NCBI GenBank assembly: GCA_003279455.1
Contig: QCHU01000015.1
Span: 1 to 32,679 of the forward strand
Direction: 5' to 3'
Source: Prochlorococcus sp. AG-402-G19
Lineage (GTDB): Bacteria > Cyanobacteriota > Cyanobacteriia > PCC-6307 > Cyanobiaceae
DNA length: 32,679 nucleotides
Within the stretch, counting starts at the first letter, position 1. Every line of letters begins with the position of its first letter. Shown here one piece after another: positions 1-32,679 of this stretch. Under the pieces are notes generated by a model. That model searched no databases. It was not told where the DNA came from and saw nothing but the letters and a program-made list of their open reading frames with translations. A program made the position numbers and the translations under genes.

Positions 1-182
1 AGCCTTAAACCATCTCCTGTCCCAATATCTAATAAGCCGTTTATTTTAATTAAATATTTAATAAGAATTTGATCGATAGACTTATTATATAAACTTCTAT
101 GATTAGAAATCTCATGATAGCTATTTGCTATTAAATCATAATATTTATTTGAGGAAATATCAACAATATTACGGTATATCAT
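1..182 (-). CDS. SAM-dependent methyltransferase, N-terminal fragment (runs off the left edge)
   Basis: Only about 60 residues are inside the window. Reading the complement from ATG at 182-180 gives an open frame ending at the window edge in LLDIGTGDGLR, which matches motif I (the SAM-binding glycine loop) of class I methyltransferases. The start overlaps the stop of the upstream oxidoreductase gene (ATGA, 179-182), so the two are very likely co-transcribed and translationally coupled. The substrate cannot be told; the neighbouring sugar aminotransferase and glycosyltransferase make a sugar or small amine plausible (inference). Confidence 0.75.
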   Translation of the reverse strand, partial: MIYRNIVDISSNKYYDLIANSYHEISNHRSLYNKSIDQILIKYLIKINGLLDIGTGDGLR

Positions 183-1543
183 TGGTAATTATTTATGTGA
201 CCAAAAAAATACATATTAATTAATTCAGGATAAATACCCTTGCCTTGATAGTATTCTTCATGAACAATCTTTGCGATATTAGATAATTCATTTATATCAT
301 CATCATTCAAAGATTTATTATGCTGAAGAGCCTCATATTTTTTTGATAATATATATGAGTTTGAGCAATGTTCTATTGTACCTGCTGAATTATAGTCCCT
401 ATATGGATGACAATATTTTTTCAATTCTCCCCATGAAGCCATTGGAGTCATATTTAAAATCTCCCTTGCAATATTGAATGAATAATAAGGTGCCCAAGTA
501 AGCCCATCACGCTTAGTTCCATATATACAATAAAAATTGTTTTGTAATTCACCAATTAAAGGACATGCGTCGCCTGTAACCGGTCTAAAGCCAGTAATTA
601 CTTCACAGGACAGTTTCTCAATATCTATCTTCAGAAAGTCATTAACTCCATTAAATAAATTTAAAACACTGGAAGATCTAGATCCAGTAATTGGATAAGG
701 ATTAATAAAACTTGATGCCCCTATATAGATAGAATTATCTCTTTCAACGAAATGGATACCACAAGTTCCTCCCCGATTAGGAGTTCGTAAAATCCTACCA
801 ATTTTAGGTAATTTGACATAAGGTAATTCAGAGTACAGTTTCAATGCTGAACCAACTCCGTAAAAAGATTTAACTTTAGGATTATCAATGCTAATACTAT
901 TATTTAATATTTTCTCAGAAAAGCTTCCAGCACATAAAACAACATAATCAAAGTGAATAGATTTATTATTCACAAGCACAACTTCCCAACCTAAGTTGTC
1001 ATTATTTACTGAAGATACTGAAAGTGATTCAAATTTTATATTCTCATATGAATTCAATAAAAAAGACAATCTATCTAAAAGCAATAATGAATCAACACTT
1101 TTTTCATCAGGTAAAAAAAGGGACTTCGAATCATCATTATCATTATTATGATATTGACAATTGATTTTAAATTCTTCTGCAGCTGAAAAGATACTATCGA
1201 ATGACAATAATTCTAATTCATTCAATGAGTCCTTACGACATTTAACTTCCGTACCTTCCCCTCTTAACAAAGAATAACGATCTTTAAAAAGATAATATGA
1301 TAAATCATTCCATAATGATATATTTTCAATGTATCTATCTAATTTAAGATAAGTAAGTGGATGAGATCTATTAATGAAATCCACTTCACTAGCAATATTT
1401 ATCATTGCCCCCGAAGCTCTTGATGCACTTCTATTGCAATTACTATCTGAGAAAATAGTTAGCCTTATATTTTCTGACAATCTAGATAGTTCTGTCGCAA
1501 TTGAAAGACCTATCACACCAGAGCCAATAATAGCTATATTCAA
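179..1543 (-). CDS. FAD-dependent oxidoreductase, DAO (D-amino acid oxidase/glycine oxidase-like) family
   Basis: A 454-residue protein beginning with a Rossmann dinucleotide fold: residues 3-17 contain G7-x-G9-x-x-G12 (IIGSGVIGLSIATEL). Near residues 318-333, GFRPVTGDACPLIGEL and then YGTKRDGLTWAP match the C-terminal FAD-contact region of DAO-type flavoproteins, which oxidise amines or amino acids. Length is normal for the family. It ends in a 4-base overlap with a methyltransferase, and the divergent gene starts 188 bases away, so 1544-1730 should hold promoters for both directions. In this sugar-aminotransferase context it may act on an aminosugar or amino-acid decoration (inference). No signal peptide is seen, so it is probably cytoplasmic. 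Confidence 0.82.
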   Translation of the reverse strand: MNIAIIGSGVIGLSIATELSRLSENIRLTIFSDSNCNRSASRASGAMINIASEVDFINRSHPLTYLKLDRYIENISLWNDLSYYLFKDRYSLLRGEGTEVKCRKDSLNELELLSFDSIFSAAEEFKINCQYHNNDNDDSKSLFLPDEKSVDSLLLLDRLSFLLNSYENIKFESLSVSSVNNDNLGWEVVLVNNKSIHFDYVVLCAGSFSEKILNNSISIDNPKVKSFYGVGSALKLYSELPYVKLPKIGRILRTPNRGGTCGIHFVERDNSIYIGASSFINPYPITGSRSSSVLNLFNGVNDFLKIDIEKLSCEVITGFRPVTGDACPLIGELQNNFYCIYGTKRDGLTWAPYYSFNIAREILNMTPMASWGELKKYCHPYRDYNSAGTIEHCSNSYILSKKYEALQHNKSLNDDDINELSNIAKIVHEEYYQGKGIYPELINMYFFGHINNYQ

Positions 1544-1730
1544 ATCTTTGAAATATAAAGTATATTTAATAGATTAAATTTAATATCTAAGAGTGACATT
1601 AAATGATTATGTAATATACATTAATATTTGAATAAATGAATTTATCTTCATTAAAAGTTTCTTAGGAAGATAGATTAATGCTATAGTTTAATGCAAATAG
1701 GGAGTAATAGATCTTTTTTATTAGTAGTCT

Positions 1731-2870
1731 ATGAAATATTTTAATACTAATGAAAGTCAAGTTAATATTACAAGGCCTTCACTTCCTCCTATTATTGAAA
1801 TACTTCCATACTTAGTAAAAATATGGAGAAGTAGAACTTTAACCAATATGGGGCCCATACACAATGAATTTGAAAAGAAATTATCTAAATACTTAGATGT
1901 TAGCCAAGTAAGCATAGTATCAAATGCTACTTTAGGTTTAATTTTGACATTAAAGACTTTAGAAATCCAAGGAGAGGTTATTACCACCCCATATACATTT
2001 GTAGCTACATCACATGCCATTAAATGGTTAGATCTTAAACCAGTATTTATAGATATAAATAAAGAAGATTTTAACATTAATTATAAATTAATTGAAGAGA
2101 AAATCACTCCTAAAACCACTGCAATATTAGCTGTTCACTGTTATGGGAATCCGTGTGAAATTGAAAAATTAGAAAAAATTGCCGAAAAATATAATTTAAA
2201 GCTAATATTTGATGCTGCCCAAGCATTTGGATCAAAAATATTAAATAGAAATTTACTCAAAGCAGGAGATGCATCTATTCTTAGTTTTCATGCCACGAAA
2301 GTATTCAATACTTTAGAAGGAGGGGCTGTTGTAACAAAAGATTCAACATTAAAAAAACAATTAGATATTTATAAAAACTTTGGTTTTGTTGATGAAAATA
2401 ATATAAAGGTAATTGGTTTAAATGCAAAACTTAATGAATTTTCATCAGCTATAGGAATTATTCAGCTCAAATATATTGATAAATATCTATACAAAAGGAG
2501 ATTAGTGGCAGATAGATATAACGAAGCTTTAAAGGGCCAAAATTTATTTCGCTTAAACAATTTAACAAATTATTATGGCTACAACAATTCTTATTTTCCA
2601 TTAATTATAAATAAAAATTATCCCTTATCAAGGGATAACTTGGTCGAGGCATTAAGATTAAAAGGTTATAACATTAGAAAATACTTTTACCCATTAATCA
2701 GTAATTTAGAGATGTATAAGAACAATAAAAGTTCTAAAATAGAAAATTTACCAATATCCAATGAATTATCAGATAGAGTCATATGTCTTCCAATATATCC
2801 AGACCTTACAAAGAAAACTCAAAATCAATTGATAAAATACCTTTTAAATCCTAGTGTAATGTTAAAGTAA
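1731..2870 (+). CDS. DegT/DnrJ/EryC1/StrS-family PLP-dependent sugar aminotransferase
   Basis: The 379 residues are the full usual length of the family, which transfers an amino group from glutamate to a nucleotide-linked ketosugar for surface glycans. Visible hallmarks are MGPIHNEFEKKL near residue 41, SNATLGL (phosphate-binding loop region), YTFVATSHAI, FDAAQAFGS with D161 that contacts the PLP pyridine nitrogen, and SFHATKVFNTLEGGA with K190 as the PLP-binding lysine. The HATK form resembles enzymes making dTDP-3-amino or 4-amino-deoxy sugars more than the HGHK form, but the exact sugar cannot be fixed. The downstream glycosyltransferase begins 19 bases after its stop, suggesting an operon that makes and attaches an aminosugar. 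Confidence 0.9.
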   Translation: MKYFNTNESQVNITRPSLPPIIEILPYLVKIWRSRTLTNMGPIHNEFEKKLSKYLDVSQVSIVSNATLGLILTLKTLEIQGEVITTPYTFVATSHAIKWLDLKPVFIDINKEDFNINYKLIEEKITPKTTAILAVHCYGNPCEIEKLEKIAEKYNLKLIFDAAQAFGSKILNRNLLKAGDASILSFHATKVFNTLEGGAVVTKDSTLKKQLDIYKNFGFVDENNIKVIGLNAKLNEFSSAIGIIQLKYIDKYLYKRRLVADRYNEALKGQNLFRLNNLTNYYGYNNSYFPLIINKNYPLSRDNLVEALRLKGYNIRKYFYPLISNLEMYKNNKSSKIENLPISNELSDRVICLPIYPDLTKKTQNQLIKYLLNPSVMLK

Positions 2871-2889
2871 GTTATAGTTCTATTTTATC

Positions 2890-4761
2890 ATGCAAGAATA
2901 TAATTTAATTGAACTTGAAAAAAAATCATTCAAAGAAATTACATCATACAATGAATTAAAAGTTATTGTTGATTTAGTAAATGCTTATAGCGAAAAAGAT
3001 TCTTCAATTTCTGGATTTACTAATTATGACCTAAATAATATGAAGGATGATAAAAGCTCTTTAGCAAAAAGAAAACTTTATACTAGAGTAATAAATATAG
3101 TTGTAAATACTATAAATTCTATTAAATCTAATAATAATGATTCTGATAAATTTCTAATTGAGATTATATATTTAAAAAAAAATATAACCTCATTGTTTTA
3201 TTCATCCGTATACGAAAATCCAGATTACTTTCTATTCAAAATAATAAATAATATAAAAAAAGAAGGCAATAATCTACTTGTAGACAAACTTTCAAGATTA
3301 AAGATAGCCTCAATTTATTGTTTATCCTCAACCATAGAAATTGAAACGATAGGAAATCTATTATCAAATGAAAAGCCTCTGTTTATAAGTTTGTGCCTAT
3401 CATTATTGAGTGATCTCACTGTCTTATCTAAAGAATCATCAAAAAACCGTGATTGGATACTTAATAATTTACCTAATGAATTAGATAAAATTAATTCTCT
3501 ATCTGAATTAAAAGGATTGAAACTAAATATACCTGGACCCTATTTCTTATGCAGCTATAGTACAGATAAAAATCGTCATAATATCAAAGAAAGTATACAT
3601 AATTTTATTCGGAAAACTAAAATGTTTGTATGTCTAGAGGAAGTTTCGAAAAATATTAAGGATAATAAATTAAAAACTAATTCTTCTAAAACTATATTAG
3701 TAATACACGAGCAGCTATATTCAAATCATGCAATGTATCGATGCTACTTTAATATTTTGAATATATTATCTAAAAGACATAATTTAATAGGTATATGTTT
3801 TGATAAAAATAATATAGATAGTAAAGCTTCGAAACTATTTAATGCTCATTATGTTATTGAGGGAAATACAACCAATGAAAGTATACTAAAACTTAAAGAC
3901 TTCCTAGTTATACATAATATAGATATAATATTCTACCTATCAATCGGAATGTCAATGAATACAATAATATCTTCATCCTATAGATTAGCTAAAAAACAAG
4001 TTGCAACACTAGGTCATCCAGCTCCTTCATTTAGTAAAACAATAGATTGTGTGATTTCTTATGAAGGTATTGATAAATCTGAAATGGATCCATACACAAA
4101 CTATAAATTATTAAATAGAACTCACCCTATGAAACTTATTACAAAAATTTCTAATATTAGCAAAGATTGGAATATATTCAAAACAAGAGATAGTAATAAG
4201 GTAAAAATAGCTGTAACAGCAATGCCTATGAAGATAACCTATGAATTTATAGAAATACTTCACCAGCTGTCATTAAAGTATCTAAACTCTATAGAGTTTA
4301 TATTTCATGATGCAGGAGGTGACGAATTAATTAGGAATGCAATTGAAATGTTTCTTCAAGAAAAGTTTTACTCAAGAATATCTGTAAAAAGGAAAACAAA
4401 TTATGATGAGTATATAGGTTCACTTTCAACTTGTGATTTATCTGCTTCTCCTTACCCCTTTGGTAGCCATAATGGATTCTTAGATTGTACAATTGCTGGC
4501 CTATTAGGACCTTGTCTTGTTAGAAATACATTTCCTCAAAATACTGAGAGACATTATTATAAATTATCAAAATTTGATTCTTTAATTGCCTCAAGTGAAG
4601 ATGAATATATTAATATTATTTCTGATTTGATAGATTATTCATTAAGTTATAAAGAAAACAGTAAATATTTACCTTCTAATATAAAAAGTCCCGATGAGGT
4701 TGTAGATATACTAAGTTTTTGTCCGAAAAACTATGAGGAAGATATATTAAGCTGTTTTTAA
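2890..4761 (+). CDS. HMW1C-like (GT41-type) glycosyltransferase
   Basis: A 623-residue soluble protein. Residues 1-260 are helix-rich and poorly conserved, comparable in position to the alpha-helical domain of HMW1C enzymes. The C-terminal part looks like a GT-B fold: ILVIHEQLYSNHAMYRCY (about 269-286) recalls the HMW1C segment with S-H-(A/S)-M-Y-R, and PYPFGSHNGFLDCTIAGL (about 522-539) matches the PFGNTNGIIDMVTLGL-type UDP-sugar-binding segment of that family. HMW1C enzymes transfer hexoses to asparagine of adhesins in the cytoplasm. No large adhesin gene is visible nearby, so the acceptor is unknown. An OGT/SPINDLY-like relative is the alternative. Confidence 0.72.
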   Translation: MQEYNLIELEKKSFKEITSYNELKVIVDLVNAYSEKDSSISGFTNYDLNNMKDDKSSLAKRKLYTRVINIVVNTINSIKSNNNDSDKFLIEIIYLKKNITSLFYSSVYENPDYFLFKIINNIKKEGNNLLVDKLSRLKIASIYCLSSTIEIETIGNLLSNEKPLFISLCLSLLSDLTVLSKESSKNRDWILNNLPNELDKINSLSELKGLKLNIPGPYFLCSYSTDKNRHNIKESIHNFIRKTKMFVCLEEVSKNIKDNKLKTNSSKTILVIHEQLYSNHAMYRCYFNILNILSKRHNLIGICFDKNNIDSKASKLFNAHYVIEGNTTNESILKLKDFLVIHNIDIIFYLSIGMSMNTIISSSYRLAKKQVATLGHPAPSFSKTIDCVISYEGIDKSEMDPYTNYKLLNRTHPMKLITKISNISKDWNIFKTRDSNKVKIAVTAMPMKITYEFIEILHQLSLKYLNSIEFIFHDAGGDELIRNAIEMFLQEKFYSRISVKRKTNYDEYIGSLSTCDLSASPYPFGSHNGFLDCTIAGLLGPCLVRNTFPQNTERHYYKLSKFDSLIASSEDEYINIISDLIDYSLSYKENSKYLPSNIKSPDEVVDILSFCPKNYEEDILSCF

Positions 4762-4821
4762 TAAATAGCTTTTTTACTTCTATTTGTAAAATAAAAATAT
4801 CACTCAATGATTCTTCTTTCG

Positions 4822-5135
4822 CTAACATTTAATAATTGATTTATTAAATACCAAACCTCCTCCTCCTTTCATTCGAGATAATGGATCTCTATTCTTAATG
4901 AGTTCCAATAATTGCTTTTTCTCTTCCCATTCGGGCTTGACCGGCCATAGTCTTCGAGGCCTGGTAATATCTCCGCCAGTCTTTTTGCAGTATGTACAGA
5001 ACATATATTTCTTATCAGTCTTTTGATTGTTAGATGCTCATGTCGTATTACTTCTGGACGTAGGCCATAAGTAATTGAAAGCTTTAGAGCATATCTCACT
5101 CTATTGCACGGTCTCTTAAACGATGCCTTTTCTCC
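4822..5135 (-). pseudogene. Tyrosine recombinase (integrase) core remnant, frameshifted and truncated
   Basis: Two minus-strand frames join into one protein-like segment. The first (down to about 5025) reads YALKLSITYGLRPEVIRHEH, with the TYGLRPEEI-like region that carries the first catalytic arginine of cyanobacterial phage-type integrases. The reading then shifts frame within the A-rich stretch near 5020-5030 and continues as CTYCKKTGGDITRPRRLWPV and KPEWEEKKQLLELI, typical of the insert before the HRY half. An in-frame stop precedes it near 5165, and the catalytic H-R-Y part is missing. This is a decayed integrase, not two genes. It lies between the glycan cluster and psbA and may mark an old island boundary. 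Confidence 0.68.
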
Positions 5136-5163
5136 TCCATGCCCATGACTTCACCAAAACCAG

Positions 5164-5268
5164 ATGAATTGTTTTTTGGCTACAGAGACTAATGAAATTT
5201 CTGAACTACTTCTGATCTTTGCGTCGTTAGCACTGACTTTTATGGGCTTTTCATTTATGGCTATTTAA
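5164..5268 (+). CDS. Possible 34-residue single-span membrane microprotein
   Basis: ATG at 5164 opens a frame ending in a hydrophobic helix (LLLIFASLALTFMGFSFMAI). It is not recognised. A second ATG at 5146 in another frame gives MTSPKPDELFFGYRD and then a stop, so this could instead be one frameshifted small gene. It sits between the integrase remnant and the psbA terminator and is antisense to both. Confidence is low because of its size and lack of a clear ribosome binding site. Confidence 0.35.
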   Translation: MNCFLATETNEISELLLIFASLALTFMGFSFMAI

Positions 5269-5311
5269 TCAGACTCAATCACCAGAAGTGATAGTACTGA
5301 TGGCATAAAAA

Positions 5312-5345
5312 AAGCCAAAAAAAAAGCCCTCTAAAAGAGGGCTTT
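5312..5345 (-). terminator. Rho-independent terminator of psbA
   Basis: A 10-bp perfect stem (5323-5332 with 5336-5345, 3-base loop, four G:C pairs in the middle) begins 20 bases beyond the psbA stop. On the minus strand it is followed by an uninterrupted T run. This is a strong intrinsic terminator isolating psbA from the integrase remnant. Confidence 0.93.
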
Positions 5346-5365
5346 AGAAAAATCAAGTTAAAGAC

Positions 5366-6448
5366 TTAACCGATTGCAGGTGCAACAAGAGCTACAGATG
5401 TAGACTCAGCAGCTGCTAGGTCAAGTGGGAAGTTGTGAGCATTACGCTCATGCATTACTTCCATACCAAGGTTTGCACGGTTAAGTACGTCACCCCAGGT
5501 TGGTACAACCTTGCCTGAAGTATCTACAACAGACTGGTTGAAGTTGAAGCCGTTCAAGTTGAAAGCCATGGTGCAGATGCCCATAGATGTCAACCAAACA
5601 CAAATTACTGGCCATGAAGCCAAGAAGAAGTGAAGGCTACGGCTGTTGTTGAAGCTTGCATATTGGAAGATCAAACGACCGAAGTAGCCATGAGCTGCAA
5701 CGATGTTGTATGTCTCTTCTTCTTGTCCAAACTTGTAACCGTAGTTCTGTGAATCAAGTCCTGTGGTCTCACGGATAAGTGATGAAGTAACCAAAGAACC
5801 GTGCATTGCAGAGAACAAAGCACCACCGAACATACCTGCTACACCAGCCATATGGAATGGGTGCATCAAGATGTTGTGCTCAGCCTGGAAAACGAACATG
5901 AAGTTGAATGTTCCAGAGATTCCTAGAGGCATACCATCAGAGAATGAACCCTGACCGAATGGGTAAACAAGGAATACAGCGAAAGCTGCTGATACAGGAG
6001 CTGAGTAAGCAACACAGATCCATGGGCGCATACCTAAACGGTATGAAAGCTCCCACTGACGTCCCATGTATGCAGAGATACCAATAAGGAAGTGGAAGAT
6101 TACAAGTTGGTAAGGGCCACCGTTATATAGCCACTCATCAAGAGTTGCTGCTTCCCAGATTGGGTAGAAGTGAAGGCCGATAGCGTTACTTGAAGGAACA
6201 ACAGCACCAGAAATGATGTTGTTTCCATACATGAATGAACCAGCTACTGGCTCACGGATACCGTCGATATCAACTGGAGGAGCAGCGATAAATGCAACGA
6301 TGAAACAAGTTGTTGCCGCAAGAAGGCAAGGGATCATCAATACACCGAACCAACCGACATAAATACGATTGTTGGTGGAAGTAACCCACTCGCAGAATTG
6401 TGGCCAACCTTTGAGCAACGACGAGCGCTGCTGCTGAATGGTGGTCAT
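5366..6448 (-). CDS. psbA: Photosystem II reaction-centre protein D1
   Basis: 360 residues, full length. D1 binds the P680 chlorophylls, pheophytin, the QB quinone and the Mn4Ca cluster in thylakoid photosystem II. Visible landmarks, with Synechocystis numbering one lower, are SFSDGMPLG carrying the D170 Mn ligand, [14 protein letters not shown] with E189 and H190 (near TyrZ) and the P680 ligand H198, and [14 protein letters not shown] with H332, E333, H337, D342 and A344. The last 16 residues after A344 are the usual CtpA-cleaved extension. Position 130 (canonical) is glutamine (MGRQWELS), the D1:1-like form, rather than the glutamate of high-light D1:2. GC content is visibly higher than in the neighbours, as expected for a highly expressed gene. 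It has its own terminator and a structured leader. Confidence 0.99.
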
Positions 6449-6467
6449 GAATAAGAGCGTTAAGTAT

Positions 6468-6509
6468 TTGCTCGTAAGAGCAATAAATAAGATCAGATAA
6501 AAAATCTGA
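6468..6509 (-). promoter_or_regulatory. psbA 5' leader: two hairpins around an AU-rich box
   Basis: Directly upstream of the psbA ATG are two stem-loops: 6493-6498 with 6504-6509 (6 bp, A/T loop) and 6468-6473 with 6478-6483 (6 bp, GTAA loop). Between them the minus strand reads TTATTTATTG. An AU box with RNase E cleavage is known in the psbA leaders of other cyanobacteria; that this one works the same way is inference. No strong Shine-Dalgarno is seen, so leader structure probably matters for translation. Confidence 0.5.
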
Positions 6510-6512
6510 CAA

Positions 6513-6917
6513 AATGAATTTAGCTTTTAAATCAGATATCTCGGATGGGTAAACCCACCAGAATTTTGCTAATGGTAATTAGTAAATCTATTGGTATAAA
6601 TAAATCTCTCTTATCCAATTATTGATTTCTCTTTTCTTGGACTGATTAATAAGATTCACCTATATTAGATATTCTTATCATTTGTCTATAAAGTAACCTA
6701 ATATATTAGCTAAGAGGAGATTTTCTATTAACTATGGATCAAGTATTGATTTCTATTGTTACTTTTTTCTAATCACATAGCTTTACTTATTTAGATAGAT
6801 TTGTGAATTATTAATTAATAATTGGAAGTATAAAATAGGTATTTATTTAAATTAACCAAACATAAATAAGTGAAACATAAATGCTAAATATTTTAAGTCT
6901 TATACATAAGGGGAAAT
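6513..6917. other. Non-coding stretch upstream of psbA
   Basis: About 400 very AT-rich bases without a convincing gene. It must contain the minus-strand psbA promoter. The complement of roughly 6545-6560 has a small GGGTTTACCC stem. No open frame above about 15 codons looks protein-like. Confidence 0.6.
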
Positions 6918-7082
6918 ATGTCTTCTAGCTCTTTTGCTAATAGTCAAAATTTAGAAGAAAGAGATGCTATTTAATTGTACTTCGCCTGTGTCACATCTTA
7001 GTCTCTAGATGATGAAGGAGTTGAGTGTACAACAAGGTGTGTTGAAGTCCATATGAAAAACAGTATTAATGAGAAATTATAA
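6918..7082 (+). pseudogene. Small cysteine-containing protein gene with two in-frame stops
   Basis: ATG at 6918 is preceded by AAGGGGAAAT. The frame reads MSSSSFANSQNLEERDAI, stop (TAA), LYFACVTS, stop (TAG), then SLDDEGVECTTRCVEVHMK, and ends at a TAA at 7080. The composition stays protein-like across both stops, with a C-x3-C pair and acidic patches, which suggests a recently broken gene of about 52 residues rather than chance. No family name is recognised. Confidence 0.5.
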
Positions 7083-7214
7083 ATAATTTTCACTAAAACT
7101 TCTATTATTAAATAAGGCTAAGCAAAATATATGATTTAACACGCGATAAGTTTGACTAATATAAACATTATTTCATACTGCTTAATTAATTAACTTATCA
7201 GTTAAAGATAAATT

Positions 7215-7295
7215 TTACTTTTTAAAATGCTTTATGAGAGTTTCTAATTCTTTAATTCTCTCTTCAGCGGCTTTTATTTTTTCTTGTATTGTCAT
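7215..7295 (-). CDS. 26-residue helical microprotein
   Basis: Reads MTIQEKIKAAEERIKELE and then a lysine-rich tail: a short amphipathic, highly charged helix. The complement upstream of its ATG has AGGGGTTAAATC, overlapping the end of the preceding small gene, so it is the last gene of a four-gene minus-strand string (7701 to 7215). Similar tiny helical peptides are common next to hli genes in Prochlorococcus (recollection of genome style, not a search). Function is unknown. Confidence 0.6.
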   Translation of the reverse strand: MTIQEKIKAAEERIKELETLIKHFKK

Positions 7296-7298
7296 GAT

Positions 7299-7415
7299 TT
7301 AACCCCTCATCATATAAATAAGAAATACAGAAAAGATTGATAATTTCGCAGCTATGGCGTAGGCAATCACTTTACCGAATCTTTTGTTATTTCTAGTATT
7401 GTTCGTTGAAGTCAT
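7299..7415 (-). CDS. 38-residue single-span membrane protein
   Basis: A basic N-terminus rich in Asn and Thr (MTSTNNTRNNKRFGK) is followed by a hydrophobic helix with A/I/F and a MMRG end. It begins 7 bases after the stop of the next upstream gene and ends 3 bases before the 26-residue gene, so the four genes form one transcript. The helix lacks the ExxNGRxAM chlorophyll-binding motif of hli proteins. Function is unknown. Confidence 0.65.
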   Translation of the reverse strand: MTSTNNTRNNKRFGKVIAYAIAAKLSIFSVFLIYMMRG

Positions 7416-7422
7416 TTAATTT

Positions 7423-7584
7423 TTAGATAGTAGTCATATAAGCAAGGAATCCAACAGGAATAAATAGCAAGGCAGCAATCGTAAAGCGAACAAACTTACC
7501 AGTACCTGAGTCTCTTGAATAATCAGTGAAATGCTTTGTATTGTTCCACTCGGACCAATTTTTGGGGCTTTTAGATGATGTCAT
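7423..7584 (-). CDS. 53-residue single-span membrane protein
   Basis: The polar N-terminal half is rich in Trp, Ser, Asn and Lys (KSPKNWSEWNNTKHF), followed by DSGTGKFVRF and a C-terminal transmembrane helix with I/A/L/F and a conserved-looking IPVGF. It is second in the minus-strand string divergent from the hli operon. It is probably a small thylakoid or cytoplasmic-membrane protein of stress response (inference from context); the family is not recognised. Confidence 0.68.
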   Translation of the reverse strand: MTSSKSPKNWSEWNNTKHFTDYSRDSGTGKFVRFTIAALLFIPVGFLAYMTTI

Positions 7585-7590
7585 TGTTAA

Positions 7591-7701
7591 TTAAGCAAAT
7601 ACGGTTGTACCAACTTCGAAAGCCCCAGCTAGTAAAAGAAGTGCTGGAAGATTCCAGAGAACGATTAGTTTTGCAGCAGTAGTTTTGTTGATTGCAAGCA
7701 T
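7591..7701 (-). CDS. 36-residue membrane microprotein (paralogue of 29161-29283)
   Basis: MLAINKTTAAKLIVLWNLPA is followed by LLLLAGAFEVGTTV. The core (N-x-PALLLLAGAF-x-VG) recurs at 29161-29283 on the plus strand, so this is one of two copies of a tiny single-span family in this window. It is the first gene of the minus-strand string, 280 bases from the divergent hli operon, so a shared light- or stress-responsive control region is plausible. Confidence 0.7.
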   Translation of the reverse strand: MLAINKTTAAKLIVLWNLPALLLLAGAFEVGTTVFA

Positions 7702-7769
7702 GACTAAAAATTTTTTTTTGGTTGGATAAAAGATATTTTGAGTATAAAAAAGAGGTCTCAGGTGCTGTA

Positions 7770-7920
7770 GGACGGTTGAAGTAGGGCTAACCAGTTCGGG
7801 CTATTTATACTTATTAGAGTCATTAACAGTTCTAATCATGTGATAAAGATCTCTCTAATGAGCTGCTGTGGTTGGCTTTTGAGACTTATTACTATTGATT
7901 TTTAGAAGAAGCCGTACCTG
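7770..7920 (+). promoter_or_regulatory. Candidate structured leader/small RNA with the GTAGGGCTAACC motif, upstream of hli
   Basis: In the 280-base gap between divergent gene groups, CGGTTGAAGTAGGGCTAACC (7774-7793) is followed by CAGTTCGGG. GGCTAACC (7785-7792) can pair with GGTTGGCT (7870-7877), allowing a G:T pair. A second place with the same left motif and the same pairing potential lies at 10640-10750. It could be the 5' part of the hli transcript or a separate small RNA. Function is inference. Confidence 0.33.
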
Positions 7921-7981
7921 ACCGTATCTTTGATCAACAAAGTTAATACTTTATGTTTGTCACATCAACGCAATTACAGTA

Positions 7982-8089
7982 ATGACTCCAGAAGCAGAAA
8001 AGTTTAACGGTTGGGCAGCAATGCTTGGCTTCGTTGCAGCGTTCGGTGCATATGCAACAACAGGTCAAATCATTCCTGGGATTTTCTAA
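7982..8089 (+). CDS. hli: High-light-inducible protein (HLIP/Scp), 35 aa
   Basis: The first of five tandem hli genes. Reads MTPEAEKFNGWAAMLGFVAA and ends in TGQIIPGIF. One transmembrane helix carries the E-x-x-N-G-x-x-A-M-x-G chlorophyll-binding motif of the LHC superfamily (GW in place of GR). HLIPs bind chlorophyll and carotenoid in photosystem assembly complexes and quench excess energy under stress. The TGQIIPG tail marks the multi-copy type that is island-clustered in Prochlorococcus and also carried by cyanophages (established knowledge). Confidence 0.95.
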   Translation: MTPEAEKFNGWAAMLGFVAAFGAYATTGQIIPGIF

Positions 8090-8110
8090 ACCAGATAACG
8101 ACTCATAACA

Positions 8111-8230
8111 ATGCAACCATCTAACAAAACAATCCTAGAAAGAAGCATCGGCAGACCAGCCATGATGGCATTCGTTCTACTAACAGGTATTTACCTAACA
8201 ACAGGTCAACTTATCCCAGGTGTCGTTTAA
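8111..8230 (+). CDS. hli: HLIP-like protein with degenerate pigment motif, 39 aa
   Basis: Ends in TGQLIPGVV and has one membrane helix, but the usual E-x-x-N-G-R-x-A-M-x-G reads ERSIGRPAMMA: the pigment-binding Asn is Ile and the following Gly is Ala. This is the most divergent of the five. The Glu and Arg that would make the helix-helix salt bridge remain. It starts 21 bases after the preceding gene, and its stop overlaps the next start (TAATG). Confidence 0.88.
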   Translation: MQPSNKTILERSIGRPAMMAFVLLTGIYLTTGQLIPGVV

Positions 8231-8382
8231 TGACTACTCAAAACAACAACAACAATAGCAGAAACATTGATCCTGAAAAGGTAACTGCAGAAAGACTTAA
8301 CGGCTATGCAGCATTATTTGGTTGCATCGCTCTAGTCGGTGCCTATGCCACAACCGGTCAAATCATACCTGGTTTCGTTTAA
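8230..8382 (+). CDS. hli: High-light-inducible protein, 50 aa
   Basis: An Asn-rich N-terminal extension (MTTQNNNNNSRNIDPEK) precedes AERLNGYAALFG and TGQIIPGFV. A single thylakoid span with the HLIP pigment motif; Met is replaced by Leu in A-M-x-G. Its first base is the last base of the previous stop codon, and its own stop overlaps the next ATG in the same way, so translation is coupled along the operon. Confidence 0.94.
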   Translation: MTTQNNNNNSRNIDPEKVTAERLNGYAALFGCIALVGAYATTGQIIPGFV

Positions 8383-8528
8383 TGAAAAGTCAAACAACTG
8401 AAACACCAAGAGTAGAAGAAGGCAAAGTCTTTGCTGAACGACTCAATGGTCTAGCTGCCTCTGTTGGATGCTTAGCTCTTATTGGCGCATACCTAACAAC
8501 CGGTCAAATCATTCCAGGTTTTGTGTAA
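8382..8528 (+). CDS. hli: High-light-inducible protein, 48 aa
   Basis: AERLNGLAASVGCLALIGAY followed by TGQIIPGFV. It is closely related to the preceding gene (AERLNG, GC-ALxGAY, same tail), so the two are recent tandem duplicates. The Met of the A-M-x-G motif is Ser here. Both ends overlap neighbouring genes through TAATG. Confidence 0.94.
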   Translation: MKSQTTETPRVEEGKVFAERLNGLAASVGCLALIGAYLTTGQIIPGFV

Positions 8529-8653
8529 TGAATAAAGCAACGAACTACTGGAAAACAGCAGAGCAAATGAATGGCCGTCTAGCCATGATGGGTTTCTTTG
8601 CTGCAGTCATTAACTACGGCTTAACAGGTTGGATAATTCCAGGAATTGTTTAA
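8528..8653 (+). CDS. hli: High-light-inducible protein, canonical motif, 41 aa
   Basis: The last of the five and the only one with the full motif EQMNGRLAMMGFFAA. The tail differs (GLTGWIIPGIV; Gln to Trp). It is coupled to the preceding gene by TAATG and followed closely by a terminator, which defines the 3' end of the operon. Confidence 0.95.
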   Translation: MNKATNYWKTAEQMNGRLAMMGFFAAVINYGLTGWIIPGIV

Positions 8654-8678
8654 CCCTGATTTTTAAAATCTAATAAAA

Positions 8679-8714
8679 AAGGCCTCTTCTCTGTCATTAC
8701 GGAGAGGTTTTTTA
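8679..8714 (+). terminator. Terminator of the hli operon
   Basis: About 26 bases after the last hli stop, TCTCTG pairs with CGGAGA (one G:T) within CCTCTTCTCTG-TCATTA-CGGAGAGG, followed by TTTTTTATT. A typical intrinsic terminator for the plus strand. Confidence 0.8.
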
Positions 8715-8758
8715 TTGGTTTGGAAGCTAATAACGATAGTCGATCTAAAGATATTCGC

Positions 8759-9163
8759 CTAATTCCCTTTGCAAAATTCTTTCTCTTTACAAAGTTGCTC
8801 TAGAGATGGACGTCTAGTGAGAGGTAGACGCCATTGTGCCCATATCTTGTAAACTTTATCTATTAATGAACCTATTATTGGCCAATTTGTAGGAGCATAG
8901 ATCCACCCCAGTCCAACCAATCGATATGCTTCTCTGAAAACAGCGACATCTTTAAGAATTTCACCTGATTTGTTAATCGCATGAATTCGACCCATCGCAT
9001 CTTTATAACTGATTCCTGAATAAAGGTCTGGTTGATAATTGGAGGAATCAATATCTATAAAACTAATATTTTCATGCGTATCTCTAGAGCGTAGAAATTT
9101 TACCTCTCTTAAGCAAAGAGGACAACCACCATCAAAAAGTAATGTGAGCTTCGCTTTAGTCAA
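8759..9163 (-). CDS. DCC-family (DUF393) thiol-disulfide oxidoreductase-like protein
   Basis: 134 residues. Residues 8-19 read LLFDGGCPLCLR, the D-G-x-C-x-x-C signature (C14, C17) that names the DCC family and resembles a thioredoxin-type active site. It continues with a plausible alpha/beta domain (FIDIDSSN; DVAVFREAYRLVGLGWIY). No signal peptide is seen, so it should be cytoplasmic. Family members are proposed redox proteins with unproven substrates. It converges on the hli operon, with the hli terminator between them. Confidence 0.9.
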   Translation of the reverse strand: MTKAKLTLLFDGGCPLCLREVKFLRSRDTHENISFIDIDSSNYQPDLYSGISYKDAMGRIHAINKSGEILKDVAVFREAYRLVGLGWIYAPTNWPIIGSLIDKVYKIWAQWRLPLTRRPSLEQLCKEKEFCKGN

Positions 9164-9341
9164 AATAAATTAGAAGAGAGTCTTCAATACAATTTATCTA
9201 ATTAGTGCGGTAAATGGTGGCATCAATCTGGTGTAGAAACACTTTGCTCATATCTATTTTGTCTACTTGATTAAATGCAATAAAAATATAATTATTTCTT
9301 CAATAACTAAGAAACGAGTTGTTAGAGATTTTCTTTTCTGA

Positions 9342-9686
9342 CTATTTAGGTTTTAGGAAAAATTCTTTTATTTCTCTTTCTTCTTCATTTGTGATAGTGC
9401 ACTTGTCTCTTATTTTATTAATTAAGTGTTGGTAGATAATTTTGGAATATAGCTCTTCACTCTCCAAACCTATATATTTAAAATATGAATATTTAAGAGT
9501 CTTCTCATTTTCTAATCCCTCAAAATAATGATCGGCTTTAGCACTGCAAAATCTCTCTGTGTATTTGTTTATAATTGTTATCTGAGATTCATCTAGAATA
9601 GATTTATTTTCAGAAGCATAAACTTTGAATGAAAGAGCAATAAAGAAAAATAAAAATGCTAGGGCATATCTAATTAAATTTTTCAT
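9342..9686 (-). CDS. Secreted 114-residue hypothetical protein
   Basis: The start MKNLIRYALAFLFFFIALSF followed by KVYASENK is a clear Sec signal peptide with likely cleavage after Y-A-S. The mature part (about 90 residues) is charged and alpha-helical with two cysteines (C47 and C96) that could form a disulfide in the periplasm. No family is recognised. It lies alone between a DCC gene and a small membrane gene on the same strand. Confidence 0.78.
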   Translation of the reverse strand: MKNLIRYALAFLFFFIALSFKVYASENKSILDESQITIINKYTERFCSAKADHYFEGLENEKTLKYSYFKYIGLESEELYSKIIYQHLINKIRDKCTITNEEEREIKEFFLKPK

Positions 9687-9733
9687 ACGTATATCATGTC
9701 ACTTTTTATGAGATGTAAGTATTAGGCGTTTGT

Positions 9734-9880
9734 CTATTCTTTAGGAACTAATTCTTCTTTAACAACAGGTATTGATTCAGGACCTGTAAACAAGGTCCAT
9801 AAAAACAGAATAGTTACAGGGCATAGGACTATCTGAACTAGAGGAGCAAAGTATTTTAGTGAGTTGAGTTTCTTTTCCAT
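9734..9880 (-). CDS. 48-residue single-span membrane protein (intact copy of a broken paralogue at 22475)
   Basis: MEKKLNSLKYFAPL is followed by a hydrophobic helix LCPVTILFLWTLFTG and an acidic-basic tail (KEELVPKE). A clearly related frame with three internal stops lies at 22475-22642 on the plus strand (MKKKLNSIKYFSVLA, CPITILFWTVLTAPE), which supports this as a real gene. Function is unknown. Confidence 0.75.
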   Translation of the reverse strand: MEKKLNSLKYFAPLVQIVLCPVTILFLWTLFTGPESIPVVKEELVPKE

Positions 9881-9882
9881 AT

Positions 9883-10077
9883 TTATGCAACCCTCGTATT
9901 TCTTTTGACATACAGATCAGCCTTATGGTCTGGGATGAATCTTGCATAACTTTGATGACCCACTTCTGTGGTCTGACCCATAGCAGTGATGATGCTAGTT
10001 AGTGGAATACCAGCAGCAGGAGAAACCTTTGCATAACGATGCCTAAATGTATAAGGAATTAGCACCTCGCTAATCAT
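9883..10077 (-). pseudogene. C-terminal fragment of a tyrosine recombinase (integrase)
   Basis: The frame contains PYTFRHRYA (catalytic H-x-x-R-like box), then AAGIPLTSIITAMG, then GHQSYARF with the nucleophilic tyrosine: the last 50 or so residues of a phage-type integrase. The N-terminal and central domains are missing upstream. It cannot be the missing end of the remnant at 4822-5135 by simple insertion, because both are on the minus strand and the C-terminal part lies at the higher coordinate. It represents a second event or a rearranged piece. Confidence 0.72.
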
Positions 10078-10202
10078 TTGTGCATTCTTGCATAGAACAT
10101 TTCATACATTTTTACTTGAATTTAAAATTTCATAACAACAAAGACAAGCCAGCTCCATTTGCATTTTTCTTTCTTAGGTGCCCTCCAGCCAAAGCTTGAG
10201 AT

Positions 10203-10403
10203 TTAGTTCTTGAAAAACCGGCCTACGGAATCTACCTCCTCTTTCAACTGATCTTCAGAAACGGTTTGCCAATCCTTTGGAAGTTCTACAAGCAAATTAC
10301 AAAAAGTTCTGGCGGCTTCAAGTACATTTTTTCCACTTCGAGTGAGTTTGCTACTAATAATGATTCTTGAAAAGCCAATAAACAATCCAGCAGGAATAGA
10401 CAA
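10203..10403 (-). CDS. 66-residue hypothetical protein
   Basis: The N-terminus is moderately hydrophobic (IPAGLFIGFSRIII); the rest is helical and charged (LEAARTFCNLLVELPKDW, DQLKEEVDSVGRFFKN). The codon pattern and balanced composition look like a real small protein. No domain is recognised and no operon partner is evident. It lies just upstream of the integrase fragment on the same strand. Confidence 0.55.
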   Translation of the reverse strand: MSIPAGLFIGFSRIIISSKLTRSGKNVLEAARTFCNLLVELPKDWQTVSEDQLKEEVDSVGRFFKN

Positions 10404-10499
10404 GCCTGCTTTAATTGTTGCTTTGTTAATTCCCTATATGTTTAGGCTATTACTTATGTTGCTACATCCATAGAGCCTTATGCAAGGATAAGCGCAGGT

Positions 10500-10622
10500 A
10501 TGCAGAAAAGAGCCAGAAACTTAGCTGCTGAGGAATTATTAATTGAAGTTTTGGCAGATAGAGGAAAGCTTTTCAGTAAACAGGGGCTGAACATACTGGT
10601 CATCAACGCATATGAGATATAA
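10500..10622 (+). CDS. 40-residue basic helical protein or gene fragment
   Basis: From ATG at 10500: MQKRARNLAAEELLIEVLAD then RGKLFSKQGLNILVINAYEI. The same frame stays open 54 bases upstream (TYVATSIEPYARISAG) to a TAG at 10443-10445 without a usual start, so the original protein may have been longer. Protein-like but unrecognised. Confidence 0.45.
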   Translation: MQKRARNLAAEELLIEVLADRGKLFSKQGLNILVINAYEI

Positions 10623-10639
10623 GGACTTTTACAATACTG

Positions 10640-10750
10640 ATGTTCGGATAGATAGGACTAACCAGTTCGTAGGGGGTAAGGAAAGTTTTACTGATTACTT
10701 TCTAAGAAACCGTACTTGAATTTCATTTCAGTTGTTGAGGTTGGCTTGTT
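10640..10750 (+). promoter_or_regulatory. Second copy of the CTAACCAGTTCG structured motif
   Basis: ATAGGACTAACCAGTTCG (10653-10670) repeats the motif at 7783-7798. CTAACC (10658-10663) can pair with GGTTGG (10739-10744). CCGTAC-TGA also occurs in both regions but in a different order relative to GGTTGG. It precedes the 53-residue basic gene at 10834. It may be a leader or a small RNA; not proven. Confidence 0.28.
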
Positions 10751-10833
10751 AACTTAAATAAAAGTTCGTTTCATCTATGTGGAGTGCATTAAATGGAAGT
10801 AGGGAACGGGATTTCCAGTAATTAATCTATTTC

Positions 10834-10995
10834 ATGAACAACCTAGTACTAACAAAAAAAAGAGTCTTAAAAAAAGAAAGACTTCACAGAGCTCAACTTG
10901 CAACATTTAAGAAAGGAGTATTTACTTCTTACAAAACTTCAATTTTTGAGGATAGCAAAAAAAGCTCGCGAAGAGTTGCAGCAATTGTTTCTTAA
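10834..10995 (+). CDS. 53-residue very basic hypothetical protein
   Basis: MNNLVLTKKRVLKKERLHRA continues with QLATFKKGVFTSYKT and a SSRRVAA stretch. Strongly cationic, so nucleic-acid or ribosome association is possible (inference only). An intrinsic terminator follows about 45 bases after the stop, supporting a real transcript. Confidence 0.55.
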   Translation: MNNLVLTKKRVLKKERLHRAQLATFKKGVFTSYKTSIFEDSKKSSRRVAAIVS

Positions 10996-11037
10996 CTTGA
11001 ATATTTGATTACGTGCTGATTTCTATCAAAAACATGG

Positions 11038-11063
11038 GGGCTTACTTTGGTCAGCCCTTTTTG
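11038..11063 (+). terminator. Intrinsic terminator after the basic 53-residue gene
   Basis: GGGCT (11038-11042) pairs with AGCCC (11053-11057), extended by an internal AC:GT pair, followed directly by TTTTTG. Confidence 0.7.
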
Positions 11064-11219
11064 TTTCCTATCGAATAATTAGGAAGTAGTACTTGAGTAA
11101 AAGCCGAGGTGTTGAAATTACAAGGAATCAAGTAGAACATAGTTATTCGAATAGATAGTTTGTGAAGACTAAAAACTCCCTTCTCTTTCATCAAATATGC
11201 GTTGAGTGATATTCGTGTC

Positions 11220-11330
11220 ATGCATGATTTCAATTACGAAATCCCTGCTGAAACTAGAGAGGTTTTTTGAAAAGAAGAATGTGAAATCCACCCAACTTCG
11301 TCAACATGCAAAGTCTATGACTACTTATAA
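11220..11330 (+). pseudogene. Small protein gene split by one TGA
   Basis: From ATG at 11220 the frame reads MHDFNYEIPAETREVF, stop (TGA at 11268), then KEECEIHPTSSTCKVYDYL and TAA at 11328. Both halves are in one frame and look like one acidic 35-residue protein with a C-x8-C pair. A single nonsense change is the simplest reading; recoding of the TGA is the alternative. No family is recognised. Confidence 0.55.
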
Positions 11331-11342
11331 AATAAAGTTTTA

Positions 11343-11525
11343 ATGGATCCGTTAGACCCGGCCCTTCAAAGTACAGCTGTAACAGGAGTTAAGCCTTTAT
11401 TAACTCTGGTAATTTTTGCTGGAGTAGGCTCTTTTTTTCTTGGAGCACTTGTTACTGCTATTAGAAGAGGAATGAAAGAAGACGGTTGGTTCAAATTCAA
11501 TAAAGAAGAAAAAGAGCATGACTAA
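11343..11525 (+). CDS. 60-residue single-span membrane protein
   Basis: An acidic N-terminus (MDPLDPALQSTAV) is followed by a glycine-rich membrane helix (PLLTLVIFAGVGSFFLGALV) and a charged tail (RRGMKEDGWF, EEKEHD). It starts 12 bases after the broken gene before it. The small protein at 27495-27656 has a similar G-G-S-x-L-L-G-x-F-F helix and acidic-basic end. Function is unknown. Confidence 0.75.
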   Translation: MDPLDPALQSTAVTGVKPLLTLVIFAGVGSFFLGALVTAIRRGMKEDGWFKFNKEEKEHD

Positions 11526-11585
11526 GCAATTGTTTTTTTAAGTCTCTAATCTATACATGACAAATTTGAGTCGATAAGAATACAA

Positions 11586-11732
11586 ATGGAGTTTTTTGAT
11601 CAATTTGAAATGATAGGTGGGATTATTCCTAACTTGATTGGATTAGCATTTTTTTGTGGGGTAATTATTTATTTCGATCAAACCAGAAAAGCAAAAGTTA
11701 GACGAGGAGAAAAAGTTCCTAATCACCAATAA
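11586..11732 (+). CDS. 48-residue membrane protein, GG(I/L)xPNLI family, copy 1
   Basis: MEFFDQFEMIGGIIPNLIGL leads into a hydrophobic helix (AFFCGVIIYF) and a basic tail (RKAKVRRGEK). The next gene, 3 bases downstream, repeats the pattern (KIGGLVPNLIAFGLF), so this is a tandem duplicated micro-membrane family. Probably co-transcribed with the 60-residue gene upstream. Confidence 0.72.
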   Translation: MEFFDQFEMIGGIIPNLIGLAFFCGVIIYFDQTRKAKVRRGEKVPNHQ

Positions 11733-11734
11733 AA

Positions 11735-11875
11735 ATGATTGTTTTTGCTAAAGCTCAAAAAATAGGTGGTTTAGTTCCCAACCTGATTGCTTTTGGACTA
11801 TTTCTTGGTGCGATTGGCTATTTTGCTCTAACTGAAAAAATGGATGAGATGTTCGTCTGTAAAAACAAGAATTAA
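11735..11875 (+). CDS. 46-residue membrane protein, GG(I/L)xPNLI family, copy 2
   Basis: MIVFAKAQKIGGLVPNLIAF is followed by GLFLGAIGYFALTEKMDEMF. It starts 3 bases after the first copy, sharing G-G-(I/L)-(I/V)-P-N-L-I and the helix-aromatic pattern. Tail charge differs (mixed rather than basic), so the pair may form a heteromer (inference). Confidence 0.72.
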   Translation: MIVFAKAQKIGGLVPNLIAFGLFLGAIGYFALTEKMDEMFVCKNKN

Positions 11876-11954
11876 AAGTTACAGAAGTTATGGCTGGGCT
11901 GATGCAAGATTCCAGAAATCTCTGGAGTTAGCCTTACAACTGTTAGTCGATCGT

Positions 11955-12086
11955 CTATGTCCTAGAAAGTTTATGCATAGCTTTGTCAGACTTTTTTAAG
12001 ATTTTTAGAGCCTCTTTTCTTGATGTACATGCATCCGCTTTAGCTTGAAGTTTTAAAAGTTTGGCGTGTTGTTTCTCTAAGTTCAT
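11955..12086 (-). CDS. 43-residue helical basic protein
   Basis: MNLEKQHAKLLKLQAKADAC continues with TSRKEALKILKKSDKAMHKL: a regular amphipathic, probably coiled-coil helix with one cysteine. ATG at 12086 is preceded in frame by a TAG 10 codons upstream, fixing the largest possible length. No family is recognised. It converges with the plus-strand micro-membrane genes. Confidence 0.6.
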   Translation of the reverse strand: MNLEKQHAKLLKLQAKADACTSRKEALKILKKSDKAMHKLSRT

Positions 12087-12130
12087 CCAACGTTGGATAA
12101 TAACGAAGAAAGCAAACTAACAGCTTTAGG

Positions 12131-12165
12131 CCTTAATCGAGGATATTTGCCTCGTAAGGTTCTGT
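12131..12165 (+). terminator. Hairpin, possible terminator
   Basis: CCTTA-at-CGAGG (12131-12142) pairs with CCTCG-TAAGG (12150-12159), giving 10 bp with a 2-base bulge, followed by TTCTGTATTTT. It could end plus-strand transcripts from the 11343-11875 genes. Confidence 0.45.
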
Positions 12166-12191
12166 ATTTTGTATATTTTGAGCTTCGTAAG

Positions 12192-12223
12192 AGAAAACCC
12201 CCTTTTTTAAGAGGTGGTTTTCT
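12192..12223. terminator. Hairpin with AGAAAACC/GGTTTTCT stem
   Basis: An 8-bp perfect stem (12192-12199 with 12216-12223) with further inner pairing CCCTT/AAGAGG. Looks like a bidirectional terminator. Confidence 0.5.
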
Positions 12224-12350
12224 AATTTAATAGTTACTTAAAGCTCCTATTGGAGACTCGAAGTGAAATGGTTATGCCCGGTATATAGTAGGAAATTCAG
12301 AGCTTAGATTTTTTATCAAGGAAAGCGGAGGACTACCTTTAATAAAATTG

Positions 12351-12441
12351 CGAGCAAAGGGACAGGATTGCACCTACTGTCCCCTTCTCTGACTTGAGCT
12401 TTAACGCAACATGTCTTTAGTAGAAGTTACTCGCTCTCGCT
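12351..12441 (-). repeat. Dispersed hairpin element, copy E1
   Basis: Read on the minus strand it begins AGCGAGAGCGAGTAAC, continues CTACTAAA and TTGCG, and ends in a stem GGGACAG (12359-12365 on plus) with CTGTCCC (12377-12383) followed by TTTGCT. The plus-strand sequence at 18275-18363 has the same order of blocks, and 16127-16176 shares the stem half. No protein frame explains it, so it is best seen as a repeated structured element or small RNA relic. Confidence 0.5.
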
Positions 12442-12473
12442 AAAAGTATTTAAAAAAGGATTTCTTTAAAACT

Positions 12474-12553
12474 GACGTTCGGTTGAGGTAGGGCTTTCCT
12501 ACTCTCTTCTTACTAATAAGAGGAGTATGCCAAAGGTTTAGCAAGGAGTTCTT
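12474..12553 (+). promoter_or_regulatory. Structured leader of CxxC microprotein, copy A
   Basis: Upstream of the gene at 12554, GTAGG (12488-12492) can pair with CCTAC (12498-12502), while overlapping TACTC (12500-12504) can pair with GAGTA (12523-12527). The two hairpins exclude each other, the layout expected of a switch or attenuator. GCTTTCCTACTC-C, AGGAGTA and CCAAAGGT are shared with the leader at 13742-13833. Confidence 0.45.
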
Positions 12554-12691
12554 ATTAAACTCTTCAATCCTTTCACCATTTCTCAAAAAGCAAATTGCGA
12601 TCTTTGCAGGATCAAAACCAATAAAAGAAAAGCAACTGAATCCATATTCTCCAATTCACATAAGGGTATAGTCGATTTAGGGCATAAATAA
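12554..12691 (+). CDS. CxxC microprotein, copy A (ATT in the start position)
   Basis: Aligned base by base with the paralogue at 13834: KLFNPFTI, then ANCDLCRIKTNKRKATE, identical to the other copy from N-C-D-L-C to T-E (with one A/E difference before N). C-D-L-C plus a lysine/arginine cluster could bind metal or nucleic acid (inference). AAGGAG is well placed upstream, but the start codon is ATT where the other copy has ATG. It may be a rare ATT initiation, as known for infC, or a silenced copy. The C-terminus diverges after residue 30. 45 residues. Confidence 0.5.
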   Translation: MKLFNPFTISQKANCDLCRIKTNKRKATESIFSNSHKGIVDLGHK

Positions 12692-12903
12692 TTAACTTTC
12701 TTGGGGCTATTAACTTGTCAATTCTAGAAATACTATGAAATAGTTTTTCAATTCAAATCAATTAGACATTGACTTAATTCTTGCTTTTTTTAATTTACTC
12801 TTAGAAAAAGTGATTTGGCTTTATCTGATTTTACGCTACACCTACTAGCAATGAAAGTACTATTGTAAAGATAATTTTTTATCTCTAATTCGTATTCCCT
12901 TGC

Positions 12904-13236
12904 TTGACTTTTATTATCAGAATCTCTAAAGGAATTGAATTTTCAATCAGACTTCAATTATATGCATCAATAATCAGAGAATCATTGCCAATTCCGACAG
13001 CCTGGCTAGGCTCTCCGAGCACAGACTTATGTATGTTTTTTATTCGTGATCCGAAATCACTCATGAGTTATCCAAGCGTGATGACTCAACTTTGGCACTA
13101 TACAGAAGAAGGAATACCTACCAAATTGATAAATACAAGAAGATTGGAATATAAAAATGCACTAGAAACATGGCATGAGCTTCAATCGGACGCTTGGCAA
13201 TTAATAGAACGTCAAATCAATGATGATGCTTCCTAA
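12904..13236 (+). CDS. Hypothetical protein, possibly DUF1651-like
   Basis: 110 residues. The C-terminal half, with W-H-Y-T-E-E-G-I-P, RRLEYKNALETWHELQSD and AWQLI, resembles the picocyanobacterial DUF1651 pattern (aromatic-rich, RR-L, A-L-x-x-W-x-x-L, then GW or AW). The N-terminus from the first ATG looks hydrophobic and less family-like, so the true start may be downstream (an internal Met at 13030 or 13063). Function of the family is unknown. Confidence 0.6.
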   Translation: MTFIIRISKGIEFSIRLQLYASIIRESLPIPTAWLGSPSTDLCMFFIRDPKSLMSYPSVMTQLWHYTEEGIPTKLINTRRLEYKNALETWHELQSDAWQLIERQINDDAS

Positions 13237-13251
13237 TCCTCCACTTTTCAT

Positions 13252-13395
13252 TTATTCCATCAATACTTTTCGGTTGACTTGTGTGCAAAATTCATTTCTA
13301 GACTTTGCTGCTTTTTCGGCATCTTCAAATTTATCTACATGAACAATTTCTTTGATATCCATCCCTCCAATGAAACAAGAAACCTCAACTTTCAT
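13252..13395 (-). CDS. 47-residue hypothetical protein with strong RBS
   Basis: MKVEVSCFIGGMDIKEIVHV then DKFEDAEKAAKSRNEFCTQV: a beta strand followed by a helix, two cysteines, overall soluble. AGGAGGAGGTTAATA before ATG is a near-perfect Shine-Dalgarno, so this is probably a well-translated gene. It converges on the 110-residue gene with 15 bases between stops. Not recognised. Confidence 0.68.
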   Translation of the reverse strand: MKVEVSCFIGGMDIKEIVHVDKFEDAEKAAKSRNEFCTQVNRKVLME

Positions 13396-13525
13396 TATTA
13401 ACCTCCTCCTGGTTAGGAATAAAGGGTTCATTTTTAAGAATTATCCATATGAAAACTTATTTATCAATCTCAAGCAATAGCAAAAAAATTGAGTCTTTCA
13501 GGTCAAATATATTGGAGGAGAATAA

Positions 13526-13612
13526 CTGTACGTTTATAGAGATGGAGATAACATTGATGAAAATCCTCTAGAAAAAGACTTGCTTCTTATTGAAACCGAT
13601 AAAAATCAATGA
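13526..13612 (+). CDS. Possible 28-residue acidic peptide with CTG start
   Basis: GGAGGAGAATAA is followed by CTG and a short frame YVYRDGDNIDENPLEKDL, LLIETDKNQ. A very good ribosome binding site in front of a non-ATG start suggests either weak CTG initiation or a start-codon mutation in a former gene. Confidence 0.3.
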   Translation: MYVYRDGDNIDENPLEKDLLLIETDKNQ

Positions 13613-13741
13613 TCTACCTTACAAAAAGTACAACTAAAAGATCTTTATAGCTGGGTAATAAGTATTTCTCCGTCTCAGATGAATGGAGTCTTTAGATTGC
13701 TACTACAGGTGTAAGCAAATTTAGTTAACTTTCGCAAAGTT

Positions 13742-13833
13742 TAGGTTCGGTTAAAGGAAAACTTTGTAGTGCTTTCCTACTCCCTTTACATAAATAGGAG
13801 GAGTAGACCAAAGGTGTAAAAGAAGGAGGTCTT
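13742..13833 (+). promoter_or_regulatory. Structured leader of CxxC microprotein, copy B
   Basis: CTACTCC (13777-13783) pairs with GGAGTAG (13800-13806), 7 bp. The same CTAC (13777-13780) can instead pair with upstream GTAG (13766-13769). These alternatives and the flanking GCTTTCCTACTC and CCAAAGGT are conserved with leader A, while other bases differ. The stem is longer here by two pairs. A strong ribosome site AAGGAGG (13823-13829) follows. Confidence 0.48.
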
Positions 13834-13986
13834 ATGAGACTATTCACACCCTTCACCATCCCTAAAAAGGAAAACTGCGACCTTTGCAGGATTAAAACTA
13901 ATAAAAGAAAAGCAACTGAAAATCGATTCTTAGATCAATTATTTAAATTCCTCTACAGGGATAGGTTTGATTTCGTTTTCGACTGA
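13834..13986 (+). CDS. CxxC microprotein, copy B
   Basis: 50 residues: MRLFTPFTIPKKENCDLCRI, KTNKRKATENRF, then DQLFKFLYRDRFDFVFD. C15-D-L-C18 is a zinc-knuckle-like or redox half-site beside a Lys/Arg cluster. Start ATG with AAGGAGG 4 bases upstream. The paralogue at 12554 shares residues 3-30 but has a different tail. The cupin gene starts 31 bases after the stop, so the two are probably co-transcribed behind the same leader. No family is recognised. Confidence 0.68.
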   Translation: MRLFTPFTIPKKENCDLCRIKTNKRKATENRFLDQLFKFLYRDRFDFVFD

Positions 13987-14017
13987 CCTTGAACACAACA
14001 GTAAAGGAGGATTTGAA

Positions 14018-14545
14018 ATGCGTTTAAATTTTGTTCCTACTCATGTTTTCCGTGAGACACCTCAAGTATCATTCTTCGATGCAGGAGTCATAGGATCCAA
14101 TGGCTCTGATGTCGTCATTCATCACGGCAATGCAATCTCACCACCAGATGATGGAGATTTTGAACAGTATTACGTACATCGACATCAAATTGATCACAAT
14201 TTAGTCATTGAAGGTAGTCGTGTTTTTACTTTGATCAATCCTGAATGGGATGAACCACATCACATTATTTATTTAAATCGTGCAATGGGCGCACTTCAAA
14301 TTCCTGTCGGAACATATCATCGATCAATCTCTAATAAAGAAGGAAGCATTGTTCTAAACCAAGCCGTAAGAGATGAAAAATTCAATCCTGAAAATGAATT
14401 TATACCAGTTAGTTTAAGAGACAGAAAAGATCTGCAAGAAGCTCAAAAGAAAAATCCTGTTTACTGGGTTTGGGAAAAAGATCAAATCAAAAGGATTAAG
14501 TTTGAGCCAATTAAACCTAAGGAAAATATTTTAAATAAACTTTAG
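14018..14545 (+). CDS. Cupin-fold protein
   Basis: 175 residues from ATG 14018, chosen over an earlier in-frame ATG at 13967 because GGAGG lies just before it and the earlier one would overlap the previous gene. YYVHRHQIDHNLVIEGSR (H-x-H and a G at a turn) followed by GALQIPVGTYHRSIS (the second cupin motif, P-x-G-x-x-H) gives a single cupin barrel; the His residues would bind a metal. Reaction and substrate are unknown. No signal peptide. Probably in an operon with the CxxC microprotein. Confidence 0.78.
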   Translation: MRLNFVPTHVFRETPQVSFFDAGVIGSNGSDVVIHHGNAISPPDDGDFEQYYVHRHQIDHNLVIEGSRVFTLINPEWDEPHHIIYLNRAMGALQIPVGTYHRSISNKEGSIVLNQAVRDEKFNPENEFIPVSLRDRKDLQEAQKKNPVYWVWEKDQIKRIKFEPIKPKENILNKL

Positions 14546-14659
14546 GAAAATCTAAGAGCAAATTTAAAATCCTATATAAGCTCAACTCCTATGGAAGAAA
14601 GTATATTAGTTGATAGCAAATGAGCCATCTCAACAACTGGTGCTGACAAACGTCAATTT

Positions 14660-14851
14660 TTATTTATTTTTGTTCTTCCTGCTTTCTCTAGCATTTGAAT
14701 CGTTTTCTAATGTTGTATTAATCAAACCTTGGAAGTCGCCAAAGGCAGAAGCGATCCCAAACATCACGATAAAACTTAAACCAGCAACAATTGTCACAAT
14801 CCAAGTACCTATTCCCATATTGAGTGGTAGTGCAAATAAAGGACTAGGCAT
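14660..14851 (-). CDS. 63-residue membrane protein, MFGxASAxGDxQ family, copy 1
   Basis: A hydrophobic helix (GTWIVTIVAGLSFIVMFGIA) leads into SAFGDFQGLINTTLEND and a charged tail (RESRKNKNK). The protein at 24952-25086 matches FxVMFGxASAxGDxQxLINTTLxND closely. Two independently placed copies, on opposite strands, show a real and mobile or duplicated family. Function is unknown. Confidence 0.78.
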   Translation of the reverse strand: MPSPLFALPLNMGIGTWIVTIVAGLSFIVMFGIASAFGDFQGLINTTLENDSNARESRKNKNK

Positions 14852-14933
14852 TCAAAAATCAATTACTATTAAAATTACCCTAAAGAGTTTTGGATATTTA
14901 ACAGTTCCTCCTTTAAATAAAAAAATAAACAAT

Positions 14934-15143
14934 CTAAAGACAGCTAGGTAAATCAAGAAAACTGCTATTGGGTTTAAACACGCCACCGATGCAAATTTCA
15001 GTCCTAAAGGAATTGCGGCTAAAAATCAGCCCATAGCCAAGAATCTGATTAAAAACTCCCCAGCTTCGTGAGCCCCAAGACAGGGCAATTCCAATGAGAA
15101 CTAAAACTGCAAATATTGCCAACTATATTTTTTTCTTTTTCAT
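14934..15143 (-). pseudogene. Small membrane protein gene with a nonsense codon after six codons
   Basis: The complement of 15143 reads ATG AAA AAG AAA AAA ATA TAG TTG GCA: a lysine-rich membrane-protein start interrupted by TAG at 15125-15123, then LAIFAVLVLIGIALSWGSRS and WGVFNQILGYGLIF. Either the gene is broken or translation now restarts at TTG 15122. The C-terminal part (EICIGGVFK) looks less regular and may be out of its original frame. Confidence 0.5.
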
Positions 15144-15221
15144 TTCGTAATTAAGTTTGGTAGAAGCTTTGTTGCCTTATCAACTAAGAGTGCTCTAATA
15201 CATGACCTCACCTTATAAATA

Positions 15222-15395
15222 TCAAATTGCCTCATCTGACATTGGATTAGGAAAAGGTGCTTCAACTATTTCCTCTTGAGGCATTGTCTCAACATCATCA
15301 GCTTGAGCTGCAAGAAGAAAAAGAATAAAAGAACTCAATTTTTTATTCTTTTTCTGAGAATTTCTATATGGACGAGAAACTTTATGTTTTTTCAA
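15222..15395 (-). pseudogene. Truncated secreted-peptide relative, overlapping the end of clpS
   Basis: The frame ends KKLSSFILFLLAAQADDVET, MPQEEIVEAPFPNPMSDEAI. The part from the hydrophobic helix to EAP parallels the 85-residue secreted protein at 16242-16499 (QAEEIDIIPQDEISEAP). There is no ATG; the only upstream start is TTG at 15395, inside the last codons of clpS, giving 57 residues. The N-terminus does not resemble a normal signal peptide, so this is either a decayed duplicate or a TTG-started gene coupled to clpS. Confidence 0.5.
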
Positions 15396-15678
15396 TTGGT
15401 GCCATTGTTAACCCTTTGCTGATTAGTTGCTGATGATATAGCTCTGCTTGTTCAAGGGGACCTCTCCATACTTCTGCTAAACCTTCCCTATCTACTGCGA
15501 TTGCAAGGTCCCATGATCTTTCTTCACTCATTCCTGGAATGATTGCCACAAGACAATTTGCTACATGTTCAAACGTATTAAAATTATCATCAAGAACTAT
15601 TATCCTTGCTTCTGGATATTTTCTTTTTGTTGTCTTTGGCTCTAAGACTGTTGTAGTTGAAGTAGTTTCTTGATCCAT
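15382..15678 (-). CDS. clpS: ClpS, Clp protease adaptor
   Basis: 98 residues from ATG 15678. After a disordered Thr/Lys-rich tail (residues 1-20), which in ClpS inserts into ClpA/C, come ARIIVLDDNFNTFEHVANCL (the V-L-x-D-D-x-x-T/N pocket region), then IIPGMSEERSWDLA and VWRGPLEQAELYHQQL, ending MAPIEKT. ClpS delivers N-degron substrates to ClpCP. A longer frame begins at 15705 (MLGSPPPPY), but it runs through a G10 tract (C10 on the coding strand) that would make that extension length-variable; no good Shine-Dalgarno is seen for either start. Confidence 0.85.
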   Translation of the reverse strand: MDQETTSTTTVLEPKTTKRKYPEARIIVLDDNFNTFEHVANCLVAIIPGMSEERSWDLAIAVDREGLAEVWRGPLEQAELYHQQLISKGLTMAPIEKT

Positions 15679-15685
15679 ATAAGGT

Positions 15686-15695
15686 GGGGGGGGGG
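15686..15695. repeat. G10 homopolymer tract just upstream of clpS
   Basis: Ten consecutive G bases in an AT-rich genome, 8 bases upstream of the clpS ATG (C run on the coding strand). It lies between the two candidate starts, so slippage would switch the upstream start in or out of frame or alter leader structure. Confidence 0.9.
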
Positions 15696-15720
15696 ACCCC
15701 AACATAAATCGACTGTTGAC

Positions 15721-15873
15721 CTAGTAAGTGTTTAAGTCGAATTTTGATTCAGTAGCCTTAACTGGAATTGGATTATTTGCTAAGGATTTATCTCCAGAGG
15801 AAGCTTGTAAGATAACTCCAGCCCCACCTATCAATAAAATAGCGAACATGATTGCGTGATATGCAGTAAACAT
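15721..15873 (-). CDS. 50-residue single-span membrane protein
   Basis: MFTAYHAIMFAILLIGGAGV then ILQASSGDKSLANNPIPVKA and TESKFDLNTY. A membrane anchor with a polar C-terminal tail. It ends 43 bases before the clpS start on the same strand. Not recognised. Confidence 0.68.
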   Translation of the reverse strand: MFTAYHAIMFAILLIGGAGVILQASSGDKSLANNPIPVKATESKFDLNTY

Positions 15874-16000
15874 TTTCCAAAACCTAAACTTATAAAAATT
15901 TAATTAGTTGAGATATAGCAGTGATGTAGTGCAAAGCGAATGTTTCTGAGATGTTTCTCCTACTACTGCTAGACGGTAGTCTATGGCTTAAAGAAAAGGT

Positions 16001-16029
16001 AAAAAAGAACCCTCATTTAATGGAGGGTT
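16001..16029 (-). terminator. Intrinsic terminator
   Basis: AACCCTC (16008-16014) with GAGGGTT (16023-16029), 7 bp; on the minus strand it is followed by CTTTTTT. Positioned to end the transcript of the secreted protein gene at 16242-16499. Confidence 0.7.
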
Positions 16030-16126
16030 AAAAATTGTGTGAGGATGATTTTTGAAGGGAAAAGAATGAACATTCCGCCTGCAAGTTATCAAAAAAAGGA
16101 CAGACCTAATGAACTATTAATGAATT

Positions 16127-16176
16127 AGCGAAGAGAGGACAGGATTTTGAAAACCGTCCCCCGAGCTGGCTTGATG
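16127..16176 (-). repeat. Dispersed hairpin element, partial copy E3
   Basis: On the minus strand ATCAAGCCAG, GGGGACGG, AATCCTGTCC and TTCGCT follow the same order and spacing as the 3' half of E1 (12351-12441). GGAC/GTCC pairing is kept although loop bases differ. The 5' half (GAGCGAGTAAC) is absent. Confidence 0.42.
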
Positions 16177-16241
16177 ATGCTTTTGTATTACGCCATCAAA
16201 TTAAAGTCAGCATAAAAACTTCTCTAATCTTGATGCTTTGT

Positions 16242-16499
16242 TTAGCTAGGGCTCTCATGTTTGTTTTTCTTTTTCTTGCTGTAATCCCTTTTAGTTGAAA
16301 CCTTGTTGCCACGCCAATCTGTTTCTCCTATATACATTTCCTCTCCAAATAAATCATTTAGTTGCTTTTCCGTTATTGGCTCAAGGGCAGGTGCTTCAGA
16401 TATTTCATCTTGCGGAATTATATCAATCTCTTCTGCTTGTATTGTTAAAGGACTGAAAAATAATAGAAGACTAAAAACAAACGAAAAGAGCTTTTTCAT
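16242..16499 (-). CDS. 85-residue small secreted protein
   Basis: Start chosen at ATG 16499 because MKKLFSFVFSLLLFFSPLTI followed by QAEE is a clean signal peptide; the open frame extends further upstream without signal-like sequence. The mature part is acidic (EEIDIIPQDEISEAPALEPI), contains a Y-I-G-E-T-D-W-R-G-N-K motif and ends with a very basic KKKKNK stretch. A shortened relative lies at 15222-15395. Periplasmic or outer-envelope location is likely. Function is unknown. Confidence 0.75.
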   Translation of the reverse strand: MKKLFSFVFSLLLFFSPLTIQAEEIDIIPQDEISEAPALEPITEKQLNDLFGEEMYIGETDWRGNKVSTKRDYSKKKKNKHESPS

Positions 16500-16685
16500 C
16501 CCACTGAATTGGCTGCTTTTGTCTATTAAAAACCAATACTCTCTTTTGATGCTATCGGCATTAATGCCTTTTTTAAGGTATTTTTTTATTGTTTTTGCTA
16601 TATTAGTTCGAAATAGTAGAGTGCCCAAAATATATTTCTCAATGTCCTCTTAAGAGAAAATAAAGTTGTTTAAAAAGTTATGAAT

Positions 16686-16716
16686 TAAATTTAGTTACAG
16701 TCAGTAACTAAATTTA
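16686..16716. terminator. 13-bp perfect inverted repeat spanning the porin stop codon
   Basis: TAAATTTAGTTAC (16686-16698) and GTAACTAAATTTA (16704-16716) with a 5-base loop. The last four codons and the stop of the porin gene are inside the right arm and loop. No strong T run follows, so it may act as a 3' stabilising hairpin or a weak terminator. Confidence 0.7.
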
Positions 16717-17693
16717 GTATTGATTGAGAAACCCAATTCTGGATTTTCCTGATTATTCTCTCTTAGAAATATAACTGGAATAATTTTTAATCTATCTGAA
16801 ATATTTATCTCACTCCAACCCTCATAACCTATCTTTTTATCTGCATTGTAAGTGCCAACTGCGATACCAACTTTTTTATTTTTTAGATTTTGTTGTAATG
16901 CAATAATCCAATTCTTTGTTGTTTTACTTGAATCATCATCTTTATATTCAATAGATACATTTATTGAAGGAAAGTTCTTTGGTTCATAGAAAGTTGCTAG
17001 ACCATAAGCATTAAAATTATTATTCAAATTGGCTGTTATGGTTCCCCCGAAATCTTTCTTTGTTAGACCAACTTGACTAATAAAGTGTATCGTTTGATTG
17101 TCTATTTGAGAGCTATTTGATGCAATTTTAAAAGACTTATTAAATCCATTTTTTTTTCTAATAGAAATCCCAATACCAGGACCATTTCCGGATGATGTAG
17201 TGTAATTAGTTCCATCTAATATTGCAATCCTCTCATTGTAAGACGTAGATTTTCCTGCTAAACCATGGTATCCAAACATCCTTGCTCCAATTATTGCTTC
17301 ATATTGATAATCCAATTTAAATCTATACAAAAGAGTTGTAATTTTAAGGTTATCCCCTTTTTGACTTTGTAAATCAAGCTTCAAGGGACTCTCTGATGCA
17401 TTGCCTGATTCAATAATCGTCAATAAATTATCTGTCCCTTTGAAACTAGTATTTAATTTAATCTTATTCTTATATGTGAAGTGTAATGACTCACTTGTAT
17501 TAGACCCCTTTAGTGCTCCTAATGTAAAAAATAAATTACCTTTAATACTTGTAGTAGGAAAATAATTTTTTTCTATTTTATCCTTCGAATTTATTATTTC
17601 ATCAACTTTTCTCGATTCTCCGTGGGCATTTAAAGTGAAAATTTGTAAGAAAAAAAATAAATATATCGATAAAATTTTGTTGTCAATCACCAA
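16701..17693 (-). CDS. Outer-membrane porin-like beta-barrel protein
   Basis: 330 residues. An N-terminal signal peptide (ILSIYLFFFLQIFTLNAHG) is followed by many alternating hydrophobic/polar strands such as GNLFFTLGALKG, NLTI-like segments, SINVSIEYKDD and KKVGIAVGTYNAD, and a C-terminal aromatic residue (ELGFSINTKFSY) required by the BAM machinery. It resembles the barrel part of cyanobacterial OprB/SomA-type porins but lacks the usual N-terminal SLH domain that anchors them to peptidoglycan, so it is short for that family (about 500 residues). Likely a small-solute channel; substrate unknown. Confidence 0.65.
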   Translation of the reverse strand: MVIDNKILSIYLFFFLQIFTLNAHGESRKVDEIINSKDKIEKNYFPTTSIKGNLFFTLGALKGSNTSESLHFTYKNKIKLNTSFKGTDNLLTIIESGNASESPLKLDLQSQKGDNLKITTLLYRFKLDYQYEAIIGARMFGYHGLAGKSTSYNERIAILDGTNYTTSSGNGPGIGISIRKKNGFNKSFKIASNSSQIDNQTIHFISQVGLTKKDFGGTITANLNNNFNAYGLATFYEPKNFPSINVSIEYKDDDSSKTTKNWIIALQQNLKNKKVGIAVGTYNADKKIGYEGWSEINISDRLKIIPVIFLRENNQENPELGFSINTKFSY

Positions 17694-17699
17694 TAAACT

Positions 17700-18270
17700 C
17701 TATAAAGATTTAAAATTAATAAAAAACTAATATTTCCAATTTTAAGTTTCTAAAAATAAATTGACTTAAATCCTATATTTACTTAAGGAATATAAGAGTT
17801 TTTAAACATACATAGGAAGTACTTATAATAGTGTGCAAACCCACAATGTTAATCCTAATTAGACCAAAGATATATCCATGAAGACCCCATAGCACCATAA
17901 ATCTAGGTATGGCCTTGTTTGTGCGAGTGCTTTGGAACTTAGAATTTACCAAAATTGTGGAACAAATAGGAAAAGTTCTCACATTCATAGGTGGTTAACG
18001 AGATCCAGGCACCCCACTCTTTCAGATAGGAATGTGGATTCTGGAAAACCGTTGGAATTATCGTGAGGAAGTTAGTGAAATAATTAGTGAATATCGAATA
18101 ATCAAAAAGGCTTCTTTTTTTTACGAGTAAACTCAAGAAAAAAGGACTAAAAAAAGCTACATAAACGGAGTAATGAATAAAAAAATTGTCTTTAATGATT
18201 TTTACATTAGTGGTATTTTGCGGAAGCACTATCAATCAGAGTTGGGGGCTGTACTGCATAGCTGTCCCTA
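17700..18270. other. Intergenic stretch, no convincing intact gene
   Basis: Minus-strand frames here (17779-18235) are rich in Phe/Tyr/Ser without a domain-like pattern and are probably chance. On the plus strand WILENRWNYREEVSEI-like codons near 18033-18130 are followed by a stop and then by further open codons to 18282, which could be a decayed gene. Nothing firmer can be said. Confidence 0.4.
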
Positions 18271-18274
18271 TCCT

Positions 18275-18363
18275 CGCTAGAGCGAGTAACGACTACTAAA
18301 CACTTTTGCGGATCGAGCTCAGGGCTAGGGGGAGCAGTTTGTAGAGTTTTTGTCCCTTTGCTT
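18275..18363 (+). repeat. Dispersed hairpin element, copy E2
   Basis: CGCTAGAGCGAGTAAC, CTACTAAA, TTTTGCG, AGCTCAGGGC, GGGGGAGCAGT and TGTCCCTTTGCT occur in the same order and at near-identical spacing as in E1 on the opposite strand at 12351-12441. The terminal stem is weaker here. It ends 120 bases before the TPR gene. Confidence 0.5.
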
Positions 18364-18482
18364 AAATTCTTCCTTTTAACTTTGGAAAAGAAAAATCTGT
18401 TTCAACAGTAAAATTAATTTAGTTAAGCATTATTAAAAACATAGAATTGAGATGGATAAAAATCATTAAGGAGGATTACTGA

Positions 18483-20678
18483 TTGCCTAAAAAGAAAAAC
18501 CACTTAACAACAACATTTCCAGTGCCTTTTTCTATTGAAGAAATAGAACTGAAAAAGAAAGTAGATATTCATGAGAAAATAATAGAAGAGACCGTTCGAT
18601 TAATTAATAAATTAAATCTATTGGATGACGATCAAACCAAAACCTCTTTTGAAACGGAAATAAAAAAAGAAGATAAGAAAAATACGATTAAAAATAATGA
18701 GCTCACTATCAAGGCCTTTGAATTTGTTAAAAATAGGAATTTTAAAGAAGCCGCTAAGATTTATAAAACTCTTATTCAACAAAAGTCTAATGACCCATTT
18801 GTCTACGCAAATCTTGCCTTTATCTCAGGAATAGATGGAAACAAAAAAGAAGTTGTAAGACTTCTTAGAAAAGCACTTACACTCAATCCTAAATATTTAG
18901 AAGCACATAATAATCTTGGGAATGCTCTACAAAGTCAAGGAAAACTTCACGATGCTATCAAGTCATACAAAAATGCATTGATTATCAAGCCTGATTTTGC
19001 TGAAGCCCATTACAATCTAGGTAATACTTATCAAAAAGATGGTGATTTTGATAAAGCTATTAAATCCTATAGAAGTGCTTTAGAAATCAAACCTAAACTT
19101 TCTGAAGCTCATTTTAATCTTGGAAATACTTTCTATAAAAAGGGAGATATTATTAATTCAATTAATTCGTACAATAATGCAATTACTATCAAACCTGATT
19201 CCCCAGCATATCATTTTAATTTAGGAACTATACTTCAAGAAAATGGTAATTTGGGTAACGCTATTTATTCCTTTCAGGAGGCTATAAAATTAAATAATAA
19301 TTTTCCTGAGGCCTACAATAATTTAGGTAATACATTTCTTCAACAAGGTGAAAACAATAAAGCAATTAAATCTTATAGAAAAGCAATTGAAATAAATCCA
19401 ATTTATGCAGAAGCTTATAACAACCTTGGTAATGCATTACATTTGGTAGGCGATCTTATTAATGCAATTACTGCTTGCAAAAAAGCAATCAAAGTTAGAA
19501 CTAATTTTAGTGAAGCTTATTTGAATTTGGCGAATATATATAAAGATAATAATGATATTCAAAATTCAATTAGATTCTATACCTTGGCTCTAAAGTATAA
19601 GCCAAATTTTGCCGAAGCTTATAATAATTTTGGTCATATATTTCTGGAAAAAGGTAATATCAATGTTGCTATTAAATACTATAAAAAAGCTATAGAATTA
19701 AAAGATAGATTTCCCGAAGCTCATTATAATTTAGGAAATTCATTACTCTTAATTGGTAACTATAAGCAAGGGTGGGAAGAATATGAATATCGTTTTTCCA
19801 AAAAACAACCTTCAACGCCTCATGCAAAACCAATGATAAAGAAGTGGGATGGAGGTAAATTATATGGTCAATCATTATTATTAGTTAGTGAGCAGGGTTT
19901 AGGAGATACTCTACAATTTATGAGGTATATTCTTTATCTTAAAACTAATGGTATTAAAGTAAATTTCTGTGCACAAAAGGAATTACATAATCTTATTACA
20001 GTATCAAAGATAGATAGAAATCCACTTTTAGCAGAACAAGTAGAATCAATCCATGAAGGTCAATGGCTTCCATTATTATCCCTCCCAAAATATCTTGAGA
20101 TTAATCAAAAGAATGCTCTTATTAAATCGCCTTATATAAAAACGACTCCAAAATTATTGAATAAATGGAAAAAAAAACTAAGACATGAAAATATGACTAT
20201 TATTGGTATCAACTGGCAAGGAAATAAAGATACAGAAAAAAATAATCTTAAAGGTCGTTCATTTAAGTTAGAGCTATTATCACCTTTAGCTAAAATCAAT
20301 AATATTAGATTAGTATCGTTACAAAAAGGTTATGGTTCAGAACAATTAGAAAATTGTTCTTTTAAAAATAAATTCGTAAGTTGTCAACATCAAATTAATA
20401 ATAACTGGGATTTCCTTGAGACAGCAGCAATCATAGCGAACTGTGATTATGTTATAACTTCTGATACTTCAGTAGCTCATTTATCTGGAGGTATGGGCAA
20501 AGAGACATGGCTCCTACTTCATAAAATTCCTGATTGGCGATGGGGTACACATGGCGAAAGAACTTTTTGGTATCCATCTATGAAACTTTTTAGACAGAAA
20601 GAGTTGAATAAATGGCAGGAAGTAATTGAGAAAGTAGTAATAGAATTAAAATTTCTAGTAAACAATAAAAATGAATAA
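18483..20678 (+). CDS. TPR-repeat protein with C-terminal glycosyltransferase-like domain
   Basis: 731 residues. The start is TTG at 18483, with a perfect AAGGAGG at 18468-18474; no ATG is nearby in frame. Residues 1-70 are charged helix; 75-430 hold about ten tetratricopeptide repeats of 34 residues (pattern EAHNNLGNALQ, AIKSYKNAL, IKPDFAEAHYNLGN). Then LLLVSEQGLGDTLQFMRYI and, near the end, TSDTSVAHLSGGMGKETWLL and WRWGTHGERTFWYPSMKLF match the GT9/heptosyltransferase-like domain often fused to TPRs in cyanobacteria. Probably a soluble glycosyltransferase or sugar-binding enzyme for surface or protein glycosylation; the acceptor is unknown. A hairpin follows at 20814. Confidence 0.85.
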   Translation: MPKKKNHLTTTFPVPFSIEEIELKKKVDIHEKIIEETVRLINKLNLLDDDQTKTSFETEIKKEDKKNTIKNNELTIKAFEFVKNRNFKEAAKIYKTLIQQKSNDPFVYANLAFISGIDGNKKEVVRLLRKALTLNPKYLEAHNNLGNALQSQGKLHDAIKSYKNALIIKPDFAEAHYNLGNTYQKDGDFDKAIKSYRSALEIKPKLSEAHFNLGNTFYKKGDIINSINSYNNAITIKPDSPAYHFNLGTILQENGNLGNAIYSFQEAIKLNNNFPEAYNNLGNTFLQQGENNKAIKSYRKAIEINPIYAEAYNNLGNALHLVGDLINAITACKKAIKVRTNFSEAYLNLANIYKDNNDIQNSIRFYTLALKYKPNFAEAYNNFGHIFLEKGNINVAIKYYKKAIELKDRFPEAHYNLGNSLLLIGNYKQGWEEYEYRFSKKQPSTPHAKPMIKKWDGGKLYGQSLLLVSEQGLGDTLQFMRYILYLKTNGIKVNFCAQKELHNLITVSKIDRNPLLAEQVESIHEGQWLPLLSLPKYLEINQKNALIKSPYIKTTPKLLNKWKKKLRHENMTIIGINWQGNKDTEKNNLKGRSFKLELLSPLAKINNIRLVSLQKGYGSEQLENCSFKNKFVSCQHQINNNWDFLETAAIIANCDYVITSDTSVAHLSGGMGKETWLLLHKIPDWRWGTHGERTFWYPSMKLFRQKELNKWQEVIEKVVIELKFLVNNKNE

Positions 20679-20813
20679 CAACAATAAGCAGTTATTATCA
20701 ATTCGGTTTATAACATTTTAACTTCCATATAGTCGAGTCAAAGTAGATATGTCCTTCGAAATGAATGTAATATATTCCTTTGTGTTTCACATAGTATTCG
20801 ATGATTCTTTCTT

Positions 20814-20840
20814 CTGTCCTATGAGGACAGTTTCTTGTCT
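20814..20840 (+). terminator. Hairpin after the TPR gene
   Basis: CTGTCCT (20814-20820) and AGGACAG (20824-20830), 7 bp with a 3-base loop, followed by TTTCTTGTCT. A likely plus-strand terminator, though 136 bases after the stop. Confidence 0.55.
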
Positions 20841-20842
20841 CT

Positions 20843-20991
20843 GATAGTCAGCTAGAAGAAATCAAGCATAACCAAAGTGAAGAAGAGCTCGAAAATATCT
20901 AGTCTTCTATTAAGAGATTGAAAAGAGTTGTCAAACTCGAGTCAAGGTGATTGATGAACGTTAGTATGAACTTCATGAGAAGACAAAACTT
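20843..20991 (+). pseudogene. Decayed coiled-coil protein gene
   Basis: DSQLEEIKHNQSEEELENI, stop (TAG at 20900), SSIKRLKRVVKLES, then a change of frame near 20945 to VIDER, stop (TAG), YELHEKTKLLL. The continuous heptad-like charged pattern across stops and frame change argues for one former helical protein. No start codon is preserved. The family is not recognised. Confidence 0.45.
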
Positions 20992-21128
20992 TTGCTCTAG
21001 CCAAGAAGGAGAAATATAAAGTTACTGCTTAGTAAATATTGTCTGTAGATGAGGGCGGATCATGAGGCGACAAAGTCCCCCCTTTTTATTCATTTGTCTC
21101 CCTAAAGAAAGAATTCATATAAAAAGTT

Positions 21129-22145
21129 TTAATTTAAAATTGTCTTTAAAGAAACTGTCATATCCTCTAATGTTTTTTTAAAGGAGGTTGGCTCCCAATC
21201 GAAAATTGAAATGGTTTCAGATATATCTGCTCCATATCGACCTCTTTTAATCATAGAGGAAGTGCTTTTCATATCTCTATTGAACATTGCTAAAGAATTT
21301 ATTACTTGATTAGGGACCAACCTCTTTGGAGATTTATTAAATCCAAGTTCTCTTAAAATTTCTGAAATTTTTAAGAATGGAATACCTTTTTGAGACGTTG
21401 CAATTATTCTTTTATGATCACTATGTTGATTCGTTAATGACTGAACATGTAGCTTCGCTACATCTCTTACATCAACCACCGTGAAATAAATATCTGGCAA
21501 AGCTGGGAATTTACCCGTAATCATTTTTGTAATTAGACTCGCTGATATACCTTCTATATCATTGCTAAGTAATGGTCCAAAAACCATTCCAGGATGAATA
21601 GTAGTCATTGAAAATGAATCGTCGGTTTGGTTGTCAACAAAATTCCAAGCTGCTTTTTCAGCTATTGTCTTGCTTTTTATATATGCACCTACATCCTTTG
21701 ACGTATCAGTCCAATCATTAGTGTTGCAGTAATTCTTGTTATGTCCGTAAGCTATTGCACCCATTGATGAAGTTAGGACTACCTTTTTAATTTTTGATTT
21801 GTGCGCAGCTTTTAGTGCCCTTAATGTTCCTTCTAATGCAGGGGTAATTAGCTCATTTTCATCCTTTGGCTCTTCGACAAAGCACGGTGAAGCAATATGC
21901 AAAAGATAATCACAACCAGAGGCCGCATCGTCCCAGCCTTCATCATTAAGTAAATCCAATTTACAAAATTCAAGATTGTTATTGCGGGTTTTTGTACTTA
22001 ACGATTTTCTTACTTGATCTTCACGATTTAGATCTCTTAGAGATCCTTTTACTTCATATCCATTATTTAATAATTCTAAAATGCAATGCAGAGCAATATA
22101 CCCTGAAGCACCAGTTACTAGAACTTTTCCTTGATTAACACTCAT
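21129..22145 (-). CDS. NAD(P)-dependent epimerase/reductase, extended SDR (dihydroflavonol reductase-like)
   Basis: 338 residues, normal length. KVLVTGASGYIALH (residues 7-20) is the nucleotide-binding loop, with the last Gly of G-x-x-G-x-x-G changed to Ala as is common in this branch. Further along come CDYLLHIASP, VVLTSSMGAIAYG with the catalytic Ser, and AYIKSKTIAEKAAW with the Y-x-x-x-K pair, then HPGMVFGPLL. Such enzymes reduce ketones or epimerise sugars and steroid- or flavonoid-like substrates; the true substrate in a cyanobacterium is unknown. Its start overlaps by 11 bases the end of the small gene upstream. Confidence 0.9.
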   Translation of the reverse strand: MSVNQGKVLVTGASGYIALHCILELLNNGYEVKGSLRDLNREDQVRKSLSTKTRNNNLEFCKLDLLNDEGWDDAASGCDYLLHIASPCFVEEPKDENELITPALEGTLRALKAAHKSKIKKVVLTSSMGAIAYGHNKNYCNTNDWTDTSKDVGAYIKSKTIAEKAAWNFVDNQTDDSFSMTTIHPGMVFGPLLSNDIEGISASLITKMITGKFPALPDIYFTVVDVRDVAKLHVQSLTNQHSDHKRIIATSQKGIPFLKISEILRELGFNKSPKRLVPNQVINSLAMFNRDMKSTSSMIKRGRYGADISETISIFDWEPTSFKKTLEDMTVSLKTILN

Positions 22146-22338
22146 TGGATAATATTATCAAACAAATAAAGACTTTCTTGTATACCTGGCAGCTTAAGTT
22201 CTCTGGGTAATACCCTTTCTTATTTATCTGATCTTTAATCCTGAAAACCTGTCTTTCGCAAATTTTTATAACCTCATCAATCTCTTTCAGTTCAAGTTCT
22301 CTTCGCCACTGTTTGAGTTCATTTTCCAGGCTTCTCAT
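22135..22338 (-). CDS. 67-residue helical protein
   Basis: MRSLENELKQWRRELELKEI then DEVIKICERQVFRIKDQINK: a charged coiled-coil helix that looks authentic. The last 20 residues (VYKKVFICLIILSNEC) change character and overlap the reductase start, so the original C-terminus may have been lost by a frameshift. Likely co-transcribed with the reductase. Not recognised. Confidence 0.55.
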   Translation of the reverse strand: MRSLENELKQWRRELELKEIDEVIKICERQVFRIKDQINKKGYYPENLSCQVYKKVFICLIILSNEC

Positions 22339-22373
22339 GCAGCTGATGTTTTCTGACTAAGATCGTCTCGGCT

Positions 22374-22472
22374 ATGAGTCAAACCACAGAAGTACATCAT
22401 CAAAGTTATCTAAGATCTATCCCATTCGGTACGTCCTATTTGTATGCCAAGCGCAATGCGAGGGTCAATTAA
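22374..22472 (+). CDS. Possible 32-residue peptide
   Basis: ATG at 22374: MSQTTEVHHQSYLRSIPFGT then SYLYAKRNARVN. No clear ribosome site, and it ends 3 bases before a broken gene. Weakly supported. Confidence 0.25.
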   Translation: MSQTTEVHHQSYLRSIPFGTSYLYAKRNARVN

Positions 22473-22474
22473 AT

Positions 22475-22642
22475 ATGAAAAAGAAACTCAACTCGATCAA
22501 ATACTTTTCTGTTCTAGCTTAGCTTGCCTGATGTCCCATAACTATTCTGTTTTGGACTGTGCTTACGGCCCCTGAGGTAATTCCTAAAGTGAATTAAGAA
22601 TTAGTTCGTGAAGAGAGGATAATGAAAACAAGTTATGAGTAA
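22475..22642 (+). pseudogene. Broken paralogue of the 48-residue membrane protein at 9734
   Basis: Reads MKKKLNSIKYFSVLA, TAG (22520), LA, TGA (22529), CPITILFWTVLTAPEVIPKVN, TAA (22595), ELVREE. Set against MEKKLNSLKYFAPL, LCPVTILFLWTLFTGPE and KEELVPKE of the intact gene, about two thirds of positions agree without shifting frame. Three nonsense changes with no indel indicate point-mutational decay of a former functional copy. Confidence 0.75.
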
Positions 22643-22654
22643 AAAATTTTCATC

Positions 22655-22797
22655 CTACTTATAAGAAATTGCTATATCTGCAATTTTTCTGCCCCCCTTA
22701 CGAGTTTGAACTTTTGTTTGATTCTTTAATTTACTTGCAACACTAGAATCACTATAGGTAGAGAAGCTAAATAGCTCTGCCCGTTATTAAGCTGTGA
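22655..22797 (-). pseudogene. Gene fragment lacking a start codon
   Basis: The complement gives an open frame FSTYSDSSVASKLKNQ, TKVQTRKGGRKIADIAISYK ending at TAG 22657-22655. It has no ATG, GTG or TTG in a usable place and overlaps the end of the next gene upstream. Composition is strongly protein-like and basic. It may be the tail of a broken gene. Confidence 0.4.
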
Positions 22798-22940
22798 AAA
22801 GCAGGGTTTAATTTATAGAGAAGGAAAATAATTAAGAAAAGGACATTTAACCCAGTAAAGACCCCAAACTGAATCCACAAAAATGTCCGGCTTACATCAG
22901 GGTTATCAAATCCTGCATCAACACGAAATGTTTTTGCCAT
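22767..22940 (-). CDS. 57-residue single-span membrane protein
   Basis: MAKTFRVDAGFDNPDVSRTF is followed by a membrane helix (FTGLNVLFLIIFLLYKL) and a short tail. ATG at 22940. The polar N-terminus with D-x-G-F-D-N-P-D looks conserved. Function is unknown; probably a thylakoid or plasma-membrane micro-subunit (inference). Confidence 0.7.
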   Translation of the reverse strand: MAKTFRVDAGFDNPDVSRTFLWIQFGVFTGLNVLFLIIFLLYKLNPAFHSLITGRAI

Positions 22941-23115
22941 TTATAGAAAAAGTATTTATTTATATATAGACAACTATCTAATTGTTGTCGTTTAGATATT
23001 ATAAATAGTTGTAATATCCCTCTATCTCCTATCAGTTCTATATCTATTAAAAATTGTTTTAGAGTCAACAGCTTCTGTTGTAAGTAATAAACGATGATTT
23101 ATGTAGTTATGTTGT

Positions 23116-23238
23116 ATGAGTGCTGATCGCATACTTAAGAAAAATACTGATTTAATTTGAAGTCTGGTATTTGATAATTCTGAGAAGTGTGATGGTGATT
23201 ATTCCGTATGTCCATATAAAACTGCTATTTCTAGATAA
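23116..23238 (+). pseudogene. Small gene interrupted by TGA
   Basis: MSADRILKKNTDLI, TGA (23158), then SLVFDNSEKCDGDYSVCPYK and TAISR before TAA. The second half has a C-x6-C pair and looks like protein. One nonsense codon in an otherwise open frame. Confidence 0.4.
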
Positions 23239-23691
23239 GTTATGCATCCAACGGCAAGTCCCTATTTAGTAGCAATAATAACGAAGAGGAATCCAATGAT
23301 CGGTATTTGGATACTGACAGTAAGAATTACATTCATTTGGCGATAAAGAGTTATCCAAAGAAGATCTGAAAAAATTATTGCTTAAATCTTTCAATTGCAA
23401 CTCTTTATAATTAAAAAAAGCCCCCTAGGGATGATGATGTCCTGCTGGCCTAGGAGATTGAGAATTCACTTTTACCCTTATTTTTCAATAAAGAAAGCCC
23501 CACCATATCTAGAACCTATCGATAAAGTTTTGTTAAATAAATCTATATATAGCGTTATGAGAATTTGAAATTTCCCGAGTCCTTCCTAAGGTTTCTGTTA
23601 TGGGAGACGGATCTCAGCTTTTTGGCTCACATATGTTCAAGCATCGGTATTCAAATTGAGGCTTGACTCTTAATTCTTTCGAACAATTTTT
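23239..23691. other. Stretch with no firm gene
   Basis: A 34-residue frame from ATG 23242 (MHPTASPYLVAIITKRNPMI) is the best candidate but is unsupported. Around 23418-23452 two CCTAGG palindromes can pair, with a run of A on the plus strand, so the minus strand would read a hairpin and T run; this may be a terminator with no visible minus-strand gene to serve. Confidence 0.4.
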
Positions 23692-23874
23692 ATGAATCTT
23701 GGATTGCTTTTTCTTAAATCGATTTCAACTGGAGTTATCACTTCAGATGAGATGAATTGGGTGACATCAAATCAACCTCATTTTTCTCGAGTTGAAGAAG
23801 CTACAGCTTTGAAACTTGGTAGACTATTAGATCGAGGTTTAATTCAAATTGGTTGCCGTATTGGTTACAATTAA
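23692..23874 (+). CDS. 60-residue hypothetical protein
   Basis: MNLGLLFLKSISTGVITSDE then MNWVTSNQPHFSRVEEATAL and KLGRLLDRGLIQIGCRI. A compact helical protein with well-balanced composition; the segment F-S-R-V-E-E-A-T-A looks like a conserved helix found in picocyanobacterial small proteins (impression, not a search). Soluble. Function is unknown. Confidence 0.7.
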   Translation: MNLGLLFLKSISTGVITSDEMNWVTSNQPHFSRVEEATALKLGRLLDRGLIQIGCRIGYN

Positions 23875-24145
23875 TAATCATTAGATTACTTGAAACGAAT
23901 TAATTATTCTGATTGGGATTTGAGGTGATTTGGGTGATTAAGATCAGCAGGCTAAATTTGATCGATTTTCAATCTGGGGGGCTGATTCTCTTTTTTATCG
24001 GATCACATCCCTGATGCTAATAACTAAATGAAGGTTTTTGTTTCCGTCGACTCGGATAACTGTTAGTAATCCCTGATTCATCATGTAAAGCTGAATAGTA
24101 TTTTCCGCTCAGACCGCTACATTTAGTGTACTTTGTTAACCAAGA

Positions 24146-24364
24146 ATGCCTTTTGCACTACATTCGTTGTCGGTTTACGAAGAAATTGTCACTCATGCAA
24201 ACTTAAATATGATGACCAAGCTTACTGACTGCGTAGTATCTTCTAGTATTTCTGATTGCTTTGGAGCTAAAGATAGAAGCGATGCTTTTCGCAGAGCTTG
24301 GATAGCTGCTACTGAAGCCACTCTTGTGGATCGTAAAGAAAGCAATTTACTTCCATTAGATTAG
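24146..24364 (+). CDS. 72-residue hypothetical protein
   Basis: MPFALHSLSVYEEIVTHANL then NMMTKLTDCVVSSSISDCFG and AFRRAWIAATEATLVDRKES. Mainly helical and soluble with two cysteines. Stands alone on the plus strand. Not recognised. Confidence 0.65.
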   Translation: MPFALHSLSVYEEIVTHANLNMMTKLTDCVVSSSISDCFGAKDRSDAFRRAWIAATEATLVDRKESNLLPLD

Positions 24365-24527
24365 GAGTAGTTGTTTTAACCTCTGTTCATTCCTTAAGGA
24401 ATTCTTTTATATTCTTTGATCAAACTTGTTAGTAAAGAATCGCAGTGTTTTAAGTTGGTATGTTTTCTCTTGACTTGTAACAAGAAGTTCTTATTCTTAA
24501 TTTATAACTTATGATGATTCTTATAGG

Positions 24528-24746
24528 ATGACCTTTGCAACGTCATACAGCTATAGCGATAGAAGTATTTTTGATCTTAAGACTTTACTTGAAGCACTAA
24601 GATTTATTATAGTTAATTCAATTTTGGCCTTTATCTTTTTATTTCTTATCATTGAAGAATTTGAATGGGTAATATTTTCATCTAGAGAAGAAATTAAAGA
24701 TAAGGTTGTTGACGATTCATCATGGAATTTAAAAACATTAATTTAA
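24528..24746 (+). CDS. 72-residue single-span membrane protein
   Basis: A polar N-terminus (MTFATSYSYSDRSIFDLKTL) is followed by a strongly hydrophobic helix (IIVNSILAFIFLFLIIEEFE) and an acidic/basic tail (SSREEIKDKVVDDSSW). ATG at 24528. Likely plasma- or thylakoid-membrane protein; function unknown. Confidence 0.65.
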   Translation: MTFATSYSYSDRSIFDLKTLLEALRFIIVNSILAFIFLFLIIEEFEWVIFSSREEIKDKVVDDSSWNLKTLI

Positions 24747-24951
24747 TAAACTTCTTCGTATACTTAGAGAAAAACCTCAAGAATTTATTTAGTAACTTCT
24801 CAAATTGCTAAGAAGTTGTTTGCAATTTAAAATTGATTTCTTTTGCAGTATCTACTTCTTTAAGGAGCATTTTTGTTGTGAAATTTGTAATGCTAATGGA
24901 TATGATGATATTCTCTATTCTCTTTATTTAATTCAAAAAGGGAATGCTTTA

Positions 24952-25086
24952 ATGCAAAATAATTGGGGATTAGGTTTTGTCGTAATGTTTGGCCTTGCCT
25001 CAGCAGGTGGAGACTATCAAGATTTAATAAATACAACGCTTCAAAATGACGATCTTTCTCGAGAAAAGAGTAAGGGTAAAAAGTAG
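24952..25086 (+). CDS. 44-residue membrane protein, MFGxASAxGDxQ family, copy 2
   Basis: MQNNWGLGFVVMFGLASAGG then DYQDLINTTLQNDDLSREKS and KGKK. Start chosen at ATG 24952 with AAGGGA upstream, since the 49 extra residues of the longer frame do not match copy 1 (14660-14851), while this part does. Copy 1 has about 20 more residues at its N-terminus. Confidence 0.78.
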   Translation: MQNNWGLGFVVMFGLASAGGDYQDLINTTLQNDDLSREKSKGKK

Positions 25087-25114
25087 AAGGGCAGAATTTC
25101 TATTAGATAAGCTA

Positions 25115-25201
25115 ATGAATCAATTAAAAATCATATTCCTATTTGTTTCATCATTTGGTATTTATTTTTTTAGTAATTCAATTTTATGTTTCATTAAATG
25201 A
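25115..25201 (+). CDS. Possible 28-residue hydrophobic peptide
   Basis: MNQLKIIFLFVSSFGIYFFS then NSILCFIK; signal-like or membrane peptide 28 bases after copy 2 of the MFGxASA family. Too short to be sure. Confidence 0.3.
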   Translation: MNQLKIIFLFVSSFGIYFFSNSILCFIK

Positions 25202-25434
25202 GTCATTTAAATTAGACATTCTTTAATTGCCTTTAGCTTCTTATTTAGCCACAGCTATGTCGGAGTTTATCACTTTAGATGATTACAACGAAATAATAAT
25301 GCAGCGGTGTATCAAGGGGGGAACTTATTTATTCTTCTAGCATCCCTTCATTTACAATTGCGGTCTTTGGAGATATTGAGAATATTTAAATCAAGAGGGT
25401 TCTAATTATTACCTTTCAACTTGAATGAGATGAT

Positions 25435-25623
25435 TTAAGACTTTTTATTCCCGATCCAGTCTTCAGGCTTTTTCATCATCCAATTCATAATTCCATCACT
25501 ATCCATATTCCTTGAACTCAGACCAAAGGCCACGATAAATAAAATACTAAACGAAATTATTATGATGAGTAACAGAGGGCTTATTCCCATTTCAGAAAGA
25601 GTAAGACTAAAAAGATATTGCAT
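25435..25623 (-). CDS. 62-residue single-span membrane protein
   Basis: MQYLFSLTLSEMGISPLLLI then IIISFSILFIVAFGLSSRNM and DGIMNWMMKKPEDWIGNKKS. The end of the helix (F-I-V-A-F-G-L-S-S) and the short charged tail resemble the MFGxASA family in layout, but similarity is weak. Function is unknown. Confidence 0.65.
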   Translation of the reverse strand: MQYLFSLTLSEMGISPLLLIIIISFSILFIVAFGLSSRNMDSDGIMNWMMKKPEDWIGNKKS

Positions 25624-25680
25624 GATTTGAAACTAAAAATTCTTTTATTCAAATTTTATAACTTTAGTGTGTGCGATTGA

Positions 25681-25773
25681 TTATCTATGTAAAAGCTCAG
25701 ATAATTCTTTTTTACCATTGAGATAAACTATTGATACATTGCTTCCCTCTAAAGCTTCTATGTTTCTTCTCAT
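25681..25773 (-). CDS. 30-residue peptide
   Basis: MRRNIEALEGSNVSIVYLNG then KKELSELLHR; looks like a beta-turn-beta-helix fragment of a folded protein. It may be a complete microprotein or a remnant. Confidence 0.38.
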   Translation of the reverse strand: MRRNIEALEGSNVSIVYLNGKKELSELLHR

Positions 25774-26173
25774 TGGCTATTTCCGAAATTGTTTACGCTA
25801 AATTTCTATCAATTGCTTGATGATTGAATTCCTTTCCCATTCGTTCACAATTTATTTAATTATCCTTTTCTAGAATTAACTATGTGCTCTACTTCAAAAG
25901 TATTCACATAATGTATTTTGCCTATATCAAATTTGATATTTAAAAATTGGTGGACTTAGAGATCTTCACTTACCTTCACTACCTTCATGTGTGAATAATG
26001 TAGAAATAAGGTCGGTTTTTGCGGCTGTTGGAGAGATTCTCAATTCATGTCAGTAACAGTAAAAAATATTCCCAAAAAAAAACTCTTTTTCGGGAGGCTT
26101 TTTCTTCTTAGACCTGAGCCAGTAGTTGCTAGCTAGCAGAGCTATCTCATTAACTTGAAAAATTCATTAAGGT
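25774..26173. other. Stretch with no gene found
   Basis: AT-rich; holds a 12-base perfect palindrome TGCTAGCTAGCA at 26127-26138 and a weak hairpin before a T run near 26085-26105. No protein-like frame was found. Confidence 0.5.
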
Positions 26174-26298
26174 CTATTTTTTTTCTTCGCTTTCTACTTT
26201 TTTAACAAGTTCTCTAAGCATCTTCGCCATTACATCTTTTGACGAACTAACTCTTCTTTAATCCCATGCACGCAATCTTTAAGGATTCCCAGGCAGTC
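26174..26298 (-). pseudogene. Frameshifted small helical protein gene
   Basis: One frame gives LGILKDCVHGIKEELVRQKM and stops; the frame one base away continues SSKDVMAKMLRELVKKVESE and EKK. Together they form a plausible 40-residue helical protein broken near 26243. No intact start is preserved. Confidence 0.48.
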
Positions 26299-26420
26299 TC
26301 ATATTATTTTTGTCTACTTTTTCCATCATGCTCAGTGAATGTTTTTTTATTAAACCCTCTAAATCTTTTAAGCCAAATCCAAACTTCGATTTATCTTTAG
26401 AGTATTACGTCCTTTTTTTT

Positions 26421-26642
26421 ATGGGAGAAGCCAAAAGGAGAAAAGAATTGGGGCTCCCTCCAAGAGATAAACCGGTTGAGTTAAAGATGCCTGTGCTTGA
26501 TAAAGAAAATATTCAAAAAAAAGTTAGATCTTTTTTGTATAAAAATCCTATTGTTCCATTTGTTTTTTATGGTCTTGTCCTTGGAGCTTTTGGTTGGGGG
26601 CTATATAACCTCGTGAAAGGCTATCAATTGATCAGGTCATAG
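26421..26642 (+). CDS. DUF2839-like small membrane protein
   Basis: 73 residues from ATG 26421, chosen because MGEAKRRKELGLPPRDK is the start typical of cyanobacterial MGEAKRRK proteins; the 37 codons upstream have no such pattern. A membrane helix follows (IVPFVFYGLVLGAFGWGLYN). Function of the family is unknown. Confidence 0.82.
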   Translation: MGEAKRRKELGLPPRDKPVELKMPVLDKENIQKKVRSFLYKNPIVPFVFYGLVLGAFGWGLYNLVKGYQLIRS

Positions 26643-27027
26643 GAAGCTACGTAGCAATCTAGATGTATTTCGGTGCTTAAATGTATTGATAGATAAGTCT
26701 ACATATTTGTTAGAAGCACCATTATAAGTTAGATCTTCTGCATAACAAGGAAAAGAATGATTCCAGTAAAATGCAAAGTTAACTCCACCTCCGGTTTTTG
26801 TGCAATGTGTAAGTAATAGTTTCTGAGAAACAAACATAAAATATAGAAGAATGTTGAAGCTCGTAGATATCTATAACACTCGTTTTAAAAAATTTATTAT
26901 TGCCTAATAATGGTTGAGAATTTTCACTCCTTCGTCTTTGTTGTACCTAAATAAAAACTTCTTTTCAATATTAACCACTTGAAAGTCTTTGGCCTGTTGT
27001 TATAACGAGCCCAACTAGAAAAGTTTT
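26643..27027. other. Stretch with no gene found
   Basis: The only longer frame (minus strand, 26637-26837) is antisense, starts in low-complexity sequence and shows no domain. No repeat or terminator was recognised. Confidence 0.5.
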
Positions 27028-27168
27028 ATGGCTTTCATTTCTCGTTTTCTTAAAAAAAGCATCTCTAATTTAATTAGTAAGTTTGATGTTTCAACTACAG
27101 TTGTTGAACAGTTTGAACACGACTACCCACTTCATGGGATGGGCGATCATCATAGATTCTTGCTTTAA
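27028..27168 (+). CDS. 46-residue hypothetical protein
   Basis: MAFISRFLKKSISNLISKFD then VSTTVVEQFEHDYPLHGMGD and HHRFLL. An amphipathic basic N-terminal helix and a His-rich C-terminus (H-x5-H-x4-HH) that could bind metal (inference). ATG at 27028. Not recognised. Confidence 0.5.
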   Translation: MAFISRFLKKSISNLISKFDVSTTVVEQFEHDYPLHGMGDHHRFLL

Positions 27169-27414
27169 GAAATCGTTACAGAGAGCAGAATCGATGGTGA
27201 GTTAGACAGTGATTTTAGATTTATATCAGTGGAGAGAACTTGTTTTTAGGTCAATAAAAATACAACAGTAAAATAAAATATTGGTTTAATGAATTGCAAC
27301 TGGAGAGATTTTTTGTAGACGATACAATTGTTTCAGTTTTCTTGGTTTATTTTCTCTGATCGATGGATCATTTCCTGCGATTTTCAGTAAATTTCTTCCA
27401 TTTCTTTAATAGGC

Positions 27415-27570
27415 ATGAGTATCAAGTATCACGTGCTTATTGATATTCTTCTTTTGTCAGGTGTACCTTTTTTGCATTTGGCGCACGAAAAAAAATTATT
27501 TCACCCCTCGCATCCTCTACAAAAGCGAACCTACTTATCTATGTTGTTGGCGGTGGCTCTATTTTATTAG
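27415..27570 (+). CDS. Possible 51-residue membrane peptide overlapping the next frame
   Basis: MSIKYHVLIDILLLSGVPFL then HLAHEKKLFHPSHPLQKRTY and LSMLLAVALFY. It overlaps by 76 bases, in another frame, a second protein-like frame (27495-27656). It may be the real start of a frameshifted gene whose end is that frame. Confidence 0.35.
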   Translation: MSIKYHVLIDILLLSGVPFLHLAHEKKLFHPSHPLQKRTYLSMLLAVALFY

Positions 27571-27656
27571 GAAGTTTTTTCTTTGGTCGATTAGTCACGT
27601 TTTTTTTTCCAAAAAACCCATTAATCAGAACCATGAAAAAAGAAAAAGATGAATGA
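27495..27656 (+). CDS. Small glycine-rich membrane protein, start uncertain
   Basis: The frame reads IISPLASSTKANLLIYVVGG then GSILLGSFFFGRLVTFFFPK and RTMKKEKDE. The helix is similar in layout to that of 11343-11525 (G-x-G-S-F-F-L-G). No ATG, GTG or TTG exists in frame after the preceding stop; ATT at 27495 or 27498 would be needed. Either non-standard initiation or a damaged gene. Confidence 0.48.
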   Translation: MISPLASSTKANLLIYVVGGGSILLGSFFFGRLVTFFFPKNPLIRTMKKEKDE

Positions 27657-27822
27657 ATCCGAATTTCTAAAAGTTAAACTTGGAGATACTGTTCTTTTTG
27701 GAGAAGATGAGATTGCAAAAGTTCTCTCATTTGTTGGTTGAGCAAGAGACCCAGATGCCCTCACATTTTTTCAAGTTGCACACTTTGATTCATTCGAAAT
27801 CAAATTTGTTCATGGTGAGTAA
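27649..27822 (+). pseudogene. 57-codon gene with one in-frame TGA
   Basis: From ATG 27649 (overlapping the previous stop by 8 bases): MNESEFLKVKLGDTVLFGED, EIAKVLSFVG, TGA (27739), ARDPDALTFFQVAHFDSFEI and KFVHGE. Both halves look like one small beta-rich protein. A single TGA breaks it. The frame is otherwise perfect, so decay is recent or the stop is read through. Confidence 0.6.
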
Positions 27823-27991
27823 TTGAAACAAATTCTGTCTAAGAGTGAATAGCGGCTAAAAATGATGTTTGAAGGTCTCTATGCTAAATGCGCCTAAATA
27901 AACTTTTTCTTGATTCTGTGATTAATTATTGGAAAAATGTATTAAATAATTTACGGTCGAGATTGAGTGATCCTAAAAAAGCCAACTAGTT

Positions 27992-28423
27992 ATGGATCCA
28001 ATACAAGTTTTAGGCCAAAAGGATCTTAGGAGAGAGGTTAAAGTTAAAGATGAAAATACGGCAGGTCAGTTGTTAGTTAAAAATCCACATTCAGGCGAAC
28101 GGTATGTAAGAGGAATGTCTAATACTCCAAAAAAACATTACATCAACAGGAAAGATTGTCCCGTTAAAAATCATTTTCTTGGCCTGCCAAAGTGGAGTAG
28201 AGAGGATGCTGTAAAAGCCTTTGATACTTATCTGTGGTCTCAACATCAAAAAGATGCAATAGAGAAACCCCTCAAGGATTGGTTTAATGCCAGAGTAAAG
28301 GAGCTAATGGAGGGACATGATTTAGACCTTATTGATGATATTGATTGTATAAAAGGGAATGATGATTCTCATGGTTTTACTTTAAAAAATTATATTGAAT
28401 ATTTAGCTAAAGAAATCTATTGA
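27992..28423 (+). CDS. 143-residue hypothetical protein, paralogue of 30150-30692
   Basis: It shares with the second copy an ordered set of motifs: IQVLGQKDLRR near the N-terminus, then YVRGMSNTPKKHYINRKDCP, a helix AVKAFDTYLW, KDWFNARVKELMEG, D-C-x4-G-N-D and SHGFTLKNYIEYLAKE at the end. Cysteines of R-K-D-C-P and of D-C are in both. Soluble and acidic. The ORF is complete with ATG at 27992. No known family is recognised; the pair looks like a lineage-specific family. Confidence 0.8.
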   Translation: MDPIQVLGQKDLRREVKVKDENTAGQLLVKNPHSGERYVRGMSNTPKKHYINRKDCPVKNHFLGLPKWSREDAVKAFDTYLWSQHQKDAIEKPLKDWFNARVKELMEGHDLDLIDDIDCIKGNDDSHGFTLKNYIEYLAKEIY

Positions 28424-28575
28424 AGAAAGCATCTCTCAATTTTTTAGGGAATTTTCACTTATATTGGTTTTATTCTTTGAGGCCTAACTGCTTACTTATA
28501 ACCTAAAACAAATTAAATTTTAGTTTGCAGGATTGGGTGTATGAAGCTATTTCCACTTAGGATTGATTATTTTTA

Positions 28576-28725
28576 ATGAACAATAACTGGAAAGAGCTTT
28601 TAAAGGATGCTGCTTTATGGGCATTTATTTTTGGAGCGCTTTCTTCGCTAGTTTTTTCAGTTACGTTGAAGTTAAAGAGAAATTTAATCATAAGTTTAAC
28701 TAATTCTCGAAAACCCCACTATTGA
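28576..28725 (+). CDS. 49-residue single-span membrane protein
   Basis: MNNNWKELLKDAALWAFIFG then ALSSLVFSVTLKLKRNLIIS and a short polar tail. ATG at 28576. Not recognised. Confidence 0.55.
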   Translation: MNNNWKELLKDAALWAFIFGALSSLVFSVTLKLKRNLIISLTNSRKPHY

Positions 28726-28797
28726 ACTGTCACGTGTCTGAGTATTTGTTCTTAAAGTTGTGGTAACTTTTCACATTACCTGCGAGTACAAGGTCAA

Positions 28798-28914
28798 ATG
28801 GCTCAACGCATTAACGTTGCATTAAATTCAATCCCCTCAGGATGCAGAGATTTAGCTGAATTTGCTTTCTTCTGCGGAATTGGTTTTACTTTTGGAAGTT
28901 TAGGTCTTATATGA
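28798..28914 (+). CDS. 38-residue microprotein with a glycine-rich helix
   Basis: MAQRINVALNSIPSGCRDLA then EFAFFCGIGFTFGSLGLI. The F-F-C-G-x-(G/I) segment recalls the AFFCGVII helix of the 11586 protein. It probably spans or attaches to the membrane. Function is unknown. Confidence 0.6.
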   Translation: MAQRINVALNSIPSGCRDLAEFAFFCGIGFTFGSLGLI

Positions 28915-29160
28915 CTTCAACTAAGATCAATACTTAATACTAGAGTCAAAAAACTTTTTCTTGTTTGTGATTGAGAGACTTGATGTTTTTCCAGTTTTCA
29001 CATTTACATGATAAGTCTTTAGAACACTTTGGACCCATAAAAATAATTAATTTCACGGTTAACCCTACCTCGACTGAACCTCAGTCAAACTAAATCTGTT
29101 ATTGATCTGATAACCCTTTTCAATTTGCTTTCCGACTAAAGCATTTTTCAACTGACCAAA

Positions 29161-29283
29161 GTGACTACTGCTACTTATAAAAAAACTACACTGAAAATTT
29201 TGGTTCTCTTGAACTTTCCAGCGTTACTTCTCTTGGCAGGTGCATTTCAAGTTGGATCTTCAGTAATCGTTAAAAAAAATTGA
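29161..29283 (+). CDS. 40-residue membrane microprotein (paralogue of 7591-7701), GTG start
   Basis: MTTATYKKTTLKILVLLNFP then ALLLLAGAFQVGSSVIVKKN. Starts at GTG 29161. The core PALLLLAGAF-x-VG(S/T)(S/T)V matches the first gene of the psbA-proximal micro-operon at 7591-7701, 21 kb away on the other strand. Confidence 0.68.
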   Translation: MTTATYKKTTLKILVLLNFPALLLLAGAFQVGSSVIVKKN

Positions 29284-29323
29284 TATGAACCCTTTTAACC
29301 GTTAAATCAGCGTTTTGATGGTT

Positions 29324-29413
29324 TTACGGAAAAATTCGTTCAATAAAGGATCCACTAATGAAGTTTCATCTAAAACGGCACTTAACTAAAGCCATCACGT
29401 GATTTTTCCGTAA
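29324..29413. repeat. 12-bp perfect inverted repeat flanking 66 bases
   Basis: TTACGGAAAAAT (29324-29335) and ATTTTTCCGTAA (29402-29413). The enclosed segment has only a 14-codon frame. It could be a tiny mobile-element relic or a large stem-loop. Confidence 0.6.
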
Positions 29414-29433
29414 TCTAGGAATTTCAAAACTCA

Positions 29434-29637
29434 ATGAAAATTAAAGTGTTTAACAATCATGGATTAGATGAACTTGGGATTCATTGGATGCAATATCTTT
29501 CAATGACTTCAATTTCTTTGCTGATATTTTTCATTGGACTAGACAAGGCTGTTCCTGGTTTCCATCATTTGGTTTTATCTATATTATTCAGGTTTCAATG
29601 CAGTGGCTTCAACTGTAATGGTGTACAAATTAATTAG
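29434..29637 (+). CDS. 67-residue hypothetical protein with a membrane helix
   Basis: MKIKVFNNHGLDELGIHWMQ then YLSMTSISLLIFFIGLDKAV and PGFHHLVLSILFRFQ. One hydrophobic helix, then a less regular tail with two cysteines that may be out of its original frame. ATG at 29434. Not recognised. Confidence 0.48.
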   Translation: MKIKVFNNHGLDELGIHWMQYLSMTSISLLIFFIGLDKAVPGFHHLVLSILFRFQCSGFNCNGVQIN

Positions 29638-29891
29638 CCATACGCTTAATTAATGTTGAGAGCTTCCTTAATATATGAATGTTCTTTTTACTGACTATGT
29701 TGTTTGGGAGTTGGACTACTTGAATTTATTTGGTTTGAGATATGAACTTTTAAATTATGATTTTTTTATAAATTCTCATTAAACCTCTTTATATTTTTCA
29801 TTCTTTTACCTCCCCTGACTGCTGATGCTTTTGATGAAATCTAAGCTAAAAAATAATATGATAAAAGACTGCTAGAGGGGTAAATTATCTC

Positions 29892-30067
29892 ATGTAGGCA
29901 AAAAATAGATGGTGGGTTGTAAAGGAAATGGAAAATAAAAAGAGTTCACCAAAAGAGTCTGTTAAGCGGATCTATTAGGCAATCAAGTTATTGAATTTGA
30001 GTTAACAAGTCAGAAATTGAAAAGTCCTTGTGAAAAACGAGATGATTGGGATGAAACATCAATATAA
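29892..30067 (+). pseudogene. Small gene with nonsense codon and frameshift
   Basis: AGAGGGG precedes ATG 29892, whose second codon is TAG; the frame continues AKNRWWVVKEMENKKSSPKE and SVKR, then shifts near 29968 to DLLGNQVIEFELTSQKLKSP and CEKRDDWDETSI to a stop at 30067. The joined product (about 55 residues) looks like one soluble protein. It lies 80 bases before the second member of the 143/180-residue family. Confidence 0.55.
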
Positions 30068-30149
30068 TAATTAAAAGGACTATTCTATTTAAGCCATAGA
30101 TCGTTTTAGATTAAAATCATTAAATCAAAGGAAGAAGAGTTGAACCTAG

Positions 30150-30692
30150 ATGACAGAACAAATTGAAGTGCTTGGACAATTTGATGTCAGGAGAGATGAT
30201 GTCTCTACTGAAAGTGAAAAAGGACTAACTGGTCAGATCTCAATCGATAAGGCGCGAATAACAAATACATTTGGTGGAGATCAATTAAACGCTGCTTTGG
30301 ACGCAGTAAATAATAAAAAAACATATGTCAGAGGTTATGAGAATCAAGCTAAAAAGTTTTATATAAGTAGAAAAGACTGTCCAGTAAGAAATTTTTGTGA
30401 AGACTTGGCAGGGCCAAATAAAAGAGCAGAAGCGATACAAATGTTTGATGCATTGTTCTGGGGTTCATGGATTGCTTGTAATGAGATGCCTGTGCAAGCA
30501 AAAGATTGGCTCGATGCGAGAGTAAAAGATTATAAAGATGGGAGCAAGATGGACTTTATATGTGATTGTCGAAAATTTAGAGGTAATGATGCTGATAGGA
30601 CTCAGGCAAGTGAGATGACCAGAGCAGAATATCCATTTGATTGTCATGGTTATACCCTTAAAAAATACATTGAAGAACAAGCAAGTAAATAA
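30150..30692 (+). CDS. 180-residue hypothetical protein, paralogue of 27992-28423
   Basis: It shares IEVLGQFDVRR, YVRGYENQAKKFYISRKDCP, AKDWLDARVKDYKDG, a G-N-D and HGYTLKKYIEEQA with the 143-residue copy. It adds about 20 residues between the first two motifs (TGQISIDKARITNTFGGD and ALDAVNNKK), a different central helix (EAIQMFDALFWGSWIACNEM) and an insertion near DCRKFRGNDADRTQA. Seven cysteines versus three in the other. Soluble. No family is recognised. Confidence 0.82.
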   Translation: MTEQIEVLGQFDVRRDDVSTESEKGLTGQISIDKARITNTFGGDQLNAALDAVNNKKTYVRGYENQAKKFYISRKDCPVRNFCEDLAGPNKRAEAIQMFDALFWGSWIACNEMPVQAKDWLDARVKDYKDGSKMDFICDCRKFRGNDADRTQASEMTRAEYPFDCHGYTLKKYIEEQASK

Positions 30693-30918
30693 ATAATGGA
30701 TGTTTAATATTTTGATTTCTTTTTATAGACTTCAATATTTTAAGTTTCAATAATTTTCTTAATTTACATAATGACCTAAATAGTTTTTTTATCTTCTGAT
30801 TCATTCAATTTCGCCATAACTATTCTCTAGTCTTTTGAAGCAATTGATCTTAGCTATTAATCCTTACACCATAATTATTCAGAGACAGGTCCCCCCATTC
30901 TGCCTTTAAGTCATTGCC

Positions 30919-31101
30919 CTATGAAAACCACATTCCACCATTCTTGCTTGCTTCGAAGAAACACTTGTTTTGCTCCTTAATACGCTCTATCAAACTTTCG
31001 GACTTGTTAAACTCAATTTTTTGATTGTTGAGAGGTTTTGCTTTCATTGCCCCTAGCCTTGATAGCAATGATCTTGTTCTTGCTCTAGCAAATGAAACCA
31101 T
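30919..31101 (-). CDS. 60-residue basic hypothetical protein
   Basis: MVSFARARTRSLLSRLGAMK then AKPLNNQKIEFNKSESLIER and IKEQNKCFFEASKNGGMWFS. A basic N-terminus and a regular helix; plausible real gene without recognised family. A later start at Met19 is possible. Confidence 0.52.
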   Translation of the reverse strand: MVSFARARTRSLLSRLGAMKAKPLNNQKIEFNKSESLIERIKEQNKCFFEASKNGGMWFS

Positions 31102-31207
31102 TGATCAATCGTCCTAAAGATTAGTTTGAAGCTGATTAGCTTCCTATATTTTTTATAGCCTTAAAAAAGAGATTACCTATTACATATGTTATGAGATTAA
31201 GATCAGC

Positions 31208-31291
31208 ATGGATGGAGATTCAATTGATGGTGTGATTTCTCTTGATTTATTTTTACTCATATGTGTCCTTTTGTTGCCTTTTCCTTTTTAA
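31208..31291 (+). CDS. Possible 27-residue membrane peptide
   Basis: MDGDSIDGVISLDLFLLICV then LLLPFPF: an acidic head and one hydrophobic helix. Its layout is like the other micro-membrane proteins here, but it is too short for certainty. Confidence 0.35.
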   Translation: MDGDSIDGVISLDLFLLICVLLLPFPF

Positions 31292-31347
31292 AGTAACTTT
31301 GCTTAGATCAAGAAGATGATTTGAGAAAGTTCAGCTAGAAAGGGTTA

Positions 31348-31692
31348 ATGAAATTCTTTTTACCGATTTACCAAGATCTTAATGATTACTTTGCTGTAAG
31401 GACTAAGACTATATCCCGTATAGCCATAGCTGACATTATGGATAACAGTATGCTGATTAGATGGTATAGCAAAATTTTTGATAGCTATCTACTCGTGAAA
31501 GACTTGAGAGGTTTTGGCTATTTTGAATCTGATTTCTCACATGGATATGTACAAGCCACCTTTCGATTTAATAAGCTTGCATTGGAGGTGATACGCTTTC
31601 AATTAGATCTGCGTGGACTGAATAGAAGAAACACTAGAGAGATTTCTCTCATTGAAGATTCTATGAAAAACCAATTAAAGAACCCAAAGTAA
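31348..31692 (+). CDS. 114-residue hypothetical protein
   Basis: MKFFLPIYQDLNDYFAVRTK, ISRIAIADIMDNSMLIRWYS, SYLLVKDLRGFGYFESDF and LEVIRFQLDLRGLNRRN. It looks like a soluble alpha/beta protein with balanced composition and ATG at 31348 (AAAGGG upstream). No motif is recognised. Confidence 0.62.
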   Translation: MKFFLPIYQDLNDYFAVRTKTISRIAIADIMDNSMLIRWYSKIFDSYLLVKDLRGFGYFESDFSHGYVQATFRFNKLALEVIRFQLDLRGLNRRNTREISLIEDSMKNQLKNPK

Positions 31693-32212
31693 TACACATA
31701 AGTCAGCAGGTATGAAATATCTTTGTTTGTCAGAAGAACCTAAAGAGATATCCAACCAAACAGAAAAGCTATAGAAAAAATTTAATGTTAACTTTTTTTC
31801 TGATCGTTTTTATGAATACCCTTATCATTTAGACCTTTGGCTGTACTTTTGATTAATGTAAAAAGGAAATTACTGTGAATTTTGTTAGGTTGCTTGGTAA
31901 AGGGTTATGTGAGTGATTATGTGTTTGTAAAAGTAAACGACCATAAAGCTCCAAAATTAATCCATCTTACTGATATGGATTAATTTTGGAGCTTCATTAG
32001 AAGGCGATGAAGCTAAAGAGTTAGACAAAAGAAATAATTGCAAAGATACTGTTTATACTCTTGATCTTATTAATTAAGTAAATCCCCTGGAAGTTGAAGT
32101 GATCATTTTCACTGAAAAAATAAAACTAATGAAAACTATAACAACCATTTTTCAATTTATTGCTTCACTTGAGCTTTCTTCTTGGTGAGTAGTATGGAGA
32201 TGTAAAAAAAAT
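31693..32212. other. Intergenic stretch containing the 20-bp hairpin
   Basis: Apart from the hairpin there are only short frames, such as GASLEGDEAKELDKRNNCKD (31988-32047, no start). No intact gene is supported. Confidence 0.45.
31946..31994. repeat. 20-bp perfect inverted repeat (stem-loop)
   Basis: Arms 31946-31965 and 31975-31994 are exact complements (left arm begins AAGCTCCAAAATTAATCC) around a 9-base loop. No T run on either side, so it is not a standard terminator. Confidence 0.9.
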
Positions 32213-32679
32213 ATGAATCAAAATTACTCAACTGATCAGTGAATCAAAACCATTCCTGTTGATGGATTTAAACTGAATGAATAAATTCCACAATTGTTAG
32301 ATATAATTTATGGGAGACAAGCTCCTTTCTTTGTGATTGAAACTAACGATTTAGAATTAAAGTTCAAACTTTGTACAAGCTTTATAGTTAAAGAAGTTAT
32401 CGCATTAGATCCACTAGCAAGAAGGCAATGGCTTTTTACTTATAAAGGGATTATTCAATACGCTGATTCTCCTGGAAGCGAACTTACTAAAGAACAGATT
32501 ATAGGAGCAGATATCTATCGAGAGCTTATTAAGCAAGTAGAAGTATTAATTAAAGAAGAAGACTTTGAAGGTCAAAATTACAATGCATATAAAAGTCGCG
32601 ATCCTAATTATGAAACTATTTACAGAAAACGTTTAAAACAAATACGAGAAGATTTTCCAATACCTGATCAATTTAAAGA
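32213..32679 (+). pseudogene. Hypothetical gene with two early stops, open to the right edge
   Basis: From ATG 32213: MNQNYSTDQ, TGA (32240), IKTIPVDGFKLNE, TAA (32282), then 131 open codons to the window end, with IYGRQAPFFVIETNDLELKF, DPLARRQWLFTYKGIIQYAD and ADIYRELIKQVEVLIKEEDF. The long part is clearly protein-like, soluble and charged but has no ATG or GTG after the last stop; TTG at 32294 is the nearest possible start. Either the 5' end is decayed or translation restarts there. The family is not recognised and the 3' end is outside. Confidence 0.55.

Follow-up and report, generated by a model that had tools for sequence, protein, structure and literature searches.

Dispersed microprotein genes of one Prochlorococcus genus and their conserved leader

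The window (the whole stretch of DNA that was analysed, 32,679 nucleotides of contig QCHU01000015.1 from Prochlorococcus sp. AG-402-G19) contains two related microprotein genes on the forward strand, here copies A and B, each preceded by a leader. The features are as follows.

12488..12553, + strand: leader of copy A (leader model 79.7 bits; a member by construction)
12488..12502, + strand: putative backward hairpin P1 of copy A, GTAGG/CCTAC, read from the sequence
12554..12691, + strand: reading frame of copy A, ATT start, 45 codons, with a diverged C-terminus
13766..13833, + strand: leader of copy B, running from GTAG and ending just ahead of the ATG, in an alignment with 60 further leaders
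13766..13780, + strand: backward hairpin P1 of copy B, GTAG/CTAC, its pairing counted across 61 leaders
13777..13806, + strand: forward hairpin P2 of copy B, CTACTCC/GGAGTAG, unsupported as a conserved structure
13814..13819, + strand: GTG TAA, a possible start-stop pair in leader B (start-stop in 53 of 80 copies)
13824..13829, + strand: Shine-Dalgarno-like AGGAGG of copy B, a reading of the sequence, conserved in the leader alignment
13834..13986, + strand: 50-codon microprotein gene, copy B, intact, ATG start
14018..14545, + strand: cupin-like gene after copy B, ATG at 14018

As an earlier note on this DNA had described, three blocks occur in the same order in both copies (GCTTTCCTACTC at 12493 in A and 13771 in B, GGAGTA at 12522 and 13800, and CCAAAGG at 12530 and 13808), and both translations contain C-D-L-C and a Lys/Arg run. 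Its two pairings can also be drawn, the backward one as GTAGG/CCTAC in A (12488-12502) and GTAG/CTAC in B (13766-13780), and the forward one as TACTC/GAGTA in A and CTACTCC/GGAGTAG in B. The likeness of A to B is far above chance (E 8.5e-34 in a within-genome search), with 73% identity over the leader and N-terminus. The proposed duplication did not hold up. The two are not each other's nearest relatives (A ranks 57th of 78 for B, and B 47th of 78 for A), and are thus old members of a family and no recent tandem copy. Nor are they two equal genes, as A begins at 12554 with ATT and is without the final stretch of the 50-codon form. Its ribosome site is altered, the start-stop pair of its leader is lost (GTT TAG), and its frame is probably decaying. 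The window contains no tRNA genes by ARAGORN.

The family extends well beyond this locus. Copy A as query found four strong places on three contigs of its own genome. With copy B, matches at E 0.01 or better were obtained in 33 of 60 genomes (own included), among them 32 of the 36 other genomes of the same genus, where some matches were weak, and in none of the 23 genomes from other families of the class; matching genomes had 1-7 matches each. Searching 60 stretches and the window with a profile of the peptide family gave 94 matches at E 0.01 or better, 81 of which score 70 bits or more. A leader model, built from leaders of several of the 24 same-genus genomes in a sample of 300 from the taxonomic family, matched 21 of those 24 (own included) and 1 of the 276 others. 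Homologous leaders, whose absence had been named as counting against the proposal, are therefore present elsewhere. The peptide profile, run over 300 genomes, matched three from other genera, all near threshold (E 0.008-0.010), and of 43 named loci on public contigs 42 are labelled Prochlorococcus, the remaining one lying in a bin labelled Alteromonadaceae. The family thus consists of dispersed microprotein genes of one Prochlorococcus genus, which we take to be the low-light NATL-like group. Searches of Pfam, NCBIfam and PHROGs with the peptides returned nothing meaningful (three matches at E 0.08-0.23), a DNA search of a phage collection with copy B gave no match, and the viral contigs searched gave no confirmed match. 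A word search of the literature, with most subscription papers outside its scope, found no description of the family.

The microprotein is a real coding gene under purifying selection, which agrees with the earlier proposal of a conserved gene. Mean pairwise dN/dS over codons 2-21 was ~0.13 for 60 unique sequences (from 63 copies that start with ATG and match 17 or more of 25 consensus residues, a peptide-similarity filter that favours low dN), the five remaining frames of this DNA gave 0.29 to 2.6, and third codon positions were ~four times as variable as first or second positions. Two end forms were found, of 28/29 and 50/51 codons. Of 28 copies in the 28/29-codon form, 17 carry a terminator-like stem with a T-run; none of the 28 in the 50/51-codon form does. 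Codons 35-50 of the 50-codon form had a dN/dS of 0.23 in frame (27 sequences), compared with 1.57 for an antisense membrane-protein-like frame among the 50-codon copies. The 3' part of this form lies antisense to the C-terminus (VENEIK.IPV.EFK) of that small membrane-protein-like frame (L072, L054, L044, L068 and others), and a frame of this kind with the same C-terminus also occurs apart from the 50-codon form.

Both CxxC cysteines are kept in 57 of the 64 ATG-start copies of 20 codons or more, and CxxC is absent from the related microproteins with a similar N-terminus that were printed out. The suggested metal or redox response would have as its sole basis this motif, kept inside the present subfamily. 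The predicted structure of the 50-residue peptide is a single helix (residues 16-48) of low confidence (mean pLDDT 64, pTM 0.31), a model that offers no fold backing a function. If we had to guess, the peptide might be a small regulatory protein.

Many copies are decaying: by a scripted count of 80, no fewer than 25 have no intact frame of either length (28/29 or 50/51 codons). An ATG at the start site is missing in 11 of 81 copies, and in 4 further copies the ATG is present but is followed by a frameshift or the contig end. Decay on this scale, 1-7 matches per matching genome and differing flanks are what would be expected if the repeats were leftovers of a mobile element that do nothing for the host. 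Island elements of the Tycheposon type have a nearby tyrosine recombinase and a tRNA attachment site. In six closed genomes, however, no integrase-family match (E 0.001) lies closer than ~35 kb to a copy of this subfamily, and of the 58 copy-holding stretches 6 have a tRNA gene by ARAGORN, so that linkage of the copies to integrases or tRNA genes is not general. As the peptide is also under purifying selection, we regard a functionless remnant as highly improbable. By eye, a tRNA-like 3' end and a recombinase-like C-terminus adjoin single copies (L062, L077).

The gene at 14018-14545 had been called a cupin. A gene is indeed present after copy B, and its product presumably has cupin-like motifs; no match was found for it in Pfam, NCBIfam or PDB sequences. 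The cupin-like cluster is the same-strand downstream neighbour in 14 of 28 copies of the 50/51-codon form, a count that includes the same locus in related genomes.

Conservation of the leader, which the earlier note had based on two copies, was borne out across the family. Over 59 copies, the leader blocks GTAGTG..CTACTCCC and GGAGTAGACCAAAGGTG had mean pairwise distances of 0.12 and 0.16 (the second, written with its variant as GGA[GT]TAGACCAAAGGTG, being the one at 0.16), compared with 0.41 for the A-rich part between them, 0.32 for third codon positions and 0.58 further upstream. Since the blocks vary less than third codon positions, they are either constrained or recently spread, and recent spread or gene conversion may lie behind part of their conservation. 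By eye, the leader is joined at GTAG to upstream sequences of several kinds. A promoter scan found fewer sites than in shuffles, and none just before GTAG on the + strand. An upstream frame appears, also by eye, to overlap the leader in some copies.

Does this conservation reflect a two-way switch? In such a switch, a signal would control translation by deciding whether CTAC(TCC) pairs backward, with GTAG, or forward, with GGAGTAG. A and B each allow both pairings, and single-sequence folding gave a probability >0.5 for P1 in 15 and for P2 in 16 of 59 leaders, some leaders being unscorable, so that both states occur in the family. Across the alignment, which holds 61 of the 71 listed leaders (the 10 lowest-scoring were left out, and all pairing counts rest on these 61), P1 was paired in 98.4% of cells and P2 in 89.9%. 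Two-sided changes were absent from P2 and occurred once in P1 (1 of 244 cells, in 1 of 61 sequences), so that compensatory changes in both of the exclusive helices were not found, and 30 of the 61 leaders have a C.U mismatch in P2. The claim that the hairpins are kept although their bases differ is therefore not borne out, as the pairing bases are nearly invariant and do not covary. Absent covariation is among the outcomes that the earlier note had set against its own proposal. RNAalifold gave the alignment -1.75 kcal/mol with a covariation term of 0.03, and the mean folding z against shuffles was 0.05 (59 leaders with a recognisable GTAG; A -2.3, B -0.5). Thus, the leaders fold no better than shuffles, and a conserved two-way switch is unsupported. 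The GGAGTAG partner is, moreover, absent from those leaders of high-light relatives that were printed out. We consider the switch improbable.

Relatives in the high-light genus show how far leaders of this kind extend. A leader plus N-terminus query matched at least 104 of 121 genomes of that genus, where a single leader type is found before microproteins of several kinds that have just their first residues in common. The set of high-light leaders was drawn from 60 chosen stretches among the matches listed and 30 loci, and comprises 70 unique leaders of 94 matches, 7 of them with no start. Of 340 cells in its GGGTA/TACYC hairpin, 294 are paired; the changes are all one-sided, and some copies do not have the hairpin. 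RNAalifold gave no consensus structure for these leaders. Within the low-light genus, other microproteins begin MKLFTPFSIPK and have no CxxC. When 12 genomes were searched for a pattern of the shared N-terminus, it turned up in 7, all from the two genera, and in 0 of the 5 from other genera (its reversed control gave a single match across the 12). Cyanophage P-TIM68 encodes one of the high-light microproteins (64.8% identity) without the leader (L322 1501-1656), directly after a gene annotated as a heat-shock protein. The high-light microproteins that end KEC..HPTN..C..YCD (L262-L321) recall the C-terminal Cys-x8-Cys of CP12. On testing, this likeness proved weak: CP12 model matches in five genomes fall elsewhere, and profile comparison gave a probability of 6%.

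A feature common to many low-light leaders is a GTG or ATG directly followed by TAA or TAG, which is present in 53 of 80, with a ribosome-site-like sequence ~ten bases before it (by eye). The pair occurs in 46 of 55 copies with an intact main frame and in 7 of 25 without (Fisher p 2e-6), and in 52 of 68 copies with an ATG at the start site and 1 of 12 without (p 1e-5), the one exception being a copy in which the contig ends at the ATG; the association was found after looking and the copies are related, so these p-values overstate it. The variable letters of the pair are those that both of its codons tolerate. With its own ribosome site, such a pair could set translation of the microprotein by parking or recycling ribosomes ~20 bases ahead of the main start. 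Among the high-light relatives, in a count where the stop codon of the pair was part of the search, 20 of 70 keep it: 18 of the 22 that begin MKLI, and 2 of the 48 others, despite an otherwise similar leader. The idea looked convincing for the low-light leaders and lost ground with the high-light ones, and its link with intact frames may reflect general decay. We hold it to be unlikely. Much the same low expectation attaches to a broader version, in which exchangeable microproteins spanning the genus would share a portable 5' cassette (the leader and first codons, M[KR]L.TPF) and differ in their C-terminal modules, the start-stop pair setting translation in the low-light forms.

The reading that we favour, with some confidence, is a microprotein mRNA borne on islands whose conserved leader serves translation, rather than a ligand-driven two-state switch. 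The intact unit would be expressed as a small mRNA gene with a leader of ~65-70 bases that opens with the short GTAG..CTAC hairpin, P1, to which we infer a role. A strong AGGAGG ribosome site would follow in the leader, and then the frame for a basic peptide starting M[KR]LFTPFTIP..NCDLCRIK. The 29-codon form would often close in an intrinsic terminator, and the 50-codon form would be followed in half of the cases by the cupin-like gene. The leader would thereby serve as the mRNA 5' end and translation-initiation region, and the unit would presumably lie in genomic islands. Could the unit instead be mainly a small regulatory RNA with a secondary frame, as discussed for Yfr6 and Yfr9? It is compact (~175 bases) and many-copied, and the 28/29-codon form has a terminator-like end in 17 of its 28 copies, but the frame is under strong codon-level constraint and the leaders are not structured above shuffles, and this alternative seems to us very unlikely.

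The favoured reading, a microprotein mRNA with a translation leader, matters for how these regions may be regulated. Regulatory proteins are said to be few in Prochlorococcus (PMC2518516). The stretches analysed carry many short repeated genes, and a many-copy microprotein family under selection with a conserved leader makes a candidate for regulation there that can be put to the test. The occurrence of one leader type before several high-light microproteins, together with a leaderless phage copy, makes the system a reasonable target for study.

How does this leader compare with known ones? It is undescribed in Rfam, as the earlier note supposed: Rfam 15 over the window gave 0 families at gathering score. 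Loose thresholds over leader B gave chance-level matches only. A close likeness is to the glutamine-II riboswitch (Downstream-peptide, RF01704), which also precedes short peptides, is present in many copies and often has a GTAG..CTAC hairpin upstream. Downstream-peptide motif peptides in cyanobacteria are typically of 17-100 residues (PMC2864571). The present leader differs in that RF01704 did not match it in the window, in leader B at E 10 or at 16 relatives' loci, a model that did match a neighbouring site in L013 (43.6 bits); one glutamine-II peptide also reads as YRG-like (by eye). Of 30 glutamine-II matches (L172-L201, from six genomes, with orthologues included and two under or near the cut-off, L199 being under it), 17 have a GTAG(N3-8)CTAC hairpin <=45 bases upstream, compared with 0.3% of random 49-base windows; the hairpin seems to be a 5'-end feature of those transcripts. 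Divergent glutamine-II riboswitches lie ~55 bases from family copies at L013 1777-1832, G033:C1:598537-598592 and G033:C1:1043721-1043776. At 10760-10817 in the window, a sub-threshold glutamine-II match (28.8 bits, cut-off 33) precedes a short peptide frame beginning MNNLVLTKKRVLKKERLHRAQLATFKKG.

Small RNAs of picocyanobacteria offer further parallels. Yfr6 of MED4 is described as a 244-base RNA in which a 33-codon frame may begin at base 97, and is proposed to act as both RNA and peptide (PMC1242208, PMC2518516). Its 5' region corresponds to the Downstream-peptide motif, and its transcription starts ~20 bases before that motif (PMC2864571). Taken with the GTAG..CTAC hairpin upstream of glutamine-II matches, this start makes GTAG the likely transcript start of the present unit. 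Yfr6 and Yfr9 resemble the unit in joining a small RNA to a short frame, but Yfr6 appears to be set apart by the RF01704 test, since the present leader has no Downstream-peptide match. Yfr103 is likewise multi-copy, with homologues in strains including NATL1A and NATL2A; it is given as 290-328 bases and listed in Synechococcus and MIT9313, and in no high-light strain (PMC5069720). As described there, it would differ from the present family, which was found in two Prochlorococcus genera only. The Yfr13 small RNA (RF02364) lies within ~1 kb of several copies (L017, L027, L031, L166). The closest kind to the family is the picocyanobacterial genes in which a leader precedes a short peptide, namely Downstream-peptide/glutamine-II and Yfr6, and by the tests run it is not a member of these.
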